The notes under the pieces were generated by a model. That model was not told where the DNA came from, did no database searches, and was given only the letters and a program-made list of their open reading frames with translations. The translations under genes and the position numbers were made by a program. A stretch of 64,000 nucleotides of DNA from Thermocatellispora tengchongensis (GTDB lineage: Bacteria > Actinomycetota > Actinomycetes > Streptosporangiales > Streptosporangiaceae): the NCBI RefSeq assembly GCF_014202315.1, contig NZ_JACHGN010000012.1, positions 186,001 to 250,000 of the forward strand. The letters run 5' to 3'. Of the stretch, positions 1 through 64,000 are shown piece after piece. How positions within the stretch are numbered: the first letter of the stretch is position 1; each line of letters opens with the position of its first letter.

Positions 1-1525
1 CGAGGTCGCTCCGCACCCCCGAGGGCGGAGCGACGGCCCGCCTGCGGAGCAGCACCCTGCCCTCCAGGTTGGTCATGGTGCCGCTCTCCTCCGCCCACTG
101 CGTGGACGGCAGCACTACGTCAGCGCGCGCGGCGGTCTCAGACAGCACCAGGTCGGAGACCACGAGCAGTTCCAGGTCGCCGATGCGCTCGGCGACGTGC
201 CCGGCGCGCGGCGCGGAGACCAGCGGGTTGGAGCCGAACAGCAGCAGCGCCTTCGGCCCGGCGGGCGTGCCGAGCGCGTCCAGCAGCTCGTACGCCGAGC
301 GCCCCGGCCCCGGCAGTTCCTCGGGGTCCACGCCCCACACGGCGGCGACGTGGGCGCGGGCCGCCGGGTCGTCGATCTTGCGGTAGCCGGGGAGCTGGTC
401 GGCCTTCTGGCCGTGCTCCCTGCCGCCCTGGCCGTTGCCCTGGCCGGTGACGCAGGCGTACCCGGAGCCCTCGGTGCCGGGCAGGCCGAGCGCGAGGGCC
501 AGGTTGATGAAGGCGGTGACGGTGTCGGTGCCCTTGGCGTGCTGCTCGGCGCCGCGCCCGGTGAGCACCATCGCCCGGCGCGCGGTGCCGAGCAGGCGCA
601 CGGCCTCGCGCATCTGGGCGACCGGGACGCCGGTGATCCGCTCCACACGCTCGGGCCACCAGGCGGCCAGCGAGGTGCGCACCGCCTCGAAGCCGGTGGT
701 GCGGGCGGCGATGTAGTCCTCGTCGGCGTACCCGTCGGCGATGGCGATGTGCAGCAGCCCGAGCGCGAGCGCCAGGTCGGTGCCCGGGGTGAGCTGGAGG
801 TGCAGGTCGGCGCTCTTGGCGGTGGCGGTCAGGCGGGGGTCGGCGACGATCAGCCGCCCGCCGCGCTCGCGCATGGCGTTCAGGTGGCGCACGAACGGCG
901 GCATGGTCTCCGCGACGTTCCCGCCCGCGAACAGCACGGCGTCGGCGGCGGCGAGGTCGGTGATCGGGAAGGGCATGCCCCGGTCCATGCCGAAGGCGCG
1001 GATGGACGCCGCGGCGGCCGAGGACATGCAGAACCGGCCGTTGTAGTCGATCTGGCTGGTGCGCAGGGCCACCCGGGCGAACTTGCCGAGCAGGTACGCC
1101 TTCTCGTTGGTCAGCCCTCCGCCGCCGAACACCGCGACCGCGTCGGGCCCGTGCTCGGCCTGGATGCGCCTGATCCGCTCGGCGATGTAGTCCAGCGCGT
1201 CGTCCCAGGTGGCGGGCTCGCCGTGGACGAGCGGGGTGGTGAGGCGGGCGCCGTTGGTGAGCAGTTCGCCGGCCGTCCAGCCCTTCTGGCACAGGCCGCC
1301 GGCGTTGGCGGGGATGTCGTCCCTGGGGGTGATGGAGATCTCCTGCCGGCCGCCCGGCGCGGCGGTCGCGGAGATGCGCATGCCGCACTGCAACGCGCAG
1401 TACGGGCAGTGCGTGGCGGTCCCGGCGCCGCTGTCCGCACGACCGGAGCCCGGGGCCTTCACAGGCTCCGGGGCGGGAAGTGAGGTCATCGGCATGGGTC
1501 CGATGGTGCTTTCGAGGGGTTTCAC
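1..1525 (-). CDS. Assimilatory-type nitrate reductase, molybdopterin subunit (3' part off window)
   Basis: This is the N-terminal ~508 residues of a molybdopterin-dependent oxidoreductase of the assimilatory nitrate reductase (NasC/NarB-like) type, which reduces nitrate to nitrite in the cytoplasm. I translated it by hand because the gene runs off the left edge. Cysteines 40, 43, 47 and 79 (HCPYCALQCG, then GLCQKGW) form the N-terminal 4Fe-4S site. NGRFCMSSA places the likely Mo-ligand cysteine at about 166. The GTG start at 1525 has AAGGGA seven bases upstream; in-frame ATGs at 1495 and 1489 are alternatives. The narK gene lies directly upstream on the same strand, which supports nitrate over formate as substrate. 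A formate dehydrogenase-like role cannot be fully excluded without the C-terminus. Confidence 0.85.
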   Translation of the reverse strand, partial: MKPLESTIGPMPMTSLPAPEPVKAPGSGRADSGAGTATHCPYCALQCGMRISATAAPGGRQEISITPRDDIPANAGGLCQKGWTAGELLTNGARLTTPLVHGEPATWDDALDYIAERIRRIQAEHGPDAVAVFGGGGLTNEKAYLLGKFARVALRTSQIDYNGRFCMSSAAAASIRAFGMDRGMPFPITDLAAADAVLFAGGNVAETMPPFVRHLNAMRERGGRLIVADPRLTATAKSADLHLQLTPGTDLALALGLLHIAIADGYADEDYIAARTTGFEAVRTSLAAWWPERVERITGVPVAQMREAVRLLGTARRAMVLTGRGAEQHAKGTDTVTAFINLALALGLPGTEGSGYACVTGQGNGQGGREHGQKADQLPGYRKIDDPAARAHVAAVWGVDPEELPGPGRSAYELLDALGTPAGPKALLLFGSNPLVSAPRAGHVAERIGDLELLVVSDLVLSETAARADVVLPSTQWAEESGTMTNLEGRVLLRRRAVAPPSGVRSDL

Positions 1526-1594
1526 CGCTGGGTCCCTTCTGTTACCGCTGTGCAACAAGCCGCTAACCGCGTTCACACAAGGGCGGACGCCGCT

Positions 1595-1620
1595 GTGAGC
1601 GAGCGGAGCGAGCGAACCGG
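1595..1620. repeat. 26-bp dispersed repeat, copy 1
   Basis: A 26-bp sequence built on GAGCGAGCGGAGCGAGCG. Its exact reverse complement occurs at 6861-6886, where it begins over a gene's stop codon. Here it sits in the spacer between narK and the nitrate reductase gene. The core is a near-palindrome of GAGC and GCTC steps. Confidence 0.85.
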
Positions 1621-1630
1621 TGGGCACAGC

Positions 1631-1659
1631 AGCGGGCGTCCCCGCGAGGGACGCCCGCT
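1631..1659. terminator. Hairpin after narK
   Basis: A perfect 11-bp inverted repeat (AGCGGGCGTCC / GGACGCCCGCT) with a 7-base loop lies 27 bases past the narK stop, before the nitrate reductase start. There is no U-run on the minus strand, so it may attenuate or stabilise the narK message rather than end it completely. Confidence 0.6.
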
Positions 1660-1685
1660 CGGTGGACCGCCGCCGCCCGGCGGCG

Positions 1686-3047
1686 TCAGATCCGTGCCGC
1701 GGCCAGGCTCGGCACGGTGCCGGCCCCGACCTTCCTCAGGTAGCAGGCCCAGGTCAGGACGAAGCAGGCCGCGTAGAACAGGGCGAAGGCGGTCAGGGCC
1801 GCGCCGGCGCCGCCGGTCGCGGCGATCGAGCTGCCGAAGCCGCGGTTGATGAAGAAGCCGCCGTAGGCGCCGATGGCGGAGATGATGCCGACGGCGGCGG
1901 CGGCGTTCCGGCGGCCGACGATCGCGGCGGCCTCGTACGCCTCGGTGCCCTTGGCGAGGCCGGCGGTGGCCTTGGCGCGGAAGATCGCCGGGATCATGCG
2001 GTAGGTGGAGCCGTTGCCCACGCCGGTGCTGGCGACGAGGAGCATGTAGGAGCCGAAGAACAGCGCGAAGTTGTGCACGCTCAGGCCGTAGCCGACCAGG
2101 AGCACCGCGCCGGCCATGGCGACGAAGTTCCACAGCGTGACCCGCGCGCCGCCCATGCGGTCCGACAGCCAGCCGCCGACCGGGCGGATGAGCGAGCCGA
2201 CCAGCGGGCCGAGGAAGGCCAGGGAGACCAGGCCGGCGTGCTCGGGGAACTGGCTGTTGATCAGCAGGGGGAAGGCCGTGGAGTAGCCGATGAAGGAGCC
2301 GAAGGTGCCGATGTACAGGAAGGACATGATCCAGGTCTGGGCCCGGCCAGCGATCTTGAGCTGGTCGCGGGGGCTGGCCTTGGCGGTGGTCAGGTTGTCC
2401 ATGAAGAACCAGGCGCCGATGGCGGCGGCGAGGATGAACGGCACCCAGAACAGCCCGGCGGCGGCCAGCCCGAACCCGGTGATCACCAGCGGCATCAGGA
2501 GCTGCACCGAGCTGACCCCGATGTTGCCGCCCGCGGCGTTCAGCCCGAGCGCCGAGCCCTGCTTGGACTGCGGGTAGAAGTAGGTGATGTTGGCCATGCT
2601 GGAGGCGAAGTTGCCGCCGCCGAAGCCCGCGGTCGCCGCGATCACCAGGAAGGCCCAGTACGGCGTGTCCGGGTTGCTGACCGCGACCGCAAGCAGCACC
2701 GCCGGGATGAGCAGCAGCAGCGCGCTGACCACGGTCCAGTTCCGCCCGCCGAACCTGGCCGGGGCGAAGGTGTAGGGGATGCGCAGGGTGGAGCCGATGA
2801 GGTTGGGCAGCGAGACGATCCAGAAGAGCTGGTCGGTGGTGAACTGGTAGGAGCTCATCTTGACCGTGACGATGCTCCACACGGTCCACAGCGTGAACCC
2901 GAGGTGCTCGGCGAAGATCGACCAGATCAGGTTGCGCCGTGCGACCCTGCTGCCGCCACTCGCCCAGAAGGCCGGATCGTCGGGGCGCCAGTCGCCGATC
3001 CAGCGCCCCTTCTTCGGCGCGGCGGACGTGGCCTCGGTCACCGTCAT
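1686..3047 (-). CDS. narK: NarK-type nitrate/nitrite transporter (MFS)
   Basis: This 453-residue integral membrane protein belongs to the nitrate/nitrite porter (NNP) branch of the major facilitator superfamily, which imports nitrate or exchanges it for nitrite. About twelve hydrophobic segments follow a polar N-terminus of roughly 40 residues. The glycine-rich nitrate-signature motifs are visible as GFGGGNFASSMANITYF (residues 141-157) and NAAGGNIGVS (170-179). It lies 160 bp upstream of the nitrate reductase gene on the same strand, so it presumably supplies that enzyme. The start at 3047 has a GGAGGA ribosome site. Several palindromes upstream suggest regulation by nitrogen or nitrate. Confidence 0.93.
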   Translation of the reverse strand: MTVTEATSAAPKKGRWIGDWRPDDPAFWASGGSRVARRNLIWSIFAEHLGFTLWTVWSIVTVKMSSYQFTTDQLFWIVSLPNLIGSTLRIPYTFAPARFGGRNWTVVSALLLLIPAVLLAVAVSNPDTPYWAFLVIAATAGFGGGNFASSMANITYFYPQSKQGSALGLNAAGGNIGVSSVQLLMPLVITGFGLAAAGLFWVPFILAAAIGAWFFMDNLTTAKASPRDQLKIAGRAQTWIMSFLYIGTFGSFIGYSTAFPLLINSQFPEHAGLVSLAFLGPLVGSLIRPVGGWLSDRMGGARVTLWNFVAMAGAVLLVGYGLSVHNFALFFGSYMLLVASTGVGNGSTYRMIPAIFRAKATAGLAKGTEAYEAAAIVGRRNAAAAVGIISAIGAYGGFFINRGFGSSIAATGGAGAALTAFALFYAACFVLTWACYLRKVGAGTVPSLAAARI

Positions 3048-3121
3048 CGCTCCTCCTGCGGTTCTCTCACGGGGGGTGGCCGGTTACCGAAGGTAGGAGG
3101 GCGCCGTTACGCACAACGACG

Positions 3122-3165
3122 AACCGTGACGGTGCACGGTTACATGTAACTCACCGGCGTAACAA
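3122..3165 (-). promoter_or_regulatory. Palindromes upstream of narK
   Basis: Two perfect inverted repeats overlap here, 75-120 bp upstream of narK. One is AACCGTG-6-CACGGTT (3122-3141) and the other is GTTACATGTAAC (3139-3150). A further GTAAC follows at 3159-3163. GTnAC elements separated by short spacers resemble the building blocks of actinobacterial GlnR sites, but the GAAAC half-sites are not clean. I infer an operator for nitrogen control; the regulator is not identified. Confidence 0.45.
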
Positions 3166-3333
3166 GCAACAAACAGGACGCACAGCCGCAATAGCCCCTT
3201 AACATGCCCTCCGGACGGGCACATCTGTACGACCGCGCGGTGAGGTGATCTCCGCCGCGATCCGGGGGAGAATGAGGGCGGCAGGACGACAACGACAACC
3301 ATGAGCGTGTCATCGTCACCGCGGGGAGTACGC

Positions 3334-3810
3334 ATGACCGTTAGGCAGATCCGCCTGTTCGGCGACCCGGTGCTGCGAACCGCGGCCGAGCCGGTGACCT
3401 CCTTCGACCGCGAGCTGCGCAGGCTGGTGAAGTCGCTGCAGGCCACGATGCGGGCCGGCGCGGGCCGGGCGGGCCTGGCCGCCCCCCAGGTGGGCGAGCC
3501 GGTGCGGGTCGTGGTCTTCGAGTACGAGGGCAGATCCGGCCACATCGTCAACCCGCGCCTGGAGCTGTCGGAGCGCCGGGTGGTGGCCGACGAGGCGTGC
3601 CTGTCGGCCCCCGGCGTGTGGTGGCCCCTGGAACGCTCCTACGCGGTCACCGCGCGCGGCCGCGACATGTTCGGCAAGCCGGTCACGGTCCGCGCGCTCG
3701 GCGTGCTGGCCCGGGTGCTCCAGCACGAGGCCGACCATCTCGACGGCGTCCTGCTCATCGACCACCTGGAGGCCGAGGAGCGCGAGCGCTTCCTGGAGGC
3801 CATCGCCTGA
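3334..3810 (+). CDS. def: Peptide deformylase
   Basis: Removes the N-formyl group from nascent proteins in the cytoplasm. The 158-residue product has all three family motifs: GRAGLAAPQ (44-52), EACLS (87-91, with C89 as metal ligand) and QHEADH (130-135, with H131, E132 and H135). Motif II reads EACLS rather than the common EGCLS, a variant seen in secondary deformylases. I chose the ATG at 3334 because GGGGAG precedes it; an in-frame ATG at 3301 has no ribosome site. The gene is divergent from narK and convergent with mshC. The stop codon lies in a 23-bp tandem duplication. Confidence 0.92.
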   Translation: MTVRQIRLFGDPVLRTAAEPVTSFDRELRRLVKSLQATMRAGAGRAGLAAPQVGEPVRVVVFEYEGRSGHIVNPRLELSERRVVADEACLSAPGVWWPLERSYAVTARGRDMFGKPVTVRALGVLARVLQHEADHLDGVLLIDHLEAEERERFLEAIA

Positions 3811-3860
3811 GGCCGCGACCGACACGCGCCTGAGCCCGCGACCGACACGCGCCTGAGCCC
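3804..3860. repeat. 23-bp tandem repeat spanning the def stop codon
   Basis: Units at 3804-3826 and 3827-3849, with a partial third at 3850-3860, all begin CGCCTGAG. The TGA in the first unit is the def stop codon, and the later units repeat it downstream. Confidence 0.85.
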
Positions 3861-3870
3861 GTGCCTGAGT

Positions 3871-3890
3871 CCCGCCCCCGTGGGGGCGGG
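3871..3890. terminator. Bidirectional terminator between def and mshC
   Basis: A 9-bp GC-only stem (CCCGCCCCC / GGGGGCGGG) with a 2-base turn lies between two convergent genes. It has no U-run, as is common in actinobacteria. Confidence 0.65.
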
Positions 3891-3893
3891 GTG

Positions 3894-5117
3894 TCACAGC
3901 GCGACGCCCAGCAGGGCGTCGGCGGCGGCCCGGACCAGGGCCGGTGCCCCGGGGTCGCCACCGGGCGCGGCCAGGGCGCGCGCCGCCCAGTCGTCCACGG
4001 CGGCCAGCGCGGCGGGCGCGTCGAGATCGTCGGCGAGGCGGTCGCGGATCTCCTCCACCACCGGGCCGGCGTCGGGGCCGGCCGGCAGCGCGGTGGCGGC
4101 GCGCCAGCGCGCCAGGCGCTCCCCGGCGGCGGCGAGCTGGCCGGGGGTGTACTCCCAGTCGCTGCGGTAGTGGTGGGCCAGCAGGACCAGCCTGATCGCC
4201 ATGGGGTCGGCGTCCTGGCGCAGCCGGGAGACGAACACCAGGTTGCCCCGCGACTTGGACATCTTCTCGCCGTCCAGCGCCACCATGCCCGCGTGCACGT
4301 ACGCCTTGGCGAAGGGCCACTCGCCGGTGGCCACGTGCCCCTCGCAGGCGCCCATCTCGTGGTGCGGGAAGATCAGGTCGGAGCCGCCGCCGGAGACGTC
4401 GAAGCCGCTGCCCAGGTTGGCCAGCGCGATGGCGGTGCACTCGACGTGCCAGCCGGGACGGCCGGGGCCGAACGGCGAGGGCCAGGAGGGCTCGCCGGGG
4501 CGCTCGGCCCGCCACAGGACCCAGTCGAGCGGGTGCTGCTTGCCCCCGCGGCCCGGGTCGCCGCCGCGCTCGGCGAACAGCGCGAGCATCGTCTCCTCCG
4601 GGTAGCCGGACACCGCGCCGAACTTGGGCGCGGCGGCGGAGTTGAAGTACACGTCGCCGTCGAGCTCGTAGGTGGCGCCCTTGTCGCGCAGCCGGGCGAT
4701 CAGCTCGGCCACCTGGTCCACGACCTCGGTCACGCCGACGTACTCGCGCGGCGGCAGGATGCGCAGCGCCTCCATGTCGGTGCGGAACAGCTCGATCTCG
4801 CGCGCGGCCAGCTCGCGCCAGTCCTGCCCGGTGCTGTCGGCACGCTCCAGCAGGGGATCGTCCACGTCGGTGGCGTTCTGGGTGTAGTGCACGTCGTGGC
4901 CGGCGTCGCGCCACATCCGGTTCACCAGGTCGAAGGCCAGGTAGGTGTTGGCGTGGCCGAGGTGGGTGGCGTCATAGGGGGTGATGCCGCACACGTACAT
5001 GCGGGCGGTGCCGCCGGGTTCGGTGGGGCGGATCTCCCGCGCGCCGGTGTCGTAGAGTCGCAGCACGCGCCCCTGGCCGGGGAGCACGGGGACATTGGGG
5101 GCAGACCACGATCGCAT
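3894..5117 (-). CDS. mshC: Cysteine:GlcN-inositol ligase (mycothiol synthesis)
   Basis: Catalyses the ATP-dependent joining of L-cysteine to glucosaminyl-inositol, the penultimate step of mycothiol synthesis. It is a 407-residue relative of cysteinyl-tRNA synthetase that lacks the tRNA-binding C-terminal domain. The class-I motifs are THLGHA (51-56) and KMSKS (285-289). C43, C227 and H252 fit the zinc/cysteine-binding set. Its presence marks the host as an actinobacterium. A TAGGCT box at 5129-5124 lies six bases before the ATG, so transcription may start almost at the start codon. The neighbouring NRDE and SCO1664-like genes point the same way. Confidence 0.95.
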
Positions 5118-5188
5118 GCCCTGAGCCTATCCAGGCGTCCGGGCACACCGATCAGCCTGGGTGCCCAATTTCCCCACATACCTCACAT

Positions 5189-5947
5189 TCATCCCAGCAC
5201 TCGATAAAAGCCGCGCGGGTCTCCGGGCCGGGCGGTGAAGTCGTACCGGACTCCGGCCCCCTCCGGCGCCTCGGGGGCGAGCCCGACCAGGGTCACCGAG
5301 GAGGAGCCCCAGACGCGGCCGTCGGGCAGCTCGTGCCGTACGATCAGCGCCCGCGGGTCGCCCGTGGCGAGCCCGTCGCCGGTGGCCAGCACGGCCCACT
5401 CCCCCCAGTACGCCGGCGGGTCCTCCCCGCCGCCGATCGGGCCGGGACGCGGCGCGGCGGCGAAGCGGTCGCGGAAGTACGCCGCGCGGGCGTTCTCGCC
5501 GCCCTGCTCCCAGCCGCTGTTGACGATCACGTGCGTGCCGGGCGCGGGCTTGTCGTCGGTCAGGCGCACGCCGTCCCAGTGCCACAGCCGCACCCCGCCG
5601 GCGTCGGCGACCACCAGGTGGAACGGGTCGTACCGGGTCAGGTCCTCATCCGGCGGCTCGCCCAGCTCCACGGCGCGCAACGGCAGGTCGCCGCGCGACC
5701 TGCGCCGCTCCTGCGCGGCGAGCACCCCGCGCCCGTTCAGCAGCGCGGCCACGCGGCGCGCCGCGGGATGGACGGCCAGCCAGGTGCCGCCCGCCTGGAG
5801 GTCGCGCCCGCCGAGCACCCCCGGGTGGCTCCGCGGCCAGTGCTCCCCCGGCCCCTCCCAGGGCCGCTCGGCGAACTCGTCGCGTACGCCGGCCAGCAGG
5901 ACCGGCACCGGCGCCCCTGGCTCCAGGCTCACGATCACGGTGCACAA
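5189..5947 (-). CDS. NRDE (TANGO2-like) family protein
   Basis: A 252-residue member of the NRDE/TANGO2 family, whose biochemical role is unsettled; animal TANGO2 has been linked to lipid and haem handling. Family features are the N-terminal CTVIVSLEPG segment, the NRDE-like stretch RDEFAERPWE, and HVIVNSGWEQ in the middle. I chose the TTG start at 5947 so that the conserved cysteine becomes residue 2; a GGGGAGG ribosome site lies upstream. An in-frame GTG 15 bases upstream is an alternative. It lies between the SCO1664-like gene and mshC on the same strand, with spacings of 122 and 71 bp. Confidence 0.82.
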   Translation of the reverse strand: MCTVIVSLEPGAPVPVLLAGVRDEFAERPWEGPGEHWPRSHPGVLGGRDLQAGGTWLAVHPAARRVAALLNGRGVLAAQERRRSRGDLPLRAVELGEPPDEDLTRYDPFHLVVADAGGVRLWHWDGVRLTDDKPAPGTHVIVNSGWEQGGENARAAYFRDRFAAAPRPGPIGGGEDPPAYWGEWAVLATGDGLATGDPRALIVRHELPDGRVWGSSSVTLVGLAPEAPEGAGVRYDFTARPGDPRGFYRVLG

Positions 5948-6069
5948 CGCGCGCGCCACCTCCCCAGGCTCCCCAGCAGGGTACGCCGCCCGGTTCGCCC
6001 GATTCGCAGCGGGTCCCGGCACGATGATCCGCCGCGGGGACGGTCGGAAGGGCGCGTCAGAGGGATGGC

Positions 6070-6831
6070 TCAGATGGGCGGCCAGGGGATGGCGGGCCAG
6101 TCCTCCGGCGGATAGGGGTGGACGCCGGTCTCGATCAGGTTGCGCACGCGCTGCCACACCGCCTCGACCTCGGCCGCGGTGAGCAGCTCGCGCAGGCGGC
6201 GGCCCAGGCGGCCGTGATCCAGCTCGCCCTCCAGCCGGTTGAGCACGGCCATCGCCTCGCGCGGAAGCTGCTTGCCGCGCCACTGCCACAGCACCGTGCG
6301 CAGCTTGTTCTCCGCCGAGAAGCACACCCCGTGGTCCACGCCGTACACGTGGCCGTCGGGCAGCGGCAGCATGTGCCCGCCTTTGCGGTCGGCGTTGTTC
6401 ACCACCGCGTCGAAGACCGCCATGCGGCGCAGCGCCGGGTGGCGGCTGCGGATCAGCGCCATGAGATCGACCTCCTCGTCGGCGTCGATCCACAGTTGGC
6501 ACATGCCGGGCCCGAACGGGCCGTCGCGGTAGACGGTGGGCGGCACGATCCGCCAGCCGGTCACGGCCGAGACCTCGAACGCGGCCACCTCGCGGGCCGC
6601 GAGGGTGCCGTCGGGGAAGTCCCACAGCGGGCGCTCGCCGCGTACGGGCTTGTAGACGCAGGCCGCGCTGAGCGTGCCCAGGCGCACCGTGCAGTAGAGG
6701 GTCATGTTGGTCGCCTCGACCAGCCGGCCGGCGACCTCGATCTGCCCTTCCCGCAGCAGTCGCAGCGCGGTGGCGTCGTCCATGGTGTACGCGGGCTGGG
6801 TGCTCAGGGTGGGCTCACTCTCCGCCGACAT
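6070..6831 (-). CDS. SCO1664-family protein
   Basis: A 253-residue protein of the actinobacterial SCO1664 family, which resembles the catalytic lobe of phosphatidylinositol 3/4-kinase and HipA-like enzymes. Kinase-like motifs are visible: FDAVVNNADRKGGHML (catalytic loop with N and D) and VYGVDHGVCF (DHG metal motif). The substrate is unknown. In many actinobacteria this gene travels with DUF3090, the MSMEG_4193-like phosphatase and mshC, and that order is preserved here. A GAGGTGG ribosome site precedes the ATG. Confidence 0.85.
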   Translation of the reverse strand: MSAESEPTLSTQPAYTMDDATALRLLREGQIEVAGRLVEATNMTLYCTVRLGTLSAACVYKPVRGERPLWDFPDGTLAAREVAAFEVSAVTGWRIVPPTVYRDGPFGPGMCQLWIDADEEVDLMALIRSRHPALRRMAVFDAVVNNADRKGGHMLPLPDGHVYGVDHGVCFSAENKLRTVLWQWRGKQLPREAMAVLNRLEGELDHGRLGRRLRELLTAAEVEAVWQRVRNLIETGVHPYPPEDWPAIPWPPI

Positions 6832-6860
6832 GCGCCACCTCGCCCCCGGCCCGGACCTCG

Positions 6861-6886
6861 CCGGTTCGCTCGCTCCGCTCGCTCAC
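6861..6886. repeat. 26-bp dispersed repeat, copy 2
   Basis: Exact reverse complement of the sequence at 1595-1620. The TGA stop of the DUF3090 gene (6885-6883 on the minus strand) lies inside its first bases, so the repeat forms the 3' boundary of that gene. Confidence 0.85.
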
Positions 6887-7431
6887 GAACCCCCCTGGCT
6901 CGCTCGGTAACCGTTGAGACGTACGCAGATGTGGCCCTCGGCGTCGAGCGGCTGCCCGCACAGCGGGCACGGCGGGCGTCCGGCGGCGACCAGCGCCTGG
7001 GCCCGCTTGGTGAACGCGCGGGCGACCCCGGCGCTGACGCGCACCCGCAGCACCGCGGGCTCGGGCGCGTCCTCGTCGTCCTCGTCGGTGATCTCCTGAG
7101 CCTCGATCACCACCTGGGACGCCTCGGGGTCCCAGCCGAGTGCCATGGTGCCGACGCGGAACTCGGCGTCGATGGGCAGGTCGAGCGGCCCGTTGTCGGT
7201 GAGGTCGGCGGGGGCGATGGCGGGCACCTGGGCGGTGCCGCCGCTCATGCGCAGCACCTCGTCGAGGAGCTCGTCCAGGCGCTCGGCCAGCGCGGCCACC
7301 TGGAACTTCTCCAGCCCGACGGTGGTCAGGCGCCCCTTGGCCCGCGCCTGCAGGAAGAAGGCGCGAGCGCCCGGCTGCCCCACGGCGCCGGCCACGAACC
7401 GCTCGGGTGGATCGTAGTCGAAGACCGGCAT
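6883..7431 (-). CDS. DUF3090 family protein
   Basis: A 182-residue cytoplasmic protein of the actinobacterial DUF3090 family, of unknown function. It starts MPVFDYDPPERFVAG and ends with a zinc-knuckle-like segment, CPLCGQPLDAEGHICVR, typical of the family. An acidic EITDEDDEDAPEP stretch lies in the middle. It is 9 bp downstream of the phosphomutase-like gene and so almost certainly co-transcribed with it, with the SCO1664-like gene following. The stop codon overlaps the dispersed 26-bp repeat. Confidence 0.88.
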   Translation of the reverse strand: MPVFDYDPPERFVAGAVGQPGARAFFLQARAKGRLTTVGLEKFQVAALAERLDELLDEVLRMSGGTAQVPAIAPADLTDNGPLDLPIDAEFRVGTMALGWDPEASQVVIEAQEITDEDDEDAPEPAVLRVRVSAGVARAFTKRAQALVAAGRPPCPLCGQPLDAEGHICVRLNGYRASQGGS

Positions 7432-7440
7432 AAGGCGACC

Positions 7441-8142
7441 CTATGTGCTTCCCGCGCCGCCGCCGACGGCGGCGTCGCTCTCGGTGAGGTTTTCTCCCCC
7501 GTCTTCCTGTCCCGAACCCTCGGGCGGGCGCAGCCCCGCCACGTCGCCGCCCACGTCGTTCAGCCGCAGCACGAAGGGGCGCAGCGGGGTGTAGCGGATG
7601 GCCGTCAGGGAGGCGGGATCTGCGGTTATGCGCTGGAACTGGTCGAGATGCAGGCCCATCGCGTCGGCCACGATCGCCTTGATCACGTCGCCGTGGCTGC
7701 ACACGAGATAGACCCCTTTGGGGCCGAGTTTCGCGTTCCACTCGCGCACCGCGCCGACCGCCCGGTGCTGCACGTCGGTCAAGGATTCTCCCCCGGGGAA
7801 GACCGCGGCGCTCGGATGCGCCTGCACGACCCGCCACAGCGGCTCCTCGGCCAGCTCCTTCAGCGGCCGCCCGGTCCACTCGCCGTAGCGGCACTCGCCG
7901 AACCGGTCGTCGACGACCACCTCCGCGCCGGGCCGCCCCTCGGCGACCGCGCCGGCGGTCTCCCTGCACCGTTCCAGGGGGCTGGTGACGATCGCGTCGA
8001 GGTCGAGCGGGGCGAGCCGTTCGGCCAGGGCCTTGGCCTGCCTGGCCCCCTCCTCGCTCAGGTGGACGCCCGGGGTCCAGCCGGCGAGGACCGGCCCGGT
8101 GAGGGCGGTCAGGCCGTGGCGGGCGAGTATCAGCGTCGTCAC
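7441..8142 (-). CDS. Histidine phosphatase, MSMEG_4193-like putative phosphomutase
   Basis: A 233-residue member of the histidine phosphatase (phosphoglycerate mutase-like) superfamily. The phosphate-accepting motif LARHGLTALTG is at the N-terminus, SPLERCRETA supplies the second arginine, and CSHGDV supplies the second histidine. The substrate is unknown. I chose the GTG at 8142 because TAGTCT (8155-8150) lies exactly 7 bases before it, which indicates a leaderless transcript; a TTG two codons upstream is the alternative. The C-terminal 30 residues are acidic and low in complexity. Confidence 0.85.
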   Translation of the reverse strand: MTTLILARHGLTALTGPVLAGWTPGVHLSEEGARQAKALAERLAPLDLDAIVTSPLERCRETAGAVAEGRPGAEVVVDDRFGECRYGEWTGRPLKELAEEPLWRVVQAHPSAAVFPGGESLTDVQHRAVGAVREWNAKLGPKGVYLVCSHGDVIKAIVADAMGLHLDQFQRITADPASLTAIRYTPLRPFVLRLNDVGGDVAGLRPPEGSGQEDGGENLTESDAAVGGGAGST

Positions 8143-8342
8143 ACCCAAAAGACTACGACTCTCCGCCTTAACGACGGCATAACGGTACGGCGGCGGTCAC
8201 CATGCGAACGTCACGTGTTGGTCGCGCCGGAGTCGCGGGCCGTCCGGTGCGCCCGGAAAGGCCGTTTCGCCCGGCCGGAAAGGGAGCGGAAACGTCAGGC
8301 CGCCCCACGCGGGCGGGCCCCGGGCGGTAATCTGGCCTGATC

Positions 8343-9290
8343 ATGGAGCAGCGGTATGTCGGCCGGAGCGGGCTGTCGGTCTCGCGTCTCGGGCTCGGCA
8401 CGATGATGTGGGGGCGCGACACCGGCCCGGAGGAGGCCGCCTCGCAGCTTCGCACCTTCGCCGAGGCGGGCGGCACCCTGATCGACACCGCCGACGTCTA
8501 CTCCGGCGGCGAGGCCGAGCTGCTGCTCGGGCGGCTCATCCGCGACGTGGTCCCGCGCTCGGAGCTGGTCATCGCCACCAAGGCGGTGCTCACCCCCGAC
8601 GGGCGGCGGCCCTGCGACGCCTCCCGGCGTCACCTGGTGGCCGCGGCCGACGCCTCGCTGGCGCGGCTCGGGGTCAACGACGTCGAACTGTGGCAGTTGC
8701 ACGCCTTCGACCCCGAGGTGCCGCTGGAGGAGACTCTCGCGGCGGTCGACACGATCGTGTCCTCGGGGCGGGCGGCGTACGCGGGGGTGTGCAACTACGC
8801 CGGCTGGCAGCTCGCCGCGGCGGCGGCCGGGCAGCGCGCGGGCGGAGCCGGCCGCACCCCGATCGTGGCGGCCCAGGCGGAGTACTCCCTGCTGGCCCGC
8901 GACGCCGAGCGCGAGCTGCTGCCGGCCGCCGAGTACGTGGGCGCCGGGCTGCTGGCCTGGTCGCCGCTGGGCCGGGGCGTGCTCACCGGCAAGTACCGCA
9001 CCGGCATCCCGGCCGACTCGCGGGCGGCTACCCCGCACTTCGCGGAGTTCGTCCGGCCCTACCTCGACGAGCGCTCGCGGCGGGTGGTGGAGTCGGTCAC
9101 CACGGCGGCCGAGGGCCTGGGCGTCTCGCCGTTGTCGGTGGCGCTGTCGTGGGTGCGCGACCAGCCGGGGGTGGCGGCCGCGATCGTCGGCGCGCGTACG
9201 AACGCCCAGCTCGCCGGGGTGCTCAAGGCCGAGGACCTCACGCTGCCGCACGAGATCAGGGAGGCGCTGGACGACGTTTCCGCCGAATGA
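8343..9290 (+). CDS. Aldo/keto reductase
   Basis: A 315-residue NAD(P)H-dependent aldo/keto reductase with a TIM barrel fold. The catalytic residues D48 (in TLIDTADVY), Y53 and K80 are present, and WQLHAFDP supplies the histidine. SPLGRGVLTGKY and the C-terminal IVGARTNAQL are typical of the family. The physiological substrate is not evident. TAATCT at 8328-8333 ends nine bases before the ATG, so the 5' UTR is probably very short. The gene is divergent from the phosphomutase-like gene, and its stop codon is inside a 24-bp duplication. Confidence 0.88.
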   Translation: MEQRYVGRSGLSVSRLGLGTMMWGRDTGPEEAASQLRTFAEAGGTLIDTADVYSGGEAELLLGRLIRDVVPRSELVIATKAVLTPDGRRPCDASRRHLVAAADASLARLGVNDVELWQLHAFDPEVPLEETLAAVDTIVSSGRAAYAGVCNYAGWQLAAAAAGQRAGGAGRTPIVAAQAEYSLLARDAERELLPAAEYVGAGLLAWSPLGRGVLTGKYRTGIPADSRAATPHFAEFVRPYLDERSRRVVESVTTAAEGLGVSPLSVALSWVRDQPGVAAAIVGARTNAQLAGVLKAEDLTLPHEIREALDDVSAE

Positions 9291-9324
9291 GCCGGCACGG
9301 TTTCCGCTGAATGAGCCGGAACGC
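9277..9324. repeat. 24-bp tandem duplication spanning the aldo/keto reductase stop
   Basis: Units 9277-9300 and 9301-9324 match at 21 of 24 positions. Both carry GAATGA; the first TGA is the real stop codon. The rest of the 9291-9543 spacer has no recognisable gene. Confidence 0.85.
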
Positions 9325-9543
9325 CCGGCCCGCCGCCCCCGCCCCAGGAAACGCAAGTCCCGCTCGCGTATCACTAATCGATACCGAATTGCAACTTTTC
9401 CCGGAAAACCCGTGCCCGCCTTACAAAACTGGCAGCAGGGTTGACCCGGATGACGGTCGCGGTCAGGGCGGCTTTTCAAGCGCTCCAAGAAAGCGGGCGG
9501 CGCGCCCTGCGCACCCGCGACGAAGACGTGGAGGGGGAGGACC

Positions 9544-10446
9544 ATGGGGAGGGGACGCGGGAGGTCCGCCGTGTCCGCGGGCGCGCTGGCTCTGGCGATC
9601 GGGGGGAGCACCCTGGTCACCGCGCCGGCCGCCTCGGCAGCGGTGCCCGTGCTCGACTGCGACCGGGGAAGCGGGAGCGGGCTGGTGTCGGGGCTCGCGA
9701 GCGGCGTGTGCGACCTGGTGGGGGAGGTCACCGACGCCGTAGACGGGCTGACCGGCGGCGCGCTCGGCCCGGTCACCGAGCCGCTGGACCGCACCGCCGA
9801 GACCGTGCTGGGGGGCGGCGACGACTCCTCCACCGGCACCGGGACGACCGGTGACCTGGGCAAGGACACCGGCAAGGGCGAGGCGGACAAGGGCGGGCCG
9901 GCCGAGCGCGAGACCGCCACGCCCACGCCCTCGGCCGAGAGCTCCCACGGCCTGCTGCCCAAGGGCCTGGACGAGGTGTGCGTCCCGCTGGTCGCCTCGC
10001 CGAAGTGCGCCGAGGCCGAGGCCACGTCCCCGCCGGACAAGCGGCCCACGCCCACACCCGAGCCCGACCGGCGGCGCGAGAGCCGGCGCACCGCCGCGCC
10101 GCTGCCCATCGAGCCGCCCCGGCCGCCGGAGCGCGGCCCGCGGCAGGTCACCGCCCAGGACACGGAGCAGACCCTCACCCCCGACCCGCTGCCGATCGAC
10201 CTCGACGAGCCGCGCGTGGATCTGCTGTGGCCGCTCACCGAGCGGCTGCCGGTGCCCATGCGGGTGCGGCCCGAGGAGCTGAAGCCGCAGCGCCGCTCCG
10301 ACACCGCCGGCACGGCGCTGACCGCGGTGCTGCTGCTGTCGGCGATCCTGGCGGCCCGCATCGGCTACGCGCGGCGGGGGCGGCAGGAGCCGTCCATCCC
10401 GTTCGAGCCGGTGCGCTCCCGCAGCGGGCGCCACCGCCTGGCCTGA
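9544..10446 (+). CDS. Secreted, C-terminally membrane-anchored low-complexity protein
   Basis: I do not recognise this 300-residue protein. It has an N-terminal signal peptide (hydrophobic SAGALALAIGGSTLVTAP, cleavage near ASAA). A small domain with two cysteines follows, then a long Pro/Thr/charged region suited to crossing the cell wall, and a C-terminal membrane helix near residues 255-275 (TALTAVLLLSAILAARI) with a basic tail. That layout suggests an envelope protein anchored in the membrane. GGAGGACC precedes the ATG. The stop codon begins a five-unit tandem repeat. Confidence 0.75.
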   Translation: MGRGRGRSAVSAGALALAIGGSTLVTAPAASAAVPVLDCDRGSGSGLVSGLASGVCDLVGEVTDAVDGLTGGALGPVTEPLDRTAETVLGGGDDSSTGTGTTGDLGKDTGKGEADKGGPAERETATPTPSAESSHGLLPKGLDEVCVPLVASPKCAEAEATSPPDKRPTPTPEPDRRRESRRTAAPLPIEPPRPPERGPRQVTAQDTEQTLTPDPLPIDLDEPRVDLLWPLTERLPVPMRVRPEELKPQRRSDTAGTALTAVLLLSAILAARIGYARRGRQEPSIPFEPVRSRSGRHRLA

Positions 10447-10537
10447 CGGACGCATGCCAGGCTGACGGGCACATGCCAGGCTGACGGGCGCATACCGGCC
10501 TGACGGGCGTACGCCGGCCTGACGGGCGTACGGGGCC
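10443..10537. repeat. 19-bp tandem repeat (5 units) starting at a stop codon
   Basis: Five consecutive 19-bp units begin at 10443, 10462, 10481, 10500 and 10519, each starting CTGACGG. The TGA of the first unit is the stop codon of the secreted-protein gene. The array fills most of the spacer before the convergent fabI gene. Confidence 0.9.
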
Positions 10538-10582
10538 GCGGCCGGGGTCGCCCCGGCACGACCCGGCGCGGCCCGCGCGGGC

Positions 10583-11344
10583 TCAGCCCACGGCGTGGGC
10601 GCCGCCGTCCACGTGCACGATCTCGCCGGTGGTCGCCGGGAACCAGTCCGACAGCAGCGCCACGCACGCCTTGGCGGTGGGCACCGTGTCGGACAGGTCC
10701 CAGCCCAGCGGGGCCCGCTCGGGCCAGCTGTTCTCGAACTCGGCGAAGCCCGGGATGCTCTTGGCCGCCATCGTGCGCAGCGGCCCGGCGGCCACCAGGT
10801 TGACCCGGATGCCGTGCTGGGCCAGGTCGCGCGCCAGGTAGCGCGAGACCGACTCCAGGCCCGCCTTGGCCACGCCCATCCAGTCGTAGACCGGCCAGGC
10901 GCGGCTGGCGTCGAAGTCGAGGCCGACGATCGCGCCGCCCTCCTTCATCAGCGGCAGGCACGCCACGGCGACCGACTTGAGGGAGAACGTGGAGATCTGT
11001 ACCGCGGTGGCGACGTCCTCCCAGGAGGTGTTCAGGAAGTTGCCGCCCAGCGCGGTCTGCGGCGCGAACGCGATGGAGTGGACGACGCCGTCGATGCCGT
11101 CGAGGTGCTCCCCCACCCGGTCGGCGAGCGTGTCGAGGTGCTCCTGGTTCTGCACGTCCAGCTCCACCACCGGGGGCGTCTCGGGGAGCCGCTTGGCGAT
11201 CCGCTCGACCAGGCTGAGCCGCCCGAACCCGGTCAGCACGATCCGCGCGCCCTGCTCCTGGGCGATCTTGGCGGTGGAGAACGCGATGGAGGAGTCGGTC
11301 AGCACACCGGTGACCAGGATCCGCTTGCCTTCGAGAAGTCCCAT
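10583..11344 (-). CDS. fabI: Enoyl-[acyl-carrier-protein] reductase (InhA/FabI type)
   Basis: Catalyses the last step of each type II fatty acid elongation cycle, reducing trans-2-enoyl-ACP with NADH. The 253-residue SDR protein shows the FabI hallmarks: GKRILVTGVLTDSSIAF in place of the classical glycine motif, SIAFAP, and the tyrosine and lysine of YDWMGVAKAG. It closely follows the mycobacterial InhA pattern. Its ATG lies one base after the fabG stop, so the two genes form an operon equivalent to mabA-inhA. Confidence 0.95.
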   Translation of the reverse strand: MGLLEGKRILVTGVLTDSSIAFSTAKIAQEQGARIVLTGFGRLSLVERIAKRLPETPPVVELDVQNQEHLDTLADRVGEHLDGIDGVVHSIAFAPQTALGGNFLNTSWEDVATAVQISTFSLKSVAVACLPLMKEGGAIVGLDFDASRAWPVYDWMGVAKAGLESVSRYLARDLAQHGIRVNLVAAGPLRTMAAKSIPGFAEFENSWPERAPLGWDLSDTVPTAKACVALLSDWFPATTGEIVHVDGGAHAVG

Positions 11345-11345
11345 G

Positions 11346-12050
11346 TCAGTGCCCCATTCCCAGGCCGCCGTCGACCGGGATCACGGCCCCGGTGACGTAG
11401 GCGGCGTCGTCGCTCGCCAGGAACCTGACCACCCGCGCGACCTCCTGCGCGCTGGCCATGCGGCCCAGCGGGATGTTCTTGCGGATCTGCTCCTGGTACT
11501 CCGCGCCGAGCTCGGCGGTCATGTCGGTCTCGACGAAGCCGGGCGCGACGATGTTGACCGTGATGCCGCGCGAGCCCAGCTCGCGGGCCAGCGACCGGCC
11601 GAAGCCGATCAGCCCCGCCTTGGAGGCGGCGTAGTTGGTCTGCCCGGCCGAGCCGAGCATGGCGACGACGGAGGAGACGAGCACGACGCGCCCGCGCCGC
11701 ATGCGCAGCATGCCGCGCGTGGCGCGCTTGACGACGCGGTAGGCCCCGGTGAGGTTGGTGTCGATGACGTCGGTGAAGGTCTCCTCCTTCATCATCGCCA
11801 GCAGCGTGTCCTTGGTGATGCCGGCGTTGGCCACGACCACCTCGACCGGGCCGTGCTCGGCCTCGGCCTTCTCGAACGCCGCGTCGACGTCGGCCGCGCT
11901 CGTCACGTCGCAGCGGACGCCGAACAGGCCCTCCGGGGGCTCACCTGAGCGGTAGGTAACGGCGACGGCGTCGCCGGCCGCGTCGAGTTCACGGGCGATC
12001 GCGAGCCCGATGCCGCGGTTGCCGCCGGTGACGAGAACAGAACGACTCAT
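11346..12050 (-). CDS. fabG: 3-oxoacyl-[acyl-carrier-protein] reductase
   Basis: NADPH-dependent reductase for beta-ketoacyl-ACP in fatty acid synthesis. The 234-residue SDR has the nucleotide motif TGGNRGIG at residues 8-15, NAG, the catalytic serine in SSVVAML, and YAASK. It is the first gene of the fabG-fabI operon. A TACGGT box at 12063-12058 lies seven bases before the ATG, so the transcript is probably leaderless. The divergent spacer to tldD is only 77 bp. Confidence 0.94.
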   Translation of the reverse strand: MSRSVLVTGGNRGIGLAIARELDAAGDAVAVTYRSGEPPEGLFGVRCDVTSAADVDAAFEKAEAEHGPVEVVVANAGITKDTLLAMMKEETFTDVIDTNLTGAYRVVKRATRGMLRMRRGRVVLVSSVVAMLGSAGQTNYAASKAGLIGFGRSLARELGSRGITVNIVAPGFVETDMTAELGAEYQEQIRKNIPLGRMASAQEVARVVRFLASDDAAYVTGAVIPVDGGLGMGH

Positions 12051-12057
12051 GCTAGTG

Positions 12058-12120
12058 ACCGTAGCGGCTACTTGCCGGTAGTCCTCTTGTCCGGGAGGGA
12101 CAAGATCGCAGGGTTAGGAT
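12058..12120. promoter_or_regulatory. Divergent fabG/tldD promoter region with inverted repeat
   Basis: A perfect 8-bp inverted repeat with a 5-base loop (TCTTGTCC / GGACAAGA, 12085-12105) lies between the two divergent genes. A -10-like TACGGT (12063-12058) serves fabG and TAGGAT (12115-12120) serves tldD, each seven bases from its ATG. The repeat is placed to act as an operator for both; the regulator is unknown. Confidence 0.5.
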
Positions 12121-12127
12121 CGTTGAC

Positions 12128-13617
<1,490 letters not shown>

Positions 13618-13621
<4 letters not shown>

Positions 13622-14994
13622 TGGGGGCGACTCCGCAGGAGATGGTCGAGCGGGCGCTCGCGCTGAGCGGCGCCGACGGCTGCGTGGTGATCGCCGACGA
13701 GACCTCCACCGCCAACCTGCGCTTCGCGGGCAACACGCTGACGACCAACGGCGTGGCGCGCTCGGCCCGGCTCACGGTGATCTCGGTGGTGGGCGAGGGC
13801 GTGGGCGTGGTGTCGCGGGCCGCGGTGCGCGAGGACCAGCTCGCCGACGTGGTGACCGCGGCCGACCGCGCGGCCCGGGAGGCGGGCCCGGCCGAGGACG
13901 CCCGCGAGCTGGTCGCCGCCGCCGAGTCGCCCGACTGGGCCGAGCCGCCGGCGACCACCTCGATCGGGGTGTTCAGCCGGTTCGCCCCGGCGCTGGGCGA
14001 GGCGTTCGCCGCCGCCGAGGCGGGCGGCAGGCGGCTGTACGGCTTCGCCGAGCACACGCTCACCAGCACCTTCGTCGGCTCGTCGGCGGGGCTGCGGCTC
14101 CGGCACGACCAGCCCACCGGGCGGCTGGAGCTCAACGCCAAGTCGCCCGACATGAAGCGCTCGGCCTGGACCGGCGTGGCCACCCGCGACTTCTCCGACG
14201 TGGACGTCGCGGCGCTGGACTCCTCCCTGGCGCAGCGGCTGGAGTGGGCCAAGGTGCGCATCGACATGCCGGCCGGACGTTACGAGACGCTGATCCCGCC
14301 GACGGCGGTGGCCGACCTGATGACGTACATGTACTGGTCGAGCGGGGCGCGCGACGCCGCCGACGGGCGCACGGTGTTCTCCAAGCCCGGCGGCGGCACC
14401 CGGGTCGGCGAGGCCCTGACCAGCACCCCGGTGCGGCTCTACAGCGACCCGGCGGCCGAGGGCATCCAGTGCGCGCCGTTCGTCATCGCGCACGCCTCCA
14501 GCCGCGAGACCTCGGTCTTCGACAACGGCCTGCCGCTGGCGGCCACCGACTGGGTGGCCGGGGGGAAGCTGGCCGGGCTGCGCCAGACCCGCCACTCCGC
14601 CGAGCTGACCGGGCTGCCGGTCACGCCGGCCATCGACAACCTGATCATGACCGGTCCCGAGGGCGGGCGCTCCCTGGAGGAGATGATCGCCGCCACCAGC
14701 CGGGGCCTGCTGCTGACCTGCCTGTGGTACATCCGCGAGGTCGATCCGCAGACCCTGTTGCTGACCGGCCTGACCCGCGACGGCGTGTATCTGGTCGAGC
14801 ACGGCGAGGTCGTCGGCGAGGTGAACAACTTCCGCTTCAACGAGAGCCCGGTAGACCTGCTGGCGCGGATGACCGAGGTGGGCGCGAGCCGTCAGACGCT
14901 GCCGCGCGAATGGAACGACTACTTCACCCGCACGGTGATGCCGGCGATGCGGGTGCCCGATTTCAACATGTCCACGGTGAGCCAGGCGAGCTGA
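13618..14994 (+). CDS. tldE: Metalloprotease accessory subunit TldE/PmbA
   Basis: Non-catalytic partner of TldD. This 458-residue TldD/PmbA-family protein lacks the HExxxH motif, as expected for the E subunit, and has the C-terminal NNFRFNESPVDLL and DYFTRTVMPAMRVPDFNM segments. The GTG at 13618 is seven bases from a GGAGGG site and overlaps the tldD stop; the ATG at 13621 is equally possible. It is co-transcribed with tldD. Confidence 0.92.
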
Positions 14995-15200
14995 CCCGCT
15001 CCGCCCGCCGCCATTACGGACGGCTCGCATATCGGCGCTCCGGACGACCGTTGCCCGCGGTGCCCCCGGAGCGCCGACCGGCCGGCCCCGCCGGTACGTT
15101 CGAACCGGCACGCCGTCCGCCCTTACCCCGAGGCCATGGTCGTATGACCTTCCACCGCGGCCCTCCGGGCATTGGCGCCGCCCGTGAATGGAGGTCTACC

Positions 15201-15521
15201 GTGGAAAAGGTGAAGACATGGCACCGGCGTCCGGTTGTGCACGCGGTGACCGACGCACAGCCGTCGCTGAGCGACGATATCCGCAGGCGTGAAAAGCGGT
15301 ACCTCATCCAGATGGGCATCCGCACGCTATGCCTGATCCTGGCGGTCGTGGTGCCGGCCCCCTGGCCCATTCGCGGCCTGTTCATCGCGGCCGCGGTCTT
15401 TTTGCCGTACGTTGCCGTGATCGGTGCCAACGAGCGGGGAAAGAGCGCGCCCACGATGCTGGACATGGCCGAGGCTAACCAAAACGAGATACCACGGCAC
15501 CGACGCGAGATCGGGTCGTGA
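15201..15521 (+). CDS. DUF3099 membrane protein
   Basis: A 106-residue protein with a basic cytoplasmic N-terminus (DDIRRREKRYLIQMGIR) and two closely spaced membrane helices, as in the actinobacterial DUF3099 family of unknown function. The GTG at 15201 has TGGAGG six bases upstream. It lies 206 bp after tldE and directly ahead of the 6C-type RNA. The 14995-15200 spacer holds no other gene I can recognise. Confidence 0.8.
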   Translation: MEKVKTWHRRPVVHAVTDAQPSLSDDIRRREKRYLIQMGIRTLCLILAVVVPAPWPIRGLFIAAAVFLPYVAVIGANERGKSAPTMLDMAEANQNEIPRHRREIGS

Positions 15522-15526
15522 CTAAG

Positions 15527-15560
15527 TCTTGACGCATCCTATGGGTTGGAGGTGTACGCT
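15527..15560 (+). promoter_or_regulatory. Probable promoter of the 6C-type RNA
   Basis: CTTGACG at 15528-15534 is a good -35 element. TACGCT at 15555-15560 fits a TAnnnT -10, but the spacer is about 20 bases, longer than usual. An alternative sigma factor, or a different -10 element, is possible. Confidence 0.4.
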
Positions 15561-15680
15561 TTAGCCAAGCGCTCTGGTCCCCCGTCAGGGCGCTGGTGCC
15601 GGCGTTCCGGGCCCCCGTCGGAACGCCGATGACGCGGCGCCGGGTGGTTTGCCCCCGTAACCACCCGGCGTCGCCTTTTT
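15561..15680 (+). ncRNA. 6C-type small RNA (three C-loop hairpins)
   Basis: Three consecutive hairpins with matching loops are present. Hairpin 1 (15568-15594) has a 9-bp stem with one GU pair and loop GTCCCCCGT. Hairpin 2 (15601-15627) has a perfect 9-bp stem and loop GGCCCCCGT. Hairpin 3 (15631-15675) has a stem of about 15 bp and loop TGCCCCCGT, followed by TTTTT. All loops are nine bases of the form NN-CCCCC-GT. This is the signature of the actinobacterial 6C RNA family, whose C-rich loops pair with G-rich ribosome sites. Known 6C RNAs have six or more Cs per loop; here there are five, and the terminator also carries a C-loop. The 5' end is inferred. Confidence 0.82.
15631..15680 (+). terminator. 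Intrinsic terminator of the 6C-type RNA
   Basis: A strong stem (GGCGCCGGGTGGTT against AACCACCCGGCGTC) is followed by five Ts at 15676-15680. It is the clearest U-run terminator in the window and is also the third C-loop hairpin. Confidence 0.85.
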
Positions 15681-15761
15681 CATGCCCGGCCCATCCCACC
15701 GGGCGGTCAAGATCCTCCGACACGCCCAGTCAGCCGCCGCGTCAACCCGGAATCCCGGCGG

Positions 15762-15953
15762 CTTCACCCGGGCTCGTCCGTTCACCCGGGCTCGCCGTTC
15801 ACCCCGGGCCCGTCGTTCACCCGGGCTCGCCGTTCACCCCGGGCTCGCCGTTCACCCCGGGCTCGCCGTTCACCCCGGGCCCGTCGTTCACCCGGGCTCG
15901 CCGTTCACCCGGGCTCGCCGTTCACTCAAGTTCGCCGTTCACTCAGGCTCGCG
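15762..15953. repeat. 17/18-bp tandem array (11 units) covering a stop codon
   Basis: Eleven units of the form GTTCACCC(C)GGGCTCGCC run from 15762 to 15953. Read on the minus strand, each contains TGAAC. The TGA of the last unit (15941-15939) is the stop codon of the DUF6457 gene, so the array extends outward from that stop. Units alternate between 17 and 18 bp through one extra C. Confidence 0.92.
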
Positions 15954-16187
15954 CGGCGCGCGCTCCCACGTCTGCGCCAGCTCCACGAGCCGGTCCACGG
16001 CGCCGGGTGCGGCCGTGCCCGCGCCCTGGGCCAGCCCCAGCAGGTACGCCGTGAGGGGCGCGGCCGGGCGGGCGACGCCGTGGGCGACCTCCTTGGTCAG
16101 GTCCAGGACCATGTCGCGGTCCACCTTCTCCGGGTCGATGCCCAGCTCGCGGCAGACCAGCGCCGTCCACTCCTCAAGCACGTTCAT
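15939..16187 (-). CDS. DUF6457 small protein
   Basis: An 82-residue helical protein (MNVLEEWTALVCRELGIDPE...) matching DUF6457, a family usually found next to mobA. Function is unknown; the position suggests a role in molybdenum cofactor handling. Its ATG lies 14 bases inside the 3' end of mobA, in a different frame, so translation is probably coupled. The stop codon is the last TGA-bearing unit of an 11-unit array. Confidence 0.8.
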   Translation of the reverse strand: MNVLEEWTALVCRELGIDPEKVDRDMVLDLTKEVAHGVARPAAPLTAYLLGLAQGAGTAAPGAVDRLVELAQTWERAPREPE

Positions 16188-16821
16188 GCGGCTGCGCTCC
16201 TTCAGTCCCTGCCCCGCCCGCCTCCCCGGCGGGTCCCGTCCCGGCGAGGCCGCGGGCGAGGCGAAGATCGTCCATGGTGTCGCAATCAAACCACGGCGGG
16301 GTTCCGGCGGCGCCGGGCTCCAGGCGGACGAGGGCCGGGCCGAGCGGGCCGAGCAGGCCGCGCAGCGAGCGGCCCTGATACGCCTCCAGAGCCACCGAGA
16401 GGCGTCCCCGGCTCCAGACACCCACCAGCCACTGCGGGCGCCTCTCGTCGTCTTCCAGGACCGCGCCGGCCCCGTTGCGGGCCGCCGCCCCGGCGAGCAC
16501 GGCGACGTGCTCGGGGCGCAGGAAGGGAAGATCGCCCGCCAGCAGCGCCACCCACGGGGCCGGGGACTCCGCGAGCGCCGCGAGGCCGGCGCGCAGGGCG
16601 GGCACCGGGCCGCCGCCGGGCGGCTCCTCGCGGGCGAAGACCACGCCCGCGGGCAGGCCACCGCGTGCGGGGCCGACCACGACCACCGTACGCGCGCCGC
16701 GTACGGCCGCGACGACGCGCTCCACCAGCGCGGCGCCGCCGACGCGCAGGCCCGGCTTGTCGCGCCCGCCGAGCCGCTCGGCCCGGCCGCCGGCCAGCAC
16801 CACGGCGTCGAAGGAGCGCAT
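16174..16821 (-). CDS. mobA: Molybdenum cofactor guanylyltransferase-like protein
   Basis: Transfers GMP from GTP to molybdopterin, giving the bis-MGD cofactor used by nitrate reductases such as the one at the left edge. The 215-residue product has the nucleotidyltransferase motif LAGGRAERLGGRDKP (residues 9-23) and the LLAGDLPFL acidic motif. Its last 20 residues are Gly/Ala-rich. It lies 16 bp downstream of moaA. Confidence 0.88.
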   Translation of the reverse strand: MRSFDAVVLAGGRAERLGGRDKPGLRVGGAALVERVVAAVRGARTVVVVGPARGGLPAGVVFAREEPPGGGPVPALRAGLAALAESPAPWVALLAGDLPFLRPEHVAVLAGAAARNGAGAVLEDDERRPQWLVGVWSRGRLSVALEAYQGRSLRGLLGPLGPALVRLEPGAAGTPPWFDCDTMDDLRLARGLAGTGPAGEAGGAGTEGAQPHERA

Positions 16822-16837
16822 GGCCCGGGGCGGCGGC

Positions 16838-17827
16838 TCAGCCGCCGATGGCCGACATCGGGCGGGCGGGCTGCAGGAAGGACGGGTCGTCGATCCCGTG
16901 GCCGGCGCGCTTGCGGCTCACCGCGGCCCGCCACCGCTCGGCGAGCTCGTCGTCGCTCGCGCCCGAGCGCAGCGCGGCGCGCAGGTCGGACTCCTCGGTG
17001 GCGAACAGGCAGTTGCGGATCTGGCCGTCGGCGGTCAGCCGCACCCGGTCGCAGGCGCCGCAGAAGGGGCGGGTCACCGACCCGATCACGCCCACGCGGG
17101 CCGGGCCGCCGTTCACGAGGAACATCTCGGCCGGGGCGCTGCCGCGCTCGCGCGGGTCGTCGGGGGTCAGCTCGAACTCGGCCGAGAGCATGGCGAGGAT
17201 CTCGTCGGCGGTGACCATGTTCTCGCGGCGCCAGCCGTGCTGGGCGTCGAGCGGCATCTGCTCGATGAACCGCTGCTCGTAGCCGTGCTCCAGGCAGTAG
17301 CGCAGCAGCGGGGCGGCCTCGTGCTCGTTGATCCCGCGCATCAGCACCGAGTTGACCTTCACCGGCAGCAGCCCGGCCCCGGCCGCGCCGGCGAGCCCCG
17401 CCAGCACGTCGGGGAGCCGGTCGCGGTGGGCCAGCTTGACGAACACCTCGCGGTCGAGGGTGTCGAGCGAGACGTTCACCCGGTCGAGCCCGGCCTCCGC
17501 CAGCGGCCCGGCCAGGCGGGCCAGGCCGATGCCGTTGGTGGTCAGCGAGACCTGCGGGCGGGGGCGCAGCTCGGTGGTGCGGCGCACGATCTCGACCAGC
17601 TCGCGGCGCAGCAGCGGCTCGCCGCCGGTGTAGCGCACCTCGGTGATGCCCAGCCGCTCGACGCCGATCCGGACCAGGCGCACGATCTCGTCGGCCGTGA
17701 GCAGCTCGGGCTTGGGCAGCCACTCCAGCCCCTCGGGCGGCATGCAGTAGGTGCACCGCAGGTTGCAGCGATCGGTCAGGGACACCCGGAGATCGGTCGC
17801 CACTCGGCCGAACGAGTCCACCAGCAC
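16838..17827 (-). CDS. moaA: GTP 3',8-cyclase (radical SAM)
   Basis: First enzyme of molybdopterin synthesis. The 329-residue protein has the radical-SAM cluster C21, C25, C28 (DRCNLRCTYC), the C-terminal second cluster in FCGACDR and RNCLF, and the conserved C-terminal double glycine (SAIGG). I chose GTG 17827 because GGGAGG lies eight bases upstream and it gives the normal N-terminus; an in-frame TTG at 17851 would add eight residues. moaA, mobA and the DUF6457 gene form one operon. Confidence 0.94.
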   Translation of the reverse strand: MLVDSFGRVATDLRVSLTDRCNLRCTYCMPPEGLEWLPKPELLTADEIVRLVRIGVERLGITEVRYTGGEPLLRRELVEIVRRTTELRPRPQVSLTTNGIGLARLAGPLAEAGLDRVNVSLDTLDREVFVKLAHRDRLPDVLAGLAGAAGAGLLPVKVNSVLMRGINEHEAAPLLRYCLEHGYEQRFIEQMPLDAQHGWRRENMVTADEILAMLSAEFELTPDDPRERGSAPAEMFLVNGGPARVGVIGSVTRPFCGACDRVRLTADGQIRNCLFATEESDLRAALRSGASDDELAERWRAAVSRKRAGHGIDDPSFLQPARPMSAIGG

Positions 17828-18039
17828 AGGCCGAACCTCCCTGACTCGCAAACGATTACCCGAAGCCTACGCGCTGCCGGGGCGTGCCTGATCGCCGCCC
17901 CGCCTCGCCCTCATCAAACGCGCAACGCCGTCCGGGGGCTCCCGATTCCCGGCGGCCGTCCCCGTGGCGGTCCAATAAATGAGTGGGGCCGTTCGCCCGG
18001 CACCGGCACACTGGATCTCGCATCCGAAGGAGACCGATC

Positions 18040-19194
18040 ATGCCGAACCACCCCGCACCCAACCTGGTGTCGTGGGCCAGTGAGATCGACGAGCAGACGA
18101 TCCAGCAGGCCGCGCGCACCGCCCGCCTGCCGTTCGTGTCCGGCCACGTCGCCCTCATGCCAGACGCCCACCTGGGGATCGGCGCGACGGTCGGCTCGGT
18201 CATCCCCACCGAGGGAGCCGTCATCCCGGCCGCCGTCGGCGTCGACATCGGCTGCGGCATGGTCGCGACCGAGACCACGCTCACCGCCGCCGACCTCCCC
18301 GACGACCTGCGCGCGCTGATGCCGCTGGTCGCCCGGCGCATCCCCGCCGGGGTCGGCAAGGGCCACGACGACCCGGCGGTGGACACCGCGCTGGCCGCGC
18401 TGGGCCGCCCGCACACCGACCTGACCCCCAAGCAGGAGCAGACGGCCGGGCTGCAGTTCGGCACCCTCGGCTCCGGCAACCACTTCGCCGAGGTCTGCCT
18501 CGACGAGCGCGACCGGGTCTGGACCGTGCTGCACTCCGGCTCGCGCGGCATCGGCAACCAGCTCGCCACCAAGCACATCGCGGGCGCCAAGGACCTGATG
18601 AAGCGCCAGGCCGCCGGCCTGGAGGACCCCGACCTGGCCTACTTCACCCAGGGCACCCCGGAGTTCGCGGCCTACATCGAGGACATGCTGTGGTCGCAGC
18701 GCTACGCCATGGCCTCGCGGGCCCGCATGAACGAGGTCCTGGTCAACGCGCTGTTCCAGGTCGTGGGCAAGAGCGGGCGCGTACGCGTGATCAACTGCCA
18801 CCACAACTTCACCCAGCGCGAGGTCCACGGCGGCCGCGAACTGTGGATCACCCGCAAGGGCGCCATCAAGGCCGACAAGGGCGACGAGGGAGTCATCCCC
18901 GGCTCGATGGGCACCCGCTCCTACATCGTCCGCGGCCGGGGCAACCCCGAGTCGTACCACTCCTGCTCCCACGGCGCGGGCCGCCGCATGTCCCGCAACC
19001 GGGCCCGCCGCGAACTGTCCCCCGAGTCCCTCACCAAGGCGATGCGAGGCCGCACCTGGAACGCCGACCGCGCGGCGTCCCTGGTGGACGAGCACCCGGA
19101 CGCGTACAAGCCGATCGACCAGGTCATGGCCGACCAGCGCGACCTGGTGGAGATCCAGCACACCCTCCACCAGATCTTCAACTACAAGGGCTGA
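18040..19194 (+). CDS. rtcB: RNA ligase RtcB
   Basis: GTP-dependent ligase that joins 2',3'-cyclic phosphate (or 3'-phosphate) and 5'-OH RNA ends in RNA repair. The 384-residue protein has GVDIGCGM (D69 and C72 as metal ligands), HSGSRGIGN, HHNFT and GSMGTRSYIVRG, and HSCSHGAGRRMSR carries the guanylated histidine. ATG 18040 follows AAGGAGA. It stands alone and divergent from moaA, with no archease gene nearby. Confidence 0.94.
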   Translation: MPNHPAPNLVSWASEIDEQTIQQAARTARLPFVSGHVALMPDAHLGIGATVGSVIPTEGAVIPAAVGVDIGCGMVATETTLTAADLPDDLRALMPLVARRIPAGVGKGHDDPAVDTALAALGRPHTDLTPKQEQTAGLQFGTLGSGNHFAEVCLDERDRVWTVLHSGSRGIGNQLATKHIAGAKDLMKRQAAGLEDPDLAYFTQGTPEFAAYIEDMLWSQRYAMASRARMNEVLVNALFQVVGKSGRVRVINCHHNFTQREVHGGRELWITRKGAIKADKGDEGVIPGSMGTRSYIVRGRGNPESYHSCSHGAGRRMSRNRARRELSPESLTKAMRGRTWNADRAASLVDEHPDAYKPIDQVMADQRDLVEIQHTLHQIFNYKG

Positions 19195-19198
19195 ACCC

Positions 19199-19235
19199 CC
19201 CGCACCGTCCCCCGGCCCCCGGGGGGCAGTGCGGG
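19199..19235 (+). terminator. Nested GC hairpin after rtcB
   Basis: An outer stem CCCGCAC / GTGCGGG encloses an inner stem CCCCCGG / CCGGGGG. It lies directly after the rtcB stop and has no U-run. Confidence 0.65.
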
Positions 19236-20038
19236 CCGCCCTTCCGGCCTCCGGTCACCGCGCCGGACGCCGGGTAGGCGGCGCCCGTCCGGCCCCGGCG
19301 CGGCCCGTAACGCGACGCGGCCCGGCACGGGCCGAGTGAGCGGGGGCACGGGCCGCACGGGCACGAGCCGCCCAGCCGCCGACCGAGCGGCGTCCCCCGG
19401 GCGCGGGCAAGGCCCACGCGCCACGCTCAGCCCGCGCAACGCGGGCGTTGAGGCGGGCACGGCCCGTGGGACACCCACCTCGCCCGCACCACAGCCCTCT
19501 GCGCACCCGCCCCGGCCACCACCGCTCGGAGCGTCGCAACCGGCCCCGTGGGCCCGTCGCTCACCCCCCGTGCGGGCGCACAGGCCCCCCGGCCCAAGCC
19601 GCCCCCACGCGCCGGGCGGGTGACCGGCGCCGCGATGGCGGCGTCCAGGAGCTCGCCCGCTCCCCCGGCGGTGTGCACCGCGGCCCCCGCACGCCCCGCC
19701 CTACCGCACCGGGACCGCACGCCGGCCCACCATGTAGCACGGCCCCTGCACGCCCCGCCCTACCGCACCGGGACCGGGCGCCGGCCCACCACGCAGCACG
19801 GCCCCTGCACGCCCCGCCCTACCGCACCGGGACCGGGCGCCGGCCCACCACGCAGCACGGCCCCTGCACCCCCACCTCACCGCTCCACCGCCCACACTCC
19901 CCATCGCGGCGATGGTGTGGCCGGGCGGGGTATGCAGGGCCGGGGTTGGCGCGTGCGCCCTCTTCCCCCCGGTGGCCTTGGAGGGCGGGCACCGCTCCCC
20001 CTTGCCCTCGGCGTCCTTTTGAAGGATGGATGTGGCTA
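19236..20038. other. Gene-free, GC-saturated spacer
   Basis: About 800 bp with no recognisable gene. Open frames exist on both strands, but they are Arg/Pro/Ala-only products of extreme GC content. The stretch includes the 59-bp tandem repeat listed separately. Confidence 0.7.
19680..19868. repeat. 59-bp tandem repeat (about 3.2 units)
   Basis: Units start at about 19680, 19739, 19798 and 19857 (partial) and contain CACGCCCCGCCCTACCGCAC. The second and third units are identical; the first differs at several positions. Confidence 0.88.
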
Positions 20039-20086
20039 TTGACCGCTTTGCGGTTGATCGTTACGTTCGTCGGTATGAGCGAACGT
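20039..20086 (+). promoter_or_regulatory. Leaderless promoter and operator of the TetR gene
   Basis: TTGACC (20039-20044), a 17-bp spacer and TACGTT (20062-20067) form a near-consensus promoter. The ATG at 20075 follows seven bases later, so transcription should start at the start codon. A perfect inverted repeat, ACGTTCG-10-CGAACGT (20063-20086), covers the -10 box and the first codons. This placement predicts repression by the gene's own product. Confidence 0.7.
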
Positions 20087-20797
20087 TCGGTAGGGACGCT
20101 GCTCGCCGATCGGTCGGTGGATGCGGATCTGCGGATTCGGACGGCGGCGGTGTTGTTGTTCGCGCGGCGCGGATACGCGGCCACCGGGGTCAGGGACATC
20201 GCGCGGCTGGTGGGGCTGACGAACGCGGCGATCTACCACCACGTCTCCAGCAAGGAGGAGTTGCTGGCGGACATCATGCGGGCCGGGCAGAACCGGCTCA
20301 TCGCGTCCACCCGGCGGGGGCTGCGCGGGGTGGTGCGGCCCGAGGACGCGCTGGCGATCCTGATCTCGTCGCTCACCGCCACGCACGGGCTGCACCGGAT
20401 GGTGACGCGGGTGATGGACGGGGAGCTGCGGTCGCTGACACCCGGCTCGGCGGCGTACCAGGAGATCATCGCGCTGCGCGACGCGTACGAGGACGAGTGG
20501 CGGCGGGTGCTGGCGCGCGGGGTCGAGGAGGGCGTGTTCCGGATCGGCGACCCTCGGCTGACCAGGCTCGGGCTGATGGCCATGTGCACGGGGACCAGCG
20601 AGTGGTACCGGCCGGGCGGGCCGGCGGCGCTGGAGCGGGTGTGCCTGGAGTTCGTGGAGATGGGGCTGCGCGCGGTGCGGGCGCGGCGGGACGGCGTGCC
20701 GGTGACCGCCGGGGACACACCGCCACCGGACCTGTCGCTGGTCCCGCCGCTGCCGTGGGAGCCGCCCTGGGACGAGGCGGCGGATCTCGCCGGATGA
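20075..20797 (+). CDS. TetR-family transcriptional regulator
   Basis: A 240-residue repressor. The N-terminal HTH (about residues 20-65) contains LFARRGYAATGVRDIARLVGLTNAAIYHHVSSKEEL (shown as its TetR-type core GYAATGVRDIA and AIYHHVSSK). The C-terminal domain resembles regulators of acyl-CoA metabolism. It sits 19 bp upstream of an acyl-CoA synthetase and an enoyl-CoA hydratase, which suggests it senses an acyl-CoA. A palindrome over its own promoter and start codon supports autoregulation. Confidence 0.9.
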   Translation: MSERSVGTLLADRSVDADLRIRTAAVLLFARRGYAATGVRDIARLVGLTNAAIYHHVSSKEELLADIMRAGQNRLIASTRRGLRGVVRPEDALAILISSLTATHGLHRMVTRVMDGELRSLTPGSAAYQEIIALRDAYEDEWRRVLARGVEEGVFRIGDPRLTRLGLMAMCTGTSEWYRPGGPAALERVCLEFVEMGLRAVRARRDGVPVTAGDTPPPDLSLVPPLPWEPPWDEAADLAG

Positions 20798-20816
20798 GAC
20801 GCTGAGGAGGGCGCAG

Positions 20817-22388
20817 GTGGAGGAACCTCGGTGGGGCACGATCGCCGGGCTGCTCGGCGAGGCCGCGGAGCGGTTCGGCGGCAGTGAGTTCCTGCGGCTG
20901 GGCGGCGAGTCGCTCGGCTTCGCGGAGACCCGGGCCAGGTCGGCGCGGCTGGCGCGGGCCCTGGCGGCGCGGGGCGTACGGCCGGGCGAGCGCGTCGCGA
21001 TCATGATGGAGAACGTGGCCGGCTGGCCGCTGAGCTGGTTCGGGATCATGCTGGCCGGGGCGATCACCGTGCCGGTCAACGTCCGCTACCGGGAGGCCGA
21101 CCTGGCGCACGTGCTGCGCGACTCGGGGGCCGTGCTGGCGATCACCTCGGACGCTCACCTCGAACCGGTACGCGGGGTCGCCGCCGGTGTCGCGACGCTG
21201 CGGGAGGTGGTCACGTTCGCCGAGCTGGAGGCCACGGCGCCCGGCGGCGGGCCGGCGTACACGGGGCACCAGCCCGGTGACGTGGTGAACTTCCAGTACA
21301 CCTCGGGCACCACCGGCTTCCCCAAGGCGTGCATGCTCTCCCACGACTACTGGCTGCGCACCGCCTGGTACACCGCCGCCGCCTGCCGCCTCGGCCCGGG
21401 TGACGTCGTGATGATGGCGCAGGCGTTCTCGTACATGGACCCGCAGTGGACGGCGCTGATGTGCCTGATGGCGGGGGTCCCGCACGTCACGCTGCCGCGC
21501 TTTTCCGCCTCCGGCTTCTGGGATTCCGCCCGCGAGCACGGCGCGACCGTGACGTACGTGCTCGGGACGATGCCGCTGCTGATGTCCAAGCAGCCGCCGC
21601 GGCCGGCCGACCGGGACCACCGGATGCGGCTGGTGCTGTGCTCGGGCATCGCCCCGGAGCTGCACGCGCACTTCGAGCAGCGGTGGGGCGTGCCGTGGCG
21701 CGAGCTGTACGGCTCCACCGAGAGCGGGCTGGACCTGCTGGTCCACCCGGACGACGCCGCCACGGTCGGCACCGGTTCCATGGGCACGCCGCCGCCGGGC
21801 AAGCAGGTGCGCATCGCCGGCGAGGACGGCCGGACCCTGCCCGACGGCGAGGCCGGGGAGATCCTGGTACGCGGCCGGCCGATGATGGCGGGCTACTGGA
21901 ACCACCCCGAGGCCACGGCGAGGGTGTTCCGCGACGGCTGGTACCACACCGGCGACCTGGGGTTCCGCGACGCCCGCGGGCACGTGCACCACGCCGGCCG
22001 GCTGAAGGACATGGTGCGCCGCGGCGGCGAGAACATCTCCTGCGCCGAGGTGGAGAGCGTGCTCAACGGGCATCCCGCGGTGCTGGCGGCGGCGCTGGTG
22101 CCGATCCCGGACGACCTGTTCGGCGAGCTGCCCAAGGCGTTCGTCCAGCTCCGCCCCGGCCACGAGCCGGACGCCGGCACCGCTGCCGGCATCCTGGCCC
22201 ACGCCGCGCGGCGCCTGGCGCGGTTCAAGGTGCCGGCCTACCTGGAGTTCGTGACGGAGTTCCCGATGACGCCCTCGGCCCGGATCAGGAAGCGCGAACT
22301 GCTGGCGCCCGGACGCGACCAGCGGGCGGGCGCGTACGCGGCCGCGGACCTGCCGGCGGACGGCGAACCGAGAAAGGCGGAGATATGA
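20817..22388 (+). CDS. AMP-dependent acyl-CoA synthetase
   Basis: Activates a carboxylic acid to its CoA ester through an acyl-AMP intermediate. The 523-residue ANL-family enzyme has the P-loop YTSGTTGFPKACML, the ELYGSTESG motif, the hinge YHTGDLGFRDARG and a C-terminal lysine region (SARIRKREL). The GTG start follows GAGGAGGG. It overlaps the hydratase gene by ATGA, so the two are coupled. The substrate is uncertain; an aromatic, cyclic or branched acid is as likely as a fatty acid. Confidence 0.88.
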   Translation: MEEPRWGTIAGLLGEAAERFGGSEFLRLGGESLGFAETRARSARLARALAARGVRPGERVAIMMENVAGWPLSWFGIMLAGAITVPVNVRYREADLAHVLRDSGAVLAITSDAHLEPVRGVAAGVATLREVVTFAELEATAPGGGPAYTGHQPGDVVNFQYTSGTTGFPKACMLSHDYWLRTAWYTAAACRLGPGDVVMMAQAFSYMDPQWTALMCLMAGVPHVTLPRFSASGFWDSAREHGATVTYVLGTMPLLMSKQPPRPADRDHRMRLVLCSGIAPELHAHFEQRWGVPWRELYGSTESGLDLLVHPDDAATVGTGSMGTPPPGKQVRIAGEDGRTLPDGEAGEILVRGRPMMAGYWNHPEATARVFRDGWYHTGDLGFRDARGHVHHAGRLKDMVRRGGENISCAEVESVLNGHPAVLAAALVPIPDDLFGELPKAFVQLRPGHEPDAGTAAGILAHAARRLARFKVPAYLEFVTEFPMTPSARIRKRELLAPGRDQRAGAYAAADLPADGEPRKAEI

Positions 22389-23167
22389 CCGACTGGGGCA
22401 TCGACTCCGGACACATCACCACCCGGGTCCGCGACGACGTGGCCGTGGTCACGCTGCACCGTCCGGACAAGCTCAACGCGCTCACCACCGAGATGCGCAG
22501 GGAGCTGGCCGCGATCGTCCGCCACTTCGGCGACGGCTCCCGCGCCGACGGCATCGTGGTCACGGGCAGCGGCCGGGCGTTCTCCGCCGGGGAGGACCTG
22601 CGCCAGGCCGCCGAGCTGCTCCCGGGCGGCTTCGTGGAGGAGGTGGAGGTCTTCCACGACATGACCCGCGCCGTGCTGGAGACCCGGGTGCCCGTGGTGG
22701 CCGCCGTCAACGGCATCGCGGTCGGCGGCGCGTTCGAGTGGACCCTGTGCTTCGACGCCCGCATCGGCTCCCCCGCCGCGGAGTTCTTCCTGCCCGAGAA
22801 CGGCATCGGCCTGCCGGTCTCCAACGCCGCCGGCCTGCTCCTCCCGCGGCTGACCGGAGGCGGGCGGGCGCTGCGCCTCGTGCTGGACACCGCCCGGCTG
22901 GGCGCGGAGGAGGCCGTGGCGGCGGGGCTGCTGGACGAGATCGTCCCCGCGGACGGCCTGGTGGACGCCGCCGTGGGCCTGGTGCGCCGGTGGAGCCGGC
23001 CCGGCTCGGCCACGGCCGTGCACCTCGCGCTCCTTCGGCCGAGCCTGGAGGACGTCGAGCGCGCCTTCGCCGCCGAGACGCGGGCGGCCGGGCAGGTGGA
23101 CGAATCCGGGCTGGCGCGGTCGGGCGTGAACGCCTTCCTGAGCCGCCGCGCCGCCCGGTCCACCTGA
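22385..23167 (+). CDS. Enoyl-CoA hydratase/isomerase family protein
   Basis: A 260-residue crotonase-fold protein. The oxyanion-hole segments GRAFSAGEDLRQA and NGIAVGGAFEW are present. The usual active-site glutamates are partly replaced, so hydratase activity is not certain. Its start overlaps the synthetase stop (ATGA). With the TetR gene and the synthetase it forms a three-gene acyl-CoA degradation operon. Confidence 0.85.
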   Translation: MTDWGIDSGHITTRVRDDVAVVTLHRPDKLNALTTEMRRELAAIVRHFGDGSRADGIVVTGSGRAFSAGEDLRQAAELLPGGFVEEVEVFHDMTRAVLETRVPVVAAVNGIAVGGAFEWTLCFDARIGSPAAEFFLPENGIGLPVSNAAGLLLPRLTGGGRALRLVLDTARLGAEEAVAAGLLDEIVPADGLVDAAVGLVRRWSRPGSATAVHLALLRPSLEDVERAFAAETRAAGQVDESGLARSGVNAFLSRRAARST

Positions 23168-23537
23168 TCACGGCCGGAATGCGCCGCTGGGCGCCGCCGC
23201 CGTCCTCCCCCGGCGACGGCGCCCGCGCGTATGGGCGTGCCGGTCGGCGCGGCCCGTACGCCCTGGCCGCCGCCGGCCTGGGGGGTTCTCCCCCGGCTTC
23301 GGCGGCGTCCAGGCGGGCCGGGCCCCGGGGGACGCGAGACGGCGCGCAGGGACGCCGCCCGCGGTCGCATCTCCCCCGGGAACCCGGTTGAACGGATCAA
23401 CGCTTTCCTAATGGGCGGGCGGGGGCGCTGTCCATGAGCTACACCTGGCCAAATGCCGACATGTCGTGAATCCGCCAACGAGGGCGGGGGCGCCACCCCT
23501 AAGATGCGAAGGTCCGCAGGGAGAAGGGACACGGCGA
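23168..23537. other. Intergenic region with a hairpin and a probable promoter
   Basis: No gene is recognisable. A GC hairpin around 23188-23223 (GGGCGCC ... GGCGCCC) probably ends the acyl-CoA operon. TAAGAT at 23500-23505 is a plausible -10 for the downstream regulator. Confidence 0.5.
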
Positions 23538-24608
23538 GTGGCCGAACGGCGACTGCTTGAAGGGCTCGGCGTCGGCGCCGCCGAGGAGGCCACCTACCGG
23601 GCGCTGCTGCGCCACGGCCCCGCCACGCTGACCGCGCTCGCCGCCGCGGCCGGGGTGTCGGCGACCGCGATCCGCCGCATGCTGCCCCGGATGGAGGACC
23701 TGGGCCTGGTGTCCCGGGTCGCGGGCCGGCCGCTGCGCCTGGTGGCCACGCCGCCGGGCATCGCGGTGGACGTGCTCGTGGCGCGCCGCCAGGAGGAGAT
23801 CGCGCACAGCCGGGCCTCGGCGGCGCTGCTGGCCGCGGAGGTCGCCGCGCGCACCGGCCCGCACCCGGAGGAGGTCCTGGAGGTCATCACCGGCCGCGAC
23901 GCCGTGGGGCGGCGCTTCCTGCAGCTCGAACGCACCGCCACCGAGGAGCTGCTGGTGCTGGTCAGCCCGCCGTACGCGGTGGACATCAGCGACGCGGGCC
24001 AGGACGGCTCCACCGCGCAGCGGGCCCGCACGCGCGGCGTGTACGGGCCCAACGCCTTCGAGGTGCCGGGCATGCTGGAGCACACCCGCCGGGCCATCGC
24101 CGAGGGAGAGGAGGCGCGGCTCGGCCATGTGCCGGTCAAGCTGGCCGTGGCCGACCGGCGTACGGCGATTCTGCCGCTGGTCTCCGACGGGGACCGCGCG
24201 GTCGAGACCGCGCTGGTGGTCCACCCGTCGGGGCTGCTCGACGCCCTCATCGGCCTGTTCGAGGCGGTGTGGCGCACCGCGATCCCCCTGCCCGCGGCGC
24301 TCGACGCGCCCCCGTCGGCCGCGTCACCGTCGGCGCTGCCGGGCCCGTCGGCGCTGTCGCCCTCACCGGCCCTCTCGGCCTCGCGGGCGCTGTCCGCCGC
24401 GCCGGCGCCGGCGGGGGACCAGGACGCCGACGTCCTGACGCTGCTCGCCGCGGGCCTGAAGGACGACGCCATCGCGCGCCAGCTCGGGCTGAGCCCGCGC
24501 ACGGTGCAGCGCCGCGTCCAGGCCCTCACCGAACGCCTGGGCGCCCGCACCCGCTTCCACGCCGGCGTCCTGGCCGCCCGGCACAACCTGCTCCCACCGG
24601 CGGAGTGA
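23538..24608 (+). CDS. Regulator with TrmB-like N-terminal and LuxR-type C-terminal HTH
   Basis: A 356-residue regulator. The N-terminus (about residues 10-75, RALLRHGPATLTALAAAAGV) is a winged-helix, TrmB/IclR-like domain. The central part is a phospholipase D-like sensor as found in TrmB relatives. A Ser/Pro/Ala linker (about 255-295) leads to a LuxR/GerE HTH at the C-terminus (DDAIARQLGLSPRTVQRRVQ). This matches a known actinobacterial architecture of unknown target. GTG 23538 follows GAAGGGA. Confidence 0.8.
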   Translation: MAERRLLEGLGVGAAEEATYRALLRHGPATLTALAAAAGVSATAIRRMLPRMEDLGLVSRVAGRPLRLVATPPGIAVDVLVARRQEEIAHSRASAALLAAEVAARTGPHPEEVLEVITGRDAVGRRFLQLERTATEELLVLVSPPYAVDISDAGQDGSTAQRARTRGVYGPNAFEVPGMLEHTRRAIAEGEEARLGHVPVKLAVADRRTAILPLVSDGDRAVETALVVHPSGLLDALIGLFEAVWRTAIPLPAALDAPPSAASPSALPGPSALSPSPALSASRALSAAPAPAGDQDADVLTLLAAGLKDDAIARQLGLSPRTVQRRVQALTERLGARTRFHAGVLAARHNLLPPAE

Positions 24609-24630
24609 CCGCCGCGCCCCGGCCTCCGCC

Positions 24631-24806
24631 GGTGACGCGACCGCACAACGCAACCCGCCCCCACCGGTGACGCGACCACACAACACGACCCGCCCCCACC
24701 GATGACGCGACCACACAACACGACCCGCCCCCGCCGATGACGCGACCGGACAGTCGCGACCCGCCCCCGCCGCTGACGCGACCGCACAACGCGACCCGCC
24801 CCCGCC
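24631..24806. repeat. 35/36-bp tandem repeat (5 units)
   Basis: Units begin at 24631, 24666, 24701, 24736 and 24772 and share TGACGCGACC...CGACCCGCCCCC. They fill the spacer between the convergent regulator and DUF3224 genes. No conserved inverted ends or unique spacers exist, so it is not a CRISPR array. Confidence 0.9.
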
Positions 24807-24849
24807 GGGATCGCGCACCACAACCGGCCCGTGCCGGCGGGGTGACCGG

Positions 24850-25245
24850 TCAGCCGACCTCGTACTCCAGCGTGTAGGTGTGCACGCCCTCGTCGTCCAC
24901 CTCGATGGTCCCCCGCCCCTGGATGCCGGCCAGCTCGCCGGTGCCGGAGTCGGGCAGCACCGTCCAGTCCAGGGACCGCTCCCCGCCGAGCGCCGTGGCC
25001 ACATGGCCGAGCACGAAGGTGCCGCGCCGCCCGCCGAGGGTGCCGTCGAACCGCTCGAACCCGGAGTAGGCCATGGACTTCTCCCCCTCCGCCACGGCGG
25101 TCACGATGTCGGTGGTGCTGGCGCCCTCCATGTCCCCCCGGAACGTCTTCTCGATGTGCACCCGGCTCAGCTTGGCCCCCGCACGCTCGTCGTACGGCGT
25201 CTCGTCCCAGACGACGACCTCGAACGTCCCGCCGGCAACCGCCAC
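24850..25245 (-). CDS. DUF3224 family protein
   Basis: A 131-residue beta-barrel-like protein of the DUF3224 family, of unknown function. The family pattern is visible in KTFRGDMEGAS and AYSGFERFDGTLGGRRGTFVLGH (the latter spans about residues 59-81). The GTG start follows AGGAGGG. It stands alone between the regulator and the STAS gene. Confidence 0.85.
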   Translation of the reverse strand: MAVAGGTFEVVVWDETPYDERAGAKLSRVHIEKTFRGDMEGASTTDIVTAVAEGEKSMAYSGFERFDGTLGGRRGTFVLGHVATALGGERSLDWTVLPDSGTGELAGIQGRGTIEVDDEGVHTYTLEYEVG

Positions 25246-25315
25246 GTCAGCCCTCCTGAATCCCGAATCTCGTCACGGACGGGCCCATCCTCTCCGGTGA
25301 ACCTGTCAGATCCTG

Positions 25316-25692
25316 TCAGGTACGCGCGGCGGCGCCGCTCGCCCGGGCCACGGGCAGCGAGCGGAGCTCGGGACGGGAGTCGTGGATGGGGACGAGCCGT
25401 TGCGCGCAGACCAGGTTGAGGGCGTAGCGGGAGCAGCAGCCCACCGGGGCGACCAGGTGGAGCTCCACGCCGGTGCGGGTCAGGTCGCGGTGGATGCGGA
25501 ACAGGGTGTTGATGCCCGCGCTGTCGAGATAGGTGATCGCGGTGAGGTCGATCACCAGGACGGCCCGGCCGCCGTGCACGGCCTGCTGGATGGCGTCGTG
25601 GAGCAGCGCGGTGTTGGAGGCGTCGATCTCACCGTGCACCGCCAGCTCGGCGTGCTCGCCGGTGGCGTGGGTGACGAAGTGGACCAGCGTGC

Positions 25693-25696
<4 letters not shown>
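25316..25696 (-). CDS. STAS-domain anti-sigma factor antagonist
   Basis: A 126-residue RsbV/SpoIIAA-like protein. The STAS core holds the phosphorylatable serine S59 in LTAITYLDSAGIN. Such proteins release a sigma factor by binding an anti-sigma kinase when unphosphorylated. The ATG at 25696 overlaps the stop of the upstream fusion gene as ATGA, and AAGGAG lies five bases upstream; a GTG at 25702 is less likely. The upstream protein carries both a PP2C phosphatase and an RsbW-like kinase domain, so this is very probably its partner. No sigma factor gene is in the window. Confidence 0.9.
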
Positions 25697-31374
<5,678 letters not shown>

Positions 31375-31549
31375 CCCCCCGCCTTCCCCTTAGCAAGGGT
31401 CGGACTCCCCGATTGACGACCTTCCCGAGATTAACACCGGGGCCATGTCCGCACTTTATTTATCGCCGAATTACCAGAACCCTATTCGCGCTCACCTTTG
31501 CTTCCCGACCATCGCCACCATCTATTCTTATATCTGGACAGATTACGAT
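31375..31549. promoter_or_regulatory. AT-richer upstream region of the fusion gene
   Basis: This stretch, especially 31430-31560, has far more A and T than its surroundings (TTTATTTATCGCCGAATTA, TCTATTCTTATATC). It lies upstream of the fusion gene and downstream of the GNAT gene, both on the minus strand, and probably holds the fusion gene's promoter. Confidence 0.5.
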
Positions 31550-32011
31550 TTATCCGTCTTCGCGAAGCACGAGCATGACGTGCTCCTGCCCGCCGTGCCG
31601 TACGGTCCCCGCGCGCGTGAACCCGGCCCGCTCCAGCAGCCGCACCGAGGCGGCGTTGCCCGCGAACGGGTCGGCATGGAGCGGGCGGGTCTTCTCCAGG
31701 GCCAGGAAGAGCGTCAGCGCCCTGGTCCCGACGCCCCGCCCCCAGTAGCCGCGCCCCAGCCAGTAGCCGAGGAACCGCCGCTCGCCCTCCCACCAGGCGA
31801 CGATGTGACCCGCCGCCTCACCGCCCACCGTGACCGTCTGCACGAAGACCGTCGGATCGCCCAGGATCGCGTCCTTCCAGTGCGCCATGAAGGCGCCCCG
31901 CTCACGGGGCCGGAACCTGGACCGCCGCACCGCCTCGGGATCGTGCTCCTGCTCGAAGAAGACGTCGAGATCGCTCGCCTCGACATCGCGCAGCCCCACC
32001 TGATCGTCCAT
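31550..32011 (-). CDS. GNAT-family N-acetyltransferase
   Basis: A 153-residue acetyltransferase. The acetyl-CoA-binding region reads YWLGRGYWGRGVGTRAL, and the C-terminal NAASVRLLERAGF motif is typical of the RimJ/RimL-like branch. The substrate is unknown. I chose the ATG at 32011 because the domain begins immediately after it; an in-frame ATG at 32041 would add ten residues, and neither has a clear ribosome site. Confidence 0.85.
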   Translation of the reverse strand: MDDQVGLRDVEASDLDVFFEQEHDPEAVRRSRFRPRERGAFMAHWKDAILGDPTVFVQTVTVGGEAAGHIVAWWEGERRFLGYWLGRGYWGRGVGTRALTLFLALEKTRPLHADPFAGNAASVRLLERAGFTRAGTVRHGGQEHVMLVLREDG

Positions 32012-32174
32012 GCGCGCGAGTCTCGCACCCCGCACCGACATTCCACGCCCACGGGCGCGGCGACCTGCGAGCCGCCGCCCCCACCCTCACGCCTCCGGCC
32101 CGGCGATTCCCCCCTCGGCCCCGCGCCCTACGCGCACCGAGCAGGTAGCGCGGGGTCCTGCGGGAGCGGTGGCC

Positions 32175-32268
32175 CATGCCGGGATCAGGACGGTGGCGAC
32201 GCCCGCGCGGTGGGCGGCGAGGAGCTTCGGCTTCACGCCGCCGATGGTCGGCACCGGGCCCGGCAAGT
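32175..32268 (-). pseudogene. Fragment of a Lon protease catalytic domain
   Basis: About 30 codons read GPVPTIGGVKPKLLAAHRAG followed by VATVLIPA. This is the Lon (S16) segment around the catalytic lysine, normally PIGGLKEKLLAAHRAG...VLIP. There is no other Lon sequence on either side: 89-bp tandem repeats lie upstream, and downstream the frame reads unrelated Ala/Pro-rich codons. I interpret it as the remnant of a deleted lon gene or of an inserted fragment. Confidence 0.7.
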
Positions 32269-32280
32269 CCGCCCCCGGCC

Positions 32281-32515
32281 ACGCATCCCAGTCCGGCGGC
32301 TCCGCCCCCGCCACGCATCCCGGGCGGCACCGACCCGCCGATCCCCCCGGACCCGGCGCCCACCCCACCCCGGAACGCAGTCCGGCGGCTCCACCCCCAG
32401 CCACACATCCCGAACGGCACCGACCCGCCGATCCCCCCGGACCCGCCCCCACCCCGCCCCGGAACGCAGTCCGGCGGCTCCACCCCCGGGCCACGCATTC
32501 CGGGCGGCTACGGGC
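32281..32515. repeat. 89-bp tandem repeat (about 2.6 units)
   Basis: The motif AGTCCGGCGGCTCC recurs at 32290, 32379 and 32468, an exact 89-bp period, with GGCACCGACCCGCCGATCCC in the first two units. It directly adjoins the Lon fragment. Confidence 0.88.
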
Positions 32516-32908
32516 CGCCGCTCCTCCCGGCGGCGGGCTCCCGGGCCCTCCCCCGGCCGCCCGCTCCCGGCCAAGGGTGCGGTCCGCGGGCCGGACCGGG
32601 GGACGCCATGAGACTAAAGGTGCCCCTCCTCGATTGTTGTCCGCCCGCTGTGCGACAGGGCCCGGGTGCGTCGGCGCCTTCGGGCACCGTATCCGGCTGC
32701 GGCTGACGCTCCAGGTCTCGGGACATTTCCACCCCTTCGGCCGCAAAGTGTCGGGGCGGTTCCGCTCGGCGATTTCACCGGCTCGGTTTCGGGGTATCGG
32801 GTCGCGGCCGGCGACGGTTCCGGATCGGCGGGCGCCTCTCGCCTTTTCCCGGTGGATTCGTGCGGGAATTCCAGTCAGGCTTTTGGGGGCGGCGAAAGGG
32901 CGGCGCCG
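32516..32908. other. Gene-free spacer
   Basis: I see no gene here. Around 32740-32880 it is less GC-rich than the repeats beside it. It lies beyond the 3' end of the AlkB-like gene. Confidence 0.6.
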
Positions 32909-33541
32909 TCAGCGGACTCCGCGTGGGCGGTACTGGATGCTGATGCGGGGGCCCGTGGGCCGGCTGGTCTTGGGGATGGCGTGTTCCCAGGTGCGCTGGC
33001 AACTGCCGCCCATGACGATGAGGTCGCCGTGTCCGAGGTCGTGGCGGATCGTGGGGCCTCCGCCGCCGGCGGGGCGCAGGAGCAGGGAGCGGGGGGTGCC
33101 GACGGAGACGATGGCGACCATGGTGTCCTCGGTGCCGCCCCGGCCGATGCGGTCGCCGTGCCAGGCGACGCTGTCGCGGCCGTCGCGGTAGAAGCACAGG
33201 CCGACGGTGCGGAAGGGCTCGCCCAGTTCGGGGCCGTAGTGCTCGTTCAGGGCGGCCATGGCGGCGTCGAGAGCCGGGTCGGGCAGGGGCTCGCCCTCGT
33301 CGTAGAACTTCAGCAGCCGGGGGACGTCCACCACCCGGTCGTACATCTTGCGGCGCTCGGCGTGCCAGGGCACCGTGTCGGCCAGGCGCTCGAACAGGGC
33401 GTCGGCGCCGCCCATCCAGCCGCGGCGCACGTCGATCCAGGCGCCGTGGGCGAGGGGCGTGCGGCGCACCGTCGCGCCCAGCGGGCCGGGGCCGATCTCG
33501 GTGTCGAGGTCGAGCAACGATCCCTGGAATACGCCGTCCAT
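32909..33541 (-). CDS. AlkB-like 2-oxoglutarate/Fe(II) dioxygenase
   Basis: A 210-residue dioxygenase of the AlkB family, which repairs alkylated bases by oxidative demethylation. The iron ligands H128 and D130 (AWHGD) and H187 (WEHAIPKT) are present, as are the 2-oxoglutarate-binding arginines in RISIQYR (199-205). TATAGT at 33554-33549 lies seven bases before the ATG, with no ribosome site, so it is probably leaderless. Confidence 0.9.
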   Translation of the reverse strand: MDGVFQGSLLDLDTEIGPGPLGATVRRTPLAHGAWIDVRRGWMGGADALFERLADTVPWHAERRKMYDRVVDVPRLLKFYDEGEPLPDPALDAAMAALNEHYGPELGEPFRTVGLCFYRDGRDSVAWHGDRIGRGGTEDTMVAIVSVGTPRSLLLRPAGGGGPTIRHDLGHGDLIVMGGSCQRTWEHAIPKTSRPTGPRISIQYRPRGVR

Positions 33542-33599
33542 ACCGCCGACTATACGCGATTATTCGCACGCATTTTCGATCATGCCGTGCGGGAGCTGA

Positions 33600-35117
<1,518 letters not shown>

Positions 35118-35133
35118 TCCCCTCCCGCGCACG

Positions 35134-35174
35134 GCGCGGCGCCCGGTCCCTCTCCTTCGGACCGGGCGCCGCGC
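35134..35174. terminator. Bidirectional terminator after cel6A
   Basis: A perfect 16-bp stem (GCGCGGCGCCCGGTCC / GGACCGGGCGCCGCGC) with a 9-base pyrimidine loop lies between two convergent genes. Confidence 0.8.
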
Positions 35175-35180
35175 GCCGCG

Positions 35181-35654
35181 TCAGTGGCGGATGACCTTCA
35201 CGTAGTCGGTCGCCGAGGCGGGGGCCAGGCCGCGCGCCCCGTCGAAGACCGCCTTCCAGGTGCCCGACCAGTAGGCCGGGACCTTGAGGTGGAAGGACCC
35301 GTCGCGGCGGGTCCGGGTCGTGTCGACGTACTCCCAGCGGTGCTCGCCCCGCGGCAGGAACAGGATGTGGATCTTCTTGCCCGCGAGGCGGTGCCAGCGC
35401 TCGTAGTCCTCGCACGAGTCGGCGTGGTGCACCGACACGAAGCCGTCGATGTAGTCCTCCTCGCACCGGACCTGCAGCTTGCCGCCGAGGTACAGCGGGC
35501 GGTGCGCGTGCGCCGGTTCCGGCCCGGCGTCGAACCACAGCTTGGTGTGGCCGACGTCGATGTCGGGATCGGCCATCGCCGGCGCGGCCGTCGCGAGCGC
35601 CAGGGCGCCCACGGCCATCGCCGCCGCCGCGGTGGTGGCGACTCGTCGCAACAT
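35181..35654 (-). CDS. Secreted protein of unknown function
   Basis: A 157-residue protein with a clear signal peptide (cleavage near APAMA-DPDI). The mature part has two cysteines, probably disulfide-bonded (RCEEDY and DSCEDY), and a beta-rich C-terminus (DGSFHLKVPAYWSGTWKAVFDG) like a small Ig-type domain. I do not recognise the family. GAGAGGAAG precedes the ATG. A similar C-terminal pattern (DRYGRFERRFTGSSQGEWRV) occurs in the next gene, so the two may share an evolutionary origin. Confidence 0.75.
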   Translation of the reverse strand: MLRRVATTAAAAMAVGALALATAAPAMADPDIDVGHTKLWFDAGPEPAHAHRPLYLGGKLQVRCEEDYIDGFVSVHHADSCEDYERWHRLAGKKIHILFLPRGEHRWEYVDTTRTRRDGSFHLKVPAYWSGTWKAVFDGARGLAPASATDYVKVIRH

Positions 35655-35790
35655 CAGGTACTTCCTCTCCCCGTGCTGTCGTCCGCGCTCCCGGTACGGA
35701 GCGCGCGCCTACGGTCATGCGACCGGTCAAGCGCGGGAAAAGTTCCGGTAAAGCCCGTTACGGTTTGATCACGATGCCGATACCCGCTGG

Positions 35791-37275
35791 TCAGCCGGCC
35801 TGGCGGGGTGCGCTGACCTCGGGGGCGTACGCCTCGCTGCCGCGGTACTGCACCCGCCACTCGCCCTGCGACGAGCCGGTGAACCTGCGTTCGAACCGGC
35901 CGTACCTGTCGGTCGTCGCCGAGGCGAGCCTGGTCCACTGCACGCCGTCCGGGTGGCGGTGCAGGATCTCGACCGGCTGGCCGGGGAACGGCGCGTAGTC
36001 GATATAGCCCTTGGGGTCCACCCGGTTCAGCAGCCCGCTCACCCGCACCGTGACCCGGTCGCCGTCGCGGACGCGCTCGACCTTCAGCCCGCTGAACATG
36101 GTCTCCCGCTTCAGCCAGAACACCATCACGCTGGTCACGGTCTGGCCGTCGGCGTTCCGCGCCACGGCGGTGACGGTCCAGCGTCCCGCGGGGTACCAGC
36201 GGTCCAGCCCCCTGGTGGGCAGGAAGCGCCAGGTCTGCCACTCCTCGCCCAGCTCCGACGGCCGTACCTGGAGCTGGTACGCCGGCGCCGCGGCACGCCC
36301 CTCGGCACGGGCCCGCTCGTCCAGCCCGGCCCCCGACCTGGGCCGGGCGGCGGGACGGCCCTGGATCGCCGGACGGCCCTCGACGGCCTGCACCGACGAG
36401 CCCGCCGGCCTGATCTGGGCGTGCTGAGCGGTGAGCGGCGGAATCGGCGCCTGAGGCTCAAGCTGCACGACGTACGGCGGGATCTGCAGCCACGACCCCG
36501 GCTCCTGCGGGACGGGGAGAACCTGCTGGGCGGGCTGCGGAACCTGGCTCCCCGGGGACGGCTGAGGCAGGGGCGCCTGAGGCAGGGGCCACTGGTACTG
36601 CCCAGTGACCGGCGGCGCCGACTGGGCGGGCTGGGCAGGCTGGGCGGGGACCTGCGGCTGCGCGGGCTGGACCGCCTCGGGGTCCTGCGAGAGGTCCTGC
36701 TGGAGGTCCTGCTGGGCGGGCTTGGGCGACTTGGGGTGCTTGGGCTGCTCGGCCTGCTTGGACTGCTCGGCCTGCTTGGGTTTCTCGCCCTGCTTCGGCT
36801 GCTTGGACTGCTTCGGCGGCCCGGCCTGCTGCGGCAGGGGCTGAGGCTGGGGCTGGACGACGGGGGCGGACGGCTCTGGCTGGGCGGGGACCTGCTGGGC
36901 GGAGTCGGGCTGCACGGGCTGGGCGGGCTGTGCGGGATTGGCGGGTTGCGCGGGCTGGGCGGGGTCCGGGGCGGGGATCGGAGGCGGCGGGGACGACAGG
37001 GGCGGCGTCGGCTGCGCGTGGGGCCGCTGGGCCTGGGCCCCGCCGTGCCTGCTGGGCTCGACCTTGATCGTCACCCCGTCCCGGCCGCTGGCGCCGCGGG
37101 CCACGACCTCGATCACCATCCGCACCGACCCCTTGGGCCCGACGGTCGGGGACATCGGCCGCAGGCTGATGGACCTGATCTCAAGGCCCTCCGCGGCCGC
37201 GGGCGGGGCCTGGACGAGTATCGGCGCGACGAGCGCACTCGCCGCCAGCGATGTGAGAAGAATCCTCCTGCTCAT
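35791..37275 (-). CDS. Secreted protein with long Pro/Gln repeat region
   Basis: A 494-residue exported protein I cannot assign. It has a signal peptide (about 1-27). A short N-terminal beta domain ending near VTIKVEPS follows, then about 220 residues dominated by PAQPAQP, PKQ and PKQAEQ repeats. The C-terminal part (about 310-494) looks like two Ig-like domains, the last containing YGRFERRFTGSSQGEWRVQYRG. The repeat region suits a flexible wall-crossing linker. No strong ribosome site precedes ATG 37275. Confidence 0.72.
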   Translation of the reverse strand: MSRRILLTSLAASALVAPILVQAPPAAAEGLEIRSISLRPMSPTVGPKGSVRMVIEVVARGASGRDGVTIKVEPSRHGGAQAQRPHAQPTPPLSSPPPPIPAPDPAQPAQPANPAQPAQPVQPDSAQQVPAQPEPSAPVVQPQPQPLPQQAGPPKQSKQPKQGEKPKQAEQSKQAEQPKHPKSPKPAQQDLQQDLSQDPEAVQPAQPQVPAQPAQPAQSAPPVTGQYQWPLPQAPLPQPSPGSQVPQPAQQVLPVPQEPGSWLQIPPYVVQLEPQAPIPPLTAQHAQIRPAGSSVQAVEGRPAIQGRPAARPRSGAGLDERARAEGRAAAPAYQLQVRPSELGEEWQTWRFLPTRGLDRWYPAGRWTVTAVARNADGQTVTSVMVFWLKRETMFSGLKVERVRDGDRVTVRVSGLLNRVDPKGYIDYAPFPGQPVEILHRHPDGVQWTRLASATTDRYGRFERRFTGSSQGEWRVQYRGSEAYAPEVSAPRQAG

Positions 37276-37670
37276 GATCAAGACGGTAGGAACCGCCAGG
37301 TAATGCCCGTGGCCCCGACACACACCCCGCAAGGCAAAACCCGCCCTCGCCGGGACGAGGACGGGCGAGGACGGGCGGACCCGGCGAGGAGCGAACCCGA
37401 CGGAGAGCGGACCCGACGGAGAGCGGACCCGACGGAGAGCGGACCCGACGGAGAGCGGACCCGACGGAGAGCGGACCCCGCGGGGAGCGGACCCCACGGG
37501 CGCGGGCCAGACGGGCGCGGGCCAGACGGGCGCGGGCCAGACGGGCGCGGGCCAGACGGGCGCGGGCCAGACGGCGACGGGCGGGCCATCAGATGGTGCG
37601 GCGGGCCCGATGTCAGGCGCCGTGCTCCCACGCGCGCCCTTCACGGGCCGCCGCCCTCACGGCGCCACGC
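37276..37670. repeat. Gene-free spacer with two 16-bp tandem arrays
   Basis: Array 1 (about 37378-37499) repeats ACCCGACGGAGAGCGG with degenerate outer units. Array 2 (about 37500-37574) repeats GCCAGACGGGCGCGGG five times. Both have a 16-bp period. No gene is present. Confidence 0.9.
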
Positions 37671-37672
37671 TC

Positions 37673-37784
37673 CTCAGACACCGCGCCCTTCAGACACCGC
37701 GCCCTTCAGACACCGCGCCCCTCAAACACCGCGCCCCTCAAACACCGCGCCCCTCAGACACCGCGCCCCTCAGACACCGGCGTG
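37673..37784. repeat. 16-bp tandem array (7 units) before the fadD stop
   Basis: Units of CTCAGACACCGCGCCC (or CTCAAACACC...) repeat every 16 bp. Degenerate copies continue to 37915, and the fadD stop codon (TCA at 37909-37911) lies in the related string CACCGCTCCCCTCAGGCGCC. Confidence 0.88.
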
Positions 37785-37908
37785 GCCGCGCAGCGGCTGG
37801 GCTCGGTGGCCAGTCCCGGGCGACAACGTGGTGGCCATCGGCAGGTCCACCGGCTACAGCCCGACCACTCGCCCCTCGGACACCGGGCCCCCCGGAACAC
37901 CGCTCCCC

Positions 37909-39753
37909 TCAGGCGCCGTACATGGAGTCGATGATGTCGGAGTACTTGGCGTGGATGACCCGGCGCTTGAGCTTCAGGCTCGGGGTCAGCTCCTCGGTCT
38001 CGGGGGTCCACTCGACCGGGAGCAGGCGCCAGCGCTTGACCTGCTGCACCCGAGCGAGCTTCTGGTTGGCGGACTCGACCGCGGCGGCGACCTCCTTGAG
38101 CACCTCGGGGTGCTCGGCCAGTTCGGCCAGGGTGCTGAAGGGGATGCCGCGGGCCTCGGCCCAGCCGGGGGCGACCTCGGCGTCCAGGGTGAGGATGGCC
38201 ACCGGGTGCGGGCGCCCGTCGCCGTACGCCAGCGCCTGGCCGATCAGGGGGTGCTCCTTGAGGTGGCTTTCGATGTTGGCGGGCGAGATGTTCTCCCCGC
38301 CGGCGGTGATGATCAGCTCCTTCTTGCGGTCCACGATGCTCAGGAAGCCGTCCTCGTCCATGGTGCCGACGTCGCCGGTGTGCAGCCAGCCGTCCTCGTC
38401 GATCAGGGCGGCGGTCTCCTCGGGCCTGCCGAGGTAGCCGCGGCAGTTGAGCGGGCTGCGGGTGAGGATCTCGCCGTCCTCGGCGATGCGCACCTCGACG
38501 CCGGGCTCGGGCCTGCCGACGGTGCCGAGCTTGTAGTCGTCCACGCTGTTGGCGGTGAATGCGCCGGTCGTCTCGGTCATGCCGTAGACGTCCAGCACCT
38601 TCAGCCCCAGGCCGGCGAAGAAGCGCTGCACCTCGGCCGGCATGGGCGCCGCCGCGGTGGCCACCCACTTGGCGTTGTCGAAGCCGACCATGGAGCGGAT
38701 CAGCGCGAGCAGCGAGGCGTCGGCCGCCTCGTACGCCTCGCGCACCTCCGGGGTGGGGGTGCGGCCGTGCTGGCAGGACTCGATGTAGGCCAGGCCGGCG
38801 GCCATGGCCTCGCGCACGGCGCGCTGCTGCTCCTCGGGCTGGGTGGCGAGCAGGGCCTGCAGCCGGGCCATCATCTTCTCCCACACGCGGGGCACGCCGA
38901 AGAACAGCACCGGCTTGACCTGGCCGAGGGTGGCGGCGAGCTGGGCGAGGTCGGTGCAGAAGTGGACGTGGGCCACCTTGAACAGCGGCAGGTAGAGGCT
39001 GAGCACCCGCTCGGCGATGTGGGCGTAGGTGAGGTAGGAGATCTGGGTGCCCTTCATGGGCAGGGAGGTCATGCGGTCGGTGGCGGCGACCTCGTAGATC
39101 ACGTTGGCGTGGGTGAGCGGGACGCCCTTGGGGTTCCCGGTGGTGCCGGAGGTGTAGAGCACGGTGAGGGTGTCGCCGGGGGCGACGGCCTGCCAGCGGG
39201 CGTCCACCGCCGCGGGGTCCTCCTCCAGTCTGGCCCGGCCGAGGGCGAGGAAGTCCTCCCAGGACATGAAGCGGTCGCCGTCGGGCGCGCCCTCCAGCAG
39301 GACGATCTTCTCCACCCGGGTCAGCCGGTCGAGCACCGGCTCCCAGCGGGCCAGGTCGTCCGGGCCGCCGAGGACGGCGACCCGGGCGCCCACGTCGGAG
39401 ACCACGAAGGCGATCTGCTCGGGCGCGAAGGTGGAGTAGACCGAGCAGGGGGTGGCCCCGGCGTGCACGGCGCCGAGGTCGGCCAGGACGTGCTCGCTGC
39501 GGTTGACCATCATCAGCGCGACCGCGTCGCCGGGCTCGACGCCGATCGCGGCGAACGCGGCGGCGATCTCCAGCACGCGCCCCCGCGCCTGGCCGTAGGT
39601 CAGGGTGGACCACCCTCCCCCTTCGGCGGGATCGGAGTACGCCGGGGCGTCGGGGTGGTCCTCGGCCGTGCGGCGCAACTGCTCGCAGACCGTGAGACCG
39701 GCGATCTCCGCCTCGATCTCGGCTCGCACGCCGAGGATCCCGGTGTCGGCCAT
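37909..39753 (-). CDS. Long-chain acyl-CoA synthetase (FadD15-like)
   Basis: Converts long-chain fatty acids to acyl-CoA using ATP. The 614-residue ANL-family enzyme has the P-loop LYTSGTTGNPKG, VYGMTETTG, WLHTGDVG and the catalytic lysine region PSLKLKR. Length and motifs match the bacterial long-chain group (FadD15-like). ATG 39753 has GGAGG six bases upstream. An inverted repeat lies about 40 bp before the start. Confidence 0.93.
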   Translation of the reverse strand: MADTGILGVRAEIEAEIAGLTVCEQLRRTAEDHPDAPAYSDPAEGGGWSTLTYGQARGRVLEIAAAFAAIGVEPGDAVALMMVNRSEHVLADLGAVHAGATPCSVYSTFAPEQIAFVVSDVGARVAVLGGPDDLARWEPVLDRLTRVEKIVLLEGAPDGDRFMSWEDFLALGRARLEEDPAAVDARWQAVAPGDTLTVLYTSGTTGNPKGVPLTHANVIYEVAATDRMTSLPMKGTQISYLTYAHIAERVLSLYLPLFKVAHVHFCTDLAQLAATLGQVKPVLFFGVPRVWEKMMARLQALLATQPEEQQRAVREAMAAGLAYIESCQHGRTPTPEVREAYEAADASLLALIRSMVGFDNAKWVATAAAPMPAEVQRFFAGLGLKVLDVYGMTETTGAFTANSVDDYKLGTVGRPEPGVEVRIAEDGEILTRSPLNCRGYLGRPEETAALIDEDGWLHTGDVGTMDEDGFLSIVDRKKELIITAGGENISPANIESHLKEHPLIGQALAYGDGRPHPVAILTLDAEVAPGWAEARGIPFSTLAELAEHPEVLKEVAAAVESANQKLARVQQVKRWRLLPVEWTPETEELTPSLKLKRRVIHAKYSDIIDSMYGA

Positions 39754-39791
39754 GACACGCCTCCAGGGGAAAGTGTTCACTTATCCAGCGC

Positions 39792-39811
39792 GATGTGATC
39801 TGCATCGCATC
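39792..39811. promoter_or_regulatory. Inverted repeat upstream of fadD
   Basis: GATGTGAT-4-ATCGCATC is an inverted repeat with one mismatch. It lies 38-58 bp upstream of the fadD start and between two divergent genes, a position suited to a fatty-acid-responsive repressor. Confidence 0.4.
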
Positions 39812-39894
39812 ACAACGCCCACGGGGCCGACAAGACCCCGGTGAGGACAAGAAGCGGGACTGAGTGATATGCCCCGATATGGGATGATCCGTCG

Positions 39895-40509
39895 GTGAAC
39901 GAGCTGCTCGATCTGGCGGGGATCTTCGTCTTCGCCCTCTCCGGCGCGCTGCTGGCGGTGCGCAAGAGGCTGGACGTCGTGGGCATGGCCGTGCTCGCCG
40001 AGATGACCGCGCTGGGCGGCGGCATCCTGCGCGACCTGATCCTCAACGTGCGGCCGGCCGCGTTCGAGAGCCTCGGGTACGTGCTCGTGCCGCTCGCCGC
40101 GACCGCCATCGCGTTCTTCTGGCACCCCCATGTGGAGCGGCTGATGCCCGCGGTGCTGGTGTTCGACGCGGCCGGGCTGGGGCTGTTCAGCGCGGTCGGC
40201 GCGGAGAAGGCGATGACCGCCGGGCTGAGCCCGCTGCACGCCACGCTGCTGGGCGTGACCACCGCCGTCGGCGGCGGCATCCTGCGCGACATCCTGGCCG
40301 GGGAGATCCCCCGCCTGCTGTACGACCGGCAGCTCTACGCCGTGCCCGCCCTGCTGGGCGCGGCGGCCATGGCCACGCTGTCGGAGCTGGACCTGCACGG
40401 CTGGCCCGCGGTGCTCGCCTCGGCCGTGCTCGCCTTCTGCCTGCGCATCGCGGCCATGCGGTTCAGGCTGCGGGCGCCGCTGGCCCGCGGGGTGGCGCCA
40501 CCGGAATGA
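39895..40509 (+). CDS. TRIC-type (YadS/UPF0126) cation channel protein
   Basis: A 204-residue membrane protein with about six to seven helices in two related halves. Each half carries the TRIC signature GGGILRD (TALGGGILRDLIL and TAVGGGILRDILAG). Prokaryotic TRIC proteins conduct monovalent cations. The GTG start lacks a ribosome site. The gene is divergent from fadD, and its stop codon is inside a 13-bp duplication. Confidence 0.87.
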   Translation: MNELLDLAGIFVFALSGALLAVRKRLDVVGMAVLAEMTALGGGILRDLILNVRPAAFESLGYVLVPLAATAIAFFWHPHVERLMPAVLVFDAAGLGLFSAVGAEKAMTAGLSPLHATLLGVTTAVGGGILRDILAGEIPRLLYDRQLYAVPALLGAAAMATLSELDLHGWPAVLASAVLAFCLRIAAMRFRLRAPLARGVAPPE

Positions 40510-40535
40510 GCCACTGGAATGAGCCACTGGAATGA
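40503..40535. repeat. 13-bp tandem repeat spanning the TRIC gene stop
   Basis: GGAATGAGCCACT occurs at 40503-40515 and 40516-40528, then a partial GGAATGA at 40529. The first TGA is the gene's stop codon. Confidence 0.9.
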
Positions 40536-40544
40536 CGCGCCCGG

Positions 40545-42020
40545 TCACAGTGCCGGGGTCAGCGAGCCGGGCAGGGGGCGCGGGGCGTACGCGCCGGAGG
40601 CCAGGGCCGCCGCCGCGGCGGCGATGCGCGGCACCGCCTCGGCCAGGACCTGGGGCGGCTGGGTGAACGGCAGGCGCAGGTAGCCCTCCAGCGCGCCGTC
40701 CACGCCGAACCACGGCCCCGGCGCCAGCCGTACGCCGTGCGCGGCGGCGGCCTCGGCCAGCGGCGTCGCGGCGAGGGCGTCCAGGCGCACCCACAGCGAG
40801 GCCCCGCCCGCGGGCGGGGTGAAGCTCCAGCCGGGCAGCTCGGCGCGCAGGGCGGCGGCCAGCGTGTCGCGCGCGGCCAGCAGGGTGCGGCGGCGGTGGG
40901 CGCGGGCCTGCTCGACGTGCTCGAACAGCCGGGCCACGACGAGCTGCTCGAACAGCGGGCTGGCGATGTCCACCGCGGCGCGCAGTGCCGCCAGCCTGCG
41001 CACGAGCGCGGCCGTGGTCCTGATCCAGCCGATGCGCAGCCCGCCCCACCACAGCTTGGCGGCCGAGCCGATGCTGATCACCCGCCCCCCGGCGTCGTAC
41101 GCGGCCAGCGGCGGCGCGGGCGCGCCCGGCTCCAGCTCCAGCTCCGCCCAGGACTCGTCGCTCACGAGCATCGCGTCGTGCCGCCGGGCCGCCTCGGCGA
41201 CCGCGGCCCGGGTCGCGGCGGACATCAGCCGGCCCGTCGGGTTGTGGTAGTCGGGCACCAGGTACGCCAGCCGCGCGCCCGACTGCCGCAACGCGCTCGC
41301 GATCAGGTCGGGGCTCCATCCGTCGCCGGGGTCCTCGCCGGGCGCCGCCCGCTCCGCCCCGACGGGCACCGGCACCAGCCGGGCCCCCACCCGGCGGGCG
41401 GTGTCCAGCAGGTGCGGATAGGTCGGCGACTCCACCAGCACCGGCGCGCCGGGCCCGGCCAGCAGGCTCATGACCAGGTGGATCGCGTGCTGCGCGCCGG
41501 TGGTGACGAGGATCTGCTCCGGGCGGGTGGGGACGCCGCGCTCGGTGTAGCGGGCGGCGACGGCCTCGCGCAGCTCCCGCAGCCCGACCGGCTCGTAGCC
41601 GATGCCGAGGGTGTGCCGGGGCACGTCCTCGCCCGCGCGGGCCATCGCCTCGGCCACCAGCGGGCTCGCGGCCGGGGCGGCGGTGGCCATCGGCAGCAGG
41701 CCGTCGTCGCCCGCGGTCAGCCACGGGGTGTCGGCGCCGAGTGCCGCCGGGTCGGGCAGCGCGGTCCAGCTCCCCGCGCCCTGCCTGCTGTCGAGGTAGC
41801 CCTGCTCGCGCAGCCGGTCGTAGGCGGCGGTGACGGTGGTGCGGCTGACGCCCAGCGCGTCCGCGAGGTGCCGCTCGGCGGGCATGCGGACGCGTACGGG
41901 CAGGCGCCCGTCGAGGATCAGGGTGCGCACGGCGCGGGCCAGCGCGCGGTAGTAGGGCCGCTCGGCGGGGTCGAGCCGCACCAGCGCGGCGAGCTGGGGC
42001 CCGCTCAGGTATCGGTCCAC
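40545..42020 (-). CDS. MocR-family regulator (GntR HTH fused to aminotransferase)
   Basis: A 491-residue regulator with an N-terminal GntR winged helix (MPAERHLADALGVSRTTVTAAYDRL) joined to a fold-type I aminotransferase domain that binds PLP. The PLP lysine lies in SIGSAAKLWWGGLRIGW, and PDYHNPTG holds the asparagine. MocR proteins control vitamin B6 synthesis, GABA use or membrane transporters. The divergent YczE-like gene is a frequent partner (compare YczR). I prefer GTG 42020; an ATG at 42056 would place the operator-like repeats inside the coding region. Confidence 0.88.
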   Translation of the reverse strand: MDRYLSGPQLAALVRLDPAERPYYRALARAVRTLILDGRLPVRVRMPAERHLADALGVSRTTVTAAYDRLREQGYLDSRQGAGSWTALPDPAALGADTPWLTAGDDGLLPMATAAPAASPLVAEAMARAGEDVPRHTLGIGYEPVGLRELREAVAARYTERGVPTRPEQILVTTGAQHAIHLVMSLLAGPGAPVLVESPTYPHLLDTARRVGARLVPVPVGAERAAPGEDPGDGWSPDLIASALRQSGARLAYLVPDYHNPTGRLMSAATRAAVAEAARRHDAMLVSDESWAELELEPGAPAPPLAAYDAGGRVISIGSAAKLWWGGLRIGWIRTTAALVRRLAALRAAVDIASPLFEQLVVARLFEHVEQARAHRRRTLLAARDTLAAALRAELPGWSFTPPAGGASLWVRLDALAATPLAEAAAAHGVRLAPGPWFGVDGALEGYLRLPFTQPPQVLAEAVPRIAAAAAALASGAYAPRPLPGSLTPAL

Positions 42021-42094
42021 TCGCCCACCATAAGGCCACTTTCCTGAATTGGCCATTTATCTGATGCCACGTGGCCCGGCACGATGAGGCCACT
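42021..42094. promoter_or_regulatory. Divergent MocR/YczE promoter with GGCCAC repeats
   Basis: AAGGCCACT (42032-42040), TTGGCCAT (42050-42056), GCCACGTGGC (42066-42075) and GAGGCCACT (42086-42094) recur across the spacer. Repeated half-sites of this kind are typical of MocR operators, which use direct repeats plus an inverted one. Confidence 0.55.
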
Positions 42095-42763
42095 ATGCGT
42101 GAATCATCCGTCTCCCCGCACGGTTCCCTGCCCGCCCGCCTCGTCCGGCTCTACGCCGGCCTCGCCCTGTACGGCACCGGCATCGCCCTGCAGGTCGAGT
42201 CCGGTCTCGGCGTCGATCCCTGGGACGTCCTGCACCAGGGGCTGTCGGTGCGCACCGGCTGGACCATCGGCACCTGGATCATCCTGGCGGGCGCGGCCGT
42301 CATGCTCTGCTGGATCCCCCTGCGCCAGCGTCCGGGCGTCGGCACGATCAGCAACGTCGTCTTCCTCGGCCTGTTCGCCGACGCCGCGCTGTGGCTGCTG
42401 CCCACGCCCGCGCACTGGGCCGCGCGCTGGGCGTTCCTGATCGCGGCCGTGGTCGCGATCGCCGCGGCCACCGGCCTATACATCGGCGCCGGCCTCGGCC
42501 CCGGGCCCCGCGACGGGCTGATGACCGGCCTGAACACCCGGCTCGGCCTGCCCATCGGGGCCGCCAGGCTGCTGATCGAGGCGAGCGTGCTCGTCCTGGG
42601 CTGGCTGCTCGGCGGCACGGTGGGGCCGGGCACCCTGGTCTTCGCGGTGGCGATCGGCCCGCTCGCCCAGTTCTTCATGACCCGCCTCGGGCCGGCCCGG
42701 CCCGCGCCGGCGGGCCCGGACGGGGAGCCGCAGCCTGCTGCGCGAGCCGCCGCCGGGCGCTAG
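42095..42763 (+). CDS. YczE/YyaS/YitT-like membrane protein
   Basis: A 222-residue membrane protein with about five helices. VDPWDVLHQGLS and GLGPGPRDGLMTGL are the hallmark segments of the YczE family, putative transporters controlled by MocR regulators. It is divergent from the MocR gene and ends with a Pro/Ala tail. The function is unknown; in other bacteria the YczR/YczE pair is linked to taurine or B6-related regulation. Confidence 0.85.
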   Translation: MRESSVSPHGSLPARLVRLYAGLALYGTGIALQVESGLGVDPWDVLHQGLSVRTGWTIGTWIILAGAAVMLCWIPLRQRPGVGTISNVVFLGLFADAALWLLPTPAHWAARWAFLIAAVVAIAAATGLYIGAGLGPGPRDGLMTGLNTRLGLPIGAARLLIEASVLVLGWLLGGTVGPGTLVFAVAIGPLAQFFMTRLGPARPAPAGPDGEPQPAARAAAGR

Positions 42764-42772
42764 CGTCGGGGC

Positions 42773-44605
42773 ATGCGGATCGAGGACTACGCCCTTATCG
42801 GAGACATGCAGTCGGCCGCGCTCGTCGCCCGCGACGGATCGATCGACTGGCTGTGCCTGCCGAGGTTCGACTCGCCCTCCTGCTTCGCCGCGCTGCTCGG
42901 CTCCGAGCGCAACGGCCACTGGTGGCTGGGGCCCAACGGGCCCGGCGAGCGCCCGATGGCCACCCGGCGCCGCTACCGCGACGAGACCCTGGTGCTGGAG
43001 AGCGAGTGGGACACCGAGGGCGGCACGGTGCGCGTGATCGACTTCATGCCGCCCCGGCACCCCCACCCCGACGTGGTGCGCATCGTCGAGGGCGTGCGCG
43101 GCACGGTCGAGATGGCCACCACGATCCGCGTCCGGTTCGACTACGGCCGCATCGTGCCGTGGGTGCGGCGCAGCGACGGCCACCTCCAGGCCATCGGCGG
43201 GCCCGACTCGGTCTGGCTGCACGCGCCGGTGCCGTTGAAGGGCGGCGACTACGCCCACCGCGCCACGTTCACGGTCTCCGAGGGCGAGCGCCTGCCGTTC
43301 GTGTTCACCTGGCACCCCTCGCACGAGCCGATGCCCGTGGAGATCGACCCGGAGCTCCAGCTCGTGGAGACCGAGTCCATGTGGCGCGAGTGGGTCTCGC
43401 GCTGCACCTACGACGGGCCGTGGCGCGACGCCGTGATCCGCTCCCTGATCACGCTCAAGGCGCTGACGTACGCCCCGACCGGCGGCATCGTCGCCGCCCC
43501 GACCACCTCGCTGCCCGAGGACCTGGGCGGCGTGCGCAACTGGGACTACCGCTACTGCTGGCTGCGCGACGCCACCATGACCCTCGACGCGCTGATCGGC
43601 TCCGGCTACCTGGAGGAGGCCCGCGACTGGCGCCGCTGGCTGCTGCGCGCCATCGCCGGCCGCGCCCAGGACCTGCAGATCATGTACGGCGTCGCCGGCG
43701 AGCGCCGCCTGCCGGAGATGGAGCTGGAGTGGCTGCCGGGCTATGAGGACTCGCGGCCGGTCAGGATCGGCAACGGCGCGGTGGACCAGCTCCAGCTCGA
43801 CGTCTACGGCGAGGTGATGAACTCGCTGTACCTGTCGCGGTCCTACGGCCTGGAGCCCGACACCCGGGCCTGGGCCATCCAGCGCGAGCTGCTGGAGTAC
43901 CTGGAGCACCACTGGGACGCCCCCGACGAGGGCCTGTGGGAGGTGCGCGGCCCGCGCCGGCACTTCGTCCACTCCAAGGTGATGTGCTGGGTCGCGCTGG
44001 ACCGCGCGATCGGGCAGGTCGAGCGGTTCGGCCGCACCGGCCCGGTGGAGCGGTGGCGGGTGCTGCGCGACCGCATCCACGCCGAGGTCTGCGACAAGGG
44101 CTACGACCCCGAGCGCAACACCTTCACCCAGTCCTACGGCTCCCGCGAGCTGGACGCCGCGCTGCTGCTGATCCCGGTGGTGGGCTTCCTGCCACCCGAG
44201 GACCCGCGCGTGATCGGCACGATCGAGGCGATCCAGCGCGAGCTGACCGTCGAGGGGTTCGTGCTGCGCTATCCGCTGGCCGAGGACAACGCGGTGGACG
44301 GCCTGCCCGGCGGCGAGGGCGCGTTCCTGGCGTGCAGCTTCTGGATGGCCGAGGCCCTGGCCATGATCGGCCGCCGGGAGGAGGCGACGCGGCTGTTCGA
44401 GCGGCTGCTCGCGCTCCGCAACGACCTGGGGCTCCTCGCCGAGGAGTACGACCCGCACACGGGCCGGCTGGTGGGCAACTTCCCGCAGGCGTTCAGCCAC
44501 GTGCCCCTGATCCACACCGCCCGCGCGCTCGCCAAGGCCGCCGAGTCGCCGGCGCTGACCGGCACCCACCCGGGGCTGACCCGCGAGGCGCCCTCCGGGG
44601 AGTGA
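42773..44605 (+). CDS. GH15-family glycosidase (trehalase/glucoamylase-like)
   Basis: A 610-residue cytoplasmic glycoside hydrolase of family 15. The N-terminal beta domain starts with IEDYALIGDMQSAALVARDGSIDWLCLPRFDSPS (core: GDMQSAALVARDGSIDWLC), and the (alpha/alpha)6 barrel holds NWDYRYCWLRDATMTL. It has the same layout as the mycobacterial and Streptomyces GH15 trehalases. No signal peptide is present. Trehalase is the likeliest activity; glucoamylase activity cannot be excluded from sequence. It lies 9 bp after the YczE-like gene. Confidence 0.9.
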   Translation: MRIEDYALIGDMQSAALVARDGSIDWLCLPRFDSPSCFAALLGSERNGHWWLGPNGPGERPMATRRRYRDETLVLESEWDTEGGTVRVIDFMPPRHPHPDVVRIVEGVRGTVEMATTIRVRFDYGRIVPWVRRSDGHLQAIGGPDSVWLHAPVPLKGGDYAHRATFTVSEGERLPFVFTWHPSHEPMPVEIDPELQLVETESMWREWVSRCTYDGPWRDAVIRSLITLKALTYAPTGGIVAAPTTSLPEDLGGVRNWDYRYCWLRDATMTLDALIGSGYLEEARDWRRWLLRAIAGRAQDLQIMYGVAGERRLPEMELEWLPGYEDSRPVRIGNGAVDQLQLDVYGEVMNSLYLSRSYGLEPDTRAWAIQRELLEYLEHHWDAPDEGLWEVRGPRRHFVHSKVMCWVALDRAIGQVERFGRTGPVERWRVLRDRIHAEVCDKGYDPERNTFTQSYGSRELDAALLLIPVVGFLPPEDPRVIGTIEAIQRELTVEGFVLRYPLAEDNAVDGLPGGEGAFLACSFWMAEALAMIGRREEATRLFERLLALRNDLGLLAEEYDPHTGRLVGNFPQAFSHVPLIHTARALAKAAESPALTGTHPGLTREAPSGE

Positions 44606-44651
44606 CCCGGCCGACGGCGGCTGACCACCGGCCGAGGGCGGCCGGCGGCGG

Positions 44652-45581
44652 CTAGCGGGGCGGGCGGGCGGCGATGGCGGCCAGCAGCCGGGCGAACTCC
44701 GGCGGCGGGGCCACCACCAGCCGCACCTGCCCGTCCTGGGCGATCACGTCGGCCCGGATCAGGGTCAGCCGACCGTCGCGCCACCAGTACACCTGAGGGC
44801 TGAGCCCGTCCTCGCGGCCGTCCACCTCGCGCTGGGCGTGCAGGCGCATCCGCTCGATGGCGCGCACCACGCCGATGCCCTCGACCGGGTGCACCAGCAG
44901 CGTGCCCGGCGCGGGCACCGCGACCAGCACGCCGTCGTCGGGCACGGGCAGGTAGTCGTCCAGATGCCGCAGGTGGGCGGTGGCGCCGGCGGTGGGCCCG
45001 TCGAGTTGCCAGGCGGCCACCCCGCCGAGGTCGCGCCGCGACACCGACAGCCGCTCGTCGTCACGGGCGTTGCGCAGCGCCAGGTCCAGCGCCTGCGCGG
45101 CCGGGATCGGCCAGCAGCCGGCCTCCTCCGGACGCACCGGCCGCACCGCGCCGCCGTAGCCGACGGTGAGCACCTCGACCAGGTCGGAGCTGAGGTGGCG
45201 GCCGACCACGCGGGCGCCCTCGATCTCGTCGGCCAGGAAGACGCGGACCCGCAGCAGCGGGCGCACCTGGCCCAGGTCGCAGGCGTCGAGCGGCTCGTCC
45301 ACCACCGCGACCGCGTGGGCGAGGTGTTCGGAGACCAGCATCGGCCAGTCCTCGCGGGTCCTGCGCGCGGCCTCGCGGCGCAGCCCGGTCAGCCGTACGG
45401 AGAACTCGCGCGGGCCGCTGAGCAGCAGCGTCGCGCCGTCGGCGGCGAAGGTGCTCTCGTAGCCGAGGGAGTCGGCCACGAGAGCGAGCAGGGAGTCGAG
45501 ATCCACGTCGTCCACCGGACGCCCGGACACCTCGACCTGCCGGTCACGGATACGCCGCCGCGTACGCCGGAAGAACCTCAC
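44652..45581 (-). CDS. Conserved hypothetical protein, DUF1444-like layout
   Basis: A 309-residue soluble protein beginning with a strongly basic MRFFRRTRRRIRDRQ. Its pattern (VGYGGAVRPVRPEEAGCWPI followed by AQALDLALRNARD, then DDYLPVPDDGVLVAVPAPG) resembles DUF1444 proteins, but I am not sure of the assignment. It lies 38 bp downstream of the LD-carboxypeptidase gene on the same strand and is probably co-transcribed with it. Confidence 0.7.
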   Translation of the reverse strand: MRFFRRTRRRIRDRQVEVSGRPVDDVDLDSLLALVADSLGYESTFAADGATLLLSGPREFSVRLTGLRREAARRTREDWPMLVSEHLAHAVAVVDEPLDACDLGQVRPLLRVRVFLADEIEGARVVGRHLSSDLVEVLTVGYGGAVRPVRPEEAGCWPIPAAQALDLALRNARDDERLSVSRRDLGGVAAWQLDGPTAGATAHLRHLDDYLPVPDDGVLVAVPAPGTLLVHPVEGIGVVRAIERMRLHAQREVDGREDGLSPQVYWWRDGRLTLIRADVIAQDGQVRLVVAPPPEFARLLAAIAARPPR

Positions 45582-45619
45582 ACGACCGTCCCCTCTGCCG
45601 GGTTTCTCCGGGCCACGAC

Positions 45620-46531
45620 CTACATTGCCGGTCCCTCATCGCAGAACAGACTGGTCAGCGAGCACGATTCTGTATCAATAACACCAAGTCCCCCAAGCCA
45701 CACGGACAACTGCGGGCTGCCGTGGCCCACCGGAAGCCCGGCCAGCACGGGCACGCCGAGCGGCAGCAGGCGCTCGGCGAGCACCGGCAGGACCTCATGG
45801 CACCCCACCCACGAGCCGAGCGCGATCCCGGCGGCCCCGTCGAGGGCCCCCGCCTGGACGAGCTGGGTCAGCATCCGATCGACGCGGTAGGGCGCCTCGT
45901 TGACGTCCTCGATCAGCACGATCCTCCCCCCGGTGCGAGGCGCGTGCGGCGTGCCGCACAGCGCGGCGAGCAACGTGAGGTTACCCCCCGTGATCGGCGC
46001 CACTACGCGCCCCGGGGCCAGTACCGTGTCACCCCGCACGGTGAGGGGGCGGTCCCGGAACAGGGCGGCGGCGAGGTGCTCGTGCGAGCGGGGTTCGGGC
46101 CCGCCGTCGCCGGTGAGCAGCACGCTCGCCGGCATCGGCCCGAAGCAGGTCGCCACCCCGAGGCGTACGGCGAAGGCCTGGTGCAGCGCGGTGATGTCGC
46201 TGGAGCCGAGCAGGATCTTCGGCTCGGCGCGGGCCATCGCCTCCCAGTCGAGCAGGCCGAGCAGCCGCGTCGCGCCGTACCCGCCCCGGGCGCACACGAC
46301 CGCCCGCACCTCCGGGTCGCACCAGGCCCGCCGCAGGTCGGCCGCCCGGTCGGCGTCGGCGCCGGCGAGGAATCCGGCGCGGTCCAGCACGTGCTTGCCG
46401 GTGGTGACCCGCAGCCCCATCCCCTCCAGCATCCGCACCCCGGCCTCCAGCCGCTCCGGGTCCACCGGCCCGGAGGGCGCCACGACGGCGACGAGATCGC
46501 CGGGACGCAGCAGCGGGGGGCGCGCTACCAC
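45620..46531 (-). CDS. ldcA: Muramoyltetrapeptide LD-carboxypeptidase (S66)
   Basis: Releases the terminal D-alanine from murein tetrapeptides during cell-wall recycling. The 303-residue protein has the nucleophile S111 in GSSDITALH, the glutamate in EDVNEAPYRVDRM, and the histidine in LPVGHG. Without a signal peptide it should be cytoplasmic, as expected for this family. The GTG start follows GAAGG. Confidence 0.88.
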   Translation of the reverse strand: MVARPPLLRPGDLVAVVAPSGPVDPERLEAGVRMLEGMGLRVTTGKHVLDRAGFLAGADADRAADLRRAWCDPEVRAVVCARGGYGATRLLGLLDWEAMARAEPKILLGSSDITALHQAFAVRLGVATCFGPMPASVLLTGDGGPEPRSHEHLAAALFRDRPLTVRGDTVLAPGRVVAPITGGNLTLLAALCGTPHAPRTGGRIVLIEDVNEAPYRVDRMLTQLVQAGALDGAAGIALGSWVGCHEVLPVLAERLLPLGVPVLAGLPVGHGSPQLSVWLGGLGVIDTESCSLTSLFCDEGPAM

Positions 46532-46659
46532 GCCGCCGCCTTCCGCCGTGAAATATCCCCCTCAATTGCGCAATTCCGTGAAGTGAAGGCGACGGTCCGT
46601 GCTGGGATATATGTAGATGATCCGCTCACTGACCCAACGGTGACACACTGTCCAGTCAT
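46532..46659. promoter_or_regulatory. Divergent spacer with a palindrome
   Basis: The 12-bp perfect palindrome AATTGCGCAATT (46564-46575) lies between the divergent LD-carboxypeptidase and sulfotransferase genes in a relatively AT-rich spacer. It could be an operator for either gene. Confidence 0.4.
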
Positions 46660-47562
46660 ATGCGACCTCCGACGCACATCCTCGTGGTCAACGGCATCAA
46701 GGTCCGCCGGCCGGTGTTCGTGCTCGCCGCCCCGCACTCCGGCGCGGACCTGCTCGCCCGCGTCCTGAAGCGTTCCCCCGGCTTCCACGTCACGATGGGC
46801 CGTCAGTCCGTCTCGGACGTGATCCACATGTTCGCGCGCAGACCGTCGATCATGAACCGCAACGGCGGCGGGGGCGCGGCCCGCGTGCTGCGCGACGCGC
46901 TGGCCGAGTCCTGGCAGATCGTCCCCGGCGCGTGCCGCGAGTGCGGCGACTCCTGCCGTACGGCGGGCGGCGTCACCGGTTACAGCTCCTGCGCCGACGC
47001 CTCCTCCGTCACCCGGTTCGGCGACGCCAGCCCCGACCTGATCTACAGCGTGACCGTGCTCCGGCGCGCGTTCCCCGACGCCCGCTTCGTCCAGCTCATC
47101 CGCGACGGCCGCGACGTCGCCGCCGACATGATGGCCGACCCGGACTGCCTGGCCTGGTTCAAGCCGGCCCGGTTGAGCGACGAGACCGAGTTCCCCAACG
47201 CCTTCCTCGGCCTGAACAAGGACGAGCACGTCCCCCGCTGGCAGCGCATGCCCACCGCCGGCAAGTGCGCCCTGCGCTGGCGCAGCGCCGTGCGCCTGAG
47301 CGCCGCCCTGCGCCAGGACCTCCCCCGCGACCAGCTCCTCACCCTGCGCTACGAGGACCTCATCGCCTCCCCCAAGAAGTCCCTGGCCGCCGTCTCGGAG
47401 TACCTGCAGGCCCAGGTGCCGGAGACCGCCCTGTACGGCAACGGCGCCTCCCGCGTCGGCGGGTGGCGCTCCCGCCTGCGCCCGGAGGACCTGACCCTGT
47501 TCGAGAAGGTCGCCGGAGAGGAGCTCACCCGCCTGAACTACAGGCCCGTCACCCGGGCCTAG
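46660..47562 (+). CDS. Sulfotransferase-family protein
   Basis: A 300-residue PAPS-dependent sulfotransferase-like protein. RPVFVLAAPHSGADLLARVL (18-37) is the 5'-phosphosulfate loop. FVQLIRDGRDVAADM carries the 3'-phosphate serine/arginine region, although the conserved serine is replaced. The acceptor is unknown. A cysteine cluster (CRECGDSC, about 94-101) is unusual for the family. Its stop codon overlaps that of the convergent ABC exporter gene within CTAG (47559-47562). Confidence 0.82.
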   Translation: MRPPTHILVVNGIKVRRPVFVLAAPHSGADLLARVLKRSPGFHVTMGRQSVSDVIHMFARRPSIMNRNGGGGAARVLRDALAESWQIVPGACRECGDSCRTAGGVTGYSSCADASSVTRFGDASPDLIYSVTVLRRAFPDARFVQLIRDGRDVAADMMADPDCLAWFKPARLSDETEFPNAFLGLNKDEHVPRWQRMPTAGKCALRWRSAVRLSAALRQDLPRDQLLTLRYEDLIASPKKSLAAVSEYLQAQVPETALYGNGASRVGGWRSRLRPEDLTLFEKVAGEELTRLNYRPVTRA

Positions 47563-49430
47563 ACCCCGCTGAACTGGGTCTTGTACAGCTCGGCGTACAC
47601 GCGGCCCTCGCGCAGCAGGTCCTCGTGGCGCCCTCGCTCCACGATCCGGCCGTCCTGCACCACCAGGATCTGGTCCGCCTCGCGGATCGTGCTCAGGCGG
47701 TGGGCGATCACCAGGGACGTGCGGCCCGCCAGGGCGGTCTTCAGGGCCCGCTGGACGGCGGCCTCGGACTCGGAGTCGAGGTGGGCGGTGGCCTCGTCCA
47801 GGACGACCACGCGGGGGGCCTTGAGGAGGAGCCGGGCCAGGGCCAGGCGCTGCTTCTCGCCGCCGGACAGGCGGTAGCCGCGGTCGCCGACCACGGTGTC
47901 GAGGCCGTCGGGCAGCGATTCGACCAGTTCGGCGATCTGGGCGGCGCGCAGGGCCTCCCAGATCTCCTCGTCGGTGGCGGAGGGGCGGGCGTAGCGGAGG
48001 TTGGCGCCGATGGTGTCGTGGAAGAGGTGGGCGTCCTGGGTGACCACGCCGACGGTGTCGCGCAGGCTGTCCAGGGTGGCGTCGCGGACGTCCTGGCCGT
48101 TGATCCGGACGGCGCCCTCGGTGACGTCGTACAGGCGGGAGACCAGGGAGGTGATCGTGGTCTTGCCCGCGCCGCTGTGGCCGACCAGGGCGACCAGTTC
48201 GCCGGGGCGGGCGGTGAAGGTGACCCCGGTCAGGACGTCCTGCGACTGGCCGCTGTCGGGACGGGCCACGGATTCGAGGCTGGCCAGGGAGACCTCGGCC
48301 GCCGCGGGGTAGCGGAAGTGTACGTCGTCGAACTCGACGGTCGCCGGGCCGCCGGGCACGGGGGTGGCGCCGGGGCGCTCGGCGACCATGGGCTTGAGGT
48401 CCAGCACCTCGAATACGCGGTCGAAGCTGACCAGGGCGGTCATGACGTCCACGTGCACGTTGGACAGGCTGGTGAGGGGGCCGTACAGGCGCATCAGCAG
48501 GGCCGACAGGGCCACCAGGGTGCCCAGCTCGAAGGCGCCGTTGACCGACAGCACGCCGCCGACGCCGTAGACCAGGGCCGTGGCCAGGGCGGCGACCAGG
48601 CCGAGGGCGATGCGGAAGACGGTGCCGTACATGGCGACGGTGACACCGACGTCGCGGACCCGGCCCGCCCGGGTGGCGAAGGTGACGGCCTCGTCGTCGG
48701 GGCGGCCGTAGAGCTTGGCGACCATCGCGCCGGCGACGTTGAACCGCTCGGTCATGACCGAGCTCATCTCGGCGTCGAGTTGCATCTGCTCGCGGGTCAG
48801 CTTGGACATGCGGCGGCCCACCCAGCGGGCCGGGAACAGGAACACCGGCAGCAGCACCAGCGCGATCAGCGTGATCTGCCAGGACAGCACCAGCATCGCG
48901 CCGCCCACCAGGACCAGGCTGATCACGTTGGACACCACCGAGGACAGGGTGGTGGTCAGGGCGCGCTGGGCGCCGATGACGTCGGTGTTCAGCCGGGAGA
49001 CCAGGGCGCCGGTCTGGGCGCGCATGAAGAAGGCGACGGGCATGCGCTGCACGTGGTCGAAGACCTCGGTGCGCAGGTTGTAGATCAGGCCCTCGCCGAT
49101 GCGGGCGGAGAACCAGCGCTGGGCCAGGCCGAGCAGCGCGTCGAAGACCGCCAGCCCGGCGATGGCCAGGGCCAGGCCGACGACGACGCCCGAGCGCCTG
49201 GGGATGATGCCGTCGTCGATGATCGCCTTCATCAGCAGCGGGTTGGCGATGACGATGACCGCGTTGAGGACCACCAGCAGCAGGAAGGCGCTGATCTGGC
49301 GGGCGTGGGGGCGGGCGTAGGAGCCGATGCGGCGGACCGTTCCGGGGGCGACGCGCTCCTTGGTCACGGACTCGTCGCGCCGCAGCGAGCGCATCACCTG
49401 AGGCCCGTAGCCTCCGCCCATCATGGTCAT
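47559..49430 (-). CDS. ABC exporter, fused membrane and ATPase domains
   Basis: A 623-residue half-transporter of the multidrug/lipid exporter type (MsbA/LmrA-like). Six membrane helices (about residues 45-315) precede an ATPase with Walker A GHSGAGKTT, signature LSGGEKQRLALA, Walker B VVVLDEATAHLD and the H-loop in IAHRLST. It should act as a homodimer. The substrate is unknown. I chose ATG 49430, where three nearby ATGs compete. Confidence 0.9.
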   Translation of the reverse strand: MTMMGGGYGPQVMRSLRRDESVTKERVAPGTVRRIGSYARPHARQISAFLLLVVLNAVIVIANPLLMKAIIDDGIIPRRSGVVVGLALAIAGLAVFDALLGLAQRWFSARIGEGLIYNLRTEVFDHVQRMPVAFFMRAQTGALVSRLNTDVIGAQRALTTTLSSVVSNVISLVLVGGAMLVLSWQITLIALVLLPVFLFPARWVGRRMSKLTREQMQLDAEMSSVMTERFNVAGAMVAKLYGRPDDEAVTFATRAGRVRDVGVTVAMYGTVFRIALGLVAALATALVYGVGGVLSVNGAFELGTLVALSALLMRLYGPLTSLSNVHVDVMTALVSFDRVFEVLDLKPMVAERPGATPVPGGPATVEFDDVHFRYPAAAEVSLASLESVARPDSGQSQDVLTGVTFTARPGELVALVGHSGAGKTTITSLVSRLYDVTEGAVRINGQDVRDATLDSLRDTVGVVTQDAHLFHDTIGANLRYARPSATDEEIWEALRAAQIAELVESLPDGLDTVVGDRGYRLSGGEKQRLALARLLLKAPRVVVLDEATAHLDSESEAAVQRALKTALAGRTSLVIAHRLSTIREADQILVVQDGRIVERGRHEDLLREGRVYAELYKTQFSGV

Positions 49431-49748
49431 CTCGGGATTCCGCCCGTCCTTCCCGGCTGGAGGATGTCGCGATGTCGCGCCGGGCACGGGGCGGACGCCC
49501 CTCCCGCGCTCCTCGCTTGTCGAAGCGGCGTGGAGGGGGTCCGCGATTCCCCGATCAGCTTCCGGCGAACACCATCATCGCGGGCGGTCGCCGGGCATGC
49601 GTCATTGAGTTCCCCGAAGTCCTGCGGCGGCTCGGCGCCGCCCGTACACCCCCGATTCCCGGATCGGACCGCCCCCGAGCGGTCCCGAGCCGTTTCCGAG
49701 CCGTCTCGCGGCGTCGGCGCGGTGGATGCCCGCCCGGCTCACCCCCTG
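49431..49748. other. Gene-free spacer
   Basis: About 320 bp upstream of the exporter gene. I see no gene, repeat array or clear hairpin; it presumably contains the exporter promoter. Confidence 0.5.
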
Positions 49749-50567
49749 TCACCCTCTGGCGAAGAGGGCCTTCATGCGCTGCACCTGCTCGCGGCGTTCG
49801 GCCGCGGCCTGCTCCTCCAGCGAGCGCCCCTGCGCTCCCTGAAGCAGGCGCTTGGTCGCCGTCGCCGCTCCCCGATCCGTGCTCAGCAGCGCGGCTGCCA
49901 GATCGCGCACGGCTTGCCTGAGCTCTCCCCGTGGAACCACAAGCTCGCCCAGCCGGAGTTCGAGCGCCTCCTTCGCCTCCACCGTGCGTGCCGTGAGGCA
50001 CATCTCGATCGCCCGCGGCAGGCCGACCAGGTCGACCAGCGGCTTGGTACCGGTGAGATCGGGCACCAGGCCGAGCGCGGGTTCCTTCATGCAGAACTTG
50101 GCGTCGTCGGCCAGGACCCTCAGGTCGCACGCGAGTGCGAGCTGGAACCCCGCGCCGATCGCGTGGCCCTGCACCGCGGCGATGGACACGATGTCCGGCC
50201 GCCGCAGCCACAGGAAGCCCTGCTGGGCCGTGGCCACCGCCTGTTCCATGGATTCGTCGTCGCGCGAGAGGTTCGATGCGAACGAGCCCTGCCCCGGAAC
50301 CCCCTCCGGGGTGAACATTCGCAGGTCGATCCCCGCCGAGAAGGACGGCCCCTCACCTTCGACCACGACGATGCGCACCTGACCGGGCAGGTTCTCCCCG
50401 ATCCTGGCGAGTGCCCGCCAGGTCGCGAACGTCTGCGCGTTCCGCTTGTCAGGCCGGTCCAGTGTTATCGTCGCGATCTCGCCGTCCACCTCGAAGCGCA
50501 GTCCGATCTCCGCGAGCTCGGCCGCGTCGATCGTCTCCACGCTCCCCCCAACCGCCGCGTCCGCCAT
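49749..50567 (-). CDS. Enoyl-CoA hydratase/isomerase family protein
   Basis: A 272-residue crotonase-fold protein, unlike the one at 22.4 kb in sequence. The oxyanion-hole segments are GPSFSAGIDLRMF and GHAIGAGFQLALACD, and the catalytic-region glutamate lies in CMKEPALGLVPDL, as in true hydratases. It could act in fatty acid or branched-acid degradation. A palindrome covers the probable -10 box upstream, so a small-molecule repressor is likely. Confidence 0.87.
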   Translation of the reverse strand: MADAAVGGSVETIDAAELAEIGLRFEVDGEIATITLDRPDKRNAQTFATWRALARIGENLPGQVRIVVVEGEGPSFSAGIDLRMFTPEGVPGQGSFASNLSRDDESMEQAVATAQQGFLWLRRPDIVSIAAVQGHAIGAGFQLALACDLRVLADDAKFCMKEPALGLVPDLTGTKPLVDLVGLPRAIEMCLTARTVEAKEALELRLGELVVPRGELRQAVRDLAAALLSTDRGAATATKRLLQGAQGRSLEEQAAAERREQVQRMKALFARG

Positions 50568-50616
50568 CGCCCGCTCCCGTCTGCTGATCCGTCACGCCCG
50601 AGTCCTTGGTCACTCT

Positions 50617-50633
50617 ACAGAATATGGTTCTGT
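50617..50633. promoter_or_regulatory. Operator-like palindrome upstream of the second hydratase
   Basis: ACAGAA-5-TTCTGT is a perfect inverted repeat. Read on the minus strand it overlaps TATTCT, a plausible -10 element about 58 bp upstream of the ATG. Confidence 0.45.
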
Positions 50634-50700
50634 TCGACCCGGGCGCGACGGTACCGACCGTCGGGACGAGCGGCTGCGGTCGCGCGTTTCCGAGGCGGCG

Positions 50701-50916
50701 CTAGCGCTTGGACTTGCCCCGGGTGGCCCCGCCGCGTCCCCGAAGAGTCACACCGGACTCGCTGAGGATGCGGTGGATGAACCCGTACGACCGGCCGGTG
50801 GAAGCGGCCAGCGCGCGGATGCTCTCACCCGCGGCGTAGCGCTTCTTGAGATCGGCGGCCAGTTTTTCACGGTCGGCCCCGGTTACCCGGGTGCCCTTCT
50901 TCAGAGTCTCGGCCAC
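50701..50916 (-). CDS. Small helix-turn-helix protein
   Basis: A 71-residue basic protein conserved in actinobacteria. A central helix-turn-helix (ESIRALAASTGRSYGFIHRI, residues 31-50) is flanked by a lysine-rich N-terminus and an Arg/Gly-rich tail (GRGGATRGKSKR). This suggests DNA binding with little sequence reading; the biological role is unknown to me. The GTG start has a strong AGGAGG site. It lies between the hydratase and ABC-F genes, all on the minus strand. Confidence 0.8.
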   Translation of the reverse strand: MAETLKKGTRVTGADREKLAADLKKRYAAGESIRALAASTGRSYGFIHRILSESGVTLRGRGGATRGKSKR

Positions 50917-51030
50917 GAGTACCTCCTGTAGTGCCAGACTTCCGCAGCGTTACTCACGCCATGATCAGTCATTTCAGCCGGATCGGCTACCTACTCCACG
51001 GGAAAAGATCCGTACCCGCTCAAATTAAGA

Positions 51031-52629
51031 TCAGGCAAGTGCCACAAGATCGGAAAATTCCTCGCTCCACGCGTCTTCAACTCCGTCCGGTAGCAAGATC
51101 ACCCTATCCGGTTGAAGTGCCTCCACGGCGCCCTCATCATGCGTCACAAGGACGATCGCCCCAGAATAGGACCTAAGTGCCGAAAGTACCTGATCGCGGC
51201 TGGCCGGATCGAGGTTGTTGGTGGGCTCGTCGAGGAGGAGGACGTTGGCACTGGACAGCACGAGCGTGGCCAGCGCCAGCCGGGTCTTCTCACCTCCCGA
51301 CAGCACCCCGGCCGGCTTGTCGACATCGTCACCGCTGAACAGGAAGGACCCGAGAACCTTGCGCAGATCGACGTCGGGGACGTCGGGACCGGCCGAGCGC
51401 ATGTTCTCCAGCACCGTACGCTCCGGGTCGAGCGTCTCGTGTTCCTGGGCGTAGTAGCCCAGCTTGAGGCCGTGGCCGGGGCGCACCTCCCCGGTGTCGG
51501 GCCGCTCCAGGCCGCCGAGCAGGCGCAGCAGCGTGGTCTTGCCCGCGCCGTTGAGGCCGAGGATCACGACCCTGCTGCCCCGATCGACCGCGACATCGAC
51601 GTCGGTGAAGACCTCCAGCGAGCCGTAGGACTTCGACAGCCCCACCGCCGACAGCGGGGTGCGCCCGCACGGCGCCGGCTGCGGGAAGCGCAGCTTGGCG
51701 ACCTTGTCGCTCCTGCGCTCCTCGGTCACCCCGGCCAGCAGCCGCTTGGCCCGCCGCTCCATGTCCTGCGCGGCCTTGGCCTTGGTGGCCTTGGCGCGCA
51801 TCCGGTCGGCCTGCGACAGCAATGCGGACGCCTGCTTCTCGGCGTTGGCGCGCTCGCGCTTGCGGCGCCGCTCATCGGTCTCGCGCTGCGCGAGATAGGC
51901 GGTCCAGCCGACGTTGTACGTATCGATCACACAACGATTGGCGTCGAGGTGCAGGACCTTGTTTACCGTCGCTTCAAGTAGGCCGACATCGTGACTGATG
52001 ATGATCAAACCGCCCTGATGGGAGCGCAAAAAATCACGAAGCCACCCGATTGAATCGGCGTCGAGGTGGTTTGTCGGCTCGTCGAGCAGGAGAGTCTCAG
52101 CTCCGCTGAACAGGATTCTGGCGAGTTCCACCCGCCGCCTCTGCCCACCGGAGAGCGTTTCCAACGGCTGGGAGATGACCCGGTCGGGCAGGCCGAGGCT
52201 GGAGGCGATCGAGGCGGCCTCGGCCTCGGCCGCGTAGCCCCCCAGCACGTGCAGCCGGTCCTCCAGCCGCCCGTACGCGCGCACGGCCCGGTCGCGGGTG
52301 CGGTCGTCGGCGCTGGCCATCGCCTTCTCGGCGGCCCGCAGCTCGCGCAGCACCTCGTCCAGCCCCCGGGCGGACAGGATGCGGTCGCGCGCGAGCACGC
52401 TCAGGTCGCCGGTGCGCGGGTCCTGCGGCAGGTAGCCCACGCTCCCGGTCGTGGTGACGGTGCCGGCCGCGGGCACGCCCTCACCGGCGAGCACCCTGGT
52501 CAGCGTGGTCTTGCCCGCGCCGTTACGGCCCACGAGGCCGATCTTGTCGCCGGGGTTGACGCGGAAGGTGGCCTTCTCAAGAAGCAGCCGCGCGCCCGCG
52601 CGCAGTTCGATGTCGGTGGCAATGATCAT
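51031..52629 (-). CDS. ABC-F family ATPase
   Basis: A 532-residue soluble protein with two ATPase domains: Walker A GRNGAGKTT and GLNGAGKTT; signatures LSGGQRRR and LSGGEKTR. A basic, helical linker (about 240-310, RRRKRERANAEKQ) joins them, and there is no membrane domain. ABC-F proteins bind the ribosomal E site and either rescue stalled ribosomes or protect against antibiotics. Which applies here is not determined by the sequence. Its upstream region has a possible leader peptide and pyrimidine-rich tracts that could mask the ribosome site. Confidence 0.92.
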   Translation of the reverse strand: MIIATDIELRAGARLLLEKATFRVNPGDKIGLVGRNGAGKTTLTRVLAGEGVPAAGTVTTTGSVGYLPQDPRTGDLSVLARDRILSARGLDEVLRELRAAEKAMASADDRTRDRAVRAYGRLEDRLHVLGGYAAEAEAASIASSLGLPDRVISQPLETLSGGQRRRVELARILFSGAETLLLDEPTNHLDADSIGWLRDFLRSHQGGLIIISHDVGLLEATVNKVLHLDANRCVIDTYNVGWTAYLAQRETDERRRKRERANAEKQASALLSQADRMRAKATKAKAAQDMERRAKRLLAGVTEERRSDKVAKLRFPQPAPCGRTPLSAVGLSKSYGSLEVFTDVDVAVDRGSRVVILGLNGAGKTTLLRLLGGLERPDTGEVRPGHGLKLGYYAQEHETLDPERTVLENMRSAGPDVPDVDLRKVLGSFLFSGDDVDKPAGVLSGGEKTRLALATLVLSSANVLLLDEPTNNLDPASRDQVLSALRSYSGAIVLVTHDEGAVEALQPDRVILLPDGVEDAWSEEFSDLVALA

Positions 52630-52686
52630 GGTGGAGGAACACTCCCGAGCCGGAGGTGGAAGGACGGGGCGGAGGATGTGGAGCCG

Positions 52687-52716
52687 TCAGTCGGGAGCGC
52701 GCATGCACACAGTGTA
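52687..52716 (-). promoter_or_regulatory. Possible leaderless leader peptide ahead of the ABC-F gene
   Basis: On the minus strand TACACT (52716-52711) is followed after six bases by ATG at 52704, opening a five-codon frame, MRAPD-stop, that ends at 52687. The 57 bases between it and the ABC-F start contain three CCTCC tracts that can pair with the GGGAG near the start. A translated leader controlling access to the ribosome site is an inference. Confidence 0.35.
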
Positions 52717-52759
52717 CGGTGACCGCGCCCACGCCTTCCGTTGGTTATTCACCAGGCCC

Positions 52760-53050
52760 GCCCCCGGCCGTTCACCCGCCCGGCGCAGATCCCCCACCCG
52801 CCCCGGCCATCGGCCACCCACCCGGCCCCGATCACCCGCCCGGCTCAGCCGCCGGTTACCCACCCGGCGCCGATCACCCGCCCGGCTCGGCCGCCGGTTA
52901 CCCACCCAGCGCCGATCACCGCCCCGGCTGCCGGTCACCCACCGCCCCAGCCCACCCCTCCGGCCCGACTGCCGGTCACCCGCCAGCCCGCTCACCCACC
53001 CCGGCGCTGACCGCCCGCCCCGGCGCTGACCGCCCGCCCGGCTCGCGCGC
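52760..53050. repeat. Degenerate ~42-bp tandem repeats downstream of the acVLRF1 gene
   Basis: Units built on GATCACCCGCCCGGCTC and GCCGGTTACCCACCC repeat roughly every 42 bp, with more diverged copies on both sides. The stop of the acVLRF1 gene (TCA at 53056-53058) is in GGCTCACCCACCCGGC, a sequence of the same kind. No gene is present between 52720 and 53055. Confidence 0.75.
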
Positions 53051-53055
53051 CCGGC

Positions 53056-55194
53056 TCACCCACCCGGCCCGGGTCGCTCGCCGGGCTCGACGACCCGCAC
53101 GCGCACGGCCCGGAAGTCGCGGGGCGTGTCCTGGAGCACCTGGAGCCGCGGGTCGGGCACGGTGAGGAACGGCCCGGCCTCCAGTGCGAACAGCGGGTCC
53201 AGCCGCCGGTCGCCCCGCAGCGCGTCCACCGACCGCCGGTCGCCGCCGAACACCACCGCCTCCAGCCTCCCCAGCCACGGCAGCAGCACCCGCGCCGCCG
53301 CATCGGCCGCCGCCTCCCGAGCCTGCCCCGCCTGCTGCCGCCTCCGCCGCGCGAACCGCTGCTGCGACCACCCGCCCGCCGCCGTGCGCCCCTGCACCAG
53401 CCGCGCCCCCACCTTCGACGCCACCAGCCGCTCCCCCTCGAACACCCCCGCCGCGTAGCCGCCCAGCCGCACCAGCACCACACCCACACACCGCTCCCGC
53501 AGCGCATGCGCCACCACCATCCCGACCAGCTCCCGGCCAAGATCCCCACCGAGGTCCCCGCCAAGATCGGGGCCGAGACCGAGATCGGGACCGGGGCCAC
53601 GATCCGGGCCGGGACCGGGACCGAGATCCGGGCCGGGACCGGGACCGGGATCCGGGCCGGGACCGGGACCGAGATCCGGGCCAAGGCCGCCCTCCCGGCC
53701 CTGGCGATCCTGGCGGGTCGCCGGGGCCCCAGCGGACCCGATCCCCCGCCTCCGCTCGCCGGGCACACCATCCCCTTCCGGCAGGCCCGCGTGCCCCAGA
53801 CCGGCCTCGCGAAATGCCGACGACCCGGCCAGACCACCCTCCGACCTCCGCTCGCCCGGCACACCATCCCCTTCCGGCAGGCCCGCGTGCCCCAGACCGG
53901 CCTCGCGAAATGCCGACGACCCGGCCAGACCACCCCCCGACCTCCGCTCGCCCGGCACACCATCCCCTTCCGTGGGGAGAGCCCGCCCCTCCCCATCCGG
54001 CCCGAGGTCTGAGCCGGAGGCATCGCCCCGGCCCATGGGGACGTCCCCATCCGTGCGCGAGCCGGTCACACCAGGGGGTGCCGGGTCATCGCCGCCACCG
54101 GAACCGTCCTCCCTCCGGGCGGACCGGCCAAAGGCGGCTACGCGGCCCCTGGCTGGGGCGGAGGGCCCCCAGGAAGGACGATCCGGGGTCACACCATGGC
54201 CGGCATCCCCGCCCCGCTCAGAGCCCTCCTGAGCCGCGCGGCGGGAGGCCGGAGCCGGCGCTGGAGCAGGCGACCGATCCGTGCCGGAGACAGGGTGCCA
54301 CTCCGAGTTCGGCACCCCGTCTTGCCCGGCCGGCGAAGGATCCGTGCCGGAGACAGGGTGACGCTCCGAACTCGGCACCCCCGCCTCCCCAGCCGGCGAA
54401 CGATCCGGACCAGAGGCACGGCCCCACTCCGAACTCGGCACCCCCTCCTGCCCGGCCGGCGAGCAATCCGGACCAGAGGCACGACCCCACTCCGAACTCG
54501 GCACCGCCTCCTCCCCAGCCGACGGCCGGGCGGGGCCGGTACTCCGGTCGCGGGCGGTCTCCGGGCCCGGCTCGGCCGGCGTGGCATCCTCGTGCTCCGG
54601 GCGGGCGCACCCCTCACCATCGGGGCCATGATCGGAGCCGCGCGCCCTGCCCCTGCCGGGCAGGAGATCGCCACCCGGCACAAGGTCGCCCAACCCCTCC
54701 CCGCCGGGCACGAAGTCCGTGCCTGGCGCCCCTTCCCCAGGGGACACCCGATCCCCGGAAGGCACAGCGCCCACAGCTCCCACGTCGCCCGCAGGAACGA
54801 TCTCCCTGCCGACCGCCAAATGCCCATCCGGCACCCGGCCCTCAGGGACCACCCGATCCCCGTCGGACATCGCGCCCTCGCGGGCCACCTGGTCCCCATC
54901 CGGCACCACCCCCTTGCCGGACACCGGTTCCCCATCCGGCACCTCCCCGGCAACCACCCCCTTGCCCGGCGCCGCGTCCCCGCCCGGGAGGGGTGGGAAG
55001 GGGATGTGGATCTCGGCGGTGGCGCCGTCGGTGGCGGTGAGGTGGAGGGTGCCGGGGGCGGCGGTGACGGTGAAGGGGCCGTGGCGGGTGCGGAAACCGG
55101 TGATCCAATGATTCAGGCGCTCGGGGGCGACGGTTACCCAGCGTCCACCACCGCGTGCCGGGCCCGTGGCCCGGGAGTCCGCTCGGCCGCTCAC
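53056..55194 (-). CDS. acVLRF1-type peptidyl-tRNA release factor with a giant insert
   Basis: The ends match the actinobacterial Vms1-like release factor (acVLRF1) family, which frees stalled peptides from ribosomes. The N-terminal ~72 residues read GGRWVTVAPERLNHWITGF to IPFPPLPGG. The C-terminal 159 residues hold VLVRLGGYAAGVFEGERLVA, the Gln-containing loop AAGGWSQQRFARRR, and FGGDRRSVDAL. Family members are normally about 200-250 residues; this one is 712 because about 480 residues of repeats separate the two parts. GTG 55194 is my best start; GTG 55218 is equally in frame and neither has a good ribosome site. Confidence 0.78.
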   Translation of the reverse strand: MSGRADSRATGPARGGGRWVTVAPERLNHWITGFRTRHGPFTVTAAPGTLHLTATDGATAEIHIPFPPLPGGDAAPGKGVVAGEVPDGEPVSGKGVVPDGDQVAREGAMSDGDRVVPEGRVPDGHLAVGREIVPAGDVGAVGAVPSGDRVSPGEGAPGTDFVPGGEGLGDLVPGGDLLPGRGRARGSDHGPDGEGCARPEHEDATPAEPGPETARDRSTGPARPSAGEEAVPSSEWGRASGPDCSPAGQEGVPSSEWGRASGPDRSPAGEAGVPSSERHPVSGTDPSPAGQDGVPNSEWHPVSGTDRSPAPAPAPASRRAAQEGSERGGDAGHGVTPDRPSWGPSAPARGRVAAFGRSARREDGSGGGDDPAPPGVTGSRTDGDVPMGRGDASGSDLGPDGEGRALPTEGDGVPGERRSGGGLAGSSAFREAGLGHAGLPEGDGVPGERRSEGGLAGSSAFREAGLGHAGLPEGDGVPGERRRGIGSAGAPATRQDRQGREGGLGPDLGPGPGPDPGPGPGPDLGPGPGPDRGPGPDLGLGPDLGGDLGGDLGRELVGMVVAHALRERCVGVVLVRLGGYAAGVFEGERLVASKVGARLVQGRTAAGGWSQQRFARRRRQQAGQAREAAADAAARVLLPWLGRLEAVVFGGDRRSVDALRGDRRLDPLFALEAGPFLTVPDPRLQVLQDTPRDFRAVRVRVVEPGERPGPGG
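53536..54978 (-). repeat. In-frame repeat insert within the acVLRF1 gene
   Basis: The insert holds several tandem arrays: 24-bp units (53601-53682; 8 codons, GPGPGPDL), 96-bp units (53749-53844, 53845-53940 and a partial third; 32 codons) and 63-bp units (anchors at 54308, 54371, 54434, 54497; 21 codons). All are multiples of three, and the frame stays open for the whole 1.44 kb. Confidence 0.88.
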
Positions 55195-55302
55195 GGTACG
55201 TGAGGTTACCCTCGTCACCGCGTGTTCGAAGAGTGGGCGAAATGTGGATGAACTTAGCCTCACGGAGCGTATATCACTCCCTGTAGGGAGCATCATCTGA
55301 AC

Positions 55303-56475
55303 GTGCCGGGCAGAACTCCTCTCCTTCCGCCCGCCGAGGCGCAGATGCCCTCGGCCGTCTCGCCGATCGTCGATCTCGACACCGGCGGGGTCATCGCGCT
55401 GTGGGCGGCAGCCGAACCAACCGGCGGTCCCGGCGGCGCGCCGGCCGTCGTCGATGTGGCTCGTGCCGCCCTCCACGCGGCGAGGCGCGAGACCTCACTC
55501 CCCCTCGTGCTGCGGATCTCCGCGCAGTCGGTGATCGACGCCGGGTCGGCCGGGCTGGCTCCCCTGCACGAGGCCCTGCGTGTGGCCGGACGCCGCCCGC
55601 GGGAGGTGATTCTGACCGTCGAGGGCGGCTTCGCGCCGGGTGACCGGCGGCGGCTGCTGGCCGCGCTGGACGGTCTGCGCGCGATCGGCTACCTGGTGGC
55701 GCTGGGGGACGTGGGCACGGGCCACATGCCCATGGACCTGGCCGCCGACGCGGCGCCGTACCTCATGGTGCTCTCGCCGCGCCTGGTGGGGCGGGTGCCG
55801 CGCGACCCGCGCGCCGAGGCGCTGGGGCGCTCGCTGGCCGCGCTGGCCCGCAACGTGGGCGCGCACGTGCTGGTGCCGGAGGTGAGCGAGGAGGCTCAGC
55901 TCGCGGCGGTGCGGTCGTGGGAGGTGCGCCTGGCGCACGGCCCGCTGCTCAAGCCGGGCCCGTCGGGACGGGTGCACGTGCCGCTGCCGGTGCCGGAGGA
56001 GGCGCCGATCGCGGGCATGCTCGGCCCGCGGGTGCAGGAGATGCTGCTGCCCGCGGTCACCATGGACGAGCACGCCACCGCCGAGGAGGCGATAGAGGCG
56101 TTCGGCAGCGAGCCCTCGATCACCAGCGTGATCCTGGTGGACGAGTACCAGCGCCCGCGCGGCAGCCTGGACCGCAGCCGGTTCATGCTCTCGGTGGCCA
56201 GCAGGTACGGCTACGCCCTGCACGGTAAGAAGCCCGCCATCCGCCTGGCCGACCCGCCCCGTACGGTGCCCAAAACGACCCCCGCCATCGCGGCGATGCA
56301 GGTGGCCGGCCGGGACAACGAGCGGGTCTACGACGATCTCGTGGTGACCGACGAGATGGGCCGGTGCATGGGCATCCTGCGGGTGAGCGACCTGATCCGG
56401 CAGGTGTCGGGGCAGCCGGGCCTGGCCCCGAGCGGGCCGCTGAACTCCCCCGGACGGCACCAGCGCGGCGCCTGA
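55303..56475 (+). CDS. Degenerate EAL domain with C-terminal CBS domains
   Basis: A 390-residue cytoplasmic protein. The first half (about 20-230) follows the EAL phosphodiesterase fold but lacks its catalytic residues: the E-x-L motif is absent, DDFG is GDVG, and EGVE is PEVS. Activity on cyclic-di-GMP is therefore unlikely. The second half holds CBS-type repeats (MLLPAVTMDEHATAEEAIEA and VVTDEMGRCMGILRVSDLI), which usually bind adenine nucleotides. The GTG at 55303 has AGGGAG twelve bases upstream; an ATG at 55345 is an alternative. It is divergent from the acVLRF1 gene. Confidence 0.78.
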   Translation: MPGRTPLLPPAEAQMPSAVSPIVDLDTGGVIALWAAAEPTGGPGGAPAVVDVARAALHAARRETSLPLVLRISAQSVIDAGSAGLAPLHEALRVAGRRPREVILTVEGGFAPGDRRRLLAALDGLRAIGYLVALGDVGTGHMPMDLAADAAPYLMVLSPRLVGRVPRDPRAEALGRSLAALARNVGAHVLVPEVSEEAQLAAVRSWEVRLAHGPLLKPGPSGRVHVPLPVPEEAPIAGMLGPRVQEMLLPAVTMDEHATAEEAIEAFGSEPSITSVILVDEYQRPRGSLDRSRFMLSVASRYGYALHGKKPAIRLADPPRTVPKTTPAIAAMQVAGRDNERVYDDLVVTDEMGRCMGILRVSDLIRQVSGQPGLAPSGPLNSPGRHQRGA

Positions 56476-56503
56476 CGCCGCGCGGCGCCACGAGGTGCCG
56501 TAC

Positions 56504-56587
56504 CACGTCGTGCCATGCCACGACGTGCCATGACACGACGTGCCATGACAGGATCGGGCGCCCGGCCACGAGCGTGGTCGTGGCCGG
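56504..56587. terminator. 15-bp repeat and bidirectional terminator before hisG
   Basis: Three units of CACGACGTGCCATGA (the first diverged) run 56504-56548. A perfect 10-bp stem, CCGGCCACGA-6-TCGTGGCCGG (56562-56587), follows, between the convergent EAL-CBS and hisG genes. Confidence 0.75.
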
Positions 56588-56596
56588 GGCTGAGGG

Positions 56597-57442
56597 TCAC
56601 AGGCGGGCGGCGTAGATGTCGGTGACCAGGATGGCGCGGGCGCCGATGTCCCAGAGCTGGTCCATGACCTGCTGGTGGCCCTTGCGGCGGACCATGGCGC
56701 GCACGGCCACCCAGCCCTCGCGGTGCAGCGGCGAGACCGTCGGGCCCTCGACGCCGGGCGTGATCGCGATGGCCTTGTCGATCTGCTCGGCCTTGATGTC
56801 GTAGTCCATCATCACGAAGTCGCGGGCCACCATCACGCCCTGCAGCCGCCGGATGAGCTGCTCCAGGCCGTTGGCGTGGGGCACGCCGGCGCGCTTGATC
56901 AGGATCGCCTCGGAGCGCATGATCGGCTCGCCGAAGACCTCCAGCCCGACGTTGCGCAGCGTGGTGCCGGTCTCGACGACGTCGGCGACCGCGTCGGCCA
57001 CGCCGAGCCGGATCGCGGTCTCGACGGCGCCGTCCAGCTTGATCACGCGGGCGTCCACGCCGGCCTCGGCGAGGTGCTTTTCGACCAGGCCGGTGTAGGA
57101 CGTGGCCACGCGCAGCCCGGACAGGTCGTGCACCGAGCTGAACTGGCCGGCCTTGCCGGCGAAGCGGAAGGTGGAGCCGCCGAAGCCGAGCGGCAGGATC
57201 TCCTCGGCGGGCGCGCCGGAGTCGTGCAGCATGTCGCGGCCGGTGATGCCGCCGTCGAGCGTGCCCTCGCCGACGTAGACGGCGATGTCGCGCGGGCGCA
57301 GGAAGAACAGCTCGCAGGAGTTCTCGGGGTCGACGACCACGAGTTCCTTGCTGTCCTTGCGGTTGCGGTAGCCGGCCTCTTTCAGGATGGCCTGGGCGGC
57401 CTCGGCGAGCGCGCCCTTGTTGGGTACTGCCAGTCGGAGCAT
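56597..57442 (-). CDS. hisG: ATP phosphoribosyltransferase (long form)
   Basis: First enzyme of histidine synthesis, joining ATP and PRPP. At 281 residues it is the long form, whose C-terminal ACT-like domain binds histidine for feedback control. Recognisable segments are LRLAVPNKGALAEAA, the PRPP loop DAVADVVETGTTLRNVGL, and the C-terminal TVSPLHREGWVAVRAMV. It follows hisE by 67 bp, with a hairpin (GGCCGGGC / GCCCGGCC) at the junction. Confidence 0.96.
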   Translation of the reverse strand: MLRLAVPNKGALAEAAQAILKEAGYRNRKDSKELVVVDPENSCELFFLRPRDIAVYVGEGTLDGGITGRDMLHDSGAPAEEILPLGFGGSTFRFAGKAGQFSSVHDLSGLRVATSYTGLVEKHLAEAGVDARVIKLDGAVETAIRLGVADAVADVVETGTTLRNVGLEVFGEPIMRSEAILIKRAGVPHANGLEQLIRRLQGVMVARDFVMMDYDIKAEQIDKAIAITPGVEGPTVSPLHREGWVAVRAMVRRKGHQQVMDQLWDIGARAILVTDIYAARL

Positions 57443-57509
57443 GGTTGTTCGGTTCCTCGGATGCGGGGACGGACGCGGGGCAGGTGCCGTGGCCGGGCGG
57501 GCGCCCGGC

Positions 57510-57773
57510 CTACAGATGCTTGTAGACCTGCTCCAGCCCGATGCCGCGGGCCAGCATGAGGACCTGCACGTGGTACAGGAGCTGGGAGATCTCCTCGGCG
57601 GCCCGCTCGTCGGACTCGTACTCGGCCGCCATCCAGCTCTCCGCGGCCTCCTCGACGACCTTCTTGCCGATGGCATGGACGCCGGCGTCCAGCGCGGCGA
57701 CGGTGCCCGAGCCCGGGGGCCGGGTGCGCGCCTTCTCGGACAGCTCGGCGAACAGCTCTTCGAAGGTCTTCAT
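57510..57773 (-). CDS. hisE: Phosphoribosyl-ATP diphosphatase
   Basis: Second step of histidine synthesis, splitting diphosphate from phosphoribosyl-ATP. The 87-residue all-helical MazG-like protein shows [18 protein letters not shown] and the metal-binding [14 protein letters not shown]. The order hisE-hisG is usual in actinobacteria. The 206-bp spacer to the upstream transporter gene contains short GTCCCCGCT repeats. Confidence 0.95.
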
Positions 57774-57979
57774 CGTCTCTCTCGGCGTTCGGTGGAGGCG
57801 CCGCGCGTGCGGCGGCGCTCTGGCCGCCGCACCTGCGCGGTGGCCCCCTCCAGCGTAACGGGGACGGGCGGGCGGCGGTGCGCGCCGCCCGCCCGCGTGT
57901 CCCCGCGGGTCCGCGCGTGTCCCCTGTGTCCCGGCCGTGGCCCCGCTGTGTCCCCGCTGTGTCCCCGCTGTGGCGCCGG

Positions 57980-58852
57980 CTAGGCCGCGTAGCCGGCGAC
58001 GAAGTGGCCGGGCTCGGCCTCCACCAGCGGTTCCACCGCCCACGCGGGCTCGGCGGGCCGCTCGGCGTCCACGTCCCACTTCTCGTGCAGGCGCGGCACG
58101 GAGTCCAGCAGCTTGATCGTGTACGGGTGCAGCGGGTTGCCGAAGACCAGGTTCGTCGGGCCCATCTCCACGATGGAGCCGCGCCGCAGCACGATCGTGC
58201 GCTCGCTGACGTAGTTGCCCAGCGACAGGTCGTGGGTGATGAACAGCACGCCGAGCCCGCGGGCCTTGAGGTCGGCGAGCAGGTTGAGCACGTCGATGCG
58301 GGTCGAGGCGTCCAGCATGCTGGTGATCTCGTCGGCGACCAGGAGCTTGATGTCCAGCAGCAGCGCCCGCGCGATCAGCAGCCGCTGGAGCTGGCCGCCG
58401 CTGAGCTGGTGGGGGTACTTGCCCAGCACCTCGCCCGGGTTGAGCCGCACGGCCTCCACCGCCGCCTCGATCTTCTCGGCCCACTCCTCGCGCGGCACCC
58501 GCGGGAAGTACTCCTCCTTGATCATGGCGAACACGCGGTCGGCGCGGAAGACGGGGTTGTAGCAGCTGAACGGGTCCTGGAAGACCCCCTGGACGTCGCG
58601 GTAGTACTCCTTGAGCGCCGGGCCGCGATAGGCCGAGATGTCGGCGCCGTCGAAGGTGACCTTGCCCCGGGTGACCGAGGCCAGGCGCAGGATCATCCGG
58701 CCGATGGTGCTCTTGCCGCTGCCGCTCTCGCCGATGAGCGAGACGACCTCGCCCACGCCGACGTCAAAGCTGACGTCGCGGACGGCGGTCATGGTGGCGC
58801 CGCCGAACGCGCCGGTGCGGTAGTCCTTGGAGATGGAGTGCAGGCTCAGCAT
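57980..58852 (-). CDS. Oligopeptide/oligosaccharide ABC importer ATPase (DppF type)
   Basis: A 290-residue ATPase with Walker [10 protein letters not shown], signature [12 protein letters not shown] and Walker [13 protein letters not shown]. The C-terminal [15 protein letters not shown] segment is typical of the Opp/Dpp group. It lies 4 bp after the partner ATPase gene and is the last gene of the transporter operon. In relatives such transporters move either peptides or beta-linked sugars; the upstream mannosidase favours sugars. Confidence 0.9.
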
Positions 58853-58856
58853 CGGC

Positions 58857-59804
58857 TCACGCCTTGCAGCAGGCGACGAGGTGGCCGGGCGCGACCTCCA
58901 CTGCGGGCGGCTGCTCGCCGCACTTGTCGAAGGCGAGCGGGCAGCGGTCGCGGAAGCGGCATCCGGCGGGCGGGTTCAGCAGCGAGGGCGGGCTGCCGGG
59001 GATGCCGGCCAGCTTGCGCTCGGCGTACTGGACGCCGACCTCGGGCAGCGAGTTGATCAGGGCCTTGGTGTACGGGTGGCGCGGCGCCCGCACGACCGTG
59101 TCGGCCGGGGCCTTCTCGGCGAGCTTGCCGGCGTACATGACCATGATGGTGTCGGCGATCTGGTGGGTGAGCGAGATGTCGTGCGTGATGAAGATCATGC
59201 TCTTGACGAATCCGCGGTTGCGGAACCCGGCCAGGGTCGTGGCCACCGCCTTCTGGGTGGAGACGTCCAGGGCGGAGGTGACCTCGTCGGCGATCAGCAG
59301 CGACGGGTCGAGCAGCGTGGAGATCACCATGACCATGCGCTGCTTCATGCCGCCCGACAGCTCGATCGGGTACTTGCCCAGCACCTCCGCCGGCAGCTCG
59401 ACCAGGTCCAGGCGGCGGCCCAGCTCCTCCTCCACGCTCTTGTAGCGCACGCCGTGCGAGTCGAGCAGGTCGGCCACCATCTTGCCGATCTTGCGGGTGG
59501 GGTTGAGCGCGCTCATCGCGTACTGCGGGATGAGCGAGACCTCCTTGTAGCGGAAGCGGTTCATGGCGCCGTCGTCGCCGATCGGCAGCTCCTTGCCGTC
59601 CAGCTCGACCGTGCCGCCGACGTGGCGCATGCGGCCGTCCATCCGGATCAGGCTCTTGCCGAGGGTGCTCTTGCCGCTGCCGGACTCGCCGGCCAGGCCG
59701 AGTATCTCGCCGTCCCCGACCTCGAACGTCACGCCGTCGAGCGCCTTCACCGCGCCGCGCAGCGTACGGTAGTGGACCGTCAGGTCGCTGACCCGCAGTG
59801 CCAT
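58857..59804 (-). CDS. Oligopeptide/oligosaccharide ABC importer ATPase (DppD type)
   Basis: A 315-residue ATPase with Walker [10 protein letters not shown], signature LSGGMKQRMVM and Walker B LLIADEVTSALD. The C-terminal four-cysteine region (CRFRDRCPLAFDKC...CC) is characteristic of the Opp/Dpp family and may hold an iron-sulfur cluster. Its ATG overlaps the permease stop by one base. Confidence 0.92.
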   Translation of the reverse strand: MALRVSDLTVHYRTLRGAVKALDGVTFEVGDGEILGLAGESGSGKSTLGKSLIRMDGRMRHVGGTVELDGKELPIGDDGAMNRFRYKEVSLIPQYAMSALNPTRKIGKMVADLLDSHGVRYKSVEEELGRRLDLVELPAEVLGKYPIELSGGMKQRMVMVISTLLDPSLLIADEVTSALDVSTQKAVATTLAGFRNRGFVKSMIFITHDISLTHQIADTIMVMYAGKLAEKAPADTVVRAPRHPYTKALINSLPEVGVQYAERKLAGIPGSPPSLLNPPAGCRFRDRCPLAFDKCGEQPPAVEVAPGHLVACCKA

Positions 59805-60736
59805 CACATCTCCCTCAGCCGCGGGTTGAACACCTCGTCGAGCCCGACGTTCATCACGTACAGCGCCCCCACCACCGCGGTGATGCCGAGGCCGGGCGGC
59901 ACGAACCACCACCACAGGCCGAGCTGCAGGGCGCTCCAGCGCACCGCGTTGTTCAGCATCAGCCCCAGCGACATGCCGTCGGTCGGGCCGAGGCCGATGA
60001 AGTCGAGCGTGGCCGCGGCGAGCACGGCGCCGCCGAACAGCAGGATGAAGGTCATGAACAGGTAGGAGCTCATGTTCGGCGCGATGTCCCTGGTGATGAT
60101 CTTCCAGGTCGGTACGCCGCTGAGCCTGGCCAGGTCCACGAAGTCGCGCGAGGCCAGCGTGAGCGTCTGCGAGCGCACGGCGCGGGCCGCCCACGGCCAG
60201 GAGGTGAACCCGATGAACAGGGCCTCCACCATGACGCCGCGCACCTTGAGGTAGGCCGCGATGATGATCAGCACGGCCAGGGTGGGGATGACCAGGAGGA
60301 TGTTGGTGAGCATGTTCAGCACCTCGTCCACCAGGCCGCCGCGGTATCCGGCCACGAAGCCGACCGCCATGCCGACGATCGCGGCCAGGCCGCCGCCCAG
60401 CGCGCCCACCAGGAACGTCGAGCGCAGGCCGTGCAGGAACTGGGCCAGGACGTCCTGGCCGAACATCGTGGTGCCCATGAGCCACTCGCCGCCGGGGCTC
60501 TGCCCGGGGGTGCCGAGGTACTCGGTGGGCGAGTTGGTGTGCACCAGCGGGCCGACCACGCCCAGGACCAGCAGGGCCAGCACCACGATCAGGCCGCCCA
60601 CCAGCTTCTTGTTGCGCAGCGCGAAGTACAGGGTGTCGCCGCCGCGCCTGGCCGCCACCGGCGCGGGGGCGGCGGGCTGCCCCGGCGCGGCGCCGCCGCT
60701 CTCGGCGGGCAGGCTGATCTGGTCCGCTTGGCTCAT
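59804..60736 (-). CDS. ABC importer permease (DppC type)
   Basis: A 310-residue permease with an Ala/Pro-rich cytoplasmic N-terminus, then about six helices. The ATPase-coupling motif lies in SRDFVDLARLSGVPTWKIITRDIAPN. The periplasm-facing loop after helix one, typical of DppC, holds TTMFGQDVLAQFLHGLR. Its start overlaps the dppB-type gene by ATGA. Confidence 0.92.
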   Translation of the reverse strand: MSQADQISLPAESGGAAPGQPAAPAPVAARRGGDTLYFALRNKKLVGGLIVVLALLVLGVVGPLVHTNSPTEYLGTPGQSPGGEWLMGTTMFGQDVLAQFLHGLRSTFLVGALGGGLAAIVGMAVGFVAGYRGGLVDEVLNMLTNILLVIPTLAVLIIIAAYLKVRGVMVEALFIGFTSWPWAARAVRSQTLTLASRDFVDLARLSGVPTWKIITRDIAPNMSSYLFMTFILLFGGAVLAAATLDFIGLGPTDGMSLGLMLNNAVRWSALQLGLWWWFVPPGLGITAVVGALYVMNVGLDEVFNPRLREM

Positions 60737-61728
60737 GCCCCTGCTCCTTGCAGACGGACCCTGGTCCGCGGATCGACCAGGGTGTAGACGGCGTCGATGA
60801 TGAAGTTGGCGATCAGCACGCCGAGCACGATGAACAGGAACACCCCTTGCAGCAGGAAGAAGTCCTGGCTGTTGATGGCCTGGAGGATCAGGTAACCGAT
60901 GCCGGGATAGGAGAAGACGATCTCGGTGACCAGCGCGCCCGCCACGATCGTGCCGAGCTGCAGGGCCAGGCCGGTGATCTGCGGCAGCACCGCGTTCCTG
61001 AAGGCGTAGTCGCGCACCAGCTTGCCGCGCGCCCCCAGCGCCAGCAGGTAGTTGGAGTAGTCGGCCTCCAGCTCGTAGATGATCAGGTTGCGCATGCCGA
61101 TCGCCCAGCCGCCGAACATGACCAGGAACAGCGAGGCGAACGGCAGCACCCAGTGCGCCAGCAGGCTGCCCAGGAACTCCGGCGACCACGAGGGGGTCAG
61201 CGAGAAGCTGTAGGCGTGCGAGACCGGGAAGATGCCGGCGACGATGGCCAGCGACCAGGCCAGCAGCAGCGCCAGCCACATGTACGGCGTGGCGGTCAGG
61301 ATGTAGCCGACCGGCAGGATCGTGTTGTCCAGCCACTTGCGGCGCGCGGCGAACGCGCCGAACCGGTTGCCGGCCCACCAGCTCAGCAGGATGGCCGGGA
61401 TGAGCAGCGCCAGGGTGTAGGGGATGGCGCGCACGATCAGGTCGCTGACCGGGGTGGGGAAGGCCCAGATGCTCAGGCCCAGGTCGCCGCGGAGCAGCGC
61501 CCCCCAGAAGTTCATGTACTGCTCCCACACGGGCACGTCGAGCCCGAACAGGTTGCGGTAGTGGGCGTTCATCGCGTCCACGGAGGCGGGGTCGGCGACC
61601 TGGGCCCGCGCGACCAGGCCCTGGATCGGGTCGCCCGGCATGAACCGCGGGATCATCCAGTTGATCGTCACCGCCGCGAAGAACGTCAGCGCGTATATGA
61701 GCAGTTTCCTGCCGAAGTACTGTCGCAA
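60733..61728 (-). CDS. ABC importer permease (DppB type)
   Basis: A 331-residue permease with about six helices. The N-terminus GRKLLIYALTFFAAVTINWMIPRFMPGDP is the DppB signature (core TINWMIPRFMPGDP), and the coupling motif is in ADYSNYLLALGARGKLVRDYAFRNAVLP. The TTG at 61728 has GGGAGG upstream. It follows the binding-protein gene by 64 bp. Confidence 0.92.
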   Translation of the reverse strand: MRQYFGRKLLIYALTFFAAVTINWMIPRFMPGDPIQGLVARAQVADPASVDAMNAHYRNLFGLDVPVWEQYMNFWGALLRGDLGLSIWAFPTPVSDLIVRAIPYTLALLIPAILLSWWAGNRFGAFAARRKWLDNTILPVGYILTATPYMWLALLLAWSLAIVAGIFPVSHAYSFSLTPSWSPEFLGSLLAHWVLPFASLFLVMFGGWAIGMRNLIIYELEADYSNYLLALGARGKLVRDYAFRNAVLPQITGLALQLGTIVAGALVTEIVFSYPGIGYLILQAINSQDFFLLQGVFLFIVLGVLIANFIIDAVYTLVDPRTRVRLQGAGA

Positions 61729-61792
61729 GCGGTCCTCCCGGTCCGCGTCGGGCGCGCTCCCCCGCGCGGGGCGGGGAAGCGCGCCATGGATG

Positions 61793-63553
61793 TCAGCCTT
61801 GGGCGGGCTGGAGGTTGGTCAGGGTGTAGATGCCGCCGAGCTCGATCCAGTTCCGCCACAGCGTAGGCGGGTTCTTGGGCGCGCTGCCCTCGGCCGACGG
61901 CCAGTTCTTCCACGCGGTGGAGGTGGTCTGCGACCACAGGCCGTTGTACCAGAGCGGGATGACCGGCATCTCGTCGAGGTGGATCTTCTGCAGCTCAGAG
62001 GTGATCTTCGCCATGCCCTCGACGTCCTCGACCTTGGTGCGGTCGAGGTCCTGGGTCAGCTCCCAGGCGCGCTCGTTCTCGTACCGGCCGAAGTTGACCG
62101 TGTTCTGCTGCTTCTGCACCGGCAGGCGGAACAGGTAGTCGTAGTACAGCCACGGCGTGTTGCTGAGCTGGCGCTCGTTGTTGATCATCAGGTCGAAGTC
62201 GCCGCTGCTGCGGTCGGAGACCAGCTTGGGGTACTCGGGGAAGACGGGCTCGACGTTGATGCCGGCCTTCTTGGCGCTGGCGCTGATCACGCGGATCGAC
62301 TCCATCCAGTCGGTCCAGCCGTTGGGCACGGCCAGCTCCAGCTCGATCTTGGAGCCGTCCTTGTTCTCCACCAGGCCGTCGCCGTCGCGGTCGCGGTAGC
62401 CGGCGTCGGCCAGCAGCTTCTTGGCCTTGGCCTCGTCGTAGGTGAAGCCCTGGGAGCTCACCACGCTCTTGTCGACGAACTTGTCCCACTGCGGCAGCAG
62501 GCCGGTCGGGCTCGCGGGCAGCACCAGGTTGCCGTACACCTTCTCCACGATCGTCTTCAGGTCGATGGAGTGGGCCAGCGCCTTGCGGAACTCGGGGTCG
62601 TCCATGGGCTTGCGGGTGGTGTTGGGCACCAGCCAGGCGGTGTTGGCCGAGAGCATGTACGGCGGCTTGGAGTAGTAGGTCTTGATGCCGAAGTTGCCGT
62701 TGACCAGGTTGGCGATGCCGGGCAGGAAGTTGTTGCTGAGGTCCAGGCCGTTCTGCAGCAGCAGGCCCAGCGCGACCTCGTTGCTGCCGTTGACGATGTC
62801 GACGATGTACTTGGGCTTGACGTCCAGGTTGAGCGCCTTGGTGGCCCACCAGCCGTCGCGCTTGACCCACACCATGCGGTCCTGGTCATGGCTGTGGTAG
62901 GCGTACGGGCCGGTGCCGACCGGCTTCTCGTTCAGCCCGTCGAGCACCTCCTTCTCCGACCGGCCGTCCCAGACGTGCTTGGGCACGATCGCCCGGCTGT
63001 AGAGGTGGTTGGCGAACTGCTGGTAGTTGGCCTCCTTGAAGGTGAACTTCACCGTGGCCGGATCGACCGCCTCCACCTTCTCCAGGAACTCCCACAGCGG
63101 GTGATAGGGGATGGTCTCCATCTTGCCCAGCTCGAAGGTGTACACCACGTCGTCGGCGACCAGCGGCTTGCCGTCGGACCAGGTGACGCCCTGGCGCAGC
63201 TTCAGGGTGTACTCCTTGTCACCGGTCCAGCTTCCGCTCTCGGCCAGCCAGGGGGTGAACTCGCCCTTCTGCGTGTCGTACAGGAACAGGGTCTCGTAGC
63301 ACAGGCCCTTGGTGCCGGTCGCGAAGTCCCATTCCCGGATCGGGTTCCAGTTGGCCGGGGGGCCGTACTGGGTGCCGCTGGTGTAGAGCGTCTCGTTGCG
63401 CGGGAACTGGCCGTTCGCCGCCGCGGCGGGCGCGGAGGCGGCGCCGCTGGGCGGGGCGCTCTGCGGCGGCGTGGTCCCACCGCCGCCCGTGCACCCGGCC
63501 GCGACCATGGTGGCCGCGGCCAGGAGGATCATCAACCTGGACCGGTTTCGCAT
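61793..63553 (-). CDS. Family-5 extracellular solute-binding lipoprotein
   Basis: A 586-residue lipoprotein that captures the substrate for the downstream importer. The lipobox is MVAAGC (C21), followed by a Ser/Pro/Ala linker. The mature part has the SBP_bac_5 pattern (KLRQGVTWSDGKPLVADDVVYTFE, core TWSDGKPLVADDVVYTFE). Family-5 proteins carry peptides, but a subgroup binds cello- and manno-oligosaccharides. The adjacent beta-mannosidase makes manno-oligosaccharides the likelier ligand. Confidence 0.9.
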   Translation of the reverse strand: MRNRSRLMILLAAATMVAAGCTGGGGTTPPQSAPPSGAASAPAAAANGQFPRNETLYTSGTQYGPPANWNPIREWDFATGTKGLCYETLFLYDTQKGEFTPWLAESGSWTGDKEYTLKLRQGVTWSDGKPLVADDVVYTFELGKMETIPYHPLWEFLEKVEAVDPATVKFTFKEANYQQFANHLYSRAIVPKHVWDGRSEKEVLDGLNEKPVGTGPYAYHSHDQDRMVWVKRDGWWATKALNLDVKPKYIVDIVNGSNEVALGLLLQNGLDLSNNFLPGIANLVNGNFGIKTYYSKPPYMLSANTAWLVPNTTRKPMDDPEFRKALAHSIDLKTIVEKVYGNLVLPASPTGLLPQWDKFVDKSVVSSQGFTYDEAKAKKLLADAGYRDRDGDGLVENKDGSKIELELAVPNGWTDWMESIRVISASAKKAGINVEPVFPEYPKLVSDRSSGDFDLMINNERQLSNTPWLYYDYLFRLPVQKQQNTVNFGRYENERAWELTQDLDRTKVEDVEGMAKITSELQKIHLDEMPVIPLWYNGLWSQTTSTAWKNWPSAEGSAPKNPPTLWRNWIELGGIYTLTNLQPAQG

Positions 63554-63584
63554 CGTGCCACTCCTTCCTCCCTGGCGGAGGTCT

Positions 63585-64000
63585 TCATCGGGAACGATCT
63601 CCCAGAGCAGTGCGCCCCCCGAACGGCGCCTCGTTGACGCAGCGGAGCACCGGGTGGGCGGCGAGGGCGGCGACGTCGAGCCCGCCCGGAGCCGTCACAT
63701 GGAACCTGGCGCGCTCGCCAGGCAGCAGGGTCACCAGCATGTCGTCCACCGACGCGGCCGGGTCGAGCCGGTCGGGGAACAGCGCGAGGTCGCGGACCAG
63801 GGTGAGCGCGGTGACCGTGACCGTCGCGCCGCCGGGCGCGGGCTCGGCCAGCACCTCCATCCGGGCCGGCGGGTAGGCCATGTCCTTGTCCGGCGCGTAC
63901 GCCCACAGCGCGCGCACCCCGTCGAGTTCGGCGGCGAGGAGTTCCAGCCTGGGGTAGCCGGGCTCGGCCAGGGAGGCGGGCAGCGCGACGCGGGCGACCT
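63585..64000 (-). CDS. GH2-family beta-mannosidase, C-terminal fragment (start off window)
   Basis: The last ~138 residues of a larger protein. RVALPASLAEPGYPRLELLAAELDGVRALWAYAPDKDMAYP (core VRALWAYAPDKDMAYP) and LFPDRLDPAASVDDMLVTLLPGE are typical of the C-terminal Ig-like domain of GH2 beta-mannosidases. The catalytic domain is off the right edge, so this is inferred from the tail and the context. It lies 31 bp upstream of the binding-protein gene on the same strand, so enzyme and importer probably form one operon, as in Thermobifida fusca. Confidence 0.75.
   Translation of the reverse strand, partial: VARVALPASLAEPGYPRLELLAAELDGVRALWAYAPDKDMAYPPARMEVLAEPAPGGATVTVTALTLVRDLALFPDRLDPAASVDDMLVTLLPGERARFHVTAPGGLDVAALAAHPVLRCVNEAPFGGRTALGDRSR

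Follow-up and report, generated by a model that had tools for sequence, protein, structure and literature searches.

Passages of PMC6514570 describe the acVLRF1 family with its GGxSQ loop and the arginines, characteristic of the VLRF-1 clade, in the helix following the loop, and report that in acVLRF-1 a short distinctive N-terminal extension replaces the stop-codon-binding domain. For Vms1, a eukaryotic VLRF-1 protein, accounts of the chemistry differ between a hydrolase and an endonuclease in parts of PMC6514570 and PMC12868832, and the latter, a review, names Vms1 and Arb1 jointly as mediating peptidyl-tRNA cleavage in a passage on this process. Coding satellites with unit lengths that are multiples of three have been described in prokaryotes; sections of PMC6749651 define them by at least four tandem units of 10 to 200 nt.

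In the 64,000-nt stretch of DNA analysed here (the window), an ORF of 806 aa on the minus strand (53056-55476) is stop-free from end to end and encodes an acVLRF1-type protein. Many homologues open with M(S/T)xRPAxGGGRWV, which makes the GTG at 55194 the likely translation start, and we infer that it is used; alternative start codons lie 5' of it at 55218, 55263, 55293, 55296, and 55476, all of them possible. The features of the locus, in window coordinates, are as follows.

51031-52629, minus strand: ABC-F ATPase gene, directly 3' of acVLRF1, recognised by profile and PDB matches
52767-53089, strand not assigned: further imperfect repeats, from the last part of acVLRF1 into the intergenic gap towards the ABC-F gene
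53056-55194, minus strand: acVLRF1 gene; counted from the likeliest start, 712 codons and a stop
53059-53532, minus strand: catalytic VLRF1 (release-factor-type) domain, 158 codons, PF18859, GC3 95%
53362-53376, minus strand: GGWSQ catalytic-loop motif (family GGxSQ), residues 607-611 of 712
53519-53568, minus strand: second 24-bp array, 2.1 copies, spanning the linker end and the first catalytic-domain codons
53533-54984, minus strand: expanded in-frame linker separating the N-terminal from the catalytic domain, 484 codons, stop-free
53568-53682, minus strand: 6/24-bp Gly-Pro-Asp array, 24-bp unit in 4.0-4.8 copies, 93% matches (TRF)
53743-53972, minus strand: 96-bp (32-aa) array, 2.3-2.4 copies, 97% matches (TRF)
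54269-54521, minus strand: 63-bp (21-aa) array, 4.0 copies, 84% matches, indel-free (TRF)
54526-54571, minus strand: 18-bp array, about 2.5 (2.4-2.6) copies, imperfect, containing an indel (TRF)
54875-54948, minus strand: 36-bp array, 2.1 copies, 84% matches (TRF)
54985-55194, minus strand: N-terminal domain (the family-typical short N-terminal extension), 70 codons, placed by an N-domain HMM and alignments
55303-56475, plus strand: EAL/CBS-domain gene, divergent neighbour of acVLRF1

Profile scores above the curated cut-offs place the protein in the family. The ORF matched the acVLRF1 models of Pfam (PF18859; E 9.3e-44, 149.2 bits against a cut-off of 27.1) and NCBIfam (NF041024; E 1e-74, 250.7 bits against a cut-off of 125), and at E ≤0.001 its only Pfam matches were PF18859 and, in the same region, the related baeRF family 10. 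The short extension that stands in for the stop-codon-binding domain is present, a home-made N-domain HMM matching the residues that correspond to 55143-54991. In the alignment, G607, G608, S610, and Q611 of the catalytic loop are invariant and W609 is nearly so; R613, R616, R617, and R618 in the following helix are likewise invariant, as are the stretches AGG, SQ, and RFARRR. A role as a peptidyl-tRNA hydrolase in ribosome rescue is presumed for the protein. The window keeps the consensus residue at each of the 63 alignment columns that reach at least 90% conservation among 59 homologues, the GGxSQ loop and the arginine-rich helix included, and since 30 homologues scored in a leave-one-out manner kept 60 to 63 of 63 to 65 conserved columns, the window protein appears as intact as its relatives. 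The weak codon bias of the insert might be taken as a sign of a decaying pseudogene that merely happens to be stop-free so far, but the 63 intact columns, a GC3 of 95% in the catalytic domain, the stop-free ORF, and the recovery of one acVLRF1 match from the genome, with 12 of 61 first-look candidates scored, make this very unlikely.

Linkers were compared across 190 loci, comprising 109 from in-frame query searches (29 + 80), 80 further regions from Streptosporangiaceae genomes, which are part of the matches in at least 166 of 297 genomes, and the window. Removal of identical sequences left 159 distinct ones, 158 besides the window; the window's genus is represented by one genome. With linker length taken as the distance separating the matches to two HMMs built here, the window has 490 residues, whereas the 158 others have a median of 10, a 95th percentile of 47, and a reliable maximum of 77 (L041). 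Raw values of 81 (L307) and 69 (L105), among the three largest after the window, overstate the linker, as the N-domain match was only partial there. At 30 class-level loci, partly from the same genomes, the linker did not exceed 35 residues. The window protein lacks the compact hinge typical of homologues, which is not stated as a defining feature of acVLRF1 (490 against a median of 10). Its total length is 712 residues, compared with about 210 to 270 in most homologues. Longer linkers recur in other lineages (66 residues in L064, 77 in L041), and some, such as that of L064, look repetitive by eye; inspection by eye revealed no motif common to these and the window linker. A tree built from both domains joined together places the window as sister to sequences with linkers of 11, 11, and 77 residues, with moderate support at the fork (91/77); one of these sisters, L039, is identical in sequence to L076 from Spongiactinospora rosea. 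The hinge thus appears to be about fifty-fold longer than usual, while the working parts of the protein look untouched.

The first-pass annotation had proposed an in-frame repeat expansion within an acVLRF1-type gene, and the expansion is real, with the ends of the 484-codon insert lying 6 and 3 bases from those given there. Its placement between the N-terminal and catalytic domains holds in the alignment with acVLRF1 homologues; these do not share a long linker (median 10, reliable maximum 77 in the 158 others), and the ORF contains neither a stop nor a frameshift that would mark a broken gene. The description of the insert as 1.44 kb of repeats needs qualification: arrays with a TRF score of at least 50 span 715 of its 1452 nt, so that arrays make up about half of it and degenerate or low-complexity sequence the remainder. 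The units of 24, 63, and 96 bp listed there were recovered by TRF together with arrays of 36, 18, and 6 bp, and the best-scoring period is divisible by three everywhere in the insert, the one departure being a weak overlapping 31-bp TRF row (57% matches) within the 96-bp array. Copies of the 96-bp unit do differ only slightly, at 1 of 96 nt between the two full copies, but the array has merely 2.4 of them. Because of this low copy number and the 84% matches of the 63-bp array, growth appears only partly recent; the earlier suggestion of recent growth fits the 96-bp array and perhaps the 24-bp array but not the rest. Near-identical 96-bp copies are difficult for short reads, and in a draft genome of 62 contigs the repeat region could in part be an assembly artefact with a wrong copy number. 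We consider this extremely unlikely, given that recognisable arrays account for only about half of the insert and that the frame is intact on both sides.

How far the insert behaves as coding sequence can be gauged from its frame and composition. A stop-free frame across the insert exists on the plus strand too, so openness alone is weak evidence; under a first-order Markov null built on the insert with the extra copies dropped, 3.9 stops are expected on average and the probability of none is 0.022. GC at the three codon positions is 84/68/76%, and the GC3 of 76% compares with 95% in the catalytic and 86% in the N-terminal domain. A simple gene caller excluded the insert and placed the gene start at 53481. 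The linker has a disorder-like composition, with 73% disorder-promoting residues and a negative Uversky index, in which it differs from both domains, and it probably forms an unstructured tether that is rich in Gly, Pro, and Asp and net acidic. Among the 63-bp copies, silent differences peak in the frame of the gene (17, against 6 to 15 in the five other readings), and 20 of 29 differences are nonsynonymous where 22.6 are expected, a deficit that is non-significant (P 0.16). We read these data as selection acting on the insert at the level of the frame and little at the level of residues, as expected of a disordered linker.

The gene caller's start within the C-terminal part also raises the possibility that translation of the catalytic domain begins independently at an internal codon such as the ATG of ELVGMVV (53520), with the repeats being a dispensable or untranslated spacer. 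The weak codon bias of the insert and a G-rich stretch seen by eye upstream of this ATG would fit such an arrangement. However, both domains lie in one ORF at 188 of the 190 loci, window included, and the ORFs of the remaining two run off the 5' end of the sequence; moreover, the N-terminal domain retains the family residues, the best periods of the insert are multiples of three, and its frame of 484 codons is open. Separate production of the catalytic domain is therefore unlikely, and we infer that the full-length 712-residue protein is made.

Whether tandem arrays in this genome are generally held in frame was assessed in sixty 20-kb genome regions plus the window (1.26 Mb), with genes called by a simple codon-usage model and arrays by TRF; five regions chosen at BLAST hits were retained. 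Periods were divisible by three in 62 of 64 arrays well inside called genes versus 24 of 53 strict intergenic arrays. At a score of at least 100, the counts were 19 of 19 versus 9 of 26 (Fisher P 4e-6), the intergenic proportion being the chance level. Two further classes were treated separately: arrays at gene edges (28 of 50 divisible by three) and arrays that lie outside a called gene yet connect to it through an open frame (36 of 49). The 24-, 63-, and 96-bp arrays of the insert belong to these classes and are therefore absent from the test. Relatives contributed too few arrays to be of use (4 of 5 in called genes, 2 of 5 strict intergenic). These data support selection for the reading frame acting on arrays in genes, as the first-pass annotation had argued for the insert; the periods outside genes, described there as mostly not multiples of three, are divisible by three at the chance level (9 of 26). 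Further repeat-bearing genes occur. A Gln/Lys/Pro-rich called gene of the window (35791-37155, minus strand) carries in-frame 18-bp arrays, and 16-bp and 15-bp arrays just upstream of its called start (37375-37574) share its open frame, which makes that start questionable. Elsewhere in the same genome, a 1036-codon called gene (L232:6983-10090, minus strand) contains a 99-bp array of 2.9 copies in frame, and a very repeat-rich region picked for a BLAST hit (L216, G000:C2:170001-190000) has called genes with in-frame arrays of 72, 48, 36, and 18 bp.

The arrays seem to have arisen where they stand. Grouping by sequence divides the 90 strong array units into 82 groups, and the insert resembles the rest of the genome in just seven pieces of 55 to 115 nt each; such diversity and such short matches fit a local origin rather than a mobile satellite and leave a transposed satellite family unsupported. 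The 24-bp Gly-Pro-Asp unit is shared with arrays in two regions (L203 and L207) that were picked for those matches. Loss of NucS mismatch repair is likewise unsupported as a cause of repeat growth, since a NucS match above the cut-off was found here and in all 21 genomes searched. Strong arrays (score of at least 100) numbered 57 in 55 of the genome's own 20-kb regions, the five of sixty chosen at BLAST hits being omitted, and 21 in 38 regions of relatives (51.8 versus 27.6 per Mb; Mann-Whitney P 0.12, binomial 0.015). The difference was 142.7 versus 64.5 per Mb for arrays scoring at least 60 (Mann-Whitney P 0.001) and 30.0 versus 11.8 per Mb for arrays with four or more copies (P 0.05). The genome is thus about twofold richer in arrays than the sampled relatives, with mixed statistical support. 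The idea that it is uniquely repeat-rich is weakened by an equally rich relative (G063, 10 in 200 kb). Eighty named loci, all around acVLRF1, had 39.9 strong arrays per Mb, and the window itself is a dense spot with 12 strong arrays in 64 kb.

We consider it likely that the locus encodes a working acVLRF1 whose hinge reached 484 residues through successive tandem duplications in place, with events that were not multiples of three removed by selection. Replication slippage or unequal exchange may have produced the duplications. Additions at the hinge would be tolerated, because hinge length varies across the family, whereas events out of frame would sever the catalytic domain and be purged. The two folded domains would probably keep the presumed role of the family, in which the nascent chain is released from its tRNA on large subunits that have stalled. 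The sheer size of the linker and the longer linkers of other lineages (66 and 77 residues) could alternatively mean that length has been positively selected, the linker serving as a functional tether or interaction module that reaches, for instance, a ribosome partner. This seems improbable, as no motif common with the linkers of other lineages was seen by eye, changes between copies look near neutral, and arrays are common in other genes and in intergenic DNA of this genome. With similarly low expectation, one may speculate that an acidic tether of variable length allows both domains to engage remote sites on the large subunit, or a partner such as ABC-F, and that repeat number tunes rescue from strain to strain.

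One candidate partner would be the product of the gene next door. The window ABC-F protein scored barely above the cut-off of NF000355, and its PDB relatives include YheS, EttA, and yeast ARB1. The gap between the two genes, 426 bp here, is itself filled with imperfect repeats. A same-strand downstream ABC-F match (E ≤1e-30) occurs within about 5 kb at 38 of 80 named loci and within 700 nt of acVLRF1 at 29 of 80, with a gap in these 29 of 29 to 396 bp as measured from the end of the domain match. Among 30 class-level loci with 1.5 kb of downstream sequence, ABC-F was present in 6 of 7 from Streptosporangiaceae and in 0 of the 23 belonging to other families, though a few named loci beyond Streptosporangiaceae (e.g., L128, L144, and L145) carry this neighbour. 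The terms "ABC-F" and "ABCF" are absent from the main text of PMC6514570, and among the open-access papers listed we found none on acVLRF1 with ABC-F. As a lead, the adjacency recalls the yeast pair Vms1-Arb1 and might point to a parallel with eukaryotic ribosome quality control. The EAL/CBS-domain gene on the other side of acVLRF1 in the window is likewise a common neighbour: a match lay within the flank at 41 of the 80 named loci, at 40 of them on the opposite strand.

The case illustrates the extent to which a protein belonging to a core process can lengthen at a tolerant hinge with no measured conserved residue lost. If the 484-residue version works, the acVLRF1 domains need only to be tethered and not to be close, and the locus provides a natural test of this. 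The sampled genome, with arrays both in genes and between them, moreover offers an internal control for frame selection on tandem repeats.

Compared with the acVLRF-1 family (PF18859; NF041024, "acVLRF1 family peptidyl-tRNA hydrolase"), the window protein shares the N-terminal and catalytic domains, the GGxSQ loop, the arginine-rich helix, and the 63 conserved columns, but differs in its linker of 484 residues, against a median of 10 and a largest reliable value of 77 in 158 others. With Vms1/ANKZF1, it has in common the VLRF-1 clade, as outlined in passages of PMC6514570, and an ABC-F gene adjoins acVLRF1 here; in contrast to Vms1/ANKZF1 and Arb1, the flanking domains are different and the link observed here is one of gene adjacency. 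The insert resembles the coding satellites described in parts of PMC6749651 in having intragenic tandem units, lengths that are multiples of three, and predicted amino acid repeats. By count alone, the 63-bp (4.0 copies) and 24-bp (4.0-4.8) arrays reach the minimum of four copies given in those parts, and the 96-bp (2.3-2.4), 36-bp (2.1), and 18-bp (2.4-2.6) arrays fall below it. Unlike the satellites described there, several unrelated arrays are stacked here in the hinge of one translation factor, and roughly half of the insert has lost any recognisable array structure. Among the open-access papers listed, we found none on repeat expansion in acVLRF1; since the family and coding satellites are both described, we view the locus as an extreme variant of a known family produced by a known process. 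With family and process known and a linker of exceptional size, it is a striking case rather than a new system.
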